Part shown: in pieces, positions 1 through 64,000 of the stretch
Position numbering within the stretch: the stretch's first letter is position 1
How the letters are laid out: each line of letters opens with the position of its first letter
Assembly: GCF_000720765.1 (NCBI RefSeq)
Contig: NZ_JODC01000019.1
Coordinates: forward strand, 1 to 64,000
Direction of reading: 5' to 3'
Length of the DNA: 64,000 bases
Source: Streptomyces sp. NRRL S-646
Lineage (GTDB): Bacteria > Actinomycetota > Actinomycetes > Streptomycetales > Streptomycetaceae
Translations under genes and position numbers: made by a program
The notes under the pieces: model-generated
Databases searched by the model: none
Told to the model about the DNA's origin: nothing
The model's input: the letters and a program-made list of their open reading frames with translations, nothing else

Positions 1-300
1 CTCCGCCCCTGAACCCCGGCGGGGACTGCGTCCCCTGCACCCCGCCTCGGGACTCCGGCCCCGGGACCCCGTGCCCTGCACCCCGCTTCGGGGCTCCGCC
101 CCTGGATCCCCGCGGGGACTGCGTCCTCCCCTGCACCCCTCGCGGGGCTCCGCTCCTGGACCCACCTCGGGGGGCCAGCCCCCGGACCCACCTCAGGGGG
201 CCAGCCCCCGGACCCCGCGGCACTGCTCCCCCGGGCTCCTTCGCGGGGCTTCGCCCCTGCACCCCGTTTCGGGGCTCCGCCCCGGACCCCGATCGGCCTG
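1..300. repeat. GC-rich short tandem/dispersed hairpin repeats, no gene
   Basis: About ten degenerate units of roughly 26-30 bp, each pairing a CGGGG block with a CCCCG block (for example around cggggctccgcccctg), fill this stretch. Two units near 158-209 are almost identical and 26 bp apart. Open frames here are Pro/Arg/Gly artefacts of the repeat and have no ribosome binding site. Units of this kind are common between Streptomyces genes. Function is unknown; a role in transcript ends is plausible. Confidence 0.75.
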
Positions 301-324
301 AACGGCCTCGTCCTCAAACGCCGG

Positions 325-540
325 ACGGGCTGAAAGTGCCTGACCGGCGCCTGGAGAGTGCACCCCCGCGAGTGGGCGGGGGATCGGGATGACAGACACG
401 TCCTCGCAGGACGCACGGGCTGAAAGCTCCTGACCAGCACATAGAGAGAGCGCCCCCACGGGTGCGTGGGGGATCGGGATGGCACACGCGTCCTCGCAAG
501 ACGGACGGGCTGAAAGCGCCTGACCAGCGCATGGGGAGTG
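325..540. repeat. 90-bp imperfect tandem repeat, two full copies plus part of a third
   Basis: The block beginning acgggctgaaag recurs at 325, 415 and 505, an exact 90-bp period. Each full copy carries a small dyad (cccccacgggtgcgtggggg at about 453-472 in copy 2) followed by atcgggatg and a cgtcctcgca tail. Copy 3 follows the consensus to about 537 and then diverges. The sequence leading into copy 1 (tcctcaaacgccggacgg, from about 311) resembles a dispersed Streptomyces intergenic motif I recall. No coding potential is seen. Confidence 0.8.
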
Positions 541-602
541 TGTCCACACCCCGGCCCGGGGGGCTGCGCCCGCAGGCGGGCGGGGGTGGTTGAGGGCAAA
601 GC

Positions 603-636
603 AATGCCGGCGCAGCTCCCCAGCTGCGCCGGCATT
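603..636. terminator. Perfect 15-bp hairpin terminator
   Basis: Arms aatgccggcgcagct (603-617) and agctgcgccggcatt (622-636) are separated by four C residues, with extra T residues after the right arm on the plus strand. It lies about 90 nt downstream of the minus-strand gene ending at 724 and may also stop plus-strand transcripts entering from the left. Confidence 0.8.
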
Positions 637-723
637 TTTGCCGTCCGCCGCACCCCCGTCCCCACGGGGTTTCATGGGTGGATGTCCCCGCCCGGACCGC
701 TCTTCCGGGCCTGGGGTCGCCGC

Positions 724-918
724 TCAGCGCCCCAGCATCACGCCCACGGACGACGCCTGTGTGGCCACTGTCTCCCAGCCGTCGAAGACGAAGAAGAGCA
801 GGGCCGCCAGGGGGAGGGCCATGAGTGTCGCCACCAGGGGGTGGCGGCGGCCCGTGCGGCGGCGGAGTGCGGTGCGCTCCCGGGTGCGGATCAGTGTCCG
901 CGGTGCCGTTAGGGCCAT
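724..918 (-). CDS. Small basic single-pass membrane protein (64 aa)
   Basis: This is a small conserved-type protein of unknown function. The N-terminal 33 or so residues are very basic (repeated Arg, Thr and Leu) and are followed by one hydrophobic segment at about residues 35-55 (LVATLMALPLAALLFFVF), so it probably sits in the membrane with a basic cytosolic tail. The ATG at 918 has a strong GGAGAGGG site about five bases upstream; a longer frame reaching 1008 lacks such a site. A hairpin terminator at 603-636 follows. No catalytic motif is visible. Confidence 0.7.
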   Translation of the reverse strand: MALTAPRTLIRTRERTALRRRTGRRHPLVATLMALPLAALLFFVFDGWETVATQASSVGVMLGR

Positions 919-1116
919 GGTCCCTCTCCTGACCGTTCTCAGTTGTCGTTGGCAGCGGCGGGTGTCTGACCTCGGGGGACGAGTGCTGCACCCGCCGCTT
1001 GACCTCAAATCTAGGCGTCCGGCGCTCGCCGCACGTCATGCCCTCGTACCGATTGCCGGGCCTCCCGGAGGATGAGCCATGAGGTGGGGAGTACTCCCCT
1101 GGGTGGAGACGTGGAC

Positions 1117-1392
1117 CTAGGTCTCAGGGTCTTCCCGGAGGGGGCGCCCGGTGTGTCCGGCCCTTTCCGAGCTGTCCTCCCTGGGGATCGGCTGTTCTAC
1201 CAGGGCCAGCACCCGGTTGGCCATGAAGCGGGCCGTGCGGACCACGGAGCCGCTTCGGGTGACTTCGCTCACTTCCACGACACCTCGGCGTACCGCAGTC
1301 TCCACCCGGCGGCCCGCCCTGCTGGCCACCACCTCGTAGGTGCGGGTCGTGTCTCCCGCATCCACGACTATTTCCACGCGATCACCCTTCAC
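1117..1392 (-). CDS. Conserved hypothetical protein (91 aa)
   Basis: Function unknown. The protein begins MKGDRVEIVVDAG and contains alternating basic and valine-rich strands (TRTYEVVASR, VVEVSEVTRSG), suggesting a small beta-rich fold, then an FMANRVLALVE helix. The GTG at 1392 is preferred because AAGGGGG lies about nine bases upstream; the upstream extension to 1488 has no such site. Divergent from the kinase gene that follows. I recognise this as a recurring Streptomyces hypothetical but know no function. Confidence 0.75.
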   Translation of the reverse strand: MKGDRVEIVVDAGDTTRTYEVVASRAGRRVETAVRRGVVEVSEVTRSGSVVRTARFMANRVLALVEQPIPREDSSERAGHTGRPLREDPET

Positions 1393-1594
1393 GTGTTCAA
1401 TCCCCCTTCTGTGATGGGTGGTTGGGGCCCCAGGGAGGGTAAAGGCCGCCTTTTCACGGGGTCCCTGACCACCCTTCAAGTCTCGCATCCGGCACTGACA
1501 ATCGATCTGGGCGAGAGGGCGCGGCCTCTGCGCGCGGGCGGCCGTGGAAACGTAAGCTGTGCCACGTCACACGGACCGGGCAGCGGGGATGAAC

Positions 1595-2956
1595 ATGGCG
1601 ATGATGCGCCTGAGGCGCGAGGACCCGCGCGTCGTCGGCTCGTTCAGGCTTCACAGACGGCTCGGCGCGGGTGGGATGGGCGTCGTGTACCTGGGCTCCG
1701 ACAAGAAGGGGCAGCGGGTCGCGCTGAAGGTCATCCGGCCGGATCTGGCGGAGGACCAGGAGTTCCGGTCCCGGTTCGCGCGGGAGGTCTCCGCCGCGCG
1801 CCGGATCAGGGGCGGGTGCACAGCCCGGCTCGTCGCCGCCGATCTCGAGGCCGAACGGCCCTGGTTCGCCACTCAGTACGTGCCCGGGCCCTCGCTGCAC
1901 GACAAGGTCGCCGACGGGGGGCCGCTGGGTGCGGCCGATGTGGCGGCTGTGGGAGCCGCCCTCTCGGAGGGGCTCGTCGCCGTGCACGAGGCGGGCGTCG
2001 TGCACCGGGATCTCAAGCCGTCGAACATCCTGCTGTCCCCGAAGGGACCGCGGATCATCGACTTCGGTATCGCCTGGGCGACCGGGGCGTCCACTCTGAC
2101 GCATGTCGGCACGGCTGTCGGCTCCCCCGGTTTCCTTGCACCGGAGCAGGTCCGCGGTGCCGCCGTCACCCCGGCCACGGATGTGTTCTCGCTGGGGGCG
2201 ACCCTGGCGTACGCGTCGATGGGGGACTCACCCTTCGGGCACGGCAGTTCCGAGGTGATGCTGTACCGGGTCGTACACGAAGAGGCGCAGTTGCACGGCG
2301 TTCCGGACGCACTGGCTCCGCTCGTGCGGGCCTGTCTGGCGAAGGATCCCGAGGAGCGGCCCAGCACGCTTCAGCTGTCGCTGCGGCTCAAGGAGATCGC
2401 CGCCCGTGAGGCGCAGGGGCTCGCCGACCCTCGTCCGCCCGCGCCGCGTTCCGGGGAGGCGGACCGGCCCACCGGGCGGCTCGTCGACACCTATCCGGAG
2501 CAGCAGCGCGAACACCGTCGTCCCCCGGGTCCGCAGGGAGCTCCGCCGTCGCGGGGTGCCTCCGCCGGGCCGCGCGGGGTCCCTCCGGTGCGGGGCGGGG
2601 CGGGTCCTTCGCGGGGCGCCGGCGCCTCCCGTGGTGGGCCCCCGCCACCCCAGCGTTCCGGGCCCCGGCCCGCGCAGGGGTCGCGGAACACGGCCCGCCA
2701 GGGCACGGGGGCCCGGCCCGCGCCGCGCAGCGGTACCGGTCGTCCGGCGCCCAGACCCACGGGGACGGGACGGCGTCCTGCCAATCCGCGGTTGCTGCGG
2801 CAGCGGCTGTTCGTGTTCGTCGTCGTGACGCTGCTGGTGGCGCTCGGCATCGCCGCGGCGCAGGGGTGCCAGGGGCCGCCGCGGGGGCTGGGCGGTGGCG
2901 ACGGCGTCGTACGACAGCAACAGCAGGTGGAGCCGGGGCGCGCCCAGGTGAACTGA
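1595..2956 (+). CDS. Membrane-anchored Ser/Thr protein kinase (PknB/AfsK-like)
   Basis: Eukaryotic-type Ser/Thr kinase that phosphorylates protein substrates at the inner face of the membrane. The kinase domain is at about residues 15-270: Gly loop GAGGMGVV (about 24-31), ATP lysine in VALKV (about 45), catalytic loop HRDLKPSN (about 138-145), DFG (156-158) and APE (182-184). A long Pro/Gly/Arg-rich disordered linker follows (about 280-400), then one transmembrane helix (about 404-424) and a short outer tail. There are no PASTA repeats, so the sensed signal is unclear. The ATG at 1595 is chosen for its GGGGA spacing; ATGs at 1559 and 1589 are alternatives. Confidence 0.92.
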   Translation: MAMMRLRREDPRVVGSFRLHRRLGAGGMGVVYLGSDKKGQRVALKVIRPDLAEDQEFRSRFAREVSAARRIRGGCTARLVAADLEAERPWFATQYVPGPSLHDKVADGGPLGAADVAAVGAALSEGLVAVHEAGVVHRDLKPSNILLSPKGPRIIDFGIAWATGASTLTHVGTAVGSPGFLAPEQVRGAAVTPATDVFSLGATLAYASMGDSPFGHGSSEVMLYRVVHEEAQLHGVPDALAPLVRACLAKDPEERPSTLQLSLRLKEIAAREAQGLADPRPPAPRSGEADRPTGRLVDTYPEQQREHRRPPGPQGAPPSRGASAGPRGVPPVRGGAGPSRGAGASRGGPPPPQRSGPRPAQGSRNTARQGTGARPAPRSGTGRPAPRPTGTGRRPANPRLLRQRLFVFVVVTLLVALGIAAAQGCQGPPRGLGGGDGVVRQQQQVEPGRAQVN

Positions 2957-2960
2957 GGGG

Positions 2961-3353
2961 TCACAGCTCCGGCAGGATCCGTTCGAAGAACTCCCGGTCG
3001 CCGTCGAAGACCGGGGTGAGCGCCAGGAACTCCTCGGGGGTGACCCACCGGGTCTCGGCGACCTCGGCGGGGTCGGGGACGACCTCGCCGGTGGTCGCGT
3101 CCGCCGTCCACCAGTGGAGGCGGAAGAGACCGTCGTCGGTCTCCGACTCCCAGACCTTGGCGAGGGGGGAGACAGTGAGGCCAACCTCCTCCCGGACCTC
3201 GCGGACCACGGCCTGCTCCTGGGTCTCCCCCGGTTCGACCTTGCCGCTGAGGGGCTGCCAGTAGCCGGGGCGGGGGACGCCGGGGCCGCGGCGGATCGCC
3301 AGTACCCGGCCGCCCCGGCGCAGGACCGCGACGATCGCCTCCCGCTGGGGCAC
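2961..3353 (-). CDS. Nudix hydrolase (130 aa)
   Basis: Hydrolyses a nucleoside diphosphate linked to another moiety; the substrate cannot be read from the sequence. The Nudix box is complete at about residues 37-59 (GKVEPGE then REVREEVGL), matching GX5EX7REUXEEXGU with its metal-binding glutamates. The length suits a single-domain Nudix enzyme. The GTG start at 3353 lies 4 bp after the stop of the upstream TrmH gene, so the two are probably cotranscribed. The stop is only 4 bp from the convergent kinase stop. Confidence 0.9.
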   Translation of the reverse strand: MPQREAIVAVLRRGGRVLAIRRGPGVPRPGYWQPLSGKVEPGETQEQAVVREVREEVGLTVSPLAKVWESETDDGLFRLHWWTADATTGEVVPDPAEVAETRWVTPEEFLALTPVFDGDREFFERILPEL

Positions 3354-3357
3354 CGGA

Positions 3358-4176
3358 CTATCCCGGCGGGCGGCCCGTGGCCACCGCGTAGAAGGCGACC
3401 GCGGCCGCCGCGCCCACGTTGAGGGAGTCGACGCCGTGGGACATGGGGATGCGGACCCATTCGTCGGCGGCGACGAGGGCCTGGGTGGACAGGCCGTCGC
3501 CCTCGGCGCCGAGCATCAGGGCGACGCGGTCCATCTTGTGCGGGGCGGCCTCGTCGAGGGATCTGGCCTTCTCGTCGGGGGTGAGCGCGAGGAGCGTGAA
3601 GCCTGCCTCGCGGACCGACTCCAGGCTCTTGGGCCAGGTGTCGAGGCGGGCGTAGGGGACGGAGAAGACCGCGCCCATCGAGACCTTGACGCTGCGGCGG
3701 TACAGGGGGTCCGCGCAGTCCGGGGATAGCAGGACGGCGTCCATGCCGAGGGCGGCCGCCGAGCGGAAGATCGCGCCGATGTTGGTGTGGTCGTTGACCG
3801 ACTCCATGACGACGACCCGGCGGGTGGTCTGGAGGAGGTCGGCGGCCGTCGGCAGCGGCTTGCGCTGCATGGAGGCGAGCGCGCCGCGGTGCACGTGGTA
3901 GCCGGTGACCTGTTCGGCCAGGTCCGGGCTGACCGCGTACACCGGGGCCGGGAGCTCGTCGATGACGTCGCGCATGACGTCGACCCACTTCGCGGACAGC
4001 AGCATCGAGCGCATCTCGTACCCGGCGTCCTTCGCCCGGCGGATGACCTTCTCGCCCTCGGCGATGAACAGGCCCTCGGCCGGTTCGCGCTTGCGGCGCA
4101 ACTCGACGTCGGTCAGGCCTGTGTAGTCGCGCAGGCGCGGGTCGTCGGGATCCTCAACGGTGATGAGATCGGCCAC
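3358..4176 (-). CDS. TrmH/SpoU-family RNA 2'-O-ribose methyltransferase
   Basis: SAM-dependent 2'-O-methyltransferase acting on rRNA or tRNA in the cytosol. The N-terminal substrate-binding domain covers about residues 1-100. The SPOUT catalytic domain (about 108-270) has the family motifs ESVNDHTNIGAIFRSA (motif 1), LMLGAEGDGLS (motif 2) and SLNVGAAAAVAFY (motif 3). The length of 272 aa is usual. The ATG is at 4176 and the Nudix gene follows after 4 bp. The RNA target is not inferable; a second SpoU paralogue lies at 62663-63505. Confidence 0.9.
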   Translation of the reverse strand: MADLITVEDPDDPRLRDYTGLTDVELRRKREPAEGLFIAEGEKVIRRAKDAGYEMRSMLLSAKWVDVMRDVIDELPAPVYAVSPDLAEQVTGYHVHRGALASMQRKPLPTAADLLQTTRRVVVMESVNDHTNIGAIFRSAAALGMDAVLLSPDCADPLYRRSVKVSMGAVFSVPYARLDTWPKSLESVREAGFTLLALTPDEKARSLDEAAPHKMDRVALMLGAEGDGLSTQALVAADEWVRIPMSHGVDSLNVGAAAAVAFYAVATGRPPG

Positions 4177-4240
4177 AGGGTGATACTGCCTTGTCCTGAG
4201 TGTGGTGCCAACGGCTGTGTACGAGTTGGGTTACCCGCGG

Positions 4241-5473
4241 TTACGCGGACGTCTGCGGGCCTACGCCGACAACCTCGCCGATGACGATCACCGCGGGCGG
4301 CTTGACCTCCTGCGTACGCACGGTTTCGCCGACCGTCGCCAGGGTCGCGTCGACGCGGCGCTGGGCGGCCGTGGTGCCCTCCTGGACCAGGGCGACGGGG
4401 GTGTCGGCCGGCTTGCCGTGTGCGACGAGCGTCTCGGCGATCTTTCCGATCTTGTCGACGCCCATCAGGATCACGAGTGTGCCGGTGAGCTTCGCGAGCG
4501 ACGGCCAGTCGACCAGGGAGCGCTCGTCGTCGGGGGCTACATGGCCGCTGACGACTGTGAACTCGTGCGCGACGCCGCGATGGGTGACCGGGATGCCGGC
4601 CGCGCCCGGGACTGAGATCGAGCTGGAGATGCCGGGGACGACGGTGCAGGGGATGCCGGCCTCGGCGAGGGCGTTCAGCTCCTCCATGCCCCGGCCGAAG
4701 ACGTAGGGGTCGCCGCCCTTCAGTCGTACGACCGACTTGCCCTGCTTGGCGTGCTCGATCAGGGCGTTGTTGATGGCCTCCTGGGCCATGAAGCGGCCGT
4801 ACGGGATCTTCGCCGCGTCGATCACCTCGACGTGCGGCGGCAGTTCGGCAAGGAGGTCGCGGGGGCCGAGGCGGTCGGCGATGACTACGTCGGCCTCGGC
4901 GAGGAGGCGGCGGCCGCGGACCGTGATGAGGTCCGGGTCGCCGGGGCCGCCGCCGACGAGGGCGACGCCGGGGGTGCGGGTGCGGTGGTGCGGGGCGACT
5001 AGGGTGCCGTCGCGCAGGCCCTCGACGACCGCGTCGCGGATGGCGGCGGTGTGGCGGGGGTCGCGGCCGCGGGCCTCGGTGGTGAGGACGGCGACCGTGA
5101 CGCCCTCGCTGTGGCCGGTCGCCGGGGTCCAGGCCGTGGCGGCGTCGGCGTCGTCGGAGCGTACGCACCACACGCGGTGGCGTTCCGCTTCGGCGGACGC
5201 CCGGGTGTTCGCCTCTGTGTCGCCGCTTGCGATCAGGGCGTACCAGGCGTCCGCGAGATCGCCTTCGGCGTACGGGCGCTTCTGCCAGGTGATCTCGCCC
5301 GCGTCGGCCATGGCCTCGACGGAGGGGGTCGCCTCGGGCGACACGAGGAGGATGTCCGCGCCTGCTGCGATGAGGGCCGGGAGGCGACGCTGGGCGACCT
5401 GGCCTCCACCGAGGACGACCACTTTGCGGCCGGTGAGGCGGAGGCCTACGGGGTAGGCGGGGTTTTCGGCCAT
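4241..5473 (-). CDS. cobA: Uroporphyrinogen-III C-methyltransferase with precorrin-2 dehydrogenase domain (CysG/CobA-like)
   Basis: Makes precorrin-2 from uroporphyrinogen III and probably oxidises it, feeding siroheme and cobalamin synthesis. The N-terminal Rossmann domain (about 1-155) has GGGQVAQRR at about residue 22. The SUMT methyltransferase domain (about 165-405) begins VALVGGGPGDPDLIT and contains VVRLKGGDPYVFGRG and VVPGISSS. The full CysG middle dimerisation segment is shortened, as in many actinobacterial fusions, so ferrochelatase activity is uncertain. It is the next gene after the BluB-CobT fusion on the same strand, separated by a strong hairpin at 5591-5639. Confidence 0.92.
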   Translation of the reverse strand: MAENPAYPVGLRLTGRKVVVLGGGQVAQRRLPALIAAGADILLVSPEATPSVEAMADAGEITWQKRPYAEGDLADAWYALIASGDTEANTRASAEAERHRVWCVRSDDADAATAWTPATGHSEGVTVAVLTTEARGRDPRHTAAIRDAVVEGLRDGTLVAPHHRTRTPGVALVGGGPGDPDLITVRGRRLLAEADVVIADRLGPRDLLAELPPHVEVIDAAKIPYGRFMAQEAINNALIEHAKQGKSVVRLKGGDPYVFGRGMEELNALAEAGIPCTVVPGISSSISVPGAAGIPVTHRGVAHEFTVVSGHVAPDDERSLVDWPSLAKLTGTLVILMGVDKIGKIAETLVAHGKPADTPVALVQEGTTAAQRRVDATLATVGETVRTQEVKPPAVIVIGEVVGVGPQTSA

Positions 5474-5590
5474 GAGGGTGCGGCTCCTCTTTACGGCGGT
5501 GCAGTGGCCCTGACGTGCGGATTTTAAAGGGCAGGAGGTGGTGGCGGCTCAGGTGGTCCAGTGGCTGAGCACCATGGCCGGGTGCGTGCG

Positions 5591-5639
5591 TGGTCCGTGG
5601 GTAGCCGTCCCGCAGGGCGGGACGGCTACCCACGGACCA
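5591..5639. terminator. Perfect 23-bp stem, 3-nt loop hairpin
   Basis: Arms 5591-5613 (begins tggtccgtgggtagccgtcc) and 5617-5639 are exact reverse complements around the loop agg. It sits just downstream of the minus-strand cobT stop (5647) and about 118 bp upstream of the cobA start. No U tract follows on the minus strand, which is usual for Streptomyces terminators. Confidence 0.9.
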
Positions 5640-5646
5640 CAGACGC

Positions 5647-8600
5647 CTACTTTTCAGTTACCCCTGCGGAATCGAACGTCGCCACCTCGTGCATCGCCCT
5701 GGCCGTGCTCTGGACCAGCGGGAGGGCCAGAAGGGCGCCCGTGCCCTCGCCGAGGCGGAGGTCGAGGTCGACCAGGGGGCGCAGGCCCAGCTTGTTGAGG
5801 GCGGCCACATGGCCGGGCTCGGCGCTGCGGTGGCCGGCGATGCAGGCCGCGAGGACCTCGGGGGCGATGGCGCGGGCCACCAGGGCGGCGGCGCCGGCGC
5901 TGACGCCGTCCAGGATCACCGGCGTACGCAGCGAGGCGCCGCCCAGCAGCAGGCCCACCATCGCCGCGTGCTCGAAGCCGCCGATAGCGGCGAGCACGCC
6001 GATGGGGTCGGCCGGGTCCGGCTGGTGGACCTCGATGGCACGGCGGACGACCTCGGTCTTGCGGGCCAGGGTCTCGTCGTTGATGCCGGTGCCGCGGCCG
6101 GTCACCTCGGCCGGGTCGGTGTCCGTGAAGACCGAGATCAGGGCGGCGGACGCCGTGGTGTTGGCGATGCCCATCTCGCCCGTCAGGAGGGCCTTGTTGC
6201 CGGCTGCCACCAGGTCGCGGGCCGTCTCGATGCCGACCTCGATGGCCTGCTTGGCCTCCTCGCGGCTCATCGCGGGGCCGGTCGTCATGTCGGAGGTGCC
6301 CGCGCGGACCTTGCGCGGCAGCAGGCCGGGGGTGGCGGGCAGGTCGGCAGCCACGCCGACGTCCACCACGCACACCTCGGCACCGACCTGTCCGGCGAAA
6401 GCGTTGCAGACCGCTCCCCCGCCGAGGAAGTTGGCCACCATCTGGGCGGTGACCTCCTGCGGCCAGGGGGTGACCCCCTGCGCGTGCACGCCGTGGTCGC
6501 CCGCGAAGATCGCGACGGCCGCGGGCTCCGGGATCGGCGGCGGGCACTGACGCGAGAGCCCGGACAACTGCGCGGAGATGATCTCCAGCATGCCGAGCGC
6601 ACCGGCCGGCTTGGTCATGCGCTTCTGCCGCTCCCAGGCCTCGCCGAGCGCCTTGGCGTCCAGCGGGCGGATCTGGGCGACGGTCTCGGCGAGCAGGTCG
6701 TGCGGCTCCTCGCCGGGCAGGGCGCGGCGGCCGTACGTCTCCTCGTGCACGACCCAGGACAGCGGGCGGCGCTTGGACCAGCCGGCCTGCATCAGCTCGG
6801 GCTCGTCCGGGAACTCGTCGACGTACCCGACGCACAGGTAGGCGATGACCTCCAGATGCTCGGGCAGACCCAGGGCGCGGACCATCTCGCGCTCGTCGAA
6901 GAAGCTGACCCAGCCGACGCCGAGGCCCTCGGCGCGGGCGGCGAGCCAGAGGTTCTCGACGGCCAGCGCGGCGGAGTACGGCGCCATCTGGGGCTGCGTG
7001 TGGCGGCCCAGGGTGTGGCGGCCGCCGCGGGTCGGGTCGGCGGTGACGACGATGTTCACCGGGGTGTCGAGGATGGCCTCGATCTTCAGTTCCTTGAACT
7101 GCTTCGCCCGGCCCTTGGGCAGCGACTTCGCGTAGGCGTCGCGCTGGCGCATGGCCAGTTCGTGCATGCTGCGGCGGGTGTCGGCGGAGCGGATGACGAC
7201 GAAGTCCCAGGGCTGCGAATGGCCGACGGACGGGGCCGTGTGCGCGGCCTCCAGGACGCGGAGCAGCACCTCGTGCGGGATGGGGTCGCTGCGGAAGCCG
7301 TTGCGGATGTCGCGGCGCTCGCGCATGACCTTCATCACGGCCTCGCGCTCGGCGTCGTCGTAGGCGGGCGCGGCCGGGCCGGTGGACTGTCGTACTTCTT
7401 CCACGGCGGCCGTGCTCTCTTCTTCCTGGTCGGCGGCCCTGGTGTCCAGGTCCTCCGCGTGCTGTACGAGGTCGGGGTCGGCCTCCCGCGGGGCGGGGAC
7501 CTTGACGATCGGCTCCGGCGCCCGCTCCTCCTCCGGGGGGAGGGTGAGTGCGTGCGGCGGGGTCGGGGCGAGGTTCGGGGTGGTCGGCACGGAGCCCTCG
7601 ACGAGGATGAACTGGCCGACGGACGCGTCCGGTTGCGGGTCCGCGGGCTCCGCGGCGAGCGGCTGGGGCGTCTCCGTGCCGGGGCCGGGACGGGCCGGGT
7701 CCGCAGCCTCCTCGGCCGGGGGTGCGGGCGGGACCTCGGCGGAGACCACGGCCGGCTCGGGGGCGAGGGGCGCTGCGGGGTGCGCCTGGTCCGTCGGGGA
7801 ACTCGCCTGGGCCGGTTGGTCGGTGGCCGGCGCGGAGGGCATCGGGGACACGGCGGGGGCGGACGGGTCGGCGACGGCAGCGGCCTCGGGCTGCGCGTCC
7901 GCTTCCGGCGCGGGCGTCGGTGCGTCCGGGGCGGTCTGGACGGGGTGACCGCTCTGGTCCTGGAGAGCGTGCTCTGCTGCCACGAGGTGAGGTGAGGGCT
8001 CGGGGGCGGCGGTTGCGTCTCCGGCCGGTGCCACGGGCTGCGCCGGGTCCGGGGCTGCCGGGAAGGGGGCGGCTACGGCAGCCTCCGCGGTCCCGGGGGC
8101 GGGCGCCTCGGCGGTTTGTGCGGGTTCGACAGCGACAGCCTGGGCGGGTTCAAGGACGATGGGCTCGGGCGCAGCCAGGTGGGCATCCGGCGCCAGGGTC
8201 TCGGGTGCCTGTGCCGCCTCGGGGGCGATTGCTTCAGGTGCCTGTTCGGTGGTGGGTGCGGCCGCCTGGGGGAGCTGCGCAGCTTCCGGTGCGATCGTCT
8301 CGGGAAGCTGCCCGGCCTCGTCGGCCACTGCCTGGGGGAACTGCCCGGACTGGTGGGCGACCGCCTCGGGGAACTGCGCGGTCTTGTGGGCAACCGCCTC
8401 GGCGAACTGTCCGGCCGCTGCCGCGACCATCTCGGGCGACTGCTCGCTCGCGGGTGCCACCGCCTCCGTGACCTGCGGTGCTTCGGGCGCCACAGCCTCG
8501 GCGGGCTCCCCGCTGACGGGCGCAGCCGCCTCGGTGATCGGTGCGCCCTCTGGCGTAACGGCCTCGGCGATCGGTGACGTAACGAGCTCGGTGATCGGCG

Positions 8601-9855
8601 CGCCCTCTGACGCGGGCCCCTCGGCGACCGGCCCAGCCGCAGGCGTAAGGCCCTCGGCGACCGGTGCGCCCTCAACCGTCGGCGTTCCTTCCGGCGCGGG
8701 GGCTGCCTCCGGAACCTGGCCGGCCTCCGGCGCAGGCGCCGCTGCGGGAGCCGATACGGCCTCAGGTACAGGCCCAGGAGCGGGTACGGCCTCCACACCG
8801 GGCACGGCTGCATCGGGCTGCCCGCCTTCGGGTGCCACTCCGGAGCCGTACGTCTGCGCGGCCTCCGGCGCTGAAACGACCGGTTCGTCCTGCCCGGCGT
8901 CCGGAGCAGCCGGGAGAACCGCCCCCTGCTCCACGTCTTGAGTGGCTCCCGCCGGGGCAAGGTGCCCGCCGTCCACGGCAGCCCCCAGCGGAGCCGCCTG
9001 CGCGCCGTCCGCGGCGAACTCACCCGGAGCACCGTGCCCACCCCCCGCGGCGGGGAACCCGCCGGGAGCGACGTGCCCGTCCCCGGCAACAGGTCGACCG
9101 TCACCCGCGGCAGCCCCGGCGGTCTGCCCGCCCTCCGCAGCGGACACCCCCACCGGAACGTGCCCGCCCTGCGGGCCGTAGGCCACGCCGCCGTCACCGT
9201 TCTGCGCCGCCGGAGCGGTCTCCGTGGCCATGGGAGCCATGACGGCCTGGGCCGCGGCCACCGGCTCCGCGCTCGGCTCGGCTACTGGAACAACCGTTTC
9301 CGCAGCGGGTGCCCCGGTGTTCACCGGTACCCCTGCCTGCACCGCGGCCTGCGCCTGGGGGCCCCAAGGGGCCGCGCCCTGCGGGGGCATCTCGCGTAGT
9401 TGGGGGGCGTCGAAATACTCGGGGCCGGCGGTCGGCGTGCCGGGCTGGCGTACCGGTGCGCCCGCGGGGCCGCGGTCGGCGAGGGAGCGGACCGGGCTTG
9501 CCGAGGCGTCGGGGATCGGCGGGCCGAGGTGCAGCGGGCGGCGCGGGGGCACCGGGGACGACGCGGGTGTCGGGTTGGGGAGGCGGACGCCGCCGAGGTC
9601 GACCGAGCCGCTGTCGCGGCCGGCCGTCTCGTGCGGGCCCGGCTCGTGGACGGCCTCGACGACCGGCTCGGGCGCGGGCGGGGCGACCTCGTTGCCCCAC
9701 GGGCTCTGGGCGCCCGGCAGCAGCAACAGGTCTTCGTCCTCGGCGGTGGTCTCGGAGAGGTAGGTGTACGCACCGTGCGCGTGGACGCCCGGCTGTTCCA
9801 CCATGCCTGCGCTCTCCGGCAGTCCCTCGCCCGGGACCTGGCCGGTGTCGGTCAT
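5647..9855 (-). CDS. cobT: Giant fusion: disordered Ala/Pro-rich region + BluB (DMB synthase) + CobT
   Basis: Two enzymes for the cobalamin lower ligand in one chain. Residues 1 to about 820 are Ala/Pro/Glu-rich and low complexity, including an 11-residue tandem repeat near residues 455-555. Residues of about 830-1045 are a nitroreductase-fold BluB domain (RRDIRNGF, APSVGHSQPWDFVVI, GVGWVSFFD), which would make 5,6-dimethylbenzimidazole from FMNH2. Residues of about 1058-1395 are CobT (WERQKRMTKPAG, FAGDHGVHAQGV, GEMGIANTT, GEGTGALLALPL with the catalytic-type Glu), nicotinate-nucleotide:DMB phosphoribosyltransferase. A plain CobT is about 350 aa, so this chain is four times longer. The ATG at 9855 follows GAGGGG. 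Confidence 0.93.
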   Translation of the reverse strand: MTDTGQVPGEGLPESAGMVEQPGVHAHGAYTYLSETTAEDEDLLLLPGAQSPWGNEVAPPAPEPVVEAVHEPGPHETAGRDSGSVDLGGVRLPNPTPASSPVPPRRPLHLGPPIPDASASPVRSLADRGPAGAPVRQPGTPTAGPEYFDAPQLREMPPQGAAPWGPQAQAAVQAGVPVNTGAPAAETVVPVAEPSAEPVAAAQAVMAPMATETAPAAQNGDGGVAYGPQGGHVPVGVSAAEGGQTAGAAAGDGRPVAGDGHVAPGGFPAAGGGHGAPGEFAADGAQAAPLGAAVDGGHLAPAGATQDVEQGAVLPAAPDAGQDEPVVSAPEAAQTYGSGVAPEGGQPDAAVPGVEAVPAPGPVPEAVSAPAAAPAPEAGQVPEAAPAPEGTPTVEGAPVAEGLTPAAGPVAEGPASEGAPITELVTSPIAEAVTPEGAPITEAAAPVSGEPAEAVAPEAPQVTEAVAPASEQSPEMVAAAAGQFAEAVAHKTAQFPEAVAHQSGQFPQAVADEAGQLPETIAPEAAQLPQAAAPTTEQAPEAIAPEAAQAPETLAPDAHLAAPEPIVLEPAQAVAVEPAQTAEAPAPGTAEAAVAAPFPAAPDPAQPVAPAGDATAAPEPSPHLVAAEHALQDQSGHPVQTAPDAPTPAPEADAQPEAAAVADPSAPAVSPMPSAPATDQPAQASSPTDQAHPAAPLAPEPAVVSAEVPPAPPAEEAADPARPGPGTETPQPLAAEPADPQPDASVGQFILVEGSVPTTPNLAPTPPHALTLPPEEERAPEPIVKVPAPREADPDLVQHAEDLDTRAADQEEESTAAVEEVRQSTGPAAPAYDDAEREAVMKVMRERRDIRNGFRSDPIPHEVLLRVLEAAHTAPSVGHSQPWDFVVIRSADTRRSMHELAMRQRDAYAKSLPKGRAKQFKELKIEAILDTPVNIVVTADPTRGGRHTLGRHTQPQMAPYSAALAVENLWLAARAEGLGVGWVSFFDEREMVRALGLPEHLEVIAYLCVGYVDEFPDEPELMQAGWSKRRPLSWVVHEETYGRRALPGEEPHDLLAETVAQIRPLDAKALGEAWERQKRMTKPAGALGMLEIISAQLSGLSRQCPPPIPEPAAVAIFAGDHGVHAQGVTPWPQEVTAQMVANFLGGGAVCNAFAGQVGAEVCVVDVGVAADLPATPGLLPRKVRAGTSDMTTGPAMSREEAKQAIEVGIETARDLVAAGNKALLTGEMGIANTTASAALISVFTDTDPAEVTGRGTGINDETLARKTEVVRRAIEVHQPDPADPIGVLAAIGGFEHAAMVGLLLGGASLRTPVILDGVSAGAAALVARAIAPEVLAACIAGHRSAEPGHVAALNKLGLRPLVDLDLRLGEGTGALLALPLVQSTARAMHEVATFDSAGVTEK
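8190..8492 (-). repeat. Array of nine 33-bp (11-aa) repeats inside cobT
   Basis: On the minus strand the coding sequence cycles through 11-residue units such as APASEQSPEMV, AAAAGQFAEAV, AHKTAQFPEAV, AHQSGQFPQAV, ADEAGQLPETI, APEAAQLPQAA, APTTEQAPEAI and APEAAQAPETL. The pattern is A-x-x-x-x-Q-x-[PA]-[EQ]-x-[VIAL]. The 11-residue period fits an extended amphipathic or spacer segment in the disordered N-terminal region. Confidence 0.85.
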
Positions 9856-10246
9856 GCGTACCCCTCGCCCATCGGTTAGTGCTTCTACGTACAGCCCACC
9901 GGGAGCGGCGCACCGACCGCCCCCGCAGTGAAGAACGAGCGTGCCTGCCCAGCGGCACGAACGACCCGCCCGTAAAAGGCGACAAAGCCATTCAGTGGCA
10001 TTGTCCCGGCCGTTCCTCCGTCACGACAGGTTGATCCGTGACGACCCGCTGTGGACTGCGCCACGTTGCGCGTCCTCCGGTTCTGCCGTACCGCGCCCAC
10101 CCCAAAAGGGGCGTGTTTTCCGGACATTGACGAACGAAGTTCCGGGCCACCTGGTGCGGTACAACAGTCGGCCAGCCTACCGCGAGCGGTACGACTACAG
10201 GATCACCGGGACGGCAGAAACCAGGATCACTGGGACGGCGCCAGGG
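9856..10246. other. 391-bp intergenic region between cobL and cobT
   Basis: Gap downstream of cobL and upstream of cobT, both on the minus strand. It holds an 18-bp direct repeat (10198-10215 and 10222-10239, one mismatch, 24-bp period) and a small CCCC-AAAA-GGGG dyad near 10100. I looked for a cobalamin riboswitch on the minus strand; only an isolated CCACTG occurs, without the other conserved blocks. A possible 38-aa frame at 9885-10001 (minus) has poor ribosome binding support and is not called. Confidence 0.6.
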
Positions 10247-11467
10247 TCACGATGCGCGCCCCGGCAGCACTCCGCTGAGCAGGAACGCAACGCTCCGCTC
10301 CGTCTCCGTCCAGGCCCTGGTGTCGAGTTCGACGGACTGGATCAGGGCGCACTCGACCTGGTAGCCGTGCTCCGTCAGGTCCCGGCCGACGAGTTCGGCC
10401 GCGTCGCGGGTGGCGGCGTGGGTGACGATGCGCTGCGGGCGGCGGTCGGCGACCGCGGAGACCACGGCCGCTCCCCCGCCGCCGACGCGCACGACGTCGG
10501 GCTCGGGGAGGTTCTCCAGGACGTGCGGAGCCGTGCCCTGCACGATCTGCAGCTGGACGCCGAAGTGCCGGGCGGCGGCGTCGGTGCGGGCGCAGGCCTC
10601 CAGCTTGCGGTCCACGGCGATGACGGCTGCTCCGGCGCGTGCGGCTTCGGTGGCGAAGGCACCGCTGCCGCAGCCGATGTCCCAGACGAGGTCCCCGACG
10701 CGCGGTCCCAGCCGGGCGAGTTGGGCGGCCCGGAGCAGATCCGTCTCGCCCTCGCCGAGCGGCCCGTCGTAGACCTCGCCGGGCTGTGTCCAGCCGCGCG
10801 GTCCGGCTCCCGGGTCGCGACCGGCGAGCCAGCCGCCGCCCTCGCCGGAGCCGCCCGGCGCGGTGGGTCCGCCGATGACGATGACGACGTTCGGGTCGCG
10901 CCAGGTGTGGTCGGGGGCCTTGTCGGAGGTGACGACGGTGACCTGTTCGCGTTCGGTGCCGAGTTCCTCGCAGATGACGAAGGTGCGGTGGACGCCTTCG
11001 AGGAGGAGGCCGAGTTCGGCGGGGCCTGCGCCGGGTGAGGTGAGGACGGCGACTTTGGTGTGGGCGCGGCACACATTCACTGCGCGTCGCAGGGTGCGGC
11101 GGTGCGCGACGACCACCTGGGCGTCGTCCCAGGGCATCCCGGCGCGGGCGAATGCCGCGGCCACGGAGGAGACGGCGGGGACGACCTCGACCTCGAGGCC
11201 GAACTCGGGTGCGCGCAGGGTTCGTACGACGCCGAAGAACCCGGGGTCGCCGTCGGCCAGCACCACGGCGGTTCCTCGGTGGCCGGCGATGCGGCGGGCG
11301 GCGAGGGAGACGCTGCCGAGGCGGATGCGTTCGGCGGTGGGCGGCACTTCGGGCAGCGCCAGGTGGTGGGCGGCGCCGGCCACCAGGGTGGCGGCGGCCA
11401 GGGCGGAGCGGGCCGCGGCGGTCAGGGGCGAGCCGTCCCAGCCGATCACCGTGACACGGTCGGCCAT
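10247..11467 (-). CDS. cobL: Precorrin-6Y C5,15-methyltransferase (decarboxylating), CbiE-CbiT fusion
   Basis: Methylates precorrin-6Y at C5 and C15 and decarboxylates it at C12 in cobalamin synthesis. The N-terminal tetrapyrrole methylase (CbiE, about 1-205) begins VTVIGWDGSPL and carries VVLADGDPGFFG and VVPAVSSV. A Gly-rich linker (about 208-230) joins it to the CbiT domain, whose SAM loop is VWDIGCGSGAFATE, followed by AVDRKLEA. The 406-aa length is that of the fused CobL. The ATG is at 11467. It belongs to the same minus-strand cobalamin set as cobT and cobA. Confidence 0.93.
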   Translation of the reverse strand: MADRVTVIGWDGSPLTAAARSALAAATLVAGAAHHLALPEVPPTAERIRLGSVSLAARRIAGHRGTAVVLADGDPGFFGVVRTLRAPEFGLEVEVVPAVSSVAAAFARAGMPWDDAQVVVAHRRTLRRAVNVCRAHTKVAVLTSPGAGPAELGLLLEGVHRTFVICEELGTEREQVTVVTSDKAPDHTWRDPNVVIVIGGPTAPGGSGEGGGWLAGRDPGAGPRGWTQPGEVYDGPLGEGETDLLRAAQLARLGPRVGDLVWDIGCGSGAFATEAARAGAAVIAVDRKLEACARTDAAARHFGVQLQIVQGTAPHVLENLPEPDVVRVGGGGAAVVSAVADRRPQRIVTHAATRDAAELVGRDLTEHGYQVECALIQSVELDTRAWTETERSVAFLLSGVLPGRAS

Positions 11468-11551
11468 CGTCGTCGGTCTCCAGGGGTTTTGCGCAGGTCG
11501 GGCTCCGTGAGGGTACCTGGTGTCAGGTGTGGGCCCTCGAGCCCCCAGGGT

Positions 11552-12190
11552 TCAGTTCCAGTCGGTGAAGGTCGTGAAACCGCCGGTGTCGGCCAGTTCC
11601 TCGCCCGCGCCGTCGAGGTCCTCCGGCAGCAGGCTCCACACGATGAAGTCGGTGCGTACGTCGCTCCAGGTGCCGTCCTCGGCGCGGACATGGGCTATGC
11701 AGGCGTTGCGCAGGACGCCCTCGCTGATGCAGCCGATCTTCTGGGCAACCTGCTGGGAGGCGGTGTTGTCGGCGGCCGTGCGCAGCTCGATGCGCTCCAA
11801 CTTCTGGTCGCTGAAGAGCCATTGGGCAGTGGCGAGCGCGGCCTCCGAGGCGTAGCCCTCGCCGCGCGCCCACGGGGCGATGATGTACGACAGCTCGGTG
11901 GACCGTACGTGCCAGTTGGTCTTGGCGAGCTGCACGATGCCGACCAGGCGCTGGGTGAGGAACTCGGTGACGGCGAGATCGAGTCCGCGGCCCGTCGCCC
12001 GCTCGGTCGGCGCGTACTCGGTGATCCAGGTGCGAGCCTGGTCCTCGGTGAAGGGCTGGGGGACGTCGGTCCAGGCGCCGACCTGCTCGTCGTTCATCAT
12101 CTCGGCCAGCGCGCTCACGTCGTCCTCGTCGAAGGGACGCAGCACCAACCGCTCCGTGCTGATGGAGATGTTGGGGAAGGTGCTAGTCAT
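11552..12190 (-). CDS. GNAT-family N-acetyltransferase (RimJ/RimL type, 212 aa)
   Basis: Acetyl-CoA dependent acetyltransferase of the RimJ/RimL class, which act on protein N termini or small molecules. It begins with ISTERLVLRPFDEDDV, has the beta strand LAVTEFLTQRLVGIVQL, the acetyl-CoA region IAPWARGEGYASEAALATA and the late motif RIELRTAADNTASQQVAQKIG. The substrate is unknown. The ATG at 12190 has a GGAG site; a frame extending to 12283 is not supported. It stands alone between cobL and the metNIQ terminator. Confidence 0.88.
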   Translation of the reverse strand: MTSTFPNISISTERLVLRPFDEDDVSALAEMMNDEQVGAWTDVPQPFTEDQARTWITEYAPTERATGRGLDLAVTEFLTQRLVGIVQLAKTNWHVRSTELSYIIAPWARGEGYASEAALATAQWLFSDQKLERIELRTAADNTASQQVAQKIGCISEGVLRNACIAHVRAEDGTWSDVRTDFIVWSLLPEDLDGAGEELADTGGFTTFTDWN

Positions 12191-12270
12191 GCGCCACTCC
12201 GTAACCTTCGGAAAACCTTCAGAGCCTGCTGAACTGCCCAGCATGCAGCATGTGGGCACGCAACCGCACC

Positions 12271-12307
12271 ACGGGGCCCACACCAGGTGAGCGAGTGGAC
12301 CCCGTGC
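12271..12307 (-). terminator. Hairpin terminator after metQ
   Basis: cacggggcccac (12271-12282) pairs with gtggaccccgtg (12296-12307) with one mismatch, leaving a 13-nt loop. It begins about 38 nt beyond the metQ stop on the minus strand. Confidence 0.65.
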
Positions 12308-12344
12308 GTGGCGATACGCCGTATACGTGCCGTCAGGAGAAGGT

Positions 12345-13181
12345 TCAGAAGGACGGGATGACCGAGCCCTGGTACTTGTCCTCGATGAACTTCTTCACCT
12401 CGGGGGAGGTGAGCAGCTTGGCGAGCTTCTTCACCCGCGGGTCCTTCTCGTTGCCCTTCTTCACCGCGAGGAAGTTGCCGTAGGGGCTGTTCTTCGCGGA
12501 CTCCAGGACGAGGGCCTCCTTGGCGGGCTTGATGCCCGCGGAGATGGCGTAGTTGCCGTTGACGACCGCGGCGTCCACGTCGTCCAGGGAGCGCGCGGTC
12601 TGGGCCGCCTCGACCTCCTTGAACTTGAGGTTCTTCGGGTTCTTGGCGATGTCCTGCGGGGTCGCTTCGCTGCCCGCGCCGTCCTTGAGGGTGATGAGCC
12701 CGTTCGCGGCGAGCAGCTTCAGGGCGCGGGCCTCGTTCACGGCGTCGTTCGGGACGGCGATCGTCGCACCGCTCTTTAGGGCGTCGGCCTTCTTGACCTT
12801 GTGGGAGTAGAGGCCGAGCGGCTCCAGGTGCACGGTGACGACGGGCACGATGTGGGTGCCGCGCTTCTTGTTGAAGTCGTCGAGGTACGGCTGGTTCTGG
12901 AAGTAGTTGGCGTCCACCGAGCCGTCCTCGGTCGCGGTGTTCGGGACGATGTAGTCCTGGAACTCCTTGACCTCCAGGTCGAGTCCGGCCTTCTTCGCCA
13001 GGTTCTTCTTGACGAAGTCGAGGATCTCGGCGTGCGGGGTCGGGCTCGCGGCGACGACCAGCGGTCCGCTGTAGTCGGAGGAACTCGATGCGGAGTCCGT
13101 GCCCGAGCCGCAGGCGGTGAGCCCGAAGGTGAGGGCTCCGGCGGCGAGGACGGCGGTGGTGAGTTTTGCGGTGTTACGCAC
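12345..13181 (-). CDS. metQ: Methionine ABC transporter substrate-binding lipoprotein MetQ
   Basis: Captures methionine outside the cell for the MetNI importer. The signal peptide ends in lipobox LTAC with Cys at residue 24. The NlpA/MetQ domain is seen in VVAASPTPHAEILDFVKK, EFQDYIVPNTATEDGSVDAN, YFQNQPYLDDFN and GATIAVPNDAVNEARALKLL. The 278-aa length is typical. GTG at 13181 is chosen because AGGAAAGG lies about nine bases upstream. It is the third gene of metN-metI-metQ, 65 bp after metI, and is followed by a hairpin. Confidence 0.95.
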   Translation of the reverse strand: MRNTAKLTTAVLAAGALTFGLTACGSGTDSASSSSDYSGPLVVAASPTPHAEILDFVKKNLAKKAGLDLEVKEFQDYIVPNTATEDGSVDANYFQNQPYLDDFNKKRGTHIVPVVTVHLEPLGLYSHKVKKADALKSGATIAVPNDAVNEARALKLLAANGLITLKDGAGSEATPQDIAKNPKNLKFKEVEAAQTARSLDDVDAAVVNGNYAISAGIKPAKEALVLESAKNSPYGNFLAVKKGNEKDPRVKKLAKLLTSPEVKKFIEDKYQGSVIPSF

Positions 13182-13246
13182 GAAAAGTGCCTTTCCTGAG
13201 GGTGTAGCGACCCCGCGATGGGTAGTGCGGGGAGTCTGTGAGGGGG

Positions 13247-13984
13247 TTACGCGACCTTGCCGACGTCGGGGGTCGCGGGCTCCTCGGGCTTGAGCAGGCG
13301 GAGCCTGGGTGCAGCGCCGGAGCGGCCGCCGCGGCTGTGCAGGGAGCGGGCCGCGTAGTCGCCGGCGAACTGGATGACCGAGATGACGACGGCGAGGATC
13401 GCCACGGTGATCCACATGAGTTCGGTCTCGAAGCGCTGGTAGCCGTAGCGGATGGCGATGTCGCCCAGGCCACCGGCGCCGACCGTGCCGGCCATCGCGG
13501 AGTAGCCGATGAGGGCGACGATCGTGGTGGTCGTGCTGGAGATGAGAGAGGGCAGGGACTCCGGTACGAGGACCTTGCGGACGACGGTCCAGGTGTTGCC
13601 GCCCATCGACTGCACCGCCTCGACGAGCCCACCGTCCACTTCGCGGACAGCCGTCTCAACAAGGCGCGCGAAGAACGGGATCGCCCCGATGGCGAGCGGC
13701 ACGATGGCGGCCTCGCGGCCGATGGTGGTGCCGGTGATCCAGCGGGTGAAGGTCATCAGGGCGACCATCAGGATGATGAACGGCATCGAGCGGGCGACGT
13801 TCACGATCTGCCCGATGACCTTGTTGGCGAGGACGTTCTGCAGCAGTCCGCCCCGGTCCGTGAGGACGAGCAGGATGCCGAGCGGGAGCCCGCCGACGAC
13901 GGCGATCAGCGCGGACCAGCCGACCATGTAGAGGGTGTCCCAACACGCCTGGGACAGCAGGGGCTGCATCTCGGACCAGGTCAC
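13247..13984 (-). CDS. metI: Methionine ABC transporter permease MetI
   Basis: Integral membrane permease of the methionine importer. It has five or so membrane helices (for example ALIAVVGGLPLGILLVL and MWITVAILAVVISVI) and the EAA-type cytosolic loop that contacts MetN (ETAVREVDGGLVEAVQSMGG). The length of 245 aa is slightly above the family usual because of an Arg/Pro-rich C-terminal tail. The GTG at 13984 overlaps the metN stop by four bases (GTGA), so translation is coupled. Confidence 0.94.
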   Translation of the reverse strand: MTWSEMQPLLSQACWDTLYMVGWSALIAVVGGLPLGILLVLTDRGGLLQNVLANKVIGQIVNVARSMPFIILMVALMTFTRWITGTTIGREAAIVPLAIGAIPFFARLVETAVREVDGGLVEAVQSMGGNTWTVVRKVLVPESLPSLISSTTTTIVALIGYSAMAGTVGAGGLGDIAIRYGYQRFETELMWITVAILAVVISVIQFAGDYAARSLHSRGGRSGAAPRLRLLKPEEPATPDVGKVA

Positions 13985-15018
13985 AGCTCGGCGCCTTCCT
14001 TCAGCAGTACGGGCTCCTGGCCCAACACGTCGATCTGCAGGCCCTGTTCGCGCAGGAAGCCGATCGGCACGACGTTGTCCTCGTAACGGCCGGGCAGTTC
14101 GATGCGCATCCGGCCGACCTGGAGTCCGCCGACGGTGTCGATGGCGGCGCCCAGGATCGAGATGTCGATGTTGTAGGTGCGCGAGAGCTGCGAGATGACG
14201 GGCTGGGTGGCGGCCTCGCCCTGGAAGGTGACGTCGACGACGGTGCGGTCGGCGTCGGTGGCCTCGCCGTCCACCGGGAAGAGGGCGGAGGCCAGCTCGG
14301 AGCCGGGGGTCGCGAGCAGCTCGCTCACCGTCCCGGACTCGACGATGCGCCCCCTCTCCATCAGTGCGGCCGAGTCGCAGATCGACTTCACGACGTCCAT
14401 CTCATGGGTGATGAGCAGGACGGTCAGACCCAGCTGCCGGTTCAGGTCGCGCAGCAGCTGGAGGATCGAGCGGGTGGTCTCCGGATCGAGGGCGCTGGTC
14501 GCCTCGTCGGACAGCAGGACCTTGGGGTCGCCGGCCAGGGCGCGGGCGATGCCGACACGCTGCTTCTGACCGCCGGAGAGCTGGGCGGGGTAGGCCTTCG
14601 CCTTGTCCGCGAGCCCCACCAGGTCGAGCAGCTCGAGTGCCTTGCGGGAGCGCTCCTTGCCGGACTTGCCGAGGATCTCGAGCGGCAGCTCGACGTTGTC
14701 CTGGACCGTCCGCGAGGACAGCAGGTTGAAGTGCTGGAAGACCATGCCGATACGGCTGCGCGCCTGGCGGAGCTCCTTGCCGGCGCGGGGGCCGCGCCCC
14801 GCGAGGGCGGTGAGCTCCTGCCCGGCGACGGTCACCGTCCCGGCGGTGGGCCGTTCCAGCAGGTTGACGCAGCGGATGAGGGAGGACTTGCCGGCGCCGG
14901 ACTGGCCGATGACGCCGTACACCTCGCCTTCGCGGACGTGCAGGTCGACGCCGTCCAGGGCGGTGACCTCACGGCCGCGTGAGCGGTAGACCTTGGTCAG
15001 GCCTGAAGTCGTGATCAC
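13981..15018 (-). CDS. metN: Methionine ABC transporter ATP-binding protein MetN
   Basis: ATPase of the methionine importer. Walker A GQSGAGKSS is near residue 38, the signature LSGGQ near 146, Walker B KVLLSDEATSALD next to it and the switch His in LITHEMD. A C-terminal NIL domain (about 265-330, QPVISQLSRTYNIDISILGA) binds methionine and inhibits transport when Met is abundant. The GTG at 15018 (VITTSGLTKVY) is preferred because the stretch up to the ATG at 15081 has poor GC3 and no ribosome binding site; 15081 and 15114 remain possible. First structural gene after the leader peptide. Confidence 0.92.
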   Translation of the reverse strand: MITTSGLTKVYRSRGREVTALDGVDLHVREGEVYGVIGQSGAGKSSLIRCVNLLERPTAGTVTVAGQELTALAGRGPRAGKELRQARSRIGMVFQHFNLLSSRTVQDNVELPLEILGKSGKERSRKALELLDLVGLADKAKAYPAQLSGGQKQRVGIARALAGDPKVLLSDEATSALDPETTRSILQLLRDLNRQLGLTVLLITHEMDVVKSICDSAALMERGRIVESGTVSELLATPGSELASALFPVDGEATDADRTVVDVTFQGEAATQPVISQLSRTYNIDISILGAAIDTVGGLQVGRMRIELPGRYEDNVVPIGFLREQGLQIDVLGQEPVLLKEGAEL

Positions 15019-15180
15019 TGGGTTTCCGTCACTGTCGAGTACGCGGGCGTGGGTGTGCCCTGGGTACGGGAGAGAAGTCATGCGCGGGCGGCTCGCATCA
15101 CGTACGGCCTTCATGGCGTACGGACATGCCGCGGCGGCTCGCTTCGGGGCGCGAGGCTCAGGGTGTGGTGCAGGGGCCCT

Positions 15181-15267
15181 CTAGAAGGCGCGCATTCGAC
15201 ACATACAACGAGCACCGGGCGTCATGGTCGCCTCGGTCGCAAGGGTGCGGCAGCTCGTCGTGGTCAT
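15181..15267 (-). CDS. Putative Cys/Met-rich leader peptide (28 aa) upstream of metNIQ
   Basis: The frame from ATG 15267 to TAG 15181 encodes a 28-aa peptide ending GARCMCRMRAF, so the last eleven residues hold two Cys and two Met in alternation. A promoter (TTGGTT, 16 bp, TTTACT) puts the likely start of transcription at or next to the ATG, so translation would be leaderless. Small hairpins follow in the gap to metN (ctcgc/gcgag near 15140-15157 and a GTACG...CGTAC pair near 15104-15122). Known actinobacterial sulfur genes use such peptides for attenuation; the role here is inferred. Confidence 0.6.
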   Translation of the reverse strand: MTTTSCRTLATEATMTPGARCMCRMRAF

Positions 15268-15271
15268 GCGA

Positions 15272-15329
15272 TCAGTAAAGCAGACGTATCGGAGCAACCA
15301 AGAACCGCTGTCCAGATGACGGACAGCGG
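15272..15329 (-). promoter_or_regulatory. metNIQ promoter with adjacent 9-bp inverted repeat
   Basis: On the minus strand a -35 TTGGTT (15296-15301) and -10 TTTACT (15274-15279) are 16 bp apart, ending six bases before the leader ATG. Immediately upstream is a perfect dyad, ccgctgtcc (15305-15313) and ggacagcgg (15321-15329), with a 7-nt spacer, a possible operator. Confidence 0.55.
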
Positions 15330-15417
15330 TGGACACACTCGTCCTGGCGGCGCGGTGGGTGGAGCGGCGGCCCGGGCCGGGCGCAGCAGGTCTTTTGGGC
15401 CGTATTAAGGTCGCTCC

Positions 15418-15777
15418 ATGCTTGATGCCCTGACGCTGGTGACCGGTGTCGCCGCGCTGCTGCTCGCCGCCTGGTGCGGGTGGGCGGCCTATCGTGACCA
15501 GCCGACGAAGGACTGGCACTTCATCGGCATGGCCGTGGTGTCGCTGCTGGCCGTGGTGCAGCTGGTGATCGGGATCGTGCAGCTGGCGCGGGGCGAGAAG
15601 CCGGAGCAGGGCACGGCGATCTTCGTGGCGTATCTGCTGGGTGCGTTCGCGTGTGTGCCGGCGGCGGGGTTCATGTCCCTGGCGGAGCGCACCCGTTGGG
15701 GTTCGGTGACGGTGGCCGCCGGCGGTATCGTGCTGGCCGTTCTCGAAGTGCGGCTCTACGACATCTGGGGAGGCTGA
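15418..15777 (+). CDS. Integral membrane protein, four helices (119 aa)
   Basis: Small polytopic membrane protein of unknown function. Hydrophobic segments lie at about residues 3-22, 36-58, 66-88 and 97-112, with the charged loop LARGEKPEQG between helices 2 and 3. The ATG is at 15418, divergent from the met leader. The next gene starts two bases after its stop, so the pair is an operon and may form a complex. Confidence 0.8.
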   Translation: MLDALTLVTGVAALLLAAWCGWAAYRDQPTKDWHFIGMAVVSLLAVVQLVIGIVQLARGEKPEQGTAIFVAYLLGAFACVPAAGFMSLAERTRWGSVTVAAGGIVLAVLEVRLYDIWGG

Positions 15778-15778
15778 G

Positions 15779-16201
15779 GTGACCTCGGTGCAGGAGAAGC
15801 CCACGAGGACGCGGCTGATCAGCGGGCCGGGGATGCTGCTGGTCTGGTTCTACGGTGTGATGGTCGTCGGGGCCGTGTCGCGGTCCGTCTACCAGATCGC
15901 GACCGAGTTCGACCGCGCGCCGCTCGCCTACTCGCTGTCAGCCGTAGCGGGAGTCGTCTACGGCTTCATCACGTACTCGCTGGTCCGCGGCGGTGAAAGG
16001 GCCCGCAAGGCGGCACAGGTGTGCTGCGCCGCCGAGCTCGCGGGTGTACTGGTCGTCGGTACCTGGACCCTGGTCGAGCCGTCCGCCTTCCCGGACGCGA
16101 CGGTCTGGTCGGACTACGGCATGGGGTACGTCTTCATCCCCGTACTGCTGCCGCTGTCCGCGCTGTACTGGCTCCGCAGGAACCGCACCGTCACGCAGTA
16201 G
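15779..16201 (+). CDS. Integral membrane protein (140 aa)
   Basis: Second gene of a two-gene membrane operon, GTG start at 15779 two bases after the previous stop. After a short basic N terminus (QEKPTRTRLISG) there are about four helices (MLLVWFYGVMVVGAVS; YSLSAVAGVVYGFITY; CCAAELAGVLVVGTWTLV; YVFIPVLLPLSALYWL) and a basic tail. No motif assigns a function. Its stop overlaps the convergent GNAT gene by 11 bp. Confidence 0.8.
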   Translation: MTSVQEKPTRTRLISGPGMLLVWFYGVMVVGAVSRSVYQIATEFDRAPLAYSLSAVAGVVYGFITYSLVRGGERARKAAQVCCAAELAGVLVVGTWTLVEPSAFPDATVWSDYGMGYVFIPVLLPLSALYWLRRNRTVTQ

Positions 16202-16688
16202 CCACGTACGCCTCGGCCGGCTTCTCCAGCACGATCATGGGTACGCCGTCGTTGCCCTGCGAGGTGCCCACGGCCTGGTAGCCCACCCGGCGGTACAGCC
16301 GCAGGTTGCCCTCGCTGCGGTGGCCGGTGTGGAGGCGGAACACCTTCGCGCCGCGCTCCTCCGCCAGCGCCGACTCGGCCGCGCGCAGCAGCCGCGCGCC
16401 GATGCCGTGGCCCTGCAGGCGGGGGTGGACGCAGAGCTTGCCGATGGCGGCGGAGCCGTCCTCGGTGACGCGGCCGCGGACCGAGCCGACGACCTCCTCG
16501 CCGAGCCGCGCCACATAGACGCAGTCGGCGGCCACCTCCTGGCGGACCGAGTCCAGGCTCTGGACGAGCGGGTCGATGCGGTAGTTGCCGTACAGCGCCG
16601 CCTCGCTCTGGAAGCACAGGTACTGGAGCTTGAAGATCTGCTCTGCATCCTGCTCGGTCGCCACCGAGATGGTCACGCTCATGCCCAT
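16191..16688 (-). CDS. GNAT-family N-acetyltransferase (165 aa)
   Basis: Acetyl-CoA dependent acetyltransferase with unknown substrate. The acetyl-CoA loop is HPRLQGHGIGARLLRAAE, preceded by the strand AAIGKLCV and followed by VFRLHTGHRSEGNLRLYRRVGY, the usual GNAT order. The ATG at 16688 (MGMSVTISVA) is preferred for the GGGAGG site nine bases upstream; the next ATG at 16682 is also possible. Confidence 0.87.
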   Translation of the reverse strand: MGMSVTISVATEQDAEQIFKLQYLCFQSEAALYGNYRIDPLVQSLDSVRQEVAADCVYVARLGEEVVGSVRGRVTEDGSAAIGKLCVHPRLQGHGIGARLLRAAESALAEERGAKVFRLHTGHRSEGNLRLYRRVGYQAVGTSQGNDGVPMIVLEKPAEAYVATA

Positions 16689-16734
16689 GTGCGCACGCCT
16701 CCCGCTCACCTGATCGCCACGTTGTCCCTCACTC

Positions 16735-17241
16735 CTATCCCCGCGGTTCGCGGGCCGCAACCTCCGGCGAGAGCAAACGACGCAGACATCCCAGGCATCT
16801 GGAACGTTCCGGGCCGAGACTGCCCTGTGAGATACCCAACTCCCCCGCGATTTCCCGGTATGTCAGGTCCTTCGGGGACAGCAGGGCCTCCATCAGGCTG
16901 GGGCAGCGGCCGGGCAGGCGGCGGACGGCGTCCCGCAGGGCCCGGCGCCGGGCGGCCGCGAGGGCCAGCTGTTCGGGATCGCGGTCGATGTCGTCGGCCG
17001 GCTCGATGCCGTACGGCCGTTCGTGTCGGGTCGTACGGCGGGTGCGGCGCACCTCTGAGCGGACGGCGCTGCGCAGCCAGCGCTCGGGGTCGGGCGGCGG
17101 GCCGTCCACCTCGAGGTGTTCCAGGAGGCGGAGCCAGACCGCCTGTTCCAGGTCGCCCGGCTCGGCTCCGGAGGCATGTGCCTCGGCGGAGGCCTCGGCG
17201 GTGAGCAGCGGGCGCAGGGCGGCAACCAGGTCATGCGTCAT
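16735..17241 (-). CDS. ECF-like RNA polymerase sigma factor (168 aa)
   Basis: Probable alternative sigma factor. An N-terminal region-2-like helical part (about 25-70, LEQAVWLRLLEHLE, PERWLRSAVRSEVRR) is followed by a region 4 helix-turn-helix (about 105-160, RLPGRCPSLMEALL, LTYREIAGELGISQGSLG, ERSRCLGCLRRLL). No anti-sigma factor gene is adjacent. The ATG is at 17241. The weak region 2 leaves open that it is a sigma-like HTH protein rather than a full ECF factor. Confidence 0.82.
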   Translation of the reverse strand: MTHDLVAALRPLLTAEASAEAHASGAEPGDLEQAVWLRLLEHLEVDGPPPDPERWLRSAVRSEVRRTRRTTRHERPYGIEPADDIDRDPEQLALAAARRRALRDAVRRLPGRCPSLMEALLSPKDLTYREIAGELGISQGSLGPERSRCLGCLRRLLSPEVAAREPRG

Positions 17242-17315
17242 ATGCGGTTCGACGCGGCCGCCCGGGGCCGAGTTGCCCGGACGGCCGACGGTTCACCCCA
17301 ACCGGGGCCAGGGGC

Positions 17316-18479
17316 TCATCCGTTGACGAAGTCCTCGCGGGCCAGCACGCCGGTGTCCGCGTTGTCCGTGAAGACGCCGTCGATGCCGGTGGCGAAGTAC
17401 GTCTTGAAGGCGCCGAAGGGGTCGCCGTACGCGTCCGCGGCCGTGCCCTTGCGGTATTCCGCCGGCAGGAACGGGTTCTCGTTGCGCATGGTGTACGGGT
17501 GCAGGATCAGGCCGACCTTGTGCGCGTCGGAGACGAGGGTGGTCTCCTTGTCGAGGCTGCCGTCCGCCTTCTTGGTGATGATCAGGTCGAGGGTCGGGCC
17601 GAGGCCCTGCGCGAAACCGGCCATCTCCCTGAGGCCCTTCGGGGTGATCAGGTCGGCGACGGTGCGCGGGTCGCCCGCCTCGACGAAGTCCCAGGGGCGG
17701 CTGCTCGCGCCGGACAGGAGCACCACCAGCGGGTTGTCGACCAGCTTGTTCAGGCGCTGGATGCTGCTCGGCTCGAAGGACTGCAGGATGACCGGCGAGT
17801 TCCGCCTGTCCTTGCCGTACTTGTGCAGCAGCTTGGCGACCCGCTCCTCCAGGCCGAGGCCGAGCTTGCGGAAGTAGGTGGGGTGCTTGGTCTCGGGGTA
17901 GATCCAGACCTGCTTGCCACGCTTGCGGGTCTGCTCGTCCTGCCACTTCAGGACCTCTTCGAAGGTGGGGATCTCCCAGCGGCCGTTGTAGATCGTGTTG
18001 TGCGGGCGGTTGGCCGGAATCCGCTCGATCGCGCGCAGCGTCTTCAGCTCCGCAAGGGTGAAGTCCTCGGTGAACCAGCCGGTGGTGGAGACGCCGTCGA
18101 GCACCTTGGTGGTCTTGCGGTCGGCGAACTCGGGGTGGTCGGCGACGTTCGTCGTCCCGCCGATCTCCGGCTCGTGGCGGCAGACGAGATGGCCGTCCTT
18201 GGTGGGGACCAGGTCGCCGGCCTCGACGATGTCGGCGCCCAGGTCGAGGGCCAGGTTGTACGAGCCGAAGGTGTGCTCGGGCCGGTAGCCGCTGGCTCCG
18301 CGGTGGCCGATGATCGTCGGCTTGGGCAGGCTCTTCAGCCCGCCGTGCGCGTACCCGGCGCCCGCCGCTCTCGCCGTGCCGGACAGGCCGAGCACGGCTC
18401 CACCCGCACCGAGTACCGCCGCGCCGAGGAGGGCCCGTCGTCCGGTACTGCCTGTCTGCTCGTTCTCCTGCGTTCCCAT
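17316..18479 (-). CDS. glpQ: Secreted glycerophosphodiester phosphodiesterase
   Basis: Hydrolyses glycerophosphodiesters to glycerol-3-phosphate and an alcohol outside the cell. A twin-arginine-like signal (STGRRALLGAAVLG) ends near ARAAGA at about residue 40. The GDPD domain shows IIGHRGASGYRPEHT (catalytic HR and metal Glu), the second His in LVPTKDGHLVCRHEP and WIYPETKHP. The ATG at 18479 has a GGGGAGG site; an upstream frame to 18704 is not used. 387 aa is normal for secreted GlpQ. Confidence 0.93.
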   Translation of the reverse strand: MGTQENEQTGSTGRRALLGAAVLGAGGAVLGLSGTARAAGAGYAHGGLKSLPKPTIIGHRGASGYRPEHTFGSYNLALDLGADIVEAGDLVPTKDGHLVCRHEPEIGGTTNVADHPEFADRKTTKVLDGVSTTGWFTEDFTLAELKTLRAIERIPANRPHNTIYNGRWEIPTFEEVLKWQDEQTRKRGKQVWIYPETKHPTYFRKLGLGLEERVAKLLHKYGKDRRNSPVILQSFEPSSIQRLNKLVDNPLVVLLSGASSRPWDFVEAGDPRTVADLITPKGLREMAGFAQGLGPTLDLIITKKADGSLDKETTLVSDAHKVGLILHPYTMRNENPFLPAEYRKGTAADAYGDPFGAFKTYFATGIDGVFTDNADTGVLAREDFVNG

Positions 18480-18841
18480 GAGCGCCTCCCCTGACGTCGG
18501 CTCGATCTGTTCTCTCAGCGCGCCGATCGTAGGGGCGTGGACATGACGCGAGGGAGGCATGGGCCGGAACATGCGGGTGACTCGGGATGTCGTATGAGGT
18601 CCTCCGGGGAACGACGTCCGACGAGCGGTGAACGGGCCCGCGCGGCTCGCCCGTTCGGCGGCGAGTCGTCCGTCACATCGTTCCGGGCTGTTACCGGCGG
18701 ACAACGCCGCGTCACCGCAGGTAAACCCACGTCAACAGTGCGTAAGACCTCCGTGAACCCGATGTGCAAGACCCCGGTGACCGCGAGTATCGTCCTCACC
18801 TGCACATACTCATACCGAATCCCTTGACACCGGAGGGCCCG
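18480..18841. other. Divergent intergenic region, glpQ/plsC
   Basis: A 362-bp gap between two divergent genes that must contain both promoters. I see no convincing long dyad, repeat or small gene. A TTGACA at about 18823-18828 lies too close to the plsC start to be its -35. Confidence 0.5.
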
Positions 18842-19513
18842 TTGTCCCGCTTCGCGCTCATCAAGGCAGTGCTCGGACCGATCATGCGCCTGATGTTCCG
18901 CCCACAGGTGGAGGGCGCGGAGCACATCCCGGGCGACGGTCCGGTCATCCTGGCCGGCAACCACCTCACCTTCATCGACTCGATGATCCTTCCGCTGGTC
19001 TGCGACCGCCAGGTGTTCTTCATCGGCAAGGACGAGTACGTCACCGGCAAGAGCCTCAAGGGCCGGCTGATGGCCTGGTTCTTCACCGGCGTCGGCATGA
19101 TCCCGGTGGACCGCGACGGCGGCCGGGGCGGTGTCGCTGCGCTGATGACCGGGCGGCGGGTGCTGGAGGAGGGCAAGGTCTTCGGGATCTATCCCGAGGG
19201 CACGCGGTCGCCCGACGGACGGCTGTACCGGGGGCGTACCGGCATCGCGCGGCTGACGCTGATGACGGGGGCGCCGGTGGTTCCCTTCGCGATGATCGGC
19301 ACGGACAAGTTGCAGCCGGGCGGGGCGGGGATGCCCCGCCCGGGGCGGGTCACTGTTCGGTTCGGTGAGGCGATGGAGTTTTCCCGTTACGACGGGATGG
19401 ACCGGGATCGGTATGTGCTGCGGGCGGTCACCGACTCCGTGATGGCTGAGGTCATGCGCCTGTCCGGGCAGGAATATGTGGACATGTATGCGACCAAGGC
19501 CAAGGCTGCTTAA
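18842..19513 (+). CDS. 1-acyl-sn-glycerol-3-phosphate acyltransferase (PlsC family)
   Basis: Acylates lysophosphatidate or a related lysolipid in phospholipid synthesis at the membrane. The acyltransferase motifs are complete: NHLTFID (HX4D, about residue 41), GVGMIPVDRDG, IYPEGTRSPDG (EGTR) and APVVPFAMIGTDKL. The 223-aa length is usual. TTG at 18842 is chosen because GGAGGG sits five bases upstream; a frame back to 18764 has no ribosome binding site. The 3' end meets a dispersed hairpin element at 19543. Confidence 0.9.
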   Translation: MSRFALIKAVLGPIMRLMFRPQVEGAEHIPGDGPVILAGNHLTFIDSMILPLVCDRQVFFIGKDEYVTGKSLKGRLMAWFFTGVGMIPVDRDGGRGGVAALMTGRRVLEEGKVFGIYPEGTRSPDGRLYRGRTGIARLTLMTGAPVVPFAMIGTDKLQPGGAGMPRPGRVTVRFGEAMEFSRYDGMDRDRYVLRAVTDSVMAEVMRLSGQEYVDMYATKAKAA

Positions 19514-19542
19514 GGGTTCGTTGTCGGGTGCGGCTTTGTGGG

Positions 19543-19602
19543 GGCTGGTCGCGCCCACGCGGCGGTAGCCGCAAATCGATTCAGCCCCGCGCCCCTTCAG
19601 CG
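19543..19602. repeat. Dispersed two-hairpin element, copy 1
   Basis: ggctggtcgcgcc...ccgcaaatcgattcagccccgcgccccttcag matches five other intergenic copies in this window. It lies between the convergent plsC and MFS genes and supplies the last codons and stop of the MFS gene (stop at 19581-19583). Confidence 0.85.
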
Positions 19603-21119
19603 GCGGTGTCCAGCCGTTGGCCTCGCAGCATGAACCATGCCGCAATCGCCGTAGCGACAAGTACGGCTGCGCCTGCGCCCGCTGCGATCGCGAGGCCGTC
19701 GACGAAGGCCGCTCGGGCCGAGGTCAGCAGCGCCTGTGCGGTGTCCGTTGGCATTCCCGCCGCCGCCTCCACCGCTCCGCCCAGTGACTCGTGTGCCCCT
19801 GACGGAGTTCCCGTCGGAGCTGCAAAGCCTCGATAGACGCCGGTGACGATCGAGCCCAGGACCGCGATGCCGAGGGCCGCGCCGAGTTCGTAGGCCGTTT
19901 CCGAGACCGCTGAGGCCGCGCCTGCCTGTTCCTTCGGTACGGAGGAGAGGATGACGTCGGCCGTCACCGTGAAGGAGAAGCCGGCGCCGACTCCTACGAC
20001 CAGGAGCGCGGCACCGAGCAGCGGGTAACCGGTCGACTGATCCAGGGTCGTCAGGGCGGCGAGTGCCAGCCCCACCGCCGCCAGGCCGCCCGCGACCACC
20101 GCCCGTACCGAGAAGCGGCGCGCCGCGCGGCCCGCGATCAGGCCCGCCGCCACCGCGCCCACCGCCGCGGGCAGTTCGGCCAGGCCCGCCTCGAACGGGC
20201 GCCTGCCCTGGACGAGTTGCAGGTACTGGGAGAGGAAGAAGACCAGGCCGGACAGGCCGAGGATGGTCAGCAGGTCGGCCAGGACCGCGGCGCTGAAGCC
20301 GCGGTTGCGGAACAGGCGCATGTCCAGCAGCGGGGTGGGGAGCGTGAGCTGGCGGCGGATGAACCAGTACAGCGCAGCCGCGCCCAGTGCGCCCGCGGCG
20401 AGCGTGGGCCACTCGAAGCCGTGGGTTGCGGCCTCCTTGACCGCGTAGACGACGCCGATCACACCGACCAGGGACAGGACGACGCTGGTCAGGTCCCACG
20501 GGCCCGGGTTCGGGTTGCGGGACTCCGGCAGCGTGCGGATGCCGACCAGCACCAGGACCACCATCACGGGGAGGTTGATCAGGAAGACCGACCCCCACCA
20601 GAAGTGTTCGAGCAGGAAGCCGCCCGCGATCGGGCCGACGGCCGTGCCCGCGGAGGCGGTGGCGCCCCAGATGCCCACGGCGAGGCTGCGTTCGCGCGGA
20701 TCGTGGAAGAGGTTGCGGATCAGGGCGAGGGTGGCCGGCATGAGGGTGGCGCCCGCGACGCCGAGCAGGGCGCGGGCCAGGATCATCAACTCGGGTGTCG
20801 TCGCGTAGGCGTTGAGGACCGATATCGCGCCGAACGCCGTGGCGCCGCCGAGCAGGATCCGCTTGCGGCCGATGCGGTCGCCGAGGCTGCCCATCGACAC
20901 CAGCAGGCCCGCGATGACGAAGGAGTAGACGTCTCCGATCCACAGGAGCTGGGTGCCGGAGGGCTTGAGGTCCTCGCTGATGTAGGGGGTCGCGAGACCA
21001 AGGACGGTCGCGTCGACGGCCACCAGCAGCACGGCGAGCACCAGGACGGAGAGCGCGAGCCAGCGGCCCGGGCGCTTCACCGCCTCGGTCGTGGTCGCCG
21101 GCTGCAGGGTGCTGGTCAT
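19581..21119 (-). CDS. MFS multidrug efflux transporter, 14-TM DHA2 type
   Basis: Proton-coupled drug exporter of the DHA2 (EmrB/QacA) group. About 14 hydrophobic helices cover 512 aa. Motif A is MGSLGDRIGRKRILLGG after helix 2, VDATVLGLATPYI matches motif D in helix 1, and the antiporter motif C region is GATASAGTAVGPIAGGFL. The ATG at 21119 overlaps the upstream TetR stop by four bases (ATGA), so the regulator and pump are translationally coupled. The C-terminal residues EGARG and the stop codon come from a dispersed repeat. Confidence 0.93.
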   Translation of the reverse strand: MTSTLQPATTTEAVKRPGRWLALSVLVLAVLLVAVDATVLGLATPYISEDLKPSGTQLLWIGDVYSFVIAGLLVSMGSLGDRIGRKRILLGGATAFGAISVLNAYATTPELMILARALLGVAGATLMPATLALIRNLFHDPRERSLAVGIWGATASAGTAVGPIAGGFLLEHFWWGSVFLINLPVMVVLVLVGIRTLPESRNPNPGPWDLTSVVLSLVGVIGVVYAVKEAATHGFEWPTLAAGALGAAALYWFIRRQLTLPTPLLDMRLFRNRGFSAAVLADLLTILGLSGLVFFLSQYLQLVQGRRPFEAGLAELPAAVGAVAAGLIAGRAARRFSVRAVVAGGLAAVGLALAALTTLDQSTGYPLLGAALLVVGVGAGFSFTVTADVILSSVPKEQAGAASAVSETAYELGAALGIAVLGSIVTGVYRGFAAPTGTPSGAHESLGGAVEAAAGMPTDTAQALLTSARAAFVDGLAIAAGAGAAVLVATAIAAWFMLRGQRLDTAAEGARG

Positions 21120-21664
21120 GATTCCTCTCTCCGTAGCGCGCCGCCGAGCAGGAGCTCGGCGACCATGTGGGTGAAGTCCTTGGGGGCGACGCGGCCGTCG
21201 TGCATGGCCCAGGCGCACGAGGCGATCAGGCCGTAGAGCGCCTCCGTGAGCCAGACAGGGGTGAGATCGATACGGAACTCGCCCGCTTGCTGACCCCGCA
21301 CGAACAGCGCGCCGATGCGGGTGTCCAGCCGCTGCCAGCCCGCGTCCTGGCCGGCTTCCCAGAGCTGGCTCTCGCCGTACAGGAAGGCGAGCAGCCCGGC
21401 GGCGGGCTGAATCTCGCTCACCAGCCTGCGCACGGCCTCGCTCGCGGTTCCCTCGTCCAGCAGGGCGGCGTCCAGCGCCGCCTCGCACTCCGCGATGCCG
21501 AGCGCTTCGAGCGCCCTTACCAGCGCGTCACGGCCCGCGAAGTGGCGGTGCAGCGTGGCGCGGCTGATCCCGGCGGCCTTGGCGACCTCGTCCATGGTCG
21601 CGGTGGATTTGCGGGTCAGCAGGGCTGCGGCGGTGCGCAGTACGTGGTCACGGTCGACGGCCAT
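21116..21664 (-). CDS. TetR-family repressor of the adjacent MFS pump
   Basis: One-component regulator, probably a self-repressor that also controls the efflux gene. The N-terminal HTH (about 1-47) reads HVLRTAAALLTRKSTATM then EVAKAAGISRATLHRHFAGRD; the C-terminal ligand domain is divergent. ATG at 21664 is chosen; the ATG at 21682 lies inside the operator region. A perfect TGAGAC-N6-GTCTCA dyad lies just upstream (21684-21701). The inducer is unknown. Confidence 0.9.
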   Translation of the reverse strand: MAVDRDHVLRTAAALLTRKSTATMDEVAKAAGISRATLHRHFAGRDALVRALEALGIAECEAALDAALLDEGTASEAVRRLVSEIQPAAGLLAFLYGESQLWEAGQDAGWQRLDTRIGALFVRGQQAGEFRIDLTPVWLTEALYGLIASCAWAMHDGRVAPKDFTHMVAELLLGGALRREES

Positions 21665-21683
21665 GAGACGAGCGTAGAGCATG

Positions 21684-21701
21684 TGAGACGTTCATGTCTC
21701 A
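21684..21701. promoter_or_regulatory. Probable TetR operator
   Basis: tgagac (21684-21689) and gtctca (21696-21701) form a perfect dyad with a 6-nt centre, 20 bp upstream of the tetR start. Further half-sites occur at the start codon (atgagacg, 21663) and near 21715 (gcgtctca). The spacing fits TetR-type autorepression. Confidence 0.6.
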
Positions 21702-21746
21702 TTCTGGGCGTGTGCGTCTCACGGTGGCGAGGGTTGCTGCCGGATT

Positions 21747-22718
21747 TCAGTGCCAGGGCAGCTGCCCGCGCCGCTCCCAGTACGCCTGCGGGTTCTCCAC
21801 CAGTTCGGCCAGGCGGGCCAGCTGGTCCTCGTCCAGGTCCACGACCGCCGCGTGCAGGTTGGAGGCGAGCTGGGTGGCGGTCGCCGCGCCGGAGAGCACG
21901 ACCCCGACCCAGGGCCGGCGCAGGATCACGGCGAGGGCCACCGCGTCGCAGCCCAGAGACGTTTCTGCGGCTACGGCCTTCAGGGCGTCCGGCGCATACG
22001 GGTCCGCGAGGCGGCCGTTGGCCATGCCCTCTTTGACGATCACCGTGAGCCCGGCGTCGTGCGCCTCGGCGAGGGCGGGGGCGGCCGAGGTCTCCAGCAC
22101 GTTGTACGTCGACTGGACGGTACGGAAGAGGGGCTCGCCGTCGACCGTCACGGCAAGGGCGGCGCGGATGGCCTCGGCCTGCGCCGGGCCGCTGGTGGAG
22201 AAGCCGATGGTGGTGCCCTCGGCGGCCGCCTCCGCAAGCTTCGCGTGGAGTTCCTTGTCGGTGAGGGCAGGGCTGTCCGGGGTCACCGAGTGGATCTGGT
22301 AGAGGTCGAGGCGGTCGCCGAGCAGTTCTGCGCTCTCGGCGCGCTGGCGCTCGTAGGTCCCCAGGCGGTGGTCCTTGACCTCGTGCGTCTCGGCGTCCGC
22401 CGACCAGCCGGCGGTGTAGGTGTAGCCCCACTTGCTGCCCACGACGATGTCGTCGAAGGAAGGGCGGGCGTTCAGCCAGTCGGCGAGGAACTCCTCGGAG
22501 CGGCCGTAGGAGCGGGCCACGTCGAAGTAGCGGACGCCCTGGGCGTAGGCGGCGTCGAGGAGTTCGTGGGTGCGCAGGCGCAGGGCGTCGACGGTGCGCT
22601 CGGCCGGGAGGTCGTCCTCCCGGCCGAGATTGATGTAGCCCGGACGGCCGACGGCGGCGAGACCCAGTCCGATGTGCGCGGTGGGCGTGGTCGCGTGGGC
22701 CAGGCGGCTGAAGGGCAT
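21747..22718 (-). CDS. Aldo/keto reductase
   Basis: NADPH-dependent aldo/keto reductase with unknown substrate. The catalytic tetrad region is visible: D and Y in VRYFDVARSYGRSEEFL, K in VVGSKWGY and H in DLYQIHSVTPDS; the cofactor part follows (GVVLSGAATATQLASNL). The ATG at 22718 with AGGGAG is preferred over one at 22778. The length of 323 aa suits the family. Transcribed alone after the lipase. Confidence 0.92.
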   Translation of the reverse strand: MPFSRLAHATTPTAHIGLGLAAVGRPGYINLGREDDLPAERTVDALRLRTHELLDAAYAQGVRYFDVARSYGRSEEFLADWLNARPSFDDIVVGSKWGYTYTAGWSADAETHEVKDHRLGTYERQRAESAELLGDRLDLYQIHSVTPDSPALTDKELHAKLAEAAAEGTTIGFSTSGPAQAEAIRAALAVTVDGEPLFRTVQSTYNVLETSAAPALAEAHDAGLTVIVKEGMANGRLADPYAPDALKAVAAETSLGCDAVALAVILRRPWVGVVLSGAATATQLASNLHAAVVDLDEDQLARLAELVENPQAYWERRGQLPWH

Positions 22719-22744
22719 GGTGACTCCCTGCACGATCGGTGGAG

Positions 22745-22771
22745 GAGATCCCGCATCAGGAGGGGGATCTC
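22745..22771 (-). terminator. Hairpin after the lipase gene
   Basis: gagatccc (22745-22752) pairs with gggatctc (22764-22771). It lies 42-68 nt past the stop of the minus-strand lipase gene and just before the aldo/keto reductase start. Confidence 0.5.
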
Positions 22772-22812
22772 GCACCAATCTACCCAGCCGCGTGCGGTTC
22801 AGCCCGCCCTCG

Positions 22813-23631
22813 TCAGACGCAGCGCGGCACGAAGGCGGGGTCGGCCGGCCCCTTGCGCTCCAGGGCGTTGAGGACCCACTGCTCGACCAGCGGCGACTTG
22901 GGGGCCTGGTCGTGCTCGGTGGTGTCGAGGGGGCAGCGGTCCTGGAGGAGGACGTCGGTCACGTACGAGTCCGGGCCCTTGAGGAAGGCGCTGGTGTACG
23001 GCATCACGACCTCGTCGTACTTGGTGGCGATCACCGTGTAGTCGGGGCCCACCGGGGTCTCGGGGTCGGAGTTGAGCTTCTGCAGGAAGTCCGAGCCGGC
23101 GGTCTGGTCGACGCAGGAGTCGCAGACGGTGGCGCCGGCCGCGAGAGCAAGGGGGTTGGTGGTGCCGTGGTTGGACGGCACGATGCCGACGAGGTCGTCG
23201 ACCTTGGTCGCGCCGCCGAGGAACTTGACGTAGTAGCGGGGCATCATGCCGCCCTGGCTGTGCCCGACGATGTCCACCTTCTTGGCGCCGGTCGCGCCGA
23301 GCACGGCGTTCACGAAGTCCCGCAGCTCGGCCGCCGAGTCCGGGATCGGGGCGGTCTCCAGGCCTCCGTACTCGAAGGAGAAGACGCAGTAACCGGCGTT
23401 CGCCAGCGCGGGCGAGAGGGTCAGCCAGTTCTCGTACGAGGTCTTGAAGGTGCCGTTCACCAGGACCACCGGCTGCGGATGGGCCGAGTCCGGCTTGCAG
23501 GACCAGTCGTTGGAGCCGGGCGGCGGAGTGTCGGCGGCGTCCGCGGGAGCGGTGAGCCCGAAGGCGCACAGGGCCGCTGTGGCGGTGACGGCGAGAAGGC
23601 GGGCTGTTCGTCTGGTACCTCGGGCGCGCAT
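22813..23631 (-). CDS. Secreted alpha/beta-hydrolase lipase/esterase
   Basis: Extracellular lipase or esterase. A Sec-type signal peptide covers about residues 1-33 (basic start, then LLAVTATAALCAFGL, ending ADA-AD). The hydrolase core has the oxyanion region VVLVNGTFKTSYENW, the nucleophile elbow GHSQGG near residue 124, and probable acid/His residues in the C-terminal half; six Cys suggest disulfides. The ATG is at 23631 and 272 aa is typical for Streptomyces lipases of this type. Confidence 0.88.
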   Translation of the reverse strand: MRARGTRRTARLLAVTATAALCAFGLTAPADAADTPPPGSNDWSCKPDSAHPQPVVLVNGTFKTSYENWLTLSPALANAGYCVFSFEYGGLETAPIPDSAAELRDFVNAVLGATGAKKVDIVGHSQGGMMPRYYVKFLGGATKVDDLVGIVPSNHGTTNPLALAAGATVCDSCVDQTAGSDFLQKLNSDPETPVGPDYTVIATKYDEVVMPYTSAFLKGPDSYVTDVLLQDRCPLDTTEHDQAPKSPLVEQWVLNALERKGPADPAFVPRCV

Positions 23632-23777
23632 GACGTCCCTTTCATGCTCGGCAGCGATCGACCGGTGTTCGGCATTGTCGACCGGGTAACCGGAATGGTT
23701 ACCTCCGAGTAGAGCGGCGTCAAGGTTTCGGCCAGTGGCCGAATCTCATCTGTTACCAACCGGCCCAGGCAGCACGA

Positions 23778-23804
23778 AGGGCCCGGACGCGATGTCCGGG
23801 CCCT
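23778..23804 (-). terminator. argH terminator hairpin
   Basis: agggcccggac (23778-23788) and gtccgggccct (23794-23804) form a perfect 11-bp stem around gcgat, with outer gcagcac/gtgctgc pairing at 23769 and 23810. It starts 23 nt downstream of the argH stop. Confidence 0.85.
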
Positions 23805-23826
23805 GCTGTGTGCTGCGGTGCGGCCG

Positions 23827-26508
<2,682 letters not shown>

Positions 26509-26518
26509 TCACACCGCA

Positions 26519-26563
26519 TTCACTGATATGCATGAGTATGCAGTGCTCTGCATGATTCGTCAA
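26519..26563 (-). promoter_or_regulatory. argG promoter covered by ARG boxes
   Basis: On the minus strand a -35 TTGACG (26558-26563) and -10 CATACT (26535-26540) are 17 bp apart. The spacer and the region past -10 contain repeated TGCAT/ATGCA cores at 26529-26533, 26538-26542 and 26549-26553, matching the two-box operator of ArgR. The arrangement predicts direct blocking of RNA polymerase. Confidence 0.82.
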
Positions 26564-26698
26564 TCAGACCCGGGCGGCAGGCGGGGCGTGGAGAAGTTCT
26601 GAAGGGAGCTTGAACAAACGAAACCGCTTACCCGTACTTCACCCCGAACGCCGGCGCCGCGTTTGTAAACCCACTCCTGACCCAAGTGAGGCATCCGC

Positions 26699-27586
26699 AT
26701 GTCCAGGGCTCTTCCGAAGTACAACAAGCGTCGCGTCGCGATCATCGGCGGCGCTGCCGCGGTGGCGCTGTCCGGAGCGGTGATCGCCGGTTCCGCCCTC
26801 GCCGGGACGCCGTCCAAGAGCAGCGGGAACAACGCCCGGACCCTGGCCGCGTCCCCCGGCACCATCACCTGCCAGGACGTCGCCTCCAAGCTCCCGGCGA
26901 TCCCCGCCTCCGCACAGGCCGAGGTCACCCGGAACCTCACGCTGCTGCAGACACAGATCCAGGAGGCCAACAAGCGGCTGGTCGACACGGTCGGCCAGGG
27001 CGGCCCGAACTTCGTGAACAACGCCATCCTGGGGCCCCTCAAGGACAAGCGGGTGGCCACGATCAACCGCATCGCCACCGCCATCGGGCGTACGGCGGCC
27101 AAGCCGACCGGCCTGGACTCGCTGGCGCCGTGCACCCTGAACGCCGGCGGCGCGAACACCGGTGCCAACAAGGGCGCCAACAACGGAAACGCCGGCAAGG
27201 GCAAGGCCGGCTCCGGGGCCGCCGCGAACAACGCGAACTCGGGCGCCTCCACCGCGGCCGGCGGTCAGGCGGCCGGCACCGCCGCCTCCGCAGCCGGCAC
27301 CATCACCTGCCCGGACGTCGCCTCCAAGCTCCCGGCGATCCCCGCCTCCGCACAGGCCGAGGTCACCCGGAACCTCACCCTGCTGCAGACACAGATCCAG
27401 GAGGCCAACAACCGGCTGCAGAGCACGGTCGGCCAGGGCGGCCCGAACTTCGTGCAGAACGCGATCCTCGGCCCGCTGGCCGACAAGCGGAAGTCGACCA
27501 TCGACCGCATCGCGATCTCCATCGGCCGCACCTCCGCCAAGCCCACCGGCCTGGACTCCCTGGCCGCCTGCACTCTCACCAAGTAA
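26699..27586 (+). CDS. Secreted protein with a duplicated ~90-aa domain
   Basis: Unrecognised exported protein. A basic N terminus and hydrophobic segment (VAIIGGAAAVALSGAVIAGSALA, about 13-35) form a signal peptide. Two copies of one domain, about residues 53-150 and 199-293, share TITC-DVASKLPAIPASAQ, a helix LLQTQIQEAN and the final PTGLDSLA-CTL; each has two Cys that could form a disulfide. A Gly/Ala/Asn-rich linker joins them. The DNA of the first ~110 bp of each copy is nearly identical. The ATG is at 26699. No enzyme motif is visible. Confidence 0.85.
   Translation: MSRALPKYNKRRVAIIGGAAAVALSGAVIAGSALAGTPSKSSGNNARTLAASPGTITCQDVASKLPAIPASAQAEVTRNLTLLQTQIQEANKRLVDTVGQGGPNFVNNAILGPLKDKRVATINRIATAIGRTAAKPTGLDSLAPCTLNAGGANTGANKGANNGNAGKGKAGSGAAANNANSGASTAAGGQAAGTAASAAGTITCPDVASKLPAIPASAQAEVTRNLTLLQTQIQEANNRLQSTVGQGGPNFVQNAILGPLADKRKSTIDRIAISIGRTSAKPTGLDSLAACTLTK
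26861..27580 (+). repeat. Internal gene duplication, 438-bp offset
   Basis: 26861-27140 and 27299-27580 are related copies. The first 110 or so bases of each differ at only two positions, while the remainder has diverged substantially at both DNA and protein level, suggesting partial gene conversion. Confidence 0.85.
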
Positions 27587-27708
27587 GGCGCGTGACAGGC
27601 GCTGTGGCCGCCCCGATCGAGCGCCGGCCGGGGCGGCCACGGACGGTGGCAGGCGATCGAAGGCCGGCCGAAGGAGCTGGACAGGCGGGGCCGGCAGATG
27701 GAGGTCGG

Positions 27709-27748
27709 CAAGTGGAGCTCGACAAGTGGAGCTCGACAAGTGGAGCTC
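27709..27748 (+). repeat. 14-bp tandem repeat, three copies
   Basis: caagtggagctcga recurs at 27709, 27723 and 27737 (the last copy cut to 12 bases). It lies between the secreted protein gene and the promoter of the PNPOx-like gene. Confidence 0.9.
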
Positions 27749-27756
27749 GCAATTCC

Positions 27757-27797
27757 TTAGACAGGCGAAAGGTTTGCGGCCATAATCGTCAGGCGTG
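27757..27797 (+). promoter_or_regulatory. Promoter for a leaderless transcript
   Basis: -35 TTAGAC (27757-27762) and -10 CATAAT (27781-27786) are 18 bp apart; the GTG start codon begins nine bases after -10, so the mRNA probably starts at the initiation codon. Confidence 0.6.
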
Positions 27798-28382
27798 GGA
27801 AAGACTTATGAACGTATAGACGGCAGGCTGCGCACGTTCATCGAGGCGCAGCCCCTCTTCTTCACCGCGACCGCGCCCCTCTCCGGCGACGGCACGGTCA
27901 ACCTCTCCCCCAAGGGCCTCAAGGGTTCCTTCGTGGTGATCGACGAACTCACCGTGGCCTACCTGGACTTCGCCGGATCCAACGCGGAGACGATCGCCCA
28001 TCTGCGGGAGAACGGGCGTATCACGCTGATGTGGTGTGCCTTCCAGGGCCCGCCGACCATCGTGCGGGTGCACGGGCGCGGGGAGCCCGTCTTCCGCGAC
28101 GACCCGCGCTTCAAGGAGCTGCTCACCCATTTCCCGGACATCGACCCGACCCTGCACGGCCTGCGGGCCGTCATCGTCGTGACGGCCGAACTCGTCCGCG
28201 ACTCCTGCGGTTACGCCGTGCCCTTCATGACCTACGACGAGGACCGCGACCTGCACGGCAAGCGCTTCGCGCGGGAGGACGACTCCTCGCTCAGTGAGTA
28301 CTTCACCAAGAAGGAGCACATCGCGACGAGCCTGGATGGCCTACCCGGGCTGCCGTTGCCGCTGCCCCCGTCTACGGTCTGA
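27795..28382 (+). CDS. Pyridoxamine 5'-phosphate oxidase-family flavoprotein
   Basis: Split-barrel FMN-binding protein of the PNPOx family; the reaction is unknown. The core reads LFFTATAPLSGDGTVNLSPKG, AYLDFAGSNAETIAHLREN and ITLMWCAFQGPPTIVRVHGRG, the usual strand order. The GTG at 27795 lacks an upstream ribosome binding site but fits a leaderless mRNA. The L,D-transpeptidase-like gene starts three bases after its stop. Confidence 0.88.
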   Translation: MGKTYERIDGRLRTFIEAQPLFFTATAPLSGDGTVNLSPKGLKGSFVVIDELTVAYLDFAGSNAETIAHLRENGRITLMWCAFQGPPTIVRVHGRGEPVFRDDPRFKELLTHFPDIDPTLHGLRAVIVVTAELVRDSCGYAVPFMTYDEDRDLHGKRFAREDDSSLSEYFTKKEHIATSLDGLPGLPLPLPPSTV

Positions 28383-28385
28383 GCC

Positions 28386-29096
28386 ATGCGATCAGCTCTT
28401 GCCGCCGGCGCTCTGGTGTCCGCCTCGCTCCTGGTCCTCGGTGCCGTGCCGGCCGCGTCGGCCTCCGGTACGCCTCTTCCCGCCCGGATGGCCGACACGG
28501 GCGGCGGTTCGCAGCTGATCACCGCCGTGGCCCCGAAGACGGGCTCGACGACCGGCACGGTCATCTGGTGGGACCTGGTCCACGGCCATTGGGTGGAGGC
28601 CGGTTCGGCGTCCGCGCGGTTCGGGGCGAAGGGGCTCGTGGAGGGGGTGTCGCGGAAGCAGAACACGAACACGACTCCGACCGGGCTGTACGACCTGCCG
28701 TACGCCTTCGGCATCAAGGCCGCGCCGGGCGGGACGCTCTACAAGTACCGTCCCGTGCACCGGAGTTCGTGGTGGTGCGAGGACACCGCCTCCCGCTCCT
28801 ACAACCGTTGGACCGAGCCGCGGCCCTCCGACTGCCGGGCGTCGGAGTCGGAACACCTGGCGTCCTACGGGACGCAGTACGCGTATGCGCTCGTCATCGG
28901 GTTCAACTACCACGAGAGAGTGCGCGGTCGCGGGGCCGGAATCTTCCTGCATGTCAACGGGCGTGGGGCAACGGCCGGTTGTGTGTCCGTCCCTCGTGAC
29001 GCGATGCGGAAGATCCTCACGTGGGTGCACCCGTGGACCGAGCCGCACATCGCGATCGGGACGACGAGCGGGAGTACGGCGATCACGCGGTACTGA
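28386..29096 (+). CDS. Secreted L,D-transpeptidase-like protein (YkuD fold)
   Basis: Probable exported cell-wall enzyme. The signal peptide covers about residues 1-27 (LVSASLLVLGAVPAASASG). The YkuD-like motif is at about 195-210: H in IFLHVNGRGATAGCVSVP with the active-site Cys; the usual SHGC is TAGC here, a variant seen in Streptomyces. The ATG is at 28386, three bases after the PNPOx gene. Its 3' end overlaps the convergent histidine kinase gene by 14 bp. Confidence 0.83.
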   Translation: MRSALAAGALVSASLLVLGAVPAASASGTPLPARMADTGGGSQLITAVAPKTGSTTGTVIWWDLVHGHWVEAGSASARFGAKGLVEGVSRKQNTNTTPTGLYDLPYAFGIKAAPGGTLYKYRPVHRSSWWCEDTASRSYNRWTEPRPSDCRASESEHLASYGTQYAYALVIGFNYHERVRGRGAGIFLHVNGRGATAGCVSVPRDAMRKILTWVHPWTEPHIAIGTTSGSTAITRY

Positions 29097-30543
29097 GCCA
29101 TACGGTGAACGTGGTCGACCCCGGCCTGCTCTCCAGCTCCACGCTCCCCCCGTGCGCCTCCGCGACCGCCGCCACGATGGACAGGCCCAGGCCCGCGCCC
29201 CCGCCGGGGGCGTCCTTGCGGCGGCGGTGTTCGGCCCGGGTGAAGCGTTCGAAGACGCCCGGCCGGATGTCTTCGGGGACGCCCGGGCCGTCGTCGTGGA
29301 CCTTGAGGACGGCCGAGGGGCCGTCGGTCTCCAGCGACACCGTCACCTTGGTGCCGACCGGTGTGTGCAGACGCGCGTTGGCCAGCAGGTTGGCCAGTAC
29401 CTGGTGCAGGCGGTGCTCGTCGCCGGTGACCGTGACCGGTTCCTCGGGGAGCTCCAGGGTCCAGCGGTGGCCGGGGCCGGCGGCGCGGGCGTCGGTGACG
29501 GCGTCGAGGACCAGGCGGGTCAGGTCGACGGGGAGGCGTTCGAGGGGGCGGCCCGCGTCCAGGCGGGCCAGCAGCAGGAGGTCGTCCACCATCGCGCCCA
29601 TGCGGCCCGACTCGGCGGCGATGCGTTCGAGGGCGCGGGTGACCTCCGGCGGCACCGGGCCGGGGTGGAGGAGGGCCAGTTCCGCGTGGCCGCGGACCGA
29701 GGCGACCGGGGTGCGCAGTTCGTGGCTGGCGTCGGCCGCGAAGCTGCGCAGCCGCTCCTCGCTGGCATGTCGTTTGGTCAGGGCGTCCTCGACATGGCCG
29801 AGCATGCGGTTGAAGGCGCCCGCGACCCGGCCCACCTCGCTGCGCGGGTCGGACTCGGGGGCGCGCGGCGGCAGGGCCACCTCGCCGCTGGCGAGCGGGA
29901 GTTCGCTGACCCGGGTGGCGGTCGCGGCGACCCGGCTCAGCGGCCTGAGCGACCAGCGCACCCAGAGGGCGCCCGCGACGCCGGTGAGGGTGAGGGCGGC
30001 GCCGAAGACGATCCCGGCGACCAGTTCGAGGCGGTGGACGGTGGCCTCCACGGGCTCCAGGGGCAGCCCGGTGATCAGGACGTCGCCGTCGAGGCCCTTG
30101 GACGCGGTCACCCGGTAGCCGTCCAGGGTGGAGAGCCGGACGCTGTGGCCCCTGCCGTCGACCGGGACCGCGGCGAGCTGCCCGGTGTCCCTGGCCGTCA
30201 GCGTGACGTCGACGACTCCGCCGGTCCGGATGACCGCGGCGTTGGTGGCCGAGCCGTCGACCAGGCGGGCGCCGAAGGTGCCGGCGGCCTGTCTGCGGTC
30301 GTCGCCGTGTTCGTCGCCGTCGTGATCGTCGGGGAGCTTGCCCCCGTGTTCCAGGCTGGCGGCGAACCGGGGCCCGACCTGGCCGAGCTGCTCGTCGAGG
30401 CGGCTGGTAAGGAAGCCGTTCAGCTCGATCACGGCGGCAAGCCCGACCGCCGCGCAGCTGACGGCCAGCAGCACCACCAGGCCGACGGTGAGCCTGGCCC
30501 GGAGCGTCCGTGGCCGGGGCAGCCGCCGCCACTGCACCCTCAT
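29083..30543 (-). CDS. Membrane sensor histidine kinase of an OmpR-type two-component system
   Basis: Autophosphorylates and passes phosphate to the adjacent regulator. TM1 at about 18-40, an extracellular sensor loop of about 140 residues, TM2 at about 178-200, HAMP, H-box SHELRTPVAS near residue 270, N-box NLLANARLHT near 384, and G-boxes DDGPGVP and GGGAGLGLSI. The sensor loop has a His/Asp-rich stretch near residues 65-85 (DDHDGDEHGDDRR), which may bind metal. ATG 30543 overlaps the regulator stop (ATGA). Divergent from the ferric-reductase operon, its likely target. Confidence 0.93.
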   Translation of the reverse strand: MRVQWRRLPRPRTLRARLTVGLVVLLAVSCAAVGLAAVIELNGFLTSRLDEQLGQVGPRFAASLEHGGKLPDDHDGDEHGDDRRQAAGTFGARLVDGSATNAAVIRTGGVVDVTLTARDTGQLAAVPVDGRGHSVRLSTLDGYRVTASKGLDGDVLITGLPLEPVEATVHRLELVAGIVFGAALTLTGVAGALWVRWSLRPLSRVAATATRVSELPLASGEVALPPRAPESDPRSEVGRVAGAFNRMLGHVEDALTKRHASEERLRSFAADASHELRTPVASVRGHAELALLHPGPVPPEVTRALERIAAESGRMGAMVDDLLLLARLDAGRPLERLPVDLTRLVLDAVTDARAAGPGHRWTLELPEEPVTVTGDEHRLHQVLANLLANARLHTPVGTKVTVSLETDGPSAVLKVHDDGPGVPEDIRPGVFERFTRAEHRRRKDAPGGGAGLGLSIVAAVAEAHGGSVELESRPGSTTFTVWLSTA

Positions 30544-31280
30544 GACGCCACCGGCTTGAGCACGTACCCGGCCCCCCGCACGGTGTGGATCATCGGCTCG
30601 CGGCCCGCGTCCACCTTCTTGCGCAGGTAGGAGATGTACAGCTCGACGACGTGGGCGCGGCCGCCGAAGTCGTAGGACCAGACCCGGTCGAGGATCTGTG
30701 CCTTGCTGAGCACGCGGCGCGGGTTGCGCATCAGGAAGCGGAGCAGCTCGAACTCGGTCGGGGACAGCTCGATCAGCTCGCCGGCCCGGGTGACCTCGCG
30801 GGAGTCCTCGTCCATGACCAGGTCGCCGACGGTCAGCCGCGGGCCCTCGTCCAGCTGCCGGGCCATGCCGGCGCGACGCAGCAGCCCGCGGACCCGGGCG
30901 ACGACCTCCTCCAGGCTGAAGGGTTTGGTGACGTAGTCGTCGCCGCCCGCCGTGATGCCCGCGATGCGGTCCTCCACCGCGTCCCGTGCGGTGAGGAAGA
31001 GGACGCACACGTCGGGCTTCACGGTGTGCAGGGAGCGCAGCACGGCGAAGCCGTCGGTGTCGGGCAGCATCACGTCCAGCACGACGGCGTCCGGCATCAG
31101 CTCCCGCGCCTCGGCCAGCGCGGAGGCGCCGTCGCCGGCCGAGCGGACCTGCCAGCCCTCGTAGCGCAGGGCACCCGAGAGCACCTCGGCCAGGTCGGGG
31201 TCGTCGTCGACGACCAGGACGCGCAGCGGAGTGCCGTCGGGGCGGGTGAGGGCGGGGCGGCCGGAGCGGGTGGTGTTCAT
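30540..31280 (-). CDS. OmpR/PhoB-family response regulator
   Basis: DNA-binding partner of the following kinase. Receiver domain about 19-135, with acidic pocket DDD (25-27), phosphoacceptor Asp near 69 (LDVMLPDTDG), T in FLTARD and K in TKPF. The C-terminal winged helix reads ELSPTEFELLRFLMRNP and VVELYISYLRKKVD. 246 aa including an N-terminal extension before RVLVVDDD. ATG at 31280; the gene overlaps the kinase by four bases. 11-bp-spaced direct repeats upstream may be its sites. Confidence 0.94.
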   Translation of the reverse strand: MNTTRSGRPALTRPDGTPLRVLVVDDDPDLAEVLSGALRYEGWQVRSAGDGASALAEARELMPDAVVLDVMLPDTDGFAVLRSLHTVKPDVCVLFLTARDAVEDRIAGITAGGDDYVTKPFSLEEVVARVRGLLRRAGMARQLDEGPRLTVGDLVMDEDSREVTRAGELIELSPTEFELLRFLMRNPRRVLSKAQILDRVWSYDFGGRAHVVELYISYLRKKVDAGREPMIHTVRGAGYVLKPVAS

Positions 31281-31328
31281 CGCCCTACCAGGATCACCCC
31301 TCGCCGGGTCGGCAGGCCGTCCGCGATG

Positions 31329-31383
31329 CTCTGAGTTTCCTCTGAGTGGGCTCAGAGGGTGCTGGTTGAGAGCGTGCTGAGAG
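31329..31383. promoter_or_regulatory. Candidate OmpR-type operator between divergent units
   Basis: CTGAG at 31331 and 31342, then TTGAG at 31366 and CTGAG at 31377, give two pairs of direct repeats, each 11 bp apart (one helical turn), with an inverted CTCAGAG at 31351. The region lies between the response regulator start (31280) and the reductase start (31431). Confidence 0.5.
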
Positions 31384-31430
31384 GTTGCGGCGGCACAGTT
31401 GCGTCCGGATACAGGCGAAAGGACGCACAC

Positions 31431-32783
31431 ATGACCACCGTGTACGAGCGGCGGACGGCACCGGCCGTGGCGCCGGCCGCGCGGCGCTCCCCCGCGGGCC
31501 CCGTGCTCGCCCTGCTGTGGGCAGGGGCGGCGGCCGTGGTCGCCCTGTGGTGGACGGACACCGGGTCGGTGGTCGGCACGGCCGGCTGGCTGACCGGGGC
31601 CGGGCGGATCGCCGGGCTGCTGTGCGGGTACGCCTGCGCGGTCCTGGTCGGGCTGATGGCGCGGGTGCCGCTGCTGGAGCGGCGGATCGGTTCGGACCGG
31701 GTGGCCCGCTGGCATGCGATGGCCGGCCGCTACACGGTGTGCCTGCTGGTCGCGCACCTCGTGCTGATCCTCCTCGGGTACGCCGCCCAGGACCGCGCAT
31801 CGGTGTGGCACGAGACGCTCACCGTGGTCCTGGACTACCCGGACATGCTCAAGGCCACCTTCGGCACGGTCATCCTGTTCGCGGTCGGCATCACCTCGGC
31901 GCGCGCCGCGCGCCGTCGGCTCAGCCACGAGTTCTGGTACTACGTCCACCTGCTCACGTACGTGGCCGTGTTCCTGGCCTTCTTCCACCAGCTGACGCTG
32001 GGCAACGAGTTGAGCGGCCACACCGCGGCCACGGCGGCCTGGTACGTGCTGTACCTCGGTGTCGCGGCCCTGGTCCTGTGGTTCCGGGTCCTGGTCCCGC
32101 TGCGGCTCAACCTGCGGCACCGGCTGCGGGTGGAGTCGGTGCACAAGGAGGCGCCGGGCGTGTACTCCGTCGTCGTACGGGGTGAGCGGCTGGACGAACT
32201 GGGCGCGCTGGCCGGGCAGTTCTTCCGCTGGCGGTTCCTCGGCGAGGGCATGGGGTGGACGTCGACGCCGTACTCGCTGTCGGCGACGCCCCGCCAGGAT
32301 CTGATGCGGATCACGGTCAAGGCGCTGGGCGACCACAGCGCGGCCGTCGCGCTGCTGCGGCCGGGCACCCGGGTGTGGGCGGAGGGCCCGTACGGGTCGC
32401 TGACCCAGGACCGGCAGACCGCGCAGAAGTCCCTGCTGATCGCGGGCGGCGTCGGCATCACACCGCTGCGGGCGCTGTTCGAGACGCTGCCCGGCGACGT
32501 CACCCTTCTCTACCGGGCGCGCACCGCCGAAGACCTGGCCCTGGGCGGGGAGTTGGAGGCCATCGCCCGCTGGCGCGGAGCCAAGGTGCTGTATGCGCTC
32601 AACGGGCCGGACGGGCGGCGCCCCAGCCTCACCGCCCAGTCCCTGCGCGCGTCCTTCCCCGACCTCGCGGGCCACGACGTCTACATCTGCGGCCCGCACG
32701 GCTTCGCCCGCGAGCTGTACGAGGCGCTGCGCACCGCGGGTGTGCCGGACCGCCGTATCCACCACGAGTCGTTCGAGCTGTGA
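31431..32783 (+). CDS. Ferric-reductase-like transmembrane heme/flavin oxidoreductase, module 1
   Basis: Would carry electrons from cytosolic NAD(P)H across the membrane. The N-terminal half (about 20-220) is a ferric-reductase-like domain of about six helices with candidate heme His in RWHAMAGRYTVCLLVAHL and YYVHLLTY/FFHQL. The C-terminal half is a ferredoxin reductase-type domain: FAD motif TPYSLSATP, NAD motif AGGVGITPLRALFETL and end YICGPHGF...HHESFEL. ATG 31431 follows AAAGGA. First gene of the flavin operon; its acceptor is probably the next gene product. The physiological substrate is unknown. Confidence 0.9.
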   Translation: MTTVYERRTAPAVAPAARRSPAGPVLALLWAGAAAVVALWWTDTGSVVGTAGWLTGAGRIAGLLCGYACAVLVGLMARVPLLERRIGSDRVARWHAMAGRYTVCLLVAHLVLILLGYAAQDRASVWHETLTVVLDYPDMLKATFGTVILFAVGITSARAARRRLSHEFWYYVHLLTYVAVFLAFFHQLTLGNELSGHTAATAAWYVLYLGVAALVLWFRVLVPLRLNLRHRLRVESVHKEAPGVYSVVVRGERLDELGALAGQFFRWRFLGEGMGWTSTPYSLSATPRQDLMRITVKALGDHSAAVALLRPGTRVWAEGPYGSLTQDRQTAQKSLLIAGGVGITPLRALFETLPGDVTLLYRARTAEDLALGGELEAIARWRGAKVLYALNGPDGRRPSLTAQSLRASFPDLAGHDVYICGPHGFARELYEALRTAGVPDRRIHHESFEL

Positions 32784-32793
32784 GGCGGTAGAA

Positions 32794-33261
32794 GTGCACG
32801 CGTTGAAGAAGAACCGCCCGCTGCGCCGGATCGTGCTGGCGAGTGCCGCCACCGTCTCCGGGATGGTGCTGCTGCTCTCCCTGAAGCCGCACTCGACACC
32901 GGACGTGGGCCTGGCCGTGCCCGCGCCGTCCAGCAGCTCCAGTTCGGGCACGTCCGGCGGCTCCGGAGGATCGACCACCACCGTCACCAAGACGGTCACC
33001 GGGGACACGATCCAGACCCGCTGGGGCCCGGTCCAGGTGAAGATCACCGTCAAGAGCGGCAAGCTCACCGAGGTGACCGCCGTGCAGTATCCGACGGACA
33101 ACCCCCGGGACCAGGAGATCAACAGCTTCGCCCTCCCCCGGCTGCGCAGCGAGGCGCTGCAGGCCCAGAGCGCGGACATCGACACCGTCTCCGGGGCCAC
33201 GTACACAAGTGACGGTTACCGCCAGTCACTCCAGTCCGCACTGGACTCGGCACGCGGCTGA
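32794..33261 (+). CDS. Membrane-anchored single FMN-binding domain protein
   Basis: Extracytoplasmic electron carrier. A basic N terminus and one hydrophobic helix (IVLASAATVSGMVLLLSL, about 14-31) anchor it; a Ser/Gly linker leads to one FMN-binding domain. The ApbE target motif DTVSGATYTSDGY is near residues 129-141, where the Thr after the AT/Y is the expected FMN attachment point. GTG at 32794, ten bases after the reductase stop; TTG at 32803 is an alternative. Homologous to the double-domain protein at 34750. Confidence 0.87.
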   Translation: MHALKKNRPLRRIVLASAATVSGMVLLLSLKPHSTPDVGLAVPAPSSSSSSGTSGGSGGSTTTVTKTVTGDTIQTRWGPVQVKITVKSGKLTEVTAVQYPTDNPRDQEINSFALPRLRSEALQAQSADIDTVSGATYTSDGYRQSLQSALDSARG

Positions 33262-33336
33262 ACACACCGGCGTCGCGGCACGTATTCCTGGGCCAAGGGA
33301 CCACGACAGCCCCCTTGCCCCCGCGACGGAGGAACA

Positions 33337-34719
33337 GTGACCACCACGCTCGCAGGCGGCCGCGCCGCCCGCCGCCAGACGATGCGCCGCATCCGCCCGC
33401 GCCGCTCCCCGGCGACCGTCCTGCTGCTCGCCGTATGGGCGGGCGCGGTCGCCGTGCTGTGGCTGTGGTGGCACAACACGCCGTCCATCGCCGACCAGAA
33501 CGGCAAGATCCTCAACGCGGGCCGGATCACCGGTCTGCTGGCCGGTTACCTGATGGCTCTCGTGGTGCTGCAGATGGCCCGGGTGCCCGCTCTCGAACGG
33601 CGCGTCGGCTCCGACCGGGTGGCGCGCTGGCACGCGATGAGCGGCCGCTACACGCTCTGCCTGGTCTTCGCGCATGTCTTCCTCATCATGTGGGGCTACG
33701 CGCTGCAGGCGGGCAAGTCGCTCGGCGACATCGTCCAGCAGACGATCGACTCCATCAACCAGCTGCCGGACATGGGCAAGGCGGCCATCGGCACCGCTCT
33801 GTTCGTGCTCATCGGACTGACGTCGATCGGCCCGGTGCGGCGCAGGATCCCGTACGACACCTGGTACCACGTCCATCTGCTGACGTACGGGGCCGTGTTC
33901 CTGACGTTCTGGCACCAGATCACCACCGGCAACGACTTCGCCGTCGAGCCGGCCGCGAAGACCTTCTGGTACGCCCTGTACGGGTCGGTCACCGCGCTGG
34001 TCGTCTGGTACCGCATCCTCACGCCGATCCGCCTGAACATGCGGCACCGCATGCGCGTCGAGGCGGTCATCGAGGAGACCCCGGGCATCGTGTCTGTGCT
34101 GATCGGCGGGCGCAAGCTGCACCGGATGGGCGCCGAGGCGGGGCAGTTCTTCCGGTGGCGGTTCCTCGCGCCGGGCATGCGGTTCTCCTCCCACCCGTAC
34201 TCGCTGTCGGCGGCGCCCCGCCCCGACATGCTGCGGATCACCGTCAAGGCGATCGGTGACCACAGCGCCCGGCTGCGCGAGCTGACGCCCGGCACCAAGG
34301 TGTGGGCCGAGGGTCCGTACGGCGCGATGACCGCCCAGCGGCGCAGCCGCGGCAAGGTGCTGCTGGTCGCGGGCGGCGTCGGCATCACGCCGATGCGGGC
34401 GCTGTTCGAGACACTGCCGGGTGCCTCCGGCGACATCACGCTCCTGTACCGGGCCAACACCACGCAGGACCTGGCCCTCTGGGACGAGCTCGCCGCCATC
34501 GCCGACGACCGCGGCGCCCGGCTGATGTACGCGGTCAACAGCCCGGACGGGGAGCGCCCGGACATCTCGGCGGAGCGGCTGCGGCAGAAGCTGCCGGACA
34601 TCGAACAGCACGACGTCTTCATGTGCGGGCCGGCCGGCTTCGCGCAGGGCGTGTACGAAGCACTGCGCGGCGCGGGAGTGCCCGCCCGCCGCATCCATCA
34701 CGAGTCGTTCGAGATGTGA
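33337..34719 (+). CDS. Ferric-reductase-like transmembrane heme/flavin oxidoreductase, module 2
   Basis: Paralogue of the 31431 gene with the same layout: about six helices with His in RWHAMSGRYTLCLVFAHV and YHVHLLTY/FWHQI, then FAD motif HPYSLSAAP, NAD motif AGGVGITPMRALFETL and end MCGPAGF...HHESFEM. GTG at 33337 directly follows GGAGGAACA. The close likeness, including the shared ERR-GSDRVARWHAM loop, indicates duplication of a reductase/FMN-protein pair. Probable partner is the double FMN protein downstream. Confidence 0.9.
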   Translation: MTTTLAGGRAARRQTMRRIRPRRSPATVLLLAVWAGAVAVLWLWWHNTPSIADQNGKILNAGRITGLLAGYLMALVVLQMARVPALERRVGSDRVARWHAMSGRYTLCLVFAHVFLIMWGYALQAGKSLGDIVQQTIDSINQLPDMGKAAIGTALFVLIGLTSIGPVRRRIPYDTWYHVHLLTYGAVFLTFWHQITTGNDFAVEPAAKTFWYALYGSVTALVVWYRILTPIRLNMRHRMRVEAVIEETPGIVSVLIGGRKLHRMGAEAGQFFRWRFLAPGMRFSSHPYSLSAAPRPDMLRITVKAIGDHSARLRELTPGTKVWAEGPYGAMTAQRRSRGKVLLVAGGVGITPMRALFETLPGASGDITLLYRANTTQDLALWDELAAIADDRGARLMYAVNSPDGERPDISAERLRQKLPDIEQHDVFMCGPAGFAQGVYEALRGAGVPARRIHHESFEM

Positions 34720-34749
34720 GCGACGGGACTTCAGGAGCTCAGGAAAGCG

Positions 34750-35568
34750 ATGAAGAAGAGTCACCCCATCCGGCGTGTCGTGCTGGCCACCGCCGCCACC
34801 GTGTCGGGCGTCGTACTGCTGCTGTCGCTGAAACCGGCGTCCGACCCGAACGCCCAGGCGGCCGGTGCGGCCCCGCAGCAGACCTCGGCCGCACAGGAGT
34901 CGCCCCAGGGCGGCACCGCGGGAGCCGGTAGCGGCACGGTCGACGGCAACGTGGCCCAGACCCAGTACGGCAACGTCCAGGTCCGGCTGACGGTCAGCAA
35001 CGGCAAGATCACCAAGGCCGAGGCGATCCAGGCGCCCAAGGGCGGCACCAGCGACCAGAAGACCGCCCTCTCCATACCCAAGCTGACCAAGGAGACGGTC
35101 ACCGCGCAGAGCGCGCAGATCGACACGGTCTCCGGGGCGACGTACACCAGCAACGGCTACAAGCAGTCGCTGCAGTCGGCCATCGACAAGATGAAGGCGA
35201 GCGCGGGCTCTTCGCAGGGCAGCGGCTCCTCGCAGAGCAGCGGCGCGGGCTCCTCGTCCGGCAACTCCCAGGGCTCGGGCTCGGGGAGCACCCAGGCCAA
35301 GACCGTCACCGGCAGTGTCGCGCAGACCCAGTACGGGCCGGTCCAGGTCCGGATCACCGTCAGCAACGGCAAGATCACCAAGGCCGACGCGGTGCAGGCA
35401 CCCAAGGGCGGGCTCAGCGACCAGAAGACGGCGATGGCCATCCCCAAGCTCAACCAGGAGGCGGTGGCGGCCGGCAGCGCGAAGATCGACGCGGTGTCGG
35501 GTGCCACGTACACGAGCAGCGGCTATATGCAGTCGCTGCAGTCGGCACTGGACCAGGCCGGTGGCTGA
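34750..35568 (+). CDS. Membrane-anchored protein with two FMN-binding domains
   Basis: Extracytoplasmic multi-flavin carrier. An N-terminal anchor helix (VVLATAATVSGVVLLLSL) is followed by FMN-binding domain 1 (about 60-145), a Ser/Gly/Gln linker and FMN-binding domain 2 (about 188-272). Flavinylation motifs are DTVSGATYTSNGY and DAVSGATYTSSGY. The two domains are near-repeats (NVAQTQYGNVQV/SVAQTQYGPVQV, VSNGKITKA, ETVTAQSAQ/EAVAAGSAK). The ATG is at 34750. ApbE begins within its last codons. Confidence 0.9.
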   Translation: MKKSHPIRRVVLATAATVSGVVLLLSLKPASDPNAQAAGAAPQQTSAAQESPQGGTAGAGSGTVDGNVAQTQYGNVQVRLTVSNGKITKAEAIQAPKGGTSDQKTALSIPKLTKETVTAQSAQIDTVSGATYTSNGYKQSLQSAIDKMKASAGSSQGSGSSQSSGAGSSSGNSQGSGSGSTQAKTVTGSVAQTQYGPVQVRITVSNGKITKADAVQAPKGGLSDQKTAMAIPKLNQEAVAAGSAKIDAVSGATYTSSGYMQSLQSALDQAGG

Positions 35569-36364
35569 GTCGGTGGCCGAGTCGGCAGAAGCTCCCGCCG
35601 CGGTGCGTCATGCGGAGGAGGTCATGGGGACCGTCTTCTCCTTCGACGTCCGCGGCGGGGAGCCCGGTGCGGTGCAGGCGGCGCTGGAGGAGGCGATCGC
35701 CGGACTGCACCGGGTGAACGAGGTGTTCAGCACGTACCGCGACAACAGCCAGGTCTCCCGGCTGGCTCGGGGCGAGCTGACCGTGGAGCAGTGCGCGCCC
35801 GAGGTCGCCGAGGTGCTCGCACTGGGTGCCGAGGCGGAACGGGTGAGCGACGGCTGGTTCAGCATGCGCTACGAAGGGCGGCTGGATCCGACCGGCATCG
35901 TCAAGGGCTGGGCCGCCGAGCGCGCGGCCCGGCTGCTCGCGGCCACCCCCGGCGTGAGCGGGGTGAGCATGAACGGCGGCGGGGACGTCCAGCTGCTCGG
36001 CATGCCCGAACCGCACCGGCCCTGGCGGGTCGGGGTGGCGGACCCGCTGCGTCCTGGCGGGCTCGCTGCGGTCGTCTCCGCGGCCGGCGCGGACGAGCTG
36101 GCGGTGGCCACCTCCGGCACCGCCGAGCGGGGCGCCCACATCGTCGACCCGCGCACGGGCCGCTCCGCGGTGACCGACCTGGTGGCGGTGACCGTGGTGG
36201 CCCCGAAGCTGACCTGGGCGGACTGCTGGGCCACGGCGGCCTTCGCCATGGGCTCGAACCAGGGCCTGCGCTGGCTGGAGTCCCTGCCGGACGTGGAAGC
36301 ACTGCTGATCACGGCGGGCGACGAGGTGAGATGCACAGGGGGCCTCGCATCTCGGCTCGGGTGA
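35561..36364 (+). CDS. apbE: FAD:protein FMN transferase ApbE
   Basis: Transfers FMN from FAD to a Thr of SGATYT-type motifs, releasing AMP; Mg-dependent. Family motifs: EVMGTVFSFD near residue 20, the DPTGIVKGWA block, VSMNGGGDVQLLG, ATSGTAERGAHIVDPRTG and the final WADCWATAAFAMG with the metal Asp. There is no signal peptide, so it may act in the cytosol, or its export is not visible. GTG at 35561 overlaps the upstream stop by eight bases; GTG at 35573 is possible. The operon position makes the adjacent FMN proteins its targets. Confidence 0.93.
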   Translation: MAESVAESAEAPAAVRHAEEVMGTVFSFDVRGGEPGAVQAALEEAIAGLHRVNEVFSTYRDNSQVSRLARGELTVEQCAPEVAEVLALGAEAERVSDGWFSMRYEGRLDPTGIVKGWAAERAARLLAATPGVSGVSMNGGGDVQLLGMPEPHRPWRVGVADPLRPGGLAAVVSAAGADELAVATSGTAERGAHIVDPRTGRSAVTDLVAVTVVAPKLTWADCWATAAFAMGSNQGLRWLESLPDVEALLITAGDEVRCTGGLASRLG

Positions 36365-36367
36365 GCA

Positions 36368-36428
36368 CAGCGCCCCTCCAGGGGCGCGGGGCTGTGTCGA
36401 TTTGCGGCTCCGCCGCGTGGGCGCGACC
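36368..36428. repeat. Dispersed two-hairpin element, copy 2
   Basis: cagcgcccctccaggggcgcggggctgtgtcgatttgcggctccgccgcgtgggcgcgacc-type element (begins cagcgcccctccaggggcgc). It sits between the convergent apbE and argR stops and has hairpins gcgcccc/ggggcgc and gcggc/gccgc. Probable bidirectional terminator. Confidence 0.85.
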
Positions 36429-36467
36429 CCCACGACCCGCAGGCGGCAAACGACCGCAAGCCCCGCT

Positions 36468-37007
36468 TCAGTGGCCGTTCTGAGCCAACCTCAGCATGTG
36501 CTCAGCAAGCGCCTGCCCACCCGCCGGATCCCGGCTGATCAGCATCAGCGTGTCATCACCCGCGATCGTCCCGAGAATGTCGTGCAACTCGGCCTGGTCG
36601 ATCGCCGAGGCGAGGAACTGTGCCGCCCCCGGAGGCGTACGCAGAACAACGAGATTCGCCGACGCCTCGGCGGAAATCAGCAGCTCCTGCGACAGCCGCC
36701 GCATCCGCTCCTCCTTCGCCGACTCGCCCAGCGGCGCCCGGGGGGTCCGGAAACCCCCCTCGCTCGGCACCGCATAGATCAGATCGCCGTCGTTGTTGCG
36801 GATCTTCACCGCGTTCAGCTCGTCCAGGTCCCTGGAGAGCGTCGCCTGTGTGACGGTCAGCCCGTCGTCGGCGAGGAGCTTCGCCAACTGACTTTGGGAC
36901 CGCACCGGTTGCCGGTTGAGGATGTCCACGATCCGGCGGTGGCGTGCGGTGCGGGTCTGCGGCACGGCAGGCCCGGCGTGCTGTGCGTCGTCCTGCGCGT
37001 GACTCAT
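36468..37007 (-). CDS. argR: Arginine repressor ArgR
   Basis: Arginine-responsive hexameric repressor of the arg genes. The N-terminal winged helix has [20 protein letters not shown] and [19 protein letters not shown]; the C-terminal oligomerisation and arginine domain has [20 protein letters not shown] and [12 protein letters not shown] with the Asp pair that binds arginine. 179 aa is usual. It is the last gene of argCJBDR, seven bases after argD, and its targets are the ARG boxes upstream of argC and argG. Confidence 0.96.
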
Positions 37008-37014
37008 CGTCGTC

Positions 37015-38208
37015 TCATTCTCCGGATCCGTCCCCGTTGGCCTGGTCCAGGATGCCGGGGAGCGCCCGGAGGAACGCGTCCACCTCGTCGTCGCCGAGAG
37101 TCAGCGGCGGCATCAGCCGTACGACGTCGGGGGCGGGCGCGTTCACCAGGAATCCGGCCTCCTGAGCCGCCTGGCGCGCCTGGGGCGCGAGCGGCTCGGT
37201 GAGCACGATACCCAGGAGGAGGCCCGCGCCCCGGACATGGGCGATCAACGGGTGGCCCAGTGACTCGATTCCGTCCCGCAGCCTCTCGCTCTGCTGCTTG
37301 ACGTTCTCCAGCAACCCCTCGTTCGCGATCGTGTCCAGGACGGCGAGCCCGGCGGCGCAGGCGACCAGGTTGCCGCCGAAGGTCGTGCCGTGGTGCCCGG
37401 GCTGCAGCAGCTCGGCGGCCCGGCCGAAGGCGACGGTCGCGCCGAGCGGCAGTCCGCCGCCGAGACCCTTGGCGAGAGTGACGACGTCCGGCAGGACGCC
37501 CTCGTGGGCCTGGTACTCGAACCAGTGGCCGGTACGGCCGATTCCGGTCTGCACCTCGTCCAGGACCAGCAGCGCACCGGTCGCGGCGGTGATCGCACGG
37601 GCGGCCTTGAGGTAGCCGGCGGGCGGCACGACGACGCCGATCTCGCCCTGGATCGGCTCCAGGATGACCAGCGCGGTCTCCTCGGTGACCGCGGCCGCGA
37701 GCGCCTGCGCGTCGCCGAACGGCACATGCGTGACGTCACCCGGCAGCGGCAGGAACGGCTCCCGCTTGCCCTGCTGGCCGGTCATCGCGAGCGCACCCAT
37801 GGTGCGGCCGTGGAAGGCACCCTCGGTGGCGACGACGTGGGTACGCCCGGTCAGCCGGCCGATCTTGAAGGCGGCCTCGTTGGCCTCGGCGCCCGAGTTG
37901 CAGAAGAACACCCTGCCGTCCCGCCCGAACAGCTGCAGAAGCCGCTCTGCAAGGGTCACGGTGGGCTCGGACATGAAGAAGTTGGAGATGTGGCCGAGGG
38001 AGCCGATCTGCTTGCTGACGGCCTCGACGACCGCCGGGTGGGCGTGTCCGAGCGCGTTGACCGCGATGCCGCCGACGAAGTCGACGTACTGCTTGCCGTC
38101 GGCGTCCCACACCTTGGCGCCCTCGCCGCGTACCAGGGGCAGCAGCGGGGTGCCGTAGTTGTTCATGAGCGCGCCCTGCCACCGCGCGGTCAGTTCCTGG
38201 TTGCTCAC
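37015..38208 (-). CDS. argD: Acetylornithine aminotransferase
   Basis: PLP enzyme converting N-acetylglutamate semialdehyde to N-acetylornithine. Class III aminotransferase features: [18 protein letters not shown], the PLP contacts [14 protein letters not shown] and the Schiff-base Lys in [15 protein letters not shown]. 397 aa is typical. GTG at 38208 overlaps the argB stop by four bases (GTGA), so translation is coupled within the operon. Confidence 0.97.
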
Positions 38209-39115
38209 GACTCCCCCTGTACGTGCGGATTCTCGTCGGGCACGACCATCGTGCCGATGCCCTCGTCGGTGAAGATCTCCAGCAGGATCGAGTGCTGGAC
38301 CCGGCCGTCGATGACGCGGGCGGTGGTGACGCCGCCTCGGACGGCGTGCAGACAGCCCTCCATCTTCGGCACCATGCCGGAGCTCAACTCCGGCAGCAGC
38401 TTCTCCAGTTGGGAAGCGGTGAGGCGGCTGATCACCTCGTCGCTGTTCGGCCAGTCCTCGTAAAGGCCCTCGACGTCCGTGAGGACCATGAGGGTCTCGG
38501 CGCCCAGCGCAGCAGCGAGTGCCGCAGCCGCCGTATCGGCATTGACGTTGTAGACATGTCCGTCGTCCTGGCTACGGGCGATCGACGAGACGACCGGGAT
38601 GCGGCCGTCGGCGAGGAGTGCCTCGATCGCGCCCGTGTCGATCTCGGTGATCTCGCCCACCCGCCCGATGTCGACCAACTCGCCGTCGATCTCGGGCTGG
38701 TGCTTGGTGGCGGTGATGGTGTGCGCGTCCTCGCCGGTGAGGCCGACGGCGAGCGGGCCGTGCTGGTTGAGCAGCCCGACCAGCTCGCGCTGGACCTGCC
38801 CGGCGAGCACCATGCGTACGACGTCCATGGCGTCCTCGGTGGTGACGCGCAGTCCGGCCTTGAACTCGCTGACGATGCCGTGCTGGTCGAGGGCGGCGCT
38901 GATCTGCGGGCCGCCGCCGTGCACGACGACCGGCTTCAGGCCGGCGTGGTGCAGGAAGACGACGTCCTGCGCGAAGGCGGCCTTCAGGTCCTCGTCGATC
39001 ATGGCGTTGCCGCCGAACTTGATGACGACGGTCTTGCCGTTGTGCTTGACCAGCCAGGGCAGCGCCTCGATGAGGATCTGGGCCTTGGGGAGCGCGGTGT
39101 GTTTGCGAGTAGTGC

Positions 39116-39119
<4 letters not shown>
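38205..39119 (-). CDS. argB: Acetylglutamate kinase
   Basis: Phosphorylates N-acetylglutamate, the usual arginine-feedback step. Amino-acid kinase fold: [10 protein letters not shown] at the N terminus, [14 protein letters not shown] (substrate and phosphate loop), [24 protein letters not shown] and the C-terminal [13 protein letters not shown]. An N-terminal helix ([13 protein letters not shown]) like those in arginine-sensitive hexameric enzymes is present. ATG at 39119 overlaps the argJ stop (ATGA). Confidence 0.97.
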
Positions 39120-41337
<2,218 letters not shown>

Positions 41338-41345
<8 letters not shown>

Positions 41346-41736
41346 TCGGAGCGGGGTCCGCCTTCGGGAGCATGATCCGCCGGGAGACGACGAAGGTCAC
41401 CGGGATGGCCGCCAGGGACGCGAGCAGCGGGGCGAAGCGGCTACTGAAGTGCAGGAGGTCGACGAGCACGTAGACGCCGGCTGTCGTGCTGAGGAAATTC
41501 GCGGCGTTCGTCAGGGGAAACAGCAGGAATTTCCGCAGGGTGGGGCGTGTCCGATAGGTGAATCGCGCATTGAGGAAAAACGAACCGGTCAGGCTGAGCG
41601 CGGTCGCGAGGATATGGGCGAGGAGGTAGGGGAGACGGGTGAGGAGCAGCAGGTAGGCAGCGTAATAGGTGCCTGTGTTGACGACACCGATCACGGCGAA
41701 GGTGATCATCTGCCTTGAAACAAGTCCGGTACGCAT
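41338..41736 (-). CDS. GtrA-family membrane protein (132 aa)
   Basis: Four-helix membrane protein of the GtrA/GtcA family, which helps move or present lipid-linked sugars for glycosylation of surface polymers. Helices: MITFAVIGVVNTGTYYAAYLL, LAHILATALSLTGSFFLNARF (with the conserved SFxxNxxF pattern), LTNAANFLSTTAGVYVLVD and FAPLLASLAAIPVTFVVSRR. ATG 41736 shares one base with the GT2 stop (TGATG). The stop codon lies in the argC promoter. Confidence 0.9.
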
Positions 41737-42686
41737 CAGGGAATGAGGTCCTTCGCCCGGTCCACATTGCTCGCCTTCACCAGGAAGTGCGGGCGCCGTT
41801 TGACCTCGTAGTAGATGCGGCCGGTGTACTCCCCGATGACCCCGAGCATGACCATCTGCACCCCGGCGACACCGGTGACCGCGGTGATGATCGTGACATA
41901 GCCGGGCGTCTGCACGCCGTTGACGAGCGCGGCGCCCACGATCCACGCGGTGTACAGGCCGGCGCACAGCAGCAGGCCCATGCCCAGATAGAGGGCGAGG
42001 CGCAGGGGCCTGTTGTTGAAGGAGAGCAGCCCGTCGATGCCGTAGTTGAGCAGGCTGCGCAGGCTCCAGGAGCTGCGGCCGGCCTCACGGGCGGCGTTCT
42101 CGTACTCGAAGGTGGTGCTGGGGAACCCCACCCAGGCGAACAGGCCCTTGGAGAAGCGGTTGTACTCGGTGAGCTCCAGGACCGCGTCCACCACGCGGCG
42201 CGACATCAGCCGGAAGTCACCGACGCCGTCGACGAGTTCCACGTCGACGAGCCGGTTGATGAGCCGGTAGTAGAGACGGGCGGTGACGGTGCGGGTCATC
42301 CGGTCACCGGTCCTGGTGCGCTTGGCGATGACCTGGTCGTAGCCCTCCTTGCGCAGGTCCACCATGCGTTTGATCAGCTCCGGCGGATGCTGGAGGTCCG
42401 CGTCCATGACGATCACGGAGTCTCCCGAGGAGTGGCGCAGCCCGGCCAGCAGCGCCGACTCCTTGCCGAAGTTGCGGCTGAAGGAGACATAACGCACGCG
42501 CGCGTCCCGGCCGGCCAGCCGCTCCAGCGCTGCGAGCGTGCCGTCGCGGCTGCCGTCGTCGACGTACACGAACTCCATGTCGTGACCGAGCGGAAGGAGC
42601 TCCTCCGCGACCTTCTGGACCTGGTCGTGGAAGCGCTCGATAACGTCTTCTTCGTCGTAGCAGGGTGCGACGATCGATATGAGCAT
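41736..42686 (-). CDS. Membrane GT2 glycosyltransferase (CsbB/GtrB, DPM1-like)
   Basis: Would load a sugar from a nucleotide donor onto undecaprenyl phosphate. The GT2 domain (about 1-225) has SIVAPCYDEEDV, VYVDDGSRDGT, SFSRNFGKESAL, DADLQHPPEL and the RxxW-type region near SKGLFAWVGF. Two C-terminal helices (YLGMGLLLCAGLYTAWIV; VTIITAVTGVAGVQMVML) anchor it. 316 aa fits CsbB/GtrB. Lies between the YfhO-like and GtrA-like genes, 22 bp after the former. Confidence 0.93.
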   Translation of the reverse strand: MLISIVAPCYDEEDVIERFHDQVQKVAEELLPLGHDMEFVYVDDGSRDGTLAALERLAGRDARVRYVSFSRNFGKESALLAGLRHSSGDSVIVMDADLQHPPELIKRMVDLRKEGYDQVIAKRTRTGDRMTRTVTARLYYRLINRLVDVELVDGVGDFRLMSRRVVDAVLELTEYNRFSKGLFAWVGFPSTTFEYENAAREAGRSSWSLRSLLNYGIDGLLSFNNRPLRLALYLGMGLLLCAGLYTAWIVGAALVNGVQTPGYVTIITAVTGVAGVQMVMLGVIGEYTGRIYYEVKRRPHFLVKASNVDRAKDLIP

Positions 42687-42708
42687 GGTTTTCCCCCTGG
42701 GGACGCGA

Positions 42709-45303
42709 TCAGAGAACGCCCGTCATGGGTTGGCGCGGGCGGGTGCGGGTGGTGGGTGGGGTGGGCGTTGTGGAACGCCGTCGGCGTACGGCGGTGACGG
42801 CGCCGAGCAGGATCAGGGTCAGCAGCGAGGCGGCCCCGACGGCCGTGCCGAGCCGCAGGCCGGGCGGATGGAAGGTGCAGGTGACGCTGGTCGAGGAGCC
42901 GTCGAGAGGGACGGCGATCAGGCCGTGGTACTCCTTGGCCGGTACGGCGTCGCCGTCGCCCGCGGCGCACCGCCAGCCGGCGATGCGGGGAGCCGCGACG
43001 ACCGCGATTCCCCTGCTGCCGGCGGGGAGTTCGGCGCGGAGGGTGGCGTCGGAGACGGTGACGTGTGTGGCTCCGGTGGCCTTGAGGTGTTCGACGGCCT
43101 TGTGCAGCCGGGTGGTGTCCAGGCAGCCGACCGCGCCACGCGGGATGCGGCCGGGGCGGTCGGGGGTCAGTTCGATGCGCAGCCGGCCGGCGGCGGGGGC
43201 CGGGCCGAGCGGCGCCATGGCGGCGCGGTTGCGCGGGTACTGCGCACGGAAGAGCACGGTGCGACCTGCGAGGCGCGCGGTACCGGAGTAGCGCGGGGCC
43301 CACAGATAGACCTGGCTGCCGGCCGGGCAGTCGGCCGTGATCGTCGGATGGGTGAGGGCGGTCCCGTAACCGACCCAGTCCTTCTCCCGGAGCGGCTTGC
43401 CGTTGTCGTCGTGGACGGCGGTCCGGGGCACGGTGTAGACGCGGGCGCCGAGCAGCAGCTCCTGGTTGCGGTACGGCGACGGTACGAAGGCCGCCCGGTC
43501 CGGCATGCTCCGTACGGTCACCAGTGGCGGCACGTCCTGCCGGGAGACCGACAACGGGCCGCCCAGCTGAGGCAGGTAGGCCTGGTGGGGGTCGATCGGT
43601 GAGTGCACCCGTGCTCCGACGGAGAAGATCGCGTCGGTGACGGGGTTGTCGAGGCTCTGCAGGTTGCGGCCCCGCGAGGTCCAGCCGCCGCCGAGGGCGG
43701 TGAGGGTGCGGCTGAGGACATCGGAGGTGAGGCTGCTGTAGTACTGGGCGCCCTGGCCGCCGACCACCATCGGGTCGTTGGCGACGGTCTGCGCGCGGCC
43801 CGGGTCGGTGCGGTACCGCGGCCAGCCGTCGGCCTGTGCGATCGCCTGCGCCTGCGCCTCCTGCCGGGCTCCCCAGGGCACGTAGTCGTCCATGTGGCCG
43901 AAGCGGACCCGGGTGGCGACGGCGGCGGTGGCGGCCGTCTCTCCGAACTGCCCGCCGAACAGCAGCACCAGCGCGAGTCCCGCCAGGGCGGTACGGCCCC
44001 GGCCGTCGGCGCGGCGCAACAGCACCAGCCCGCCCACCGCACCGATCACGGCGAGCACCAGCACCGGCCACGCGACCGGCTTCACGAAGTGGCTCCGGCT
44101 CGCAACGGCGGTGATCAGGGCGAGCAGCGCTCCCGCGGCCCCCAGCGCCCGCCGGTCGGGAAGGCCGTACGACAGGGCATGCCACGCGGCGATCACCAGC
44201 AGCGCACACAGGACGAAGGCCTGGCGGTAGGGGCTGCCCTGTGGGGTGACTAAGGCGTGCCAGACCAGGTGGGTCGGCCCCCACTGCAGCGACAGCGCGA
44301 CCGCGGCGACGAGCAGCGTCCACCCGGTGCGCACCCGCCCGGGTACCGCTCGGTGGAAGGGCAGCGCAAGAGCGAGCAGCAGTGCCGTCATGCCCACGTA
44401 GAGGGCCGGGCTGCCGAAGCTGTACGTGGTGGGCAGCACACGGGCCAGCAGGTCCTGGGTGCCCACGGGCGCGAACTGCACGACCCGGCCCGGGTAGGCG
44501 TGCTTGGTGCCGAAGTACACGACCGTCACCAGCGGTGCGGCCAGGCCCATGCCGAGGGCGACGGTGCCGGCGGCGCGGCCCGCCGCGGCGAGTCGCTGCC
44601 GGCGGGAGAGGTCGCAGAGCCACAGCCGGAGCAACAGCACCAGGCCGGCGCCGAGGGTGGCCATGTACGCGGTGTAGAAGTTGGCGACCCAGGCGAGGGC
44701 CACGATCAGCACACCGAACAGCGGGCGCCTGCGCTGGAGGGTCCACTCGCCGACCAGGCACAGCAGCGGCAGGGCGACAAGGCCGTCGAGCCACATCGGG
44801 TTGTAGTCGCCGACGGCCACGGTCCAGCCGCACAGGGCGTACGAGGCACCCAGCAGCCCGGCACCCCACCAGCGGCCGGGGCGCAGACTCAGCAGCAGCC
44901 AGGCCATGGCCGCCCCCGCGCAGGCGATCTTCAGCACGGTGATCACGTAGACCGCGAGATCGATCTCGTCCCGCGGGAACAGGGCGACGAGCAGGGCGAA
45001 CGGGCTGCTGAGGTAGGTGCCGAGGTCGGGCAGGAAACTGGAGCCGAAGCCGGACTGCCAGTTGACGAAGAGTCCGGCGTCGGCCCTGCCGTGCAGCAGG
45101 TCCCACAGGTGCGCATGGAAGGGCACGTACTGGTTGCCGAGGTCGTTGACATTGCGGGTGCGGGGGCCGAACGGATAGCTGCGGGCGACGGCGTCGGCGG
45201 CGCAGAACACGGTGACGGAGATGACCGCCGCGAGCAGGGCCGCGGCCTTCTTCGGTGAGAAATGACCGCTCGAAACGGCTGTGGACAGGGTCGAGCGATC
45301 CAT
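42709..45303 (-). CDS. YfhO-family polytopic membrane protein, probable GT-C glycosyltransferase
   Basis: Large membrane protein (864 aa) with about 12-13 helices in the first 440 residues, a long extracytoplasmic domain (about 455-820) and one C-terminal helix with a basic tail. The first loop has NDLGNQYVPFHAHLW, like the acidic loop of YfhO/GT-C enzymes that use lipid-linked sugars outside the membrane. In Bacillus and Listeria such proteins act with CsbB and GtcA in (lipo)teichoic acid glycosylation; the polymer here is unknown. Codon 351 (44251-44253) is TTA. ATG 45303 follows AAGGA. Confidence 0.9.
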   Translation of the reverse strand: MDRSTLSTAVSSGHFSPKKAAALLAAVISVTVFCAADAVARSYPFGPRTRNVNDLGNQYVPFHAHLWDLLHGRADAGLFVNWQSGFGSSFLPDLGTYLSSPFALLVALFPRDEIDLAVYVITVLKIACAGAAMAWLLLSLRPGRWWGAGLLGASYALCGWTVAVGDYNPMWLDGLVALPLLCLVGEWTLQRRRPLFGVLIVALAWVANFYTAYMATLGAGLVLLLRLWLCDLSRRQRLAAAGRAAGTVALGMGLAAPLVTVVYFGTKHAYPGRVVQFAPVGTQDLLARVLPTTYSFGSPALYVGMTALLLALALPFHRAVPGRVRTGWTLLVAAVALSLQWGPTHLVWHALVTPQGSPYRQAFVLCALLVIAAWHALSYGLPDRRALGAAGALLALITAVASRSHFVKPVAWPVLVLAVIGAVGGLVLLRRADGRGRTALAGLALVLLFGGQFGETAATAAVATRVRFGHMDDYVPWGARQEAQAQAIAQADGWPRYRTDPGRAQTVANDPMVVGGQGAQYYSSLTSDVLSRTLTALGGGWTSRGRNLQSLDNPVTDAIFSVGARVHSPIDPHQAYLPQLGGPLSVSRQDVPPLVTVRSMPDRAAFVPSPYRNQELLLGARVYTVPRTAVHDDNGKPLREKDWVGYGTALTHPTITADCPAGSQVYLWAPRYSGTARLAGRTVLFRAQYPRNRAAMAPLGPAPAAGRLRIELTPDRPGRIPRGAVGCLDTTRLHKAVEHLKATGATHVTVSDATLRAELPAGSRGIAVVAAPRIAGWRCAAGDGDAVPAKEYHGLIAVPLDGSSTSVTCTFHPPGLRLGTAVGAASLLTLILLGAVTAVRRRRSTTPTPPTTRTRPRQPMTGVL

Positions 45304-45554
45304 TCCTTCTTACTCCCCGCAGGTTATCGATTCGACGGCTTAGACGGACTTTGTTTCCGCTTGGTTGTGCCGTCCACAAAAAGTGGTGAAGCCAATTCCG
45401 AATACGAGCGGGAATTTATGAAATGGTGAACAGCTGGGAAACAAAACCCTCCCGGCGCGTTATTTGATGGTGAAATTCAGCGGGTCTTGCCGCTCTGCAT
45501 GCGCCCCTCGCGTCGGCCCGGTGCGCCCGCTTCGGCGGCTGATCGGAAGCAGCC
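45304..45554. other. Relatively AT-rich leader region upstream of the yfhO-like gene
   Basis: Together with 45555-45681 this is a 378-bp gene-free divergent gap. The 45304-45480 part is visibly richer in A/T than its surroundings (for example ggaaacaaaaccc, gggaatttatgaaatgg), so it probably holds the promoter of the YfhO/GT2/GtrA unit. I see no coding frame with a ribosome binding site. Confidence 0.5.
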
Positions 45555-45585
45555 TTGCCTTAGAGCACACTCCAGCTTCTACGGT
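45555..45585 (+). promoter_or_regulatory. MerR-type promoter with 19-bp spacer
   Basis: -35 TTGCCT (45555-45560) and -10 TACGGT (45580-45585) are separated by exactly 19 bp, longer than normal. The spacer holds an imperfect dyad TAGAG-CACA-CTCCA (45561-45574), the arrangement used by MerR-family activators that twist the DNA. It would drive the CMD gene at 45682. No merR gene is nearby. Confidence 0.68.
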
Positions 45586-45681
45586 TCGTGTCACGAGCTG
45601 TTTCCGAAACGCCCGTGCACTGGACGACAAGATCGACTATGAACGACTGCTCGACGAGCAGTCGGGGACGGACGACCCGAC

Positions 45682-46122
45682 ATGAGCGAGAGCACCACCC
45701 GTGAAGACCGCTTCGCCCACGGCCTGGAGGTCCTGAAGAGGGTCGACGGCGAGGCCGGCCAGCGGGTCGTCGACTCCCTCGCCGACATCAACCCCGAACT
45801 CGGCCACCAGGTCGTCGCCTGGGCCTTCGGCGAGATCTACGACCGCCCCGGACTCGCCCCGCGCGACCGCCAGTTGGTGACGCTGGGCATGCTCACCGCG
45901 CTCGGCGGCTGCGAGGCCCAGCTCGACGTGCACGTCAACGCGGCCCTGAACGTGGGCCTCACCCCCGAGCAGATCGTCGAGGCCCTGACCCACTCGGCGG
46001 TGTACTGCGGCATACCGAAGGCGCTCAACGCCACCTTCGTGGCGAAGAAGGTCTTCACCGAACGCGGGCTGCTGCCGCTCGGACAGCAGCCCGCACAGGA
46101 GACCCCGGCCACCTCTGCCTGA
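45682..46122 (+). CDS. Carboxymuconolactone decarboxylase (CMD)-family protein
   Basis: AhpD-like all-helical protein of the CMD family (146 aa). The domain reads LGHQVVAWAFGEIYDRPGL, RDRQLVTLGMLTALGGCEAQL and LTPEQIVEALTHSAVYCGIPKALNA. There is one Cys in GGCEAQ and one in YCGIP but no AhpD-type CxxC, so peroxide reduction is not evident. The ATG is at 45682. Expression probably depends on the MerR-type promoter upstream. The 3' end overlaps a pseudogene remnant by eight bases. Confidence 0.9.
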   Translation: MSESTTREDRFAHGLEVLKRVDGEAGQRVVDSLADINPELGHQVVAWAFGEIYDRPGLAPRDRQLVTLGMLTALGGCEAQLDVHVNAALNVGLTPEQIVEALTHSAVYCGIPKALNATFVAKKVFTERGLLPLGQQPAQETPATSA

Positions 46123-46325
46123 TCCGCAGGAAGGTGATCGAGTTCGCCGGGAAGCGCGACCGTCGTGGACGTCTCGGTCTTCACCGCGTCGGGCGCGGCG
46201 GCGAGCGTGGTCACCCGGGCCTTGGACACGACCTTGGCGCCACCGAGGTCGATCGCCGTACGGGCCGCCGACGCCTGGGCGTTGACCACCTTGACGATCA
46301 GGTCACCGGTCTTCGCGTGCACGTC
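46115..46325 (-). pseudogene. Remnant of an alpha-L-arabinofuranosidase (GH51-like) C terminus
   Basis: Minus-strand translation of about 46148-46325 gives KTGDLIVKVVNAQ, RTAIDLGGAKV and ARVTTLAAAPDAV, which I recognise as the C-terminal beta domain of Streptomyces alpha-L-arabinofuranosidases. It then loses frame: the family-like end FPANSITFLRIRQ lies in a different frame at 46115-46153, so a frameshift and short deletion separate them. No catalytic domain exists upstream. A decayed gene fragment. Confidence 0.6.
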
Positions 46326-46361
46326 AATGGGGCGAACATGCGCGGGCGTAAGGTCGACGCC

Positions 46362-46613
46362 ATGGATGCGCTGCTGCCCTACCTCGTCCTGGCCGCCGGC
46401 CTGGCCGTCGTGATGGCGGCCTTCACCTGGCTGGCGCTGCGGATCCGTCGCCGTGGGACCGCCGGTGGCGGGCTGGGCGGGGCGCTCGCCGCGTACGAGG
46501 AGGCCTTCCGCGCCACGAGCCACGCCGCACACCACGAGATCCGGGCACAGGCAGACCGCAAGACACCCACCGGCTCGCCCGATCCCCTGCGGACCCGGCG
46601 GAAGAGGGGCTGA
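46362..46613 (+). CDS. Small single-pass membrane protein (83 aa)
   Basis: Unknown function. One N-terminal helix (LLPYLVLAAGLAVVMAAFTWLALRI, about 4-28), then a Gly-rich turn, a helical AYEEAFRATSHAAHHEIRAQ segment and a basic tail. ATG at 46362 with AAGG upstream is preferred; ATG 46338 and the frame from 46134 run into the pseudogene. The next gene starts two bases after its stop, so they are cotranscribed. Confidence 0.7.
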   Translation: MDALLPYLVLAAGLAVVMAAFTWLALRIRRRGTAGGGLGGALAAYEEAFRATSHAAHHEIRAQADRKTPTGSPDPLRTRRKRG

Positions 46614-46615
46614 GC

Positions 46616-47059
46616 ATGGGCGAGTTCTGGCCCGTGGCCGACGTGCTGGCCCATCTCGCCGGGCGCTGGCGCGTGGAGCGCACTGTGCGGGATCTCGCAA
46701 GCGGCGACGAGGGCAGCTTCGAGGGCACCACACTCTTCAGCCCACTCCCCGAGGGCGGGCTGCTGCACGAGGAGTCCGGCACGTTCACCTGGGAGGGCGT
46801 CGCGCGCCCCGCCGAACGCACCCTGCGCTTCCTGCCCGGCGATTCACCGGGCACCGCGGACGTGCGTTTCGCCGACGGGCGCCCCTTCCACCACCTGGAC
46901 CTGACCTCCGGGCAGCATGTCGCCGACCACCCCTGCGCGGCGGATCTCTACCGCGGCGAGTTCACCGTCCGGGACCCGGACCACTGGCGGACGGTGTGGC
47001 GGGTGGGCGGCCCCGCCAAGGACCTCGTCCTGACCACCGACTACGCCCGCGAGGGCTGA
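46616..47059 (+). CDS. DUF6314-family protein (147 aa)
   Basis: Small beta-barrel-like protein of a family I know as DUF6314, function unknown. Typical elements are LAGRWRVERTVRDL, GSFEGTTLFSPL, EESGTFTW, RTLRFLPG, DGRPFHHLDLTSGQ, HPCAADLYRGEF and DHWRTVWRVGGPAKDLVLTT, reminiscent of lipocalin/calycin sheets. The ATG is at 46616. Its end overlaps the convergent phosphatase-fold gene by 19 bp. Confidence 0.85.
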   Translation: MGEFWPVADVLAHLAGRWRVERTVRDLASGDEGSFEGTTLFSPLPEGGLLHEESGTFTWEGVARPAERTLRFLPGDSPGTADVRFADGRPFHHLDLTSGQHVADHPCAADLYRGEFTVRDPDHWRTVWRVGGPAKDLVLTTDYAREG

Positions 47060-47634
47060 ACCGGAGCCCCGTCGAAGCGCAGGTTCCAGCGCCCGGCGCG
47101 CCCCGTCACGGTGGTCGTCGACAGCGGGCGCACGTCGATGTTCCAGTACGTCGACGGCGGCGCCTTCAGCGCATACACCAGGGCCGCGCGGACGACGGAC
47201 GGCTCGGCCACGGCGACGATCCGGCCGCCGTCCTCGACGGGCCGGGTGTCGAGCCAGTTGCCCACCCGGGCGATGAAGCCCATCAGCGACTCGCCGCCGT
47301 GCGGGGTGGCCCGCGGGTCGGCGAGCCAGGCGTCCACCGCCTCCGGCTCGCGGGCCATCGCCTCGCCGAGGGTCAGCCCGCGCCAGCGGCCCATGTCGCA
47401 GTCTCTTAGGGCGAGTTGGACCAGCGGCGCATAGCCGAGGGCGTCGCCGGTGGCACGGCTGCGCGGCGTGGGCGAGCAGTAGCGCAGCTCCGCCGCCGCG
47501 AGCGGCACCAGATCGCGGGCGACACGCTGCACCTCGTCCCAGCCGGCCTGGTCCAGCGGACGGTCGTCCTCGAAGCGCTCGGCGAGCAGCGGAGAGCTGC
47601 GCGCGGCGGCGACGAAAGTGACCCGAAGTTGCAT
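47041..47634 (-). CDS. Histidine phosphatase superfamily protein lacking both catalytic histidines
   Basis: Phosphoglycerate-mutase-fold protein (197 aa). The fold is clear: SPTPRSRATGDALG matches the SxxxRAxxTA helix, DMGRWRGLTLGE the acid-loop Glu region and PHGGESLMGFIARV the middle motif. But the RHG that carries the nucleophilic His reads AAARSS at the N terminus, and the second His (normally SHGGVIR) is Glu in VAEPSVVRAAL. It is therefore unlikely to be a classical phosphatase. ATG at 47634. Similar proteins occur beside cobalt-transport genes in Streptomyces, as I recall. Confidence 0.85.
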   Translation of the reverse strand: MQLRVTFVAAARSSPLLAERFEDDRPLDQAGWDEVQRVARDLVPLAAAELRYCSPTPRSRATGDALGYAPLVQLALRDCDMGRWRGLTLGEAMAREPEAVDAWLADPRATPHGGESLMGFIARVGNWLDTRPVEDGGRIVAVAEPSVVRAALVYALKAPPSTYWNIDVRPLSTTTVTGRAGRWNLRFDGAPVQPSRA

Positions 47635-47737
47635 GCGGCGATGGTGTGTCGGGAAAGTGCGCAGGTCAAGGGGTGTTGGTGAGCGTTCACCGACGGTGCC
47701 CGAAACCTTACTTCAAGGTCAGGACCTGCCGGACAAG

Positions 47738-48175
47738 TCACTCGAAAACGAGGGCCATCCAGATGTCCGGCTGGGCCAGCGGCTCGAATCCGAGCTTCGC
47801 GTAGACCCCGTGCGCGTCGGCGGTGGCGAGCATGATGCGCCGCAGCCCGTACGGCTCCAGGTGATCGCGCACGGCGCCCACCATGGCCGTACCGAGGTTC
47901 TTGCCGCGCACGGACCGGTCGACGTAGACATCACACAACCAGGCGAAGGTGGCCCGATCCGTGATGACCCTGGCATACGCGACCTGCTCTCCCGAAACCA
48001 TGTCGTACACCCCGAAGTTGAGCGACCCGGCCATCGCCCGCTCCTGCTTCTCCCGCGCCCGGCCCTTTGCCCAGTAGGCGTCGGTGGACAGCCAGTGGTG
48101 GACGCGTTCGACATCGATGCGGGCCGGGTCGGTGGAGATCTCGTAGCCTTCGGGGAGGCTCGGGGTGTCGGTCAT
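47738..48175 (-). CDS. GNAT-family N-acetyltransferase (145 aa)
   Basis: Acetyl-CoA dependent acetyltransferase with unknown substrate. The acetyl-CoA site is VYVDRSVRGKNLGTAMVGAV, preceded by AYARVITDRATFAWLCDV and followed by LATADAHGVYAKLGFEPL, the compact GNAT form. The ATG is at 48175. Followed on the right by a dispersed repeat element. Confidence 0.9.
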   Translation of the reverse strand: MTDTPSLPEGYEISTDPARIDVERVHHWLSTDAYWAKGRAREKQERAMAGSLNFGVYDMVSGEQVAYARVITDRATFAWLCDVYVDRSVRGKNLGTAMVGAVRDHLEPYGLRRIMLATADAHGVYAKLGFEPLAQPDIWMALVFE

Positions 48176-48263
48176 GGCGGGAGGCTCGCAGGGCGGGACG
48201 GATAAGTCGACCGGTTTTCAGCGGGACGGGGCGTCGCCGGTGCCTCCCCGGCAAACGGTTCGG

Positions 48264-48331
48264 CAACGCCCTTCAGGGGCGCGGGGCTGTGTCGACATGC
48301 GGCTCCGCCGCGCGGGCGCGACCAGCCACAA
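48264..48331. repeat. Dispersed two-hairpin element, copy 3
   Basis: caacgcccttcaggggcgcg leads an element matching the other copies (gggctgtgtcgacatgcggctccgccgcg core). It lies just beyond the 3' end of the mocR gene. Confidence 0.85.
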
Positions 48332-48346
48332 CGGCGCTGCAGACGA

Positions 48347-49795
48347 TCAACGACCCACCCCGCGGAGCGACTCGTCACAAGCCACCCGCAACCGCCGCAC
48401 CCCCTCCACGATCTCCCCGCTCCCCGCGACCGCGGCAAAGCTCAACCGGGCGTGCGGCGCCGGCGATTCCGCACTGAAGTACGGACGTCCGGGGGTGATG
48501 GCAACCCCGGCGCGCAGGGCCGCCGCCGTCAGCGAGGGTTCGTCCGTGCCGTCGGGCAGCCGCAGCCACAGGTGGTACCCACCCGACGGGATGTGCGGCA
48601 GGGACAGTTCGGGGAGCTGCAGCCGCAGCGCCGTCGTCATGGCGTCGCGTCGGCTCTTCAACTCCCCGGAGATCGCCCGCAGATGGCGCGGCCAGGCGGG
48701 CGAGCCGACGAGTTCGAGCGCCGCCTCCTGGAGCGGGCGCGGGACGAAGAAGGTGTCGACGACCTGGATGGCGCGCAGCCGTTCCAGGACCGGGCCGTGG
48801 GCGGCCAGCGCGCTCACCCGGAAGCTGGGCGAGGTCGCCTTGGTGAGCGAGCAGACGTGGACGACGACTCCGTCGGGGTCGTCGGCGGCCAGCGGGCTCG
48901 GCAGGGGCCCCGCGTCCTCGTGCACGAGCCGTCGTACGAAGTCGTCCTCGACGACGAACGCACCGGCCTCGCGGGCGATCCGCAGCACCTCCCCGCGCCG
49001 TTCGGGGGCGAGCACGGCACCCGTGGGGTTCTGGAACAGCGGCTGGCAGACGAAGACCCGCGCCCCGGTTGCCCGGAACGCGTCCGCGAGCAGCGCGGGC
49101 CGTACTCCGTCCGCGTCCACCGGGACCGGCACCGGCCGCAGGCCGGCCGCCCGCGCGATCGCCAGCATCCCGGGATACGTGGGCGATTCGACGAGCACCG
49201 GCGCTCCGGGCGGGGCGAGCGCGCGCAGGGCGGTGGTCAGCGCGGACTGGCCGCCGGCGGCGATGAGCACGCCGGCGGCGGTGACCCCGCCGCCGATGCT
49301 CCGCGCGAACCACTCGCGCAGCTCCGGCAGCCCCTCCATCGGCGGCCGCCCCCAGGCGCCGGGGCGGCGGCCCGCCCGGGACAGCGCCGCCGCCATCGCC
49401 CGCTCGGGCTGCAGGGACGGGTACAGATAGCCGCCGTTGAACTCGACGACCCCGGGCGGCGGGGCGGCAAGGGAGACCGTGACTCCGGAGGCGTCCACGG
49501 AGCGCGGTACGAGATCGGCGGCGCCGTCCGCGCTGAGGGCGACCTCCTGCCAGGAGGTGTCACCGGCGGGAGCGCTCGCACCGCGCAGTTCTGCACGGAA
49601 GGCGCCGGCGCCCGGCCGGGTCACCACCAGGCCCTCGGCGGCCAACTGCCCCAGGGCACGCGAGACAGTCACCGGACTGACCCGGAACCGCTCGACGAGG
49701 GACCGGCTCGACGGGAGCTTTCCACCAGGAGAGTAGCGATCCAGTTCCCGCCGCAGCTGATTCGCCAGTTCACCGACACTGCTACGCTCTTGCAT
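48347..49795 (-). CDS. MocR-type regulator: GntR HTH fused to a class I aminotransferase domain
   Basis: PLP-dependent transcription factor. The N-terminal wHTH (about 1-70) has ELANQLRRELDRYSPGGKLP, SSRSLVERFRVSPVTVSRAL and EGLVVTRPGAGAF. The aminotransferase-like domain (about 110-470) has the PLP region LVESPTYPGML, FQNPTGAVL and the Lys of VHVCSLTKATSPSFRVS. 482 aa is usual. ATG at 49795 overlaps the divergent EamA start (CATG). It probably controls that exporter. Confidence 0.92.
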   Translation of the reverse strand: MQERSSVGELANQLRRELDRYSPGGKLPSSRSLVERFRVSPVTVSRALGQLAAEGLVVTRPGAGAFRAELRGASAPAGDTSWQEVALSADGAADLVPRSVDASGVTVSLAAPPPGVVEFNGGYLYPSLQPERAMAAALSRAGRRPGAWGRPPMEGLPELREWFARSIGGGVTAAGVLIAAGGQSALTTALRALAPPGAPVLVESPTYPGMLAIARAAGLRPVPVPVDADGVRPALLADAFRATGARVFVCQPLFQNPTGAVLAPERRGEVLRIAREAGAFVVEDDFVRRLVHEDAGPLPSPLAADDPDGVVVHVCSLTKATSPSFRVSALAAHGPVLERLRAIQVVDTFFVPRPLQEAALELVGSPAWPRHLRAISGELKSRRDAMTTALRLQLPELSLPHIPSGGYHLWLRLPDGTDEPSLTAAALRAGVAITPGRPYFSAESPAPHARLSFAAVAGSGEIVEGVRRLRVACDESLRGVGR

Positions 49796-49818
49796 GAGAG
49801 CACAGAGTAGCGCTACTA
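49783..49818. promoter_or_regulatory. Shared bidirectional promoter/operator with overlapping starts
   Basis: CATG at 49793-49796 holds both start codons. -10-like TACGCT (49783-49788) lies five bases before the plus ATG, and TACTCT (minus, 49804-49809) eight bases before the minus ATG, so both mRNAs would be leaderless. A perfect 12-bp palindrome AGTAGCGCTACT (49806-49817) and flanking GCTAC/GTAGC arms are the likely MocR site. Confidence 0.55.
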
Positions 49819-50744
49819 CACCCAGCCGGATAGCGGTCGACAGCAAGACCCGGCCGACAGGCGCGGGCACCCCGGTGCCCGCGGCAAGCCGCCGCACCGG
49901 CACCCTCCTGGCCGCCCTCGGCGTGGTCGCCTTCTCCCTCACCTTCCCCGCCACCGTCTGGGGCCTGGAGGGCTTCGGGCCCTGGTCCCTGGTGGCCGTG
50001 CGCAGTGTTCTCGCGGCGCTGATCGCGGGGGCCTGTCTGCTGGCGCTGCGCGTGCCGCTGCCCGACCGAAGGCACCTGGCGGGCCTGGCCGTTGTCGCCG
50101 CCGGTGTCGTCGTCGGCTTCCCCCTGCTGACCACGCTGGCCCTGCAGACGTCGACCACCGCGCACGCCGCCGTCGTGGTCGGACTGCTCCCGCTCACGAC
50201 CGCCCTGTTCTCCGCGCTGCGCATGGGCACGCGCCCGTCCCGCACCTTCTGGACGGCGGCCCTCGCGGGCGCTGCCGCGGTCGTCGCCTTCACGGTGCAG
50301 CAGAGCGGCGGTGCGCTGACCACCGCGGACCTGTATCTGTTCGGCGCACTGCTGGTGTGCGCGGCCGGCTACACCGAGGGCGGCCGGCTGGCCGGGGTCA
50401 TGCCGGGCTGGCAGGTCATCGGCTGGGCGCTGGTGCTGTGCCTGCCGCTGAGCGTGCCGGCCGCCGCGCTGGCGCTGTCGTACGAGCCCGTACGGCTGAG
50501 TGCGCACAGCGTGGCCGGGCTGCTGTGGGTCGCGGCGGGCTCGCAGTTCCTCGGCCTGGTCGTCTGGTACCGGGGGATGGCGGCGATCGGCATTCCCAAG
50601 GCCAGCCAGTTGCAGTTGGCCCAACCCCTGCTCACACTGGTGTGGTCGGTGCTGCTGCTGGGCGAGCACCTGACGGTGGCCGCCCCGCTGACGGCCGCGG
50701 CGGTGCTGGTGTGCATCGCCGTCACGCAGCGGGCGCGGGGCTGA
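49794..50744 (+). CDS. EamA/DMT-family exporter (10 TM)
   Basis: Drug/metabolite transporter superfamily exporter with two EamA repeats and about ten helices in 316 aa (for example TLLAALGVVAFSLTFPATV, LVAVRSVLAALIAGACLLAL, LAVVLTLVWSVLLLGEHLTV-like end region SVLLLGEHLTVAAPLTAAAV). A 35-residue basic N terminus precedes helix 1. The ATG at 49794 overlaps the mocR ATG; the usual MocR/exporter pairing suggests amino-acid or related export. Confidence 0.9.
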   Translation: MRAQSSATTPSRIAVDSKTRPTGAGTPVPAASRRTGTLLAALGVVAFSLTFPATVWGLEGFGPWSLVAVRSVLAALIAGACLLALRVPLPDRRHLAGLAVVAAGVVVGFPLLTTLALQTSTTAHAAVVVGLLPLTTALFSALRMGTRPSRTFWTAALAGAAAVVAFTVQQSGGALTTADLYLFGALLVCAAGYTEGGRLAGVMPGWQVIGWALVLCLPLSVPAAALALSYEPVRLSAHSVAGLLWVAAGSQFLGLVVWYRGMAAIGIPKASQLQLAQPLLTLVWSVLLLGEHLTVAAPLTAAAVLVCIAVTQRARG

Positions 50745-50839
50745 GCGGCGCACGTACGCGCCGGTTCCAACCGTGGCCCCGCGCCGTAGACTCAAGGCCA
50801 CGGACCGCTGCTCCCGCACCTGGTGAGGAGGCCCTACAG

Positions 50840-51034
50840 ATGCGTGCAACCGTGGGCGACCAGCTTGTCCAGCACGGCAGGGTGGTCGGCCAACACGACA
50901 AGGTCGGCGAGATCGTCGAAGTACTGGGCCAGGAGGGCAACCCTCCGTACCGCGTCCGCTTCGAGGACGGGCACACGGGCATCTGCTCGCCGGGCCCGGA
51001 CACCGAGATCCGCCACACGGAAACCCAACGCTGA
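50840..51034 (+). CDS. DUF1918-domain protein (64 aa)
   Basis: Small SH3-like beta protein of the DUF1918 family, function unknown. Key features: MRATVGDQLVQHG, GEIVEVLGQEGNPPYRVRFEDGHTG and a final PGPDTEI. The length matches the family. ATG at 50840 follows GGTGAGGAGG. Monocistronic, ended by a dispersed hairpin element. Confidence 0.93.
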   Translation: MRATVGDQLVQHGRVVGQHDKVGEIVEVLGQEGNPPYRVRFEDGHTGICSPGPDTEIRHTETQR

Positions 51035-51085
51035 CCGCTCCGCTTGGAGAGCCGCGATGTGCCGTCAGTCGTCTGCGGCACCATC

Positions 51086-51152
51086 GTGGCTGGTCGCGCC
51101 CGCGCGGCGGAGCCGCAAATCGATACAGCCCCGCGCCCCTTCGGGGCGCGGC
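51086..51152. repeat. Dispersed two-hairpin element, copy 4
   Basis: gtggctggtcgcgcc to cgccccttcggggcgcgg, inverted relative to copies 2, 3 and 6. It lies between the convergent DUF1918 and GHL10 gene ends. Confidence 0.85.
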
Positions 51153-51185
51153 CGAACCGCAGCGGACACTCCCGGCTTGCAAGGG

Positions 51186-52445
51186 TCAGCGCGGGGACTT
51201 CGCCGGCTGCTGGTAGTGGTCGGCGACGACCCGTGCCATCGCACCGATCCGGTCCGTCGTCACGTCCTTGGCGGCGAAGAAGATGTGCCCGCGGACCTGC
51301 GGGTAGTCCTTGGCCAGGGTGAGGTGGCGGGAGAGTTCGGCGACGTCCTGCCAGGGCGCGGACTGGGCCGGGTCACCGGCCTTGTACAGCGCCTCCCCCA
51401 CGTACACCTGCGTCCCGGTGCCGCGCGCGACCTCCGACCACCACGGCAGCAGCTTGGCGTAGTCGGCGGCGGCGAAGCCGATGTTCCAGTAGACCTGCGG
51501 GGCGATGTAGTCGATCCAGTGCTCCCGCACCCATTTGCGGGTGTCCGCGTGCAGATCGTCGTACGTCTGCACGCCCGCCCGGGTGTCGGAGCCGTGCGGG
51601 TCGGTGGCGGCGTTGCGCCACACCGCGAACGGGCTGATGCCGAAGCGCGTGCCCGGCCGCACCTGCTTGATCCGCACGGCCATCTCGGACACCAGCTTGT
51701 CGATGTTGTTGCGGCGCCAGGCGTCCCGGTCCGGGAAGGACCTGCCGTGGCGGGCGTAGGCCGCGTCGTCGTCGAAGGTCTGGCCGGTCACGGGATACGG
51801 GTAGAAGTAGTCGTCGAAGTGGACGGCGTCCACGGGGTACTTCCGCACCGCGTCGAGCATCGCGTTCTGCACGAAGGCGCGGACCTTCGGCAGCCCCGGG
51901 TTGTAGTAGAGCTTCCCGCCGTACGGCACCACCCAGTCCGGGTGCTTGCGCGCGGGATGGGAGGCGGCGAGCTTCGTCACGTCGGTGTTGTTGGCGATGC
52001 GGTACGGGTTGAACCAGGCGTGCAGTTCCAGACCGCGGGCGTGGGCCTCCTTCACCGCCGTACCCAGCGGGTCCCAGCCCGGGTCCTGGCCCTGGGTGCC
52101 GGTGAGCACCTGCGACCAGGGCTCGTACGGGGAGGGCCACAGCGCGTCGGCCGTCGGGCGTACCTGGAACATCACGGCGTTGAGGCGGCTGTGCACGGCA
52201 CGGTCCAGGATGGCGATCAGCTCGGCCCGCTGCTCGGCCGCGGTCAGCCCCGGTTTGGAGGGCCAGTCCCGGTTGGCCACGGTCGCCACCCAGACGCCCC
52301 GCATCTCCCGCACGGACCGCCGGCGGCCGGGATCGCCGCCCGCCATCGCCGCACTCGCCGCCACTGCACCGCCCCCCGCCACGAGAGCCGACAGGGCCGT
52401 CGCTGCGAACGCCCGCCGCGACAGCCGAGACCTACGGTGCAGCAT
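51186..52445 (-). CDS. Secreted GHL10-family (YngK-like) glycoside hydrolase
   Basis: Extracellular TIM-barrel hydrolase-like enzyme acting on an unknown glycan. The twin-arginine signal LSRRAFAATALSALVAGGG ends about residue 33. Domain markers: MRGVWVATVANRDWPSK, MFQVRPTADALWPSPYEPW, GLELHAWFNPYR, VDAVHFDDYFYPYP, FGISPFAVWRN and YIAPQVYWNIG. The conserved Asp pair in FDDYFYP is the likely catalytic area. ATG at 52445 has GGAGGTAGGGG upstream. 419 aa. Confidence 0.92.
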   Translation of the reverse strand: MLHRRSRLSRRAFAATALSALVAGGGAVAASAAMAGGDPGRRRSVREMRGVWVATVANRDWPSKPGLTAAEQRAELIAILDRAVHSRLNAVMFQVRPTADALWPSPYEPWSQVLTGTQGQDPGWDPLGTAVKEAHARGLELHAWFNPYRIANNTDVTKLAASHPARKHPDWVVPYGGKLYYNPGLPKVRAFVQNAMLDAVRKYPVDAVHFDDYFYPYPVTGQTFDDDAAYARHGRSFPDRDAWRRNNIDKLVSEMAVRIKQVRPGTRFGISPFAVWRNAATDPHGSDTRAGVQTYDDLHADTRKWVREHWIDYIAPQVYWNIGFAAADYAKLLPWWSEVARGTGTQVYVGEALYKAGDPAQSAPWQDVAELSRHLTLAKDYPQVRGHIFFAAKDVTTDRIGAMARVVADHYQQPAKSPR

Positions 52446-52630
52446 TCCCCTACCTCCATGCGCCGATGTGCGTGACCGGGGGAGATTCTCGACCCGGGCC
52501 ACCCCCTGCGTCAGGCTGCCACGCGGACCCGAACGATCGATCAACGATCGCCGGAGGTAACGTGCAGGTTTGGAGCAGGCACCGAACCACGGGGGCCCTG
52601 CCGCATTCGTAGATCAGCGAAGGGGACGAT

Positions 52631-53506
52631 GTGACGGACTTCCCAACGGGAGACATCTCGCGCGTCGGAGTGGTCGGCTGTGGCCAGATGGGGGCGGGCA
52701 TCGCCGAGGTGTGCGCCCGGGCCGGTCTGGACGTCAAGGTCGCCGAGACCACCGGGGAGGCCCTGGAGATCGGCCGGACCCGGCTGTTCAGCTCCCTCGG
52801 CAAGGCGGCCGAGCGCGGCAAGATCACCGAGCAGGAGCGGGACGAGACGCAGGCGCGGCTGAGCTTCACCACCGACCTGGGAGAGTTCGCCGACCGCGAT
52901 CTGGTGATCGAGGCCGTCGTCGAGAACGAGCAGGTGAAGACGGAGATCTTCCAGGTGCTCGATCAGGTGGTGACCCGCCCGGACGCCATTCTGGCCTCCA
53001 ACACCTCCTCCATCCCGCTGGTGAAGCTCGCGGTCGCCACCTCCCGACCGGACCACATCGTCGGCATCCACTTCTTCAACCCGGCCCCGGTGCAGCAGCT
53101 CGTCGAGCTGATCCCGGCGCTGACCACCTCCGAGGGCACGCTCAGCCGCGCCCAGCTCTTCGCCGAGAAGGTCCTCGGCAAGCACGCGATCCGTGCCCAG
53201 GACCGCTCCGGCTTCGTGGTCAACGCGCTGCTCGTGCCGTATCTGCTGTCCGCGATCCGGATGTTCGAGTCGGGCATCGCGAGCCGTGAGGACATCGACA
53301 ACGGCATGGAGATGGGCTGCGCCCACCCGATGGGCCCCCTGAAGCTGTCCGACCTGATCGGCCTGGACACCATAGTCTCCATCGCCAACTCGATGTACGC
53401 CGAGTACAAGGAGCCGCTGTACGCCGCTCCCCCGCTGCTCCAGCGCATGGTCGACGCGGGCCGGCTCGGCCGGAAGACCGGGTCGGGCTTCTACACCTAC
53501 GGCTGA
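52631..53506 (+). CDS. 3-hydroxybutyryl-CoA dehydrogenase (FadB2/Hbd)
   Basis: NAD(P)-dependent oxidoreductase interconverting 3-hydroxyacyl-CoA and 3-oxoacyl-CoA. Rossmann loop VGVVGCGQMGAGIAEVCARAG near residue 12; catalytic His in GIHFFNPAPVQQLVEL; C-terminal helical domain with DRSGFVVNALLVPYL and GCAHPMGPLKLSDLIGLD. 291 aa is typical. GTG start at 52631 (VTDFPTGDIS) after GAAGGGGACG. Followed by a strong hairpin. Confidence 0.94.
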   Translation: MTDFPTGDISRVGVVGCGQMGAGIAEVCARAGLDVKVAETTGEALEIGRTRLFSSLGKAAERGKITEQERDETQARLSFTTDLGEFADRDLVIEAVVENEQVKTEIFQVLDQVVTRPDAILASNTSSIPLVKLAVATSRPDHIVGIHFFNPAPVQQLVELIPALTTSEGTLSRAQLFAEKVLGKHAIRAQDRSGFVVNALLVPYLLSAIRMFESGIASREDIDNGMEMGCAHPMGPLKLSDLIGLDTIVSIANSMYAEYKEPLYAAPPLLQRMVDAGRLGRKTGSGFYTYG

Positions 53507-53562
53507 TCCCGACGGCCTTTTGCACAGTGCCCGTTCCAGGGTGCTGATTACACAGTGCGACC

Positions 53563-53602
53563 GGCACGGGCCCGGCACTTTTCGGAGTGCCGGGCCCGTG
53601 CC
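53563..53602 (+). terminator. 17-bp perfect hairpin terminator
   Basis: ggcacgggcccggcact (53563-53579) pairs with agtgccgggcccgtgcc (53586-53602) around tttcgg. It is 57 nt past the dehydrogenase stop. Confidence 0.88.
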
Positions 53603-53729
53603 ATTCACACACCGTGTGCGCGCCGGGCCCGCATATGCCCCTCGCACACGCTCCCCACGTGTCCACCAGGCGAGTTGACTCTCCCTGCGCAATGCAAGGG
53701 ATGTGACGACTACGGAAAGGAGTGGACTC

Positions 53730-53987
53730 GTGACCGCCGACCCGGAGCATCCCGTGGTCCATGGAGAACTCGCAGAGTTACGCCGCCGCCTCGATGTCGC
53801 GTACGCGCGCGTCGAGGGAGGGCTGGCCCTGCTCAACCATCGCACCGAGGAGACACACAAGGAAGTCGACGATCTCAGCGCACGGATCATCGCCCTGGAG
53901 CACGCCCGCTGGCCGCTGCCCGCAGTCGCGGCGCTGACGGCAGTGGGCGCGCTCGTCGTGACGGTATGGCAAGCCCTGGGCCACTGA
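53730..53987 (+). CDS. Small coiled-coil membrane protein with an early TTA codon (85 aa)
   Basis: Unknown function. A coiled-coil-like region (about 12-55, ELAELRRRLDVAYARVEGGL, HKEVDDLSARIIALEH) precedes one C-terminal helix (AVAALTAVGALVVTVWQALG, about 61-80), a layout like haemolysin XhlA-type proteins. GTG at 53730 has AAAGGAG eight bases upstream; GTG at 53703 is the alternative. Codon 17 (53778-53780) is TTA, so translation may depend on bldA tRNA. Convergent with the Nudix gene. Confidence 0.78.
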   Translation: MTADPEHPVVHGELAELRRRLDVAYARVEGGLALLNHRTEETHKEVDDLSARIIALEHARWPLPAVAALTAVGALVVTVWQALGH

Positions 53988-54016
53988 GGGACAAGGGCGC
54001 GGTGGGGGGATCAGGG

Positions 54017-54556
54017 TCAGGCGTCCTGCCCGAGCCTGAGGTGGTGCAGGAGCAGTAACGCGGCCGCCATGTTGGCGGCCGGGACCTCGCCGCGGGCGAC
54101 CATGTCGGGGACGAGTTTGAGGGGGACCCATTCCCGGCGGTCCGACTCGAAGTCGTCCACGGGATGTCCGACGTACTCGCCCTCGTCGGCCCAGTAGATG
54201 TGATGCCGGGCGTCGGTGAGGCCGTTGGACGGCTCGACGCTCATGAGGTGCTGCAGCGGTCCCGGTCGCCAGCCGGTCTCTTCCTCGAGTTCCCTGGCGG
54301 CCGCGACGGCGATGTCCTCGCCGTCCTCGACCACGCCCGCAGCGAGTTCCCACCCCCAGCTGTCGGTGATGAAGCGGTGGCGCCACAGGAGGAGGACTTC
54401 ATTGGCCTCGTTCACCACCGTGGCCACGGCGACGGGCCGCAGCCGTATCAGAAAGTGGTCCAGGTGCCGCCCGTCCGGCAGTTCCACATCTGCCAGGTTG
54501 ACGGTGAACCAGCGGTTTGCATACACAGTTTGTTCGTTCTGTTTCGTCCACTGCAC
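54017..54556 (-). CDS. Nudix hydrolase, ADP-ribose pyrophosphatase-like (179 aa)
   Basis: Probably cleaves ADP-ribose or a related nucleotide sugar. The Nudix box is at about residues 73-95 (GVVEDGEDI then AAARELEEETG), after the ELAAG strand. An N-terminal beta part (TVYANRWFTVNLADVELPDG) resembles ADP-ribose pyrophosphatases. The ATG is at 54556. Codon 167 (54056-54058) is TTA. It lies just downstream of the NsdA-like regulator on the same strand, 90 bp away. Confidence 0.9.
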   Translation of the reverse strand: MQWTKQNEQTVYANRWFTVNLADVELPDGRHLDHFLIRLRPVAVATVVNEANEVLLLWRHRFITDSWGWELAAGVVEDGEDIAVAAARELEEETGWRPGPLQHLMSVEPSNGLTDARHHIYWADEGEYVGHPVDDFESDRREWVPLKLVPDMVARGEVPAANMAAALLLLHHLRLGQDA

Positions 54557-54646
54557 GGTTCTGCCACCTTCCGTCGAGTAAGTGGCAATATCGCAGCAGG
54601 GACTGTGGGACGTCGGTGCTCGGAACCTGTCTACGGCGGAACCGGT

Positions 54647-55987
54647 CTACAGCGGTACGCGCAGTGCCCCGTCGATGAGTTCGGCGGCTTCGGCGGTGCC
54701 CGCACAACCACTGCGCACCAGGTACTCGCGTACCGCGCGGAGTCTGTCGCGCAGCCGCTGGGACTCCATTCCGCGGGCCTGCTCGGCCATCTGCACCGCG
54801 GTGGCCACGGCTTTGTCGGCGTTGCCCTGGCGCAGTTCGATCGTGGAGAGCATGGCGAGGCGGTGCACCCGGCCGCGGTCGTGCGCGGGATTGTCGACGG
54901 CCGCCGCGGCATGCTCCCCCGCGGCGACGAGTTCGCCGAGGCTGAGCAGTGCCTCCGCCACCTGGACGTTGACCAGACCCGGCTGGACATAGCCGGTTTC
55001 GTCGGGTTCGTACCCGCGCCGGATGCGTTCGGCGGCCTGCTCGGCACGCCGGATGCAGGACAGGGCCGTCGTACTGTCGCCCAGGTGCGCGTACGCCTTG
55101 GCCTGCATCGCGTAGAGATCGCAGGCGAGCGCCGGCGTGATGTGCTTGCCGGCGGCCCGCAGCGCGGCCTCCGCGAAGGCGACCGCCTGGCGGAACTCCC
55201 GCATGAACAGCGCCTGGTTGACCAGCAGCGCAATGACATAGGCGCCGAGTCCCCGGTCTCCGCTGGCCTTCGCCAGCCTGAGCGCCTGGTGGAAGTAGCG
55301 CTGGGCGAGCCCGTGCGCGTCGGAGTCGTAGGCGCAGATGCCCGCGATCGCCACCAACCCACCCGTGGCACGGTGCAGTTGGCGGCCGGTGGCATCGGTG
55401 TAGCTGCCGCGCAGCAGCGGGGCGGCCTCGGCGTTGAGAAAGCCGACTATCCGGGTGCGGGTGGCTATGCCGCCGGCTTTCCGGTACATCTGCTCGTAGT
55501 GGGTGCGGGCCGCGCGCAGCATCTCGATGTCGCCGGGGGTGACCCGGTGCCGGCCGCCGCGCGAGACATCCACGTCCTCGGGCGGGTTCTCCCACTCCCA
55601 CACGGGCATGACGGCGGGCGTGCCGGTGACCGCGGGCGCACCCAGGATGTGCGGGCGCTGCTGTTCGTCGGAGCGCCACAGGGCGGTGGCGCGCTCCACG
55701 AAGCCGGACAGCGAGGTGCCGTGCGGAGCGGACGGCTCGCCGGGCACACCGAGGCCGATGTCGTCCAGCGTGACCGGACGGTGCAGCCGTCCCGCGAGTA
55801 CTTCGCAGATCAGGTCGGGTACCTGCCCCCGGGGCCGCTGCCCCTTCAACCATCGTGCGACGGCGGTGTGTTCGTACCGGAGCGCGAGGCCGCGCGCCCG
55901 CCCCGCCTGATTGACGTGTGCCGCCAGCCCCGCATGCGAGATCCCGGCCTCGTCCAGGATCGCGTCGAGCAGAGTGTTGGGCTGCAT
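54647..55987 (-). CDS. NsdA-family HTH/TPR regulator
   Basis: Streptomyces regulator of the NsdA type; NsdA itself represses sporulation and antibiotic production in S. coelicolor. This is a family member, not necessarily the orthologue. The N-terminal HTH-like part has LLDAILDEAGISHAGLAAHV and ALRYEHTAVARWLKGQRPRG. The C-terminal two-thirds is helical tetratricopeptide-like repeats (AQRYFHQALRLAKASGDRGL, EFRQAVAFAEAALRAAGKH, DSTTALSCIRRAEQAAERI). 446 aa. ATG 55987 follows GGGGGG. A TTCACAC-GGG-GTGTGAA dyad lies upstream. Confidence 0.88.
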   Translation of the reverse strand: MQPNTLLDAILDEAGISHAGLAAHVNQAGRARGLALRYEHTAVARWLKGQRPRGQVPDLICEVLAGRLHRPVTLDDIGLGVPGEPSAPHGTSLSGFVERATALWRSDEQQRPHILGAPAVTGTPAVMPVWEWENPPEDVDVSRGGRHRVTPGDIEMLRAARTHYEQMYRKAGGIATRTRIVGFLNAEAAPLLRGSYTDATGRQLHRATGGLVAIAGICAYDSDAHGLAQRYFHQALRLAKASGDRGLGAYVIALLVNQALFMREFRQAVAFAEAALRAAGKHITPALACDLYAMQAKAYAHLGDSTTALSCIRRAEQAAERIRRGYEPDETGYVQPGLVNVQVAEALLSLGELVAAGEHAAAAVDNPAHDRGRVHRLAMLSTIELRQGNADKAVATAVQMAEQARGMESQRLRDRLRAVREYLVRSGCAGTAEAAELIDGALRVPL

Positions 55988-56328
55988 ATATGCCCCCCGG
56001 ATCGCTCGGTGTCGTCAGCGTAGTGCGAACGGCTTCACACGGGGTGTGAACGGAGTGCTCGAATCCGCAGCGTACGCGCACTGTCGCGGAGAGTTTCCAG
56101 TCGGTTGACTGAAATGCCTCGCAAGAGGCCGGCCGGGCCGCCGGCTCCCCCTCGTACAGTGCGGCGGCCCGCTTCCGCGCCGTCCGCCCAGCTGCCTGCC
56201 CGACACTCCGTGGCGGGGCGGACGGTGCGCCGGCTGGCAGCTTGGCGGTGCGACTAGACGCCGTGGGTCAACGGTGCGTTGTCGGCTGCGGGTTCGCCGT
56301 GGCTGGTCGCGCAGTTCCCCGCGCCCCT
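55988..56328. other. 341-bp region upstream of the NsdA-like gene
   Basis: Contains a perfect 7-bp dyad TTCACAC-GGG-GTGTGAA (56034-56050) about 47 bp before the start codon, a candidate operator, and at its right end part of dispersed element copy 5. Between about 56100 and 56290 I see no gene or clear signal. Confidence 0.55.
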
Positions 56329-56345
56329 TCAGGGCGCGGCTGAAC
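56297..56345. repeat. Dispersed element, truncated copy 5
   Basis: cgtggctggtcgcgcagttc then cccgcgccccttcagggcgc. The inner gcggc/gccgc hairpin of the full element is missing. The end of the minus-strand phosphatase gene lies inside it, so the repeat supplies its stop codon. Confidence 0.8.
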
Positions 56346-57399
56346 CACGGTGGCCGACCGGCTCGCCCGGGCGGCATGCGACATGGCGGCGGTCGTTGCG
56401 CAAGACCAGCAGCGCGACGTCGTCGGCGGGTCTTCCCCCTGCGTGGCGCAGCAGCCCGGCGAAGACGGCGCGCAGTACCGACTGCGGGGAGACCGGCCCG
56501 GCGTCCACGGCCTCGGCGAGCGCGGCCGGCAGCGGAAAGAACCGGCCACGTCCGTCACGTGCGTCCTCGACACCGTCCGTGTGCAGGAACAGCGCCTCGC
56601 CGGGCAGCAGCCGACCGCACGGGAGGGCGGGCAGCTCGGCGGGCAACGGGAACGGCCCGAGGGGAGGCAGTGGTTCGGCCCGGGTCAGCAGTTCGGCCCG
56701 GGCCGGCCCGAGCAGATACGGCCAGGGGTGCCCGCAGTTGAGGACGCGCACCTCGCCGTCCGGCTGGATCTCCAGCAGCAGTACGGTGACGAACTCCTCG
56801 GCGACCGGGTTGTCCGGCTCCGCTCCGGCCGAGGGGTGCTCGGCGCGGGCCCGCTCCCGCAGATGCCGGGCCAGCGCCCGTTCCAGCCGCCGCAGCACAC
56901 TGCCGAGTTCGGCCTCGTCGTGCACGGCCTCACGGAAGCTGCCGAGCACGGCGGCCACCGTACTGATGGCGGCAAGACCGTGGCCGCGCACGTCGCCCAT
57001 CACGACCCGCACTCCGTGCTCGGTGGCGATGACCTCGTACAGATCGCCGCCGATCGCCGCACAGCGGTCCGCGGACAGCTGGGCCGCGGCGATGTTCAGC
57101 CCGTCGATCCGCGGCGGGAGCGGCCGCAGCAGCACACTCTGCGCGGCGCCCGCGACCTGCCGGACCTCTCTGAGCTCGCGGAGCATCACATGCCGGACGT
57201 GGAGTATCAGCCCGGTCCCCACCGCGAAGAAGACGGCACTGGTGCCGATGCGCGCCCCCAGCCCGTTCTGCTGGGCGAGCGGACAGGCCAGTTTGTACGT
57301 GATCGCCATGGCGCCCCACACCGTGGGCAGCCCCAGCGCGAGCACCCGGCGCAGCGGCAGCCGCCCCGCCCGGGGAACGCCAGCCTTGATGCGGATCAT
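56329..57399 (-). CDS. Membrane SpoIIE-family PP2C phosphatase (356 aa)
   Basis: Ser/Thr phosphatase of the type that acts on anti-sigma factor antagonists. One or two N-terminal helices (about 17-70) precede the SpoIIE/PP2C domain (about 110-340): LSADRCAAIGGDLYEVIATE, VVMGDVRGHGLAAIS, NCGHPWPYLL and LFLHTDGVEDARD, with the metal Asp residues in place. There is no GAF, PAS or anti-sigma kinase domain. ATG 57399 follows GGGGGG; a frame to 57498 is not used. The last residues arise from a dispersed repeat. Confidence 0.9.
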   Translation of the reverse strand: MIRIKAGVPRAGRLPLRRVLALGLPTVWGAMAITYKLACPLAQQNGLGARIGTSAVFFAVGTGLILHVRHVMLRELREVRQVAGAAQSVLLRPLPPRIDGLNIAAAQLSADRCAAIGGDLYEVIATEHGVRVVMGDVRGHGLAAISTVAAVLGSFREAVHDEAELGSVLRRLERALARHLRERARAEHPSAGAEPDNPVAEEFVTVLLLEIQPDGEVRVLNCGHPWPYLLGPARAELLTRAEPLPPLGPFPLPAELPALPCGRLLPGEALFLHTDGVEDARDGRGRFFPLPAALAEAVDAGPVSPQSVLRAVFAGLLRHAGGRPADDVALLVLRNDRRHVACRPGEPVGHRGSAAP

Positions 57400-57580
57400 G
57401 CCGATTGGCCCCCCATTTAGGCCTGGAAGCACAGACGGACCGACCCCGAAAGGCCGGTCCGATTCTGTCGACCGCATGGCCGGGCAGGGCCAGATCACCC
57501 GGGCTTATCACCCAGATGAGTGAGCCCCCGCAGGCCACCCGCATTTATGCAGGTGGGGCGCATATGCACCGCCGGTTCGG

Positions 57581-57647
57581 CAGCGCCCCGTAAGGGGCGC
57601 GGGGCTGTGTCCATTGGCGGCTGCGCCGCGGGGCGCGACAAGCCACG
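57581..57647. repeat. Dispersed two-hairpin element, copy 6
   Basis: cagcgccccgtaaggggcgc followed by the ggggctgtgtccattggcgg and ctgcgccgcgg blocks, like copies 2 and 3. It lies in the 297-bp gap between the pheT stop (57697) and the phosphatase start; the rest of that gap shows nothing else. Confidence 0.85.
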
Positions 57648-57696
57648 AACGACCCGCAGCCGCCACCCAAGAGCAGCTCCCCGCCCCGTGGGTGAA

Positions 57697-60209
57697 CTAG
57701 CCCCGCAGCACCGCTCCCGTGCGCTCGCCCGCGAGGGCAACCGCCGCGTCGCGGGCCGCCGAGGCCTCGTCGACGGTCAGGGTGCGGTCGGGAGCCCGGA
57801 AGCGCAATGCATACGCCAGCGACTTCCGCCCCTCACCGAGCTGCTCGGCGTTCTCGTACACGTCGAACAGCCGGATCGCCTCAAGGAGTTCACCCGCACC
57901 GTCGCGCAGAGCGGCCTCGACCTCGGCGTGCGGCACGAAGTTGTCGACGACGAGGGCGACATCCTGCGTGGCCACCGGGAAGGTGGAGATGCCCGGCGCC
58001 TGCGGGGTGTCGTTGCCGACCTCCTCCAGCACATCAAGGTCGATCTCCATCGCACTGGTGCGCTCGGGCAGCCCCAGAGCCTTCACCACTCGCGGGTGCA
58101 GCTCACCCGCGTGGCCGACCACCGTCTCCGCGCCGTCGACGACGACCACGAGCTCGGCGCAGCGGCCGGGGTGCCACGGACCGTACTGACCCTTGCGGAC
58201 GATCAGTTCGGCACCGGCTTCCCGCGCGGCGACGCGGCCCGCCTCTACCGCGTCCGCCCAGTCCGCCGGACGGCCCTTGCCCCACCAGCCGGCCTGCTCG
58301 CGGGCGCCCGCGAGGACAACGGCGACGTGGCGCGGCTGCTCGGGCAGCGCGGCGTTCAGCTCGGCGATCTCCTCGTCGGTGGGACGCCGGTCGACGGGCA
58401 GGGCGACGGCGGTCTTCTGCTCCTCGCGCGGGAGGAAGACCAGCCCGGTCTCGAACAGCGCGAGGTCGTGCGAGCCGCGGCCGTTGTTGCGCCGCAGGGC
58501 ACCCAGCAGGCCCGGCAGCAGCGAGGTACGGAGCGCGGGCTCCTCGTCGCTGAGCGGGTTGGTGAGCTTCACGACGCGGCGGTTCGGGTCGTCGGCCTCC
58601 AGCAGCAGCTGGTCGAAGACCTGCTCGCTGACGAAGGGGTAGTTCGGCGCCTCGACATAGCCCGCCCCGGCCAGCGCGCGGCCGACCCGGCGGTGCAGCC
58701 GCTGGCGGTGGGTGAGGCCACGGCCCGAGGGCAGCTTGGGCAGCGTGGAGGGCAGGTTCTCGTAGCCCTCCAGGCGGATGACCTCCTCCGCGATGTCGTT
58801 GACCTCGAGGAGGTCGGGCCGCCAGGACGGCACGGTGACGATCAGCTCGTCCTGTCCGTACACGTCGCAGCCGATCTCCTGCAGCCGCCGTACGACGGTC
58901 TCGCGGCCGTAGTCGACGCCCGCCACCTTGTCCGGGTGGTTGGCCGGGACGGTGATGGTGTGCGGCGCGGACGGCGTGATGACCTCGGTGACACCGGCCT
59001 CGGCGGTGCCGCCCGCGAGCAGCACCAGCAGGTCGACCGTGCGCTGCGCGGCGGCGGCCGCGGCCTGCGGGTCGACGCCGCGCTCGAAGCGGCGGGAGGC
59101 CTCGGAGGACAGCTTGTGGCGGCGGGCCGTGCGCGCGATGGAGACCGCGTTGAAGTGCGCGGCCTCGATCACGACGTCGCTCGTGGAGTTCTCGGTGTCG
59201 TCGTGGTCGGCGATCTCGGTGTTGGCGCCGCCCATGACGCCCGCGAGGCCGATGGGACCGCGGTCGTCGGTGATGACGAGGTCCTCGGCGTCCAGCGTGC
59301 GGGTGACGCCGTCGAGCGTGACGAGCTTCTCGCCCTGCTCGGCGCGGCGCACGCCGATGGTGCCCTGGACCAGCGAGCGGTCGTAGGCGTGCAGCGGCTG
59401 GCCGAGCTCCATCATCACGTAGTTGGTGACGTCGACGGCGAGCGAGACCGGGCGCATGCCGACCTTCTGCAGCCGGCGCTGCAGCCAGATCGGGGAGCGC
59501 GCCTCGGGGCTGAGCCCGGTGACCGTACGCGCGGTGAAGCGGTCGCAGCCGAGCGGGTCGGAGACCTGCACCGGGTAGCCGAACGCGTTCGGGCCGGGTA
59601 CGTCGATCAGGGCCGGGTCGCGCAGCGGCAGCCCGTAGGCGATGGCGGTCTCGCGGGCGACGCCGCGGATGGACAGGCAGTCGCCGCGGTTGGCGGTGAC
59701 GGCGATGTCCAGGACCTCGTCGACCAGCTCGAGCAGCTCGATGGCGTTCTTGCCGACCTCGGCCTCCGGCGGCAGCACGATGATGCCCTTGGTGCCGTCG
59801 TCGCCCATGCCCAGCTCGTCGCTGGAGCAGATCATGCCGTGGGACGTCTTGCCGTACGTCTTGCGGGCGGAGATGGAGAAGCCGCCGGGCAGCGTGGCGC
59901 CGGGAAGCACGACCACGACCTTGTCGCCGACGGCGAAGTTGCGGGCGCCGCAGACGATCTCCTGGGGCTCGCCGGTGCCGTTGGCCTGGCCGACGTCGAC
60001 GGTGCAGAAGCGGATCGGCTTCTTGAACTCCGTCAGCTCCTCGATGGTCAGCACCTTGCCGACCACGAGCGGGCCCTTGAGGTCGGCGCCGAGGTGCTCG
60101 ACGGTCTCGACCTCGAGCCCGGCAGAGACGAGCTTCTCCTGGACGTCACGGCCGGTTTCCGTCGCCGGCAGGTCGACGTACTCCCGCAGCCAAGAAAGCG
60201 GGACCCGCA

Positions 60210-60210
<1 letters not shown>
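57697..60210 (-). CDS. pheT: Phenylalanine--tRNA ligase beta subunit
   Basis: Beta chain of the (alpha-beta)2 enzyme that charges tRNA-Phe. 837 aa with all usual parts: N-terminal tRNA-binding/EMAP domain (about 40-155, [30 protein letters not shown]), B3/4 editing domain, B5 domain, catalytic-like core and the C-terminal FDX-ACB anticodon domain ([19 protein letters not shown], about 740-835). ATG 60210 shares one base with the pheS stop (TGATG), so the two are coupled. Confidence 0.97.
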
Positions 60211-61370
<1,160 letters not shown>

Positions 61371-61470
61371 TCACCGACTCACACAGAGGTCAGAGGGCCG
61401 TCCATGGGACACAAAGGTGCCAAAGGCCGAGTCTAACGGGGTGGAGGTGTACGAATGCGCCCGTGGGCCG

Positions 61471-62607
61471 TCAGGCGAGATACGCCGGGGCTGCCACGGG
61501 CAACGTAAATAGGAACTCGGCGCCGCCCTGGGGGGCGCGGCCGACCGTGATGGTGCCGCCGTGGGCCTCGACGATGCCCTTGACGATGTAGAGCCCGAGG
61601 CCCGTGCCGCCGCGCTTGCTGCCCCGCCAGAAGCGGGTGAAGACGCGGTTCATGGACTCCTCCGGGATGCCGGGCCCCTCGTCGCTCACCGTGACCGACG
61701 TGCCGGTGTCCTCGTCCTCTCGGGGGGACGCCGTGGCCGTGATGTCAATCGTGACGGTTCCCTCGCCGTGCCGCACCGCATTTTCCAGCAGGTTGCTGAG
61801 CACCTGGTCGATCTTGTCGGGGTCGGCCCACAGCGAGGGCAGCGGCTGCTCGATCCTCAGCAGGAACCGGTCGGCGGGCTGCCCGGCGGCGACGTACGCC
61901 TGGATGTGCCGCCCCACGGCCGCGCCGATGTCGACGGGCTGACGCCTGACCTCCAGCCGCCCGCTGTCGATCCGCGAGATGTCAAGGAGCTCGGCGATGA
62001 GCCGGGTGACCCGGTCGGCGTCGGCGTCCACGGTCTCCAGCATCAGCCGCTTCTGGTCGTCCGTGAACCGTTCCCATTTGGCGAGGAGCGTGGCGGTGAA
62101 GCCCTTGACGGAGGTCAGGGGCGACCTGAGTTCATGGGCCACGGTCGCTATCAGCTCGGCGTGGCTGCGCTCGGTGCGGCGGCGCGCCTCGGTGTCGCGC
62201 AGCGAGACGACGACACGGCGGACCGGGCCGGTGGGTTCACCGCGGACGTACCGGGCCGATACGAGGACCTCCCGTCCACCGGGAAGCAGCAGGTTCCGCT
62301 CGGGCTGCCGCCGGCGAATGGCGAGCCCGCCGTACGGGTCGGTCAGCTGCCACCAGCGCCGACCCTCCAGGTCCTCTAACGGCAGCGCCTTCTCCAGCCG
62401 CTGCCCGAGGGCGTCCCTGGCGGGGACGGCGGTGATCCGCTCGGCGGCGGCGTTGAAGCAGATGACGTGGCCGTGCTCGTCGGCGACGACGAGGCCGTCG
62501 GGCAGTACGTCGGGGTCGATGCCGAGCTCGGCGAGATCGCCGTGCCGGGGCTCGGGCGCGCGCTGCGCGTCCCGTGATCCCCGTGCCCTGCTCGTGCCGA
62601 CACTCAT
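61471..62607 (-). CDS. Soluble PAS-containing sensor histidine kinase with a TTA codon
   Basis: Cytosolic histidine kinase without membrane helices. PAS domain at about 25-130 (LPDGLVVADEHGHVICFNAA), H-box VAHELRSPLTS near residue 158, N-box NLLENAVRHG, G-boxes DEGPGIP and GGTGLGLYIVKG. No response regulator is adjacent, so it is an orphan. ATG at 62607 is chosen; a GTG at 62622 is possible. Codon 77 (62377-62379) is TTA, suggesting bldA-dependent timing. Confidence 0.92.
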   Translation of the reverse strand: MSVGTSRARGSRDAQRAPEPRHGDLAELGIDPDVLPDGLVVADEHGHVICFNAAAERITAVPARDALGQRLEKALPLEDLEGRRWWQLTDPYGGLAIRRRQPERNLLLPGGREVLVSARYVRGEPTGPVRRVVVSLRDTEARRRTERSHAELIATVAHELRSPLTSVKGFTATLLAKWERFTDDQKRLMLETVDADADRVTRLIAELLDISRIDSGRLEVRRQPVDIGAAVGRHIQAYVAAGQPADRFLLRIEQPLPSLWADPDKIDQVLSNLLENAVRHGEGTVTIDITATASPREDEDTGTSVTVSDEGPGIPEESMNRVFTRFWRGSKRGGTGLGLYIVKGIVEAHGGTITVGRAPQGGAEFLFTLPVAAPAYLA

Positions 62608-62662
62608 TCCCCGTAACCCCACCCTTCAGACGGCGCAGGTGGCCCCCGAGCTGGTCACCCTA

Positions 62663-63505
62663 CTAGCTCTCGGTGACGGAGCGGCACCCTCCGGAGGCGC
62701 GCTGTGCACGGGCTGACGCATACAGACATACGGCGGCCGCGGTGGCGAGGTTCAGACTCTCGGCCTTCCCGTGGATCGGCACGCGCACCACGGCGTCCGC
62801 GAGTGCGCGGGTCTCCTCCGGAAGCCCCCAGGCCTCGTTCCCGAACACCCAGGCGGTCGGCCCGCCCATGGTGCCCTTGTCGAGCTCGTCGTCCAGGTCG
62901 TCGGTCCCGGCCCCGTCCGCGGCGAGGATCCGGACACCGGCCCGCCTGAGCCCCTCGACCGCGTCCTCGACGGGAACGCCGACGGCGACGGGCAGGTGGA
63001 ACAGCGAGCCCACGGAGGCCCGTACGGCCTTGGGGTTGTAGAGGTCGACGGACGCGTCGGTCAGTACGACGGCCTCGGCGCCGGCGGCATCGGCGCACCG
63101 CAGCACGGTCCCGGCGTTCCCCGGGTCCCTGACATGCGCGAGGACGGCGACGAGCTTGGGCCTGGCGGCGAGGATCTCCTCGAAGGGCGTGTCCAGGAAC
63201 CGGCAGATCCCGACGAGCCCCTGCGGGGTGACGGTCGTCGAGATGTCGGCGATCACGTCATCGGCGGCGAGATGAACACGGACCCCGGTGTCCCGGGCCT
63301 CCCCCACGATGTCGGCGTACCGCTCCGCGGCCTCGACCGTGGCGAACAGCTCCACCAGCCCGTGCCCCGCGGCTTCCCGCACGGCCTGCGGCCCCTCGGT
63401 CAGAAACAGCTGCTCCTTCCCACGGAAGTTCCGCTTGGCGAGCCGCCGGGCGGCGACGACACGAGGGGAACGGGGGGAGATCAGCTCGGGGGTAACGGGA
63501 GGCAT
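62663..63505 (-). CDS. SpoU/TrmH-family rRNA 2'-O-methyltransferase
   Basis: SAM-dependent 2'-O-methyltransferase, probably for 23S rRNA. An N-terminal RNA-binding part (about 1-100, RLAKRNFRGKEQLFLTEG) is followed by the SPOUT domain: AHVRDPGNAGTVLRCADAAG (motif 1), WVFGNEAWGLPEE (motif 2) and SLNLATAAAVCLYASA (motif 3). 280 aa. ATG 63505 with GGTGA is preferred to GTG 63514. It lies downstream of rplT but behind a strong terminator. Confidence 0.92.
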   Translation of the reverse strand: MPPVTPELISPRSPRVVAARRLAKRNFRGKEQLFLTEGPQAVREAAGHGLVELFATVEAAERYADIVGEARDTGVRVHLAADDVIADISTTVTPQGLVGICRFLDTPFEEILAARPKLVAVLAHVRDPGNAGTVLRCADAAGAEAVVLTDASVDLYNPKAVRASVGSLFHLPVAVGVPVEDAVEGLRRAGVRILAADGAGTDDLDDELDKGTMGGPTAWVFGNEAWGLPEETRALADAVVRVPIHGKAESLNLATAAAVCLYASARAQRASGGCRSVTES

Positions 63506-63532
63506 CAAGGTCACCTAACTCAATCAACGAAA

Positions 63533-63562
63533 CGGACCCGCGGGCAGCAACCCGCGGGTCCG
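63533..63562 (-). terminator. rplT terminator hairpin
   Basis: cggacccgcggg (63533-63544) and cccgcgggtccg (63551-63562) form a perfect 12-bp stem around cagcaa, starting 31 nt after the rplT stop on the minus strand. Confidence 0.88.
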
Positions 63563-63592
63563 AATGTCACGTCGGCCTAGGCCAGTGCAGCG

Positions 63593-63976
63593 TCACGCAG
63601 CCTTGGGCGCGTTGACGTCCGCCGGCAGGGCCTTCTGCGCAACCTCGACCAGCGCGGCGAACGCGGTGGCGTCGTTGACGGCCAGCTCGGCCAGGATCTT
63701 GCGGTCGACCTCGACGTTCGCGGCCTTCAGACCCTGGATGAAGCGGTTGTACGTGATGCCGTTGGCGCGGGCAGCGGCGTTGATGCGCTGGATCCACAGC
63801 TGGCGGAAGTCACCCTTGCGCTTCTTGCGGTCGTTGTAGTTGTAGACCAGCGAGTGGGTGACCTGCTCCTTGGCCTTGCGGTACAGGCGCGAACGCTGAC
63901 CGCGGTAGCCGGAGGCCTGCTCGAGGATCGCCCGGCGCTTCTTGTGGGCGTTGACTGCCCGCTTGACGCGTGCCAC
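63593..63976 (-). CDS. rplT: 50S ribosomal protein L20
   Basis: Primary 23S rRNA binding and assembly protein of the large subunit. 127 aa, very basic: [56 protein letters not shown] and the C-terminal globular part ([18 protein letters not shown]). ATG at 63976 follows AAGGAG. Expected to be the last gene of infC-rpmI-rplT, whose first members would lie beyond the window; autoregulation by L20 is known in other bacteria. Confidence 0.98.
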
Positions 63977-64000
63977 TTGTTAACTCCTTGTAGCGGGGCC

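Follow-up and report, generated by a model that had tools for sequence, protein, structure and literature searches.

We consider it likely that a regulated envelope electron-export system explains, as a whole, the flavin genes in the window, a 64,000-nucleotide stretch of the Streptomyces sp. NRRL S-646 genome. The cluster seems to be a variant of an already described kind of flavin-based electron export, set apart by a sensor of its own and an apparently cytosolic ApbE. Five consecutive forward-strand genes form its centre: FRE1 (31431..32783, 450 amino acids) and FRE2 (33337..34719, 460 amino acids), both encoding ferric-reductase/NOX-like flavocytochromes; FMN1 (32794..33261) and FMN2 (34750..35568), encoding flavoproteins with N-terminal anchors; and the gene for ApbE FAD:protein FMN transferase (about 35561..36364, 267 amino acids). 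Gaps of 10, 75 and 30 nucleotides separate the first four, and the start of the ApbE gene overlaps the FMN2 stop. A preliminary description had called these a five-gene operon; the five genes are real, but they fall into two modules, each with a candidate regulatory site of its own, and a divergent two-component system belongs with them. The conserved core is FRE2–FMN2–ApbE with its own ECF-like promoter site, and FRE1–FMN1 is a sister duplicate, gained or lost nearly always together with the two-component system (29083–31280).

Both reductases carry Ferric_reduct and NAD_binding_1 domains in Pfam, and the PF01794 membrane heme protein model scores 61.6 bits for FRE1 and 69.6 bits for FRE2 (cut-off 28). 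FAD_binding_8 is listed for FRE2 only. The anticipated bis-histidine pattern holds throughout: in alignments of 12 and of 52 sequences, none departs from the axial pairs H99/H113 and H180/H193 (FRE2 numbering), which mark two predicted heme sites. A six-helix bis-heme core and a FAD/NAD dehydrogenase domain lie in one chain, as in the NOX fold (from a model for FRE2, by sequence for FRE1). The closest solved fold to modelled FRE2 is SpNOX, the Streptococcus pneumoniae NADPH oxidase, at approximately 19–20% identity.

The flavoproteins contain one (FMN1) and two (FMN2) FMN_bind stretches in Pfam, and both have a hydrophobic N-terminal segment, as judged by hydropathy rather than SignalP. As first described, they share three SGATYT motifs, which start at residue 133 of FMN1 and residues 128 and 250 of FMN2; all three match the wider pattern [DN]xx[ST]G[AS]Tx[ST], the flavinylation motif as printed in ref. 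PMC5928378, and are predicted flavinylation sites. Their final threonines are Thr138 in FMN1 and Thr133 and Thr255 in FMN2. The FMN2 domain is closely similar to a solved domain (PDB 8p2a, taken as domain 2) of SaFMN3 from Streptomyces azureus, a multi-FMN protein with three domains instead of two, for which covalent FMN has been demonstrated and whose gene is flanked by that of a putative flavin transferase (PMC10339131). The words ‘operon’ and ‘ferric’ are absent from the main text of that paper.

That ApbE-dependent flavinylation beside ferric-reductase-like proteins is broadly known, as the preliminary description had it, agrees with the MsrQ-like flavinylation systems, which likewise combine a PF01794 six-helix heme protein with FMN_bind and ApbE, usually have a PF00175 NAD-binding domain and are broadly conserved in Actinobacteria (PMC8238504). 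The window likewise has two predicted heme sites whose axial histidines are conserved, as well as FMN_bind and ApbE within five genes; the hydrophobic N-terminal segments of FMN1 and FMN2 are their likely export signals. Unlike here, the available portion of that account describes no duplicated reductase/flavoprotein pair, no two-component system and no missing ApbE signal (PMC8238504). The FREs and the MsrQ of MsrPQ have the PF01794 heme domain in common, and Pfam finds no MsrP-like protein among the cluster genes examined. MsrQ, the partner of MsrP, has no FAD/NAD module.

These conserved residues, the fold and the similarity to a solved FMN domain support the electron order first proposed. 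In each FRE, cytosolic NAD(P)H would donate hydride to FAD, and electrons would then travel one at a time via two b hemes to the outer membrane face. There the anchored FMN proteins, flavinylated by ApbE at the final threonine of SGATYT, would accept them and, on a low-complexity tether, carry them into the wall space. Instead of a fixed partner enzyme, the acceptor would be a small molecule: Fe(III), Cu(II), O2 or a quinone. ApbE would act on the cytosolic side, before flavoprotein export. We propose that the core is expressed from the ECF-like promoter, and that FRE1–FMN1, dependent on the ApbE of the core, is switched by the divergent kinase and regulator through CTCTGAG direct repeats.

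The division into modules emerges from comparison across Streptomyces. FRE2, FMN2 and ApbE occur in the same order in 20 of 20 fetched loci (with FRE2 and FMN2 approximately 1.5 kb apart in L053), so the grouping is not due to chance; co-occurrence of all five genes does not extend as far, as FRE1–FMN1 is found in only 7 of the 20. Upstream of the core, at 33259..33285 on the forward strand, is the ECF-sigma-like site TGAAC-N17-CGTAT, the first three bases of which are the FMN1 stop codon. Of 21 regions upstream of FRE2 in Streptomyces, 17 contain it exactly and 3 more with one or two changes, and L050 lacks it; among named arg-type loci, 11 of 16 have the exact site and 5 do not. The genome contains 14 such sites against 0 for the reversed pattern, some of them inside coding sequence; a wider pattern with 3 mismatches was uninformative (1,039 sites versus 831 in the control). 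Because this conserved promoter-like site lies within the 75-nucleotide FMN1–FRE2 gap, the five genes may form two overlapping transcription units. Searches for sigma-70 promoters and terminators in 31000–36600 found none.

Divergent from FRE1 on the reverse strand are an OmpR-type response regulator (30540..31280, Pfam) and a sensor histidine kinase (29083..30543) with HAMP, HisKA and HATPase_c domains and one extracytoplasmic sensor segment; the kinase start, placed from the sequence, overlaps the end of the regulator gene. All 7 fetched Streptomyces loci with FRE1–FMN1 have the kinase, and none of the 13 that lack FRE1–FMN1 does. Between regulator and FRE1 lies a candidate regulator box at 31329..31357, CTCTGAG-TTTC-CTCTGAG-TGGG-CTCAGAG, in 11-bp steps. 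Its two-unit pattern, at no more than one mismatch, has its sole match in 10.7 Mb here (reversed control, 0), and the box is found at that stringency in 16 of 16 arg-type loci bearing the two-component system (two of which are probably one record) and 0 of 22 without it. All three Streptomyces plasmids that we examined carry kinase–regulator/FRE–FMN–ApbE cassettes, with boxes that are exact on the S. decoyicus plasmid and have 1 and 2 mismatches on the two others; the three adjoining regulators are among the seven best plasmid matches of the window regulator. Given the unique box and the three plasmid cassettes, the two-component system looks dedicated to this cluster. Cross-talk is possible, as the most similar unlinked paralogue of the regulator (G000 C9, 73% identical) adjoins the linked clade: in the regulator tree the closest paralogue (L171) lies next to the clade of 13 linked rows (82/84), and both fall within a 99/97 clade. 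Elsewhere, half to two thirds of trios have no two-component system nearby, which makes the sensor dispensable for this kind of system; the HMMs used to detect it do not discriminate among OmpR-type pairs, and the linked pairs include distant ones. A D/H-rich stretch, DDHDGDEHGD, is present in the sensor segment of most Streptomyces copies and is not kept outside Streptomyces. A heavy-metal-sensor match of the kinase (TIGR01386) falls under its cut-off and was set aside. The literature that we searched yielded no two-component system beside such flavinylation clusters, which is no proof of absence.

The window ApbE, identified by Pfam and structure homologues, has no N-terminal hydrophobic segment and is thus not of the exported or lipoprotein (Listeria/NQR) type. 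At a hydropathy threshold of 1.6, 0 of 80 testable ApbE frames show an export signal, and in a second, partly overlapping set 54 of 55 have none, the one flagged case sitting upstream of the likely start; the signal-bearing control, Escherichia coli Ftp, scores 1.97. Plasmid ApbEs of Duffyella, Mesorhizobium and Deinococcus, chosen as hoped-for signal-bearing controls, score 1.49, 0.75 and 0.51, which shows that ApbE without a signal also occurs outside Actinobacteria. A transferase with no export signal and substrates with membrane-export segments put the site of flavin attachment in question, and raise the possibility that attachment takes place in the cytosol, ahead of export. Listeria extracellular electron transfer (PplA, FmnB, EetB/FmnA) likewise places covalent-FMN electron carriers outside the membrane, but uses an extracytosolic ApbE homologue, FmnB, and a FAD exporter (PMC9973259); here none of 197 class genomes yielded EetB, the known exporter subunit, and another FAD exporter is possible. 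If the FMN proteins are loaded before export, no such exporter is needed.

Folded export would point to the Tat pathway. RR precedes the hydrophobic segment in all 27 Streptomyces arg-locus FMN1/FMN2 proteins and, class-wide, in 53 of 84 non-redundant anchors; the window pair matches a loose TatP-like regular expression and would not match a stricter rule. Many relatives have KR or no pair in place of RR, and twin arginine is missing from the FMN proteins of the S. decoyicus and NBC_00467 plasmids, so that Tat is no more than a candidate export route. We tentatively suggest, as a possibility somewhat short of probable, that a cytosolic ApbE is used across Actinomycetes, with flavin loaded and the protein then exported (folded via Tat or by an unknown path), and that in some lineages a transferable sensor-bearing cassette switches on surface electron export upon envelope redox or metal change. 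A cytosolic ApbE with an exported substrate was not found for Actinobacteria in the literature searched, which does not prove absence.

ApbE could instead be exported after all, non-classically or riding Tat with its substrate, and flavinylate outside the cytosol as in Listeria; most ApbEs seem to be secreted, and one early study found periplasmic placement necessary for function (PMC12052999). Cytosolic ApbEs exist too, for example in Klebsiella (PMC12052999). With the signal absent from 80 of 80 and 54 of 55 frames and the EetB family from all 197 class genomes, we regard export as rather unlikely. The FREs could also be NADPH oxidases that pass electrons to O2 from the outer heme or FMN, making superoxide or peroxide for signalling, cross-linking or a defence burst: the closest solved fold is titled an NADPH oxidase, and SaFMN3, once reduced, reacts with O2 (PMC10339131). 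The neighbourhoods, too, would fit, as no partner clearly recurs among 138 neighbour proteins (138 of 150 listed references, named loci L236–L300; own-script gene calls, excluding proteins of more than 750 or fewer than 75 amino acids and core and two-component genes); the best 25 of 153 families are led by ABC_tran (6) and TetR_N (4), with several at 3, including LytR_cpsA_psr. This also accords with the earlier statement that the terminal acceptor is unassigned. A pure oxidase, however, would not need one to three tethered covalent flavins, and the reaction with O2 may be a side reaction, flavin autoxidation being common in vitro; we therefore think this reading unlikely.

Reduction of Fe(III) or Cu(II) for uptake is, in our judgement, improbable. 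Membership of the Ferric_reduct family favours it, as do VIT1 in 153 of 1,797 such clusters (Meheust 2021, PMC8238504) and a cupredoxin lipoprotein behind TGAAC-N17-CGTAT in this genome, but that cupredoxin is an isolated instance from one genome. The best 25 neighbour families, the last of which have 2 members, do not include VIT1, so at most 2 of the 138 neighbours could carry it; and iron-box-like sites, sought by consensus sequence in three promoter/gap regions, scored no better than shuffles. Rex, Zur and PhoP-type boxes sought in these regions were no better than shuffles either. The same promoter-like site raises the further idea that the FMN proteins feed a specific, co-regulated protein acceptor elsewhere (cupredoxin, DUF1996 protein, disulfide or methionine-sulfoxide reductase). 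All 6 further species scanned have it before FRE2, and several of them also have it before DUF1996 proteins and before an aminotransferase (by matching N-termini, with Pfam for the copies in this genome); in G007 it stands before a solo FRE (L205). Such sites are short and include some that are not promoters, physical linkage is absent, and no cupredoxin stands behind the 30 fetched of 73 sites in the other species; a dedicated acceptor of this type strikes us as distinctly improbable.

Flavin-based electron export is widespread, but in the literature searched the switch, the acceptor and the route of assembly seem not to have been assigned for Actinobacteria. In the regulated export system that we favour, the dedicated sensor and unique DNA box offer a direct handle on the inducing signal, and through that signal the acceptor should be findable. 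If true, the pairing of a cytosolic ApbE with substrates that are exported would amount to a second way of supplying flavin outside the membrane.

The genes at 31431–32783 (FRE1), 32794–33261 (FMN1), 33337–34719 (FRE2), 34750–35568 (FMN2) and approximately 35561–36364 (ApbE) are all real, contiguous and on the forward strand, as the preliminary description of a five-gene flavin electron-transfer operon had it, and all three SGATYT copies it pointed out lie in a known flavinylation context. Such systems form a known class (PMC8238504, section 10). Pfam places Ferric_reduct and NAD_binding_1 in both FRE products, FMN_bind once in FMN1 and twice in FMN2, and ApbE in the last product, whose gene, judging from the reading frame, most likely begins with the GTG codon at position 35561 and overlaps the stop of FMN2. 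FRE2 is 95–97% identical to copies in two named Streptomyces genomes (L221 and L242).

A core, FRE2–FMN2–ApbE, is found in all 20 fetched Streptomyces loci; FRE1–FMN1 occurs in 7, and exactly those 7 carry the divergent pair of histidine kinase (in the window, 29083–30543, −) and OmpR-type response regulator (30540–31280, −). A further set of 16 named loci of this type divides into 7 that carry FRE1–FMN1 together with the pair, 8 that lack both, and L232, where a second reductase occurs but neither the pair nor an ApbE was detected; the two sets overlap by at least one record (the 89,619-base S. blattellae contig, L041 and L233). In one genome (G170) a kinase–regulator–FRE1–FMN1 block is located at a distance from the core, and the 14 kb fetched around it (L064) contain no ApbE. 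FRE1 (9 rows) and FRE2 (21 rows) form sister clades in the tree, so they probably arose by an ancient duplication within the Streptomyces lineage; the FRE1 module would then have been repeatedly lost or transferred. Directly after the flavin genes, on the opposite strand, lie what appear from their sequence to be argR–argD–argB–argJ–argC (36468–41274, −). The core is near argR, in the same stretch, in 18/20 loci, the exceptions being a contig that ends early and a locus in which argR was not found.

The sensor belongs to the flavin system. Elsewhere in the Actinomycetes, a regulator and kinase lie within 2.6 kb of 20/57 FRE–FMN–ApbE trios versus 1/13 reductases without FMN or ApbE genes (not counting another 10 loci whose trio is incomplete); in the named set, the pair is within 1.2 kb of 20/40 trios versus 1/21 (anywhere in the locus) in the comparison group. 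Two layouts recur: divergent upstream, and same strand downstream. Plasmid records with an ApbE match number 37, including 7 from Streptomyces; of six examined, all three Streptomyces plasmids combine kinase–regulator with FRE–FMN–ApbE, as do none of the three others. In the portions of the literature available to us, we found no published report of a dedicated sensor, or of a cytosolic ApbE, in such clusters. The closest paralogue of the regulator in this genome (73% identical; L171 on contig C9, regulator at 6045–6860, −) sits with a kinase; no FRE or FMN genes accompany them, and the neighbouring frames look like those of a glycosyltransferase and of a large membrane protein. A distant second trio of this genome, FRE–FMN(×2)–ApbE (L061, contig C10, 303000–318000), has its own divergent kinase/regulator, a BTAD-type regulator downstream and the motif SGATIT, not SGATYT.

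Two candidate control points can be recognized. The intergenic box CTCTGAG-N4-CTCTGAG, allowing one mismatch, has its sole match in the 10.7-Mb genome at 31329–31357 (reversed pattern, 0), and at that threshold occurs in 16/16 loci with the pair versus 0/22 without (window search range, 30001–32500). On plasmids it is exact in S. decoyicus, with one mismatch in pSMg1-1 and two in the NBC_00467 plasmid; it is absent from L061 (4 mismatches). The regulator may bind this candidate box. The second control point is an ECF-like site before FRE2, a putative promoter: TGAAC-N17-CGTAT is exact in 17/21 Streptomyces sequences, one or two bases off in three and absent from L050, and exact in 11/16 named loci; in the window its TGA doubles as the FMN1 stop codon. 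This genome has 14 copies (reversed control, 0), and six other species have 73 versus 4 in the control, with the site before FRE2 in all six; some sites fall within coding sequence. Other genes behind the site encode secreted DUF1996 proteins, an aminotransferase, a trypsin-like protease and a peptidoglycan-binding protein (named by Pfam for this genome, and by matching N termini in other species among the 30 sites fetched of the 73), and in G007 a solo FRE follows the site (L205). Sigma-E targets mostly carry CGTC, not CGTAT, in the part of PMC6767563 available to us. A near copy, TGAAC-N17-CGTAC (26611–26637), precedes a gene (26699–27583, +) for a secreted-looking product with no Pfam family above cut-off; the site is seen in 7/8 other Streptomyces loci examined.

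As the electron acceptor, a small diffusible molecule or a metal seems to us likelier than a fixed partner. No enzyme clearly recurs next to the trio among neighbour-gene families (138 proteins), and at three promoter or gap regions no iron-box-like site scored better than shuffles. A cupredoxin-like lipoprotein encoded behind the same ECF-like site in this genome (L177, 995–1432, −) is a candidate copper electron partner.

Domain 2 of FMN2 matches PDB 8p2a over 88 residues (E = 3.5e-37); for FMN1 the E value is 9.4e-26. The 8p2a entry is presumably the second domain of S. azureus SaFMN3, because 8p2b is labelled as a Clostridiaceae FMN4 domain, the companion protein in PMC10339131; the part of that paper available describes SaFMN3 with covalent FMN on Thr, a midpoint of −184 mV and O2 reactivity. 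In both window proteins a basic stretch opens the chain, followed by a hydrophobic segment and then, ahead of the first domain, by a low-complexity linker of 39–40 residues. Conservation of the hydrophobic segment itself can be recognized throughout the class (consensus r..pmRRavla.aaTvaGLVLLLsykp; the commonest residue has a mean frequency of 0.43, versus 0.62 in the FMN domain), which fits a permanent anchor. Close Streptomyces orthologues of FMN2 have one to three domains, and that of L038 is apparently frame-shifted.

Export signals were scored by hydropathy (17-residue window, threshold 1.6, our choice). No hydrophobic N terminus is found in any of the 80 class-wide ApbE frames that could be tested (of 81 scanned; the other is a fragment) or in 54/55 named frames, a partly overlapping set in which the flagged segment (L266) lies upstream of the likely start; in nine class-wide frames an in-frame stop or end 15 codons or fewer from the core leaves no space for a signal. 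By the same measure E. coli Ftp scores 1.97 and FMN1/FMN2 at least 1.98 in 27/27. Both ApbE genes that Pfam finds in this genome are signal-less. A signal-less ApbE also adjoins an FMN-binding protein, a cytochrome b/b6 and an RnfD-like gene on a Mesorhizobium plasmid (L302), a similar compartment puzzle outside Actinobacteria. The general alternatives, as partly seen in PMC9973259, are cytosolic cofactor loading with Tat export, or unfolded Sec export with cofactor supplied outside. EetB (PF07456), the FAD exporter subunit, was found in 0/41 Streptomyces and 0/197 class genomes, and in 2/14 control genomes; a different FAD exporter may exist. A twin arginine is present in 53/84 non-redundant FMN-protein anchors; because it is not universal, export need not go through Tat. 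The data favour loading of flavin onto the FMN proteins in the cytosol.
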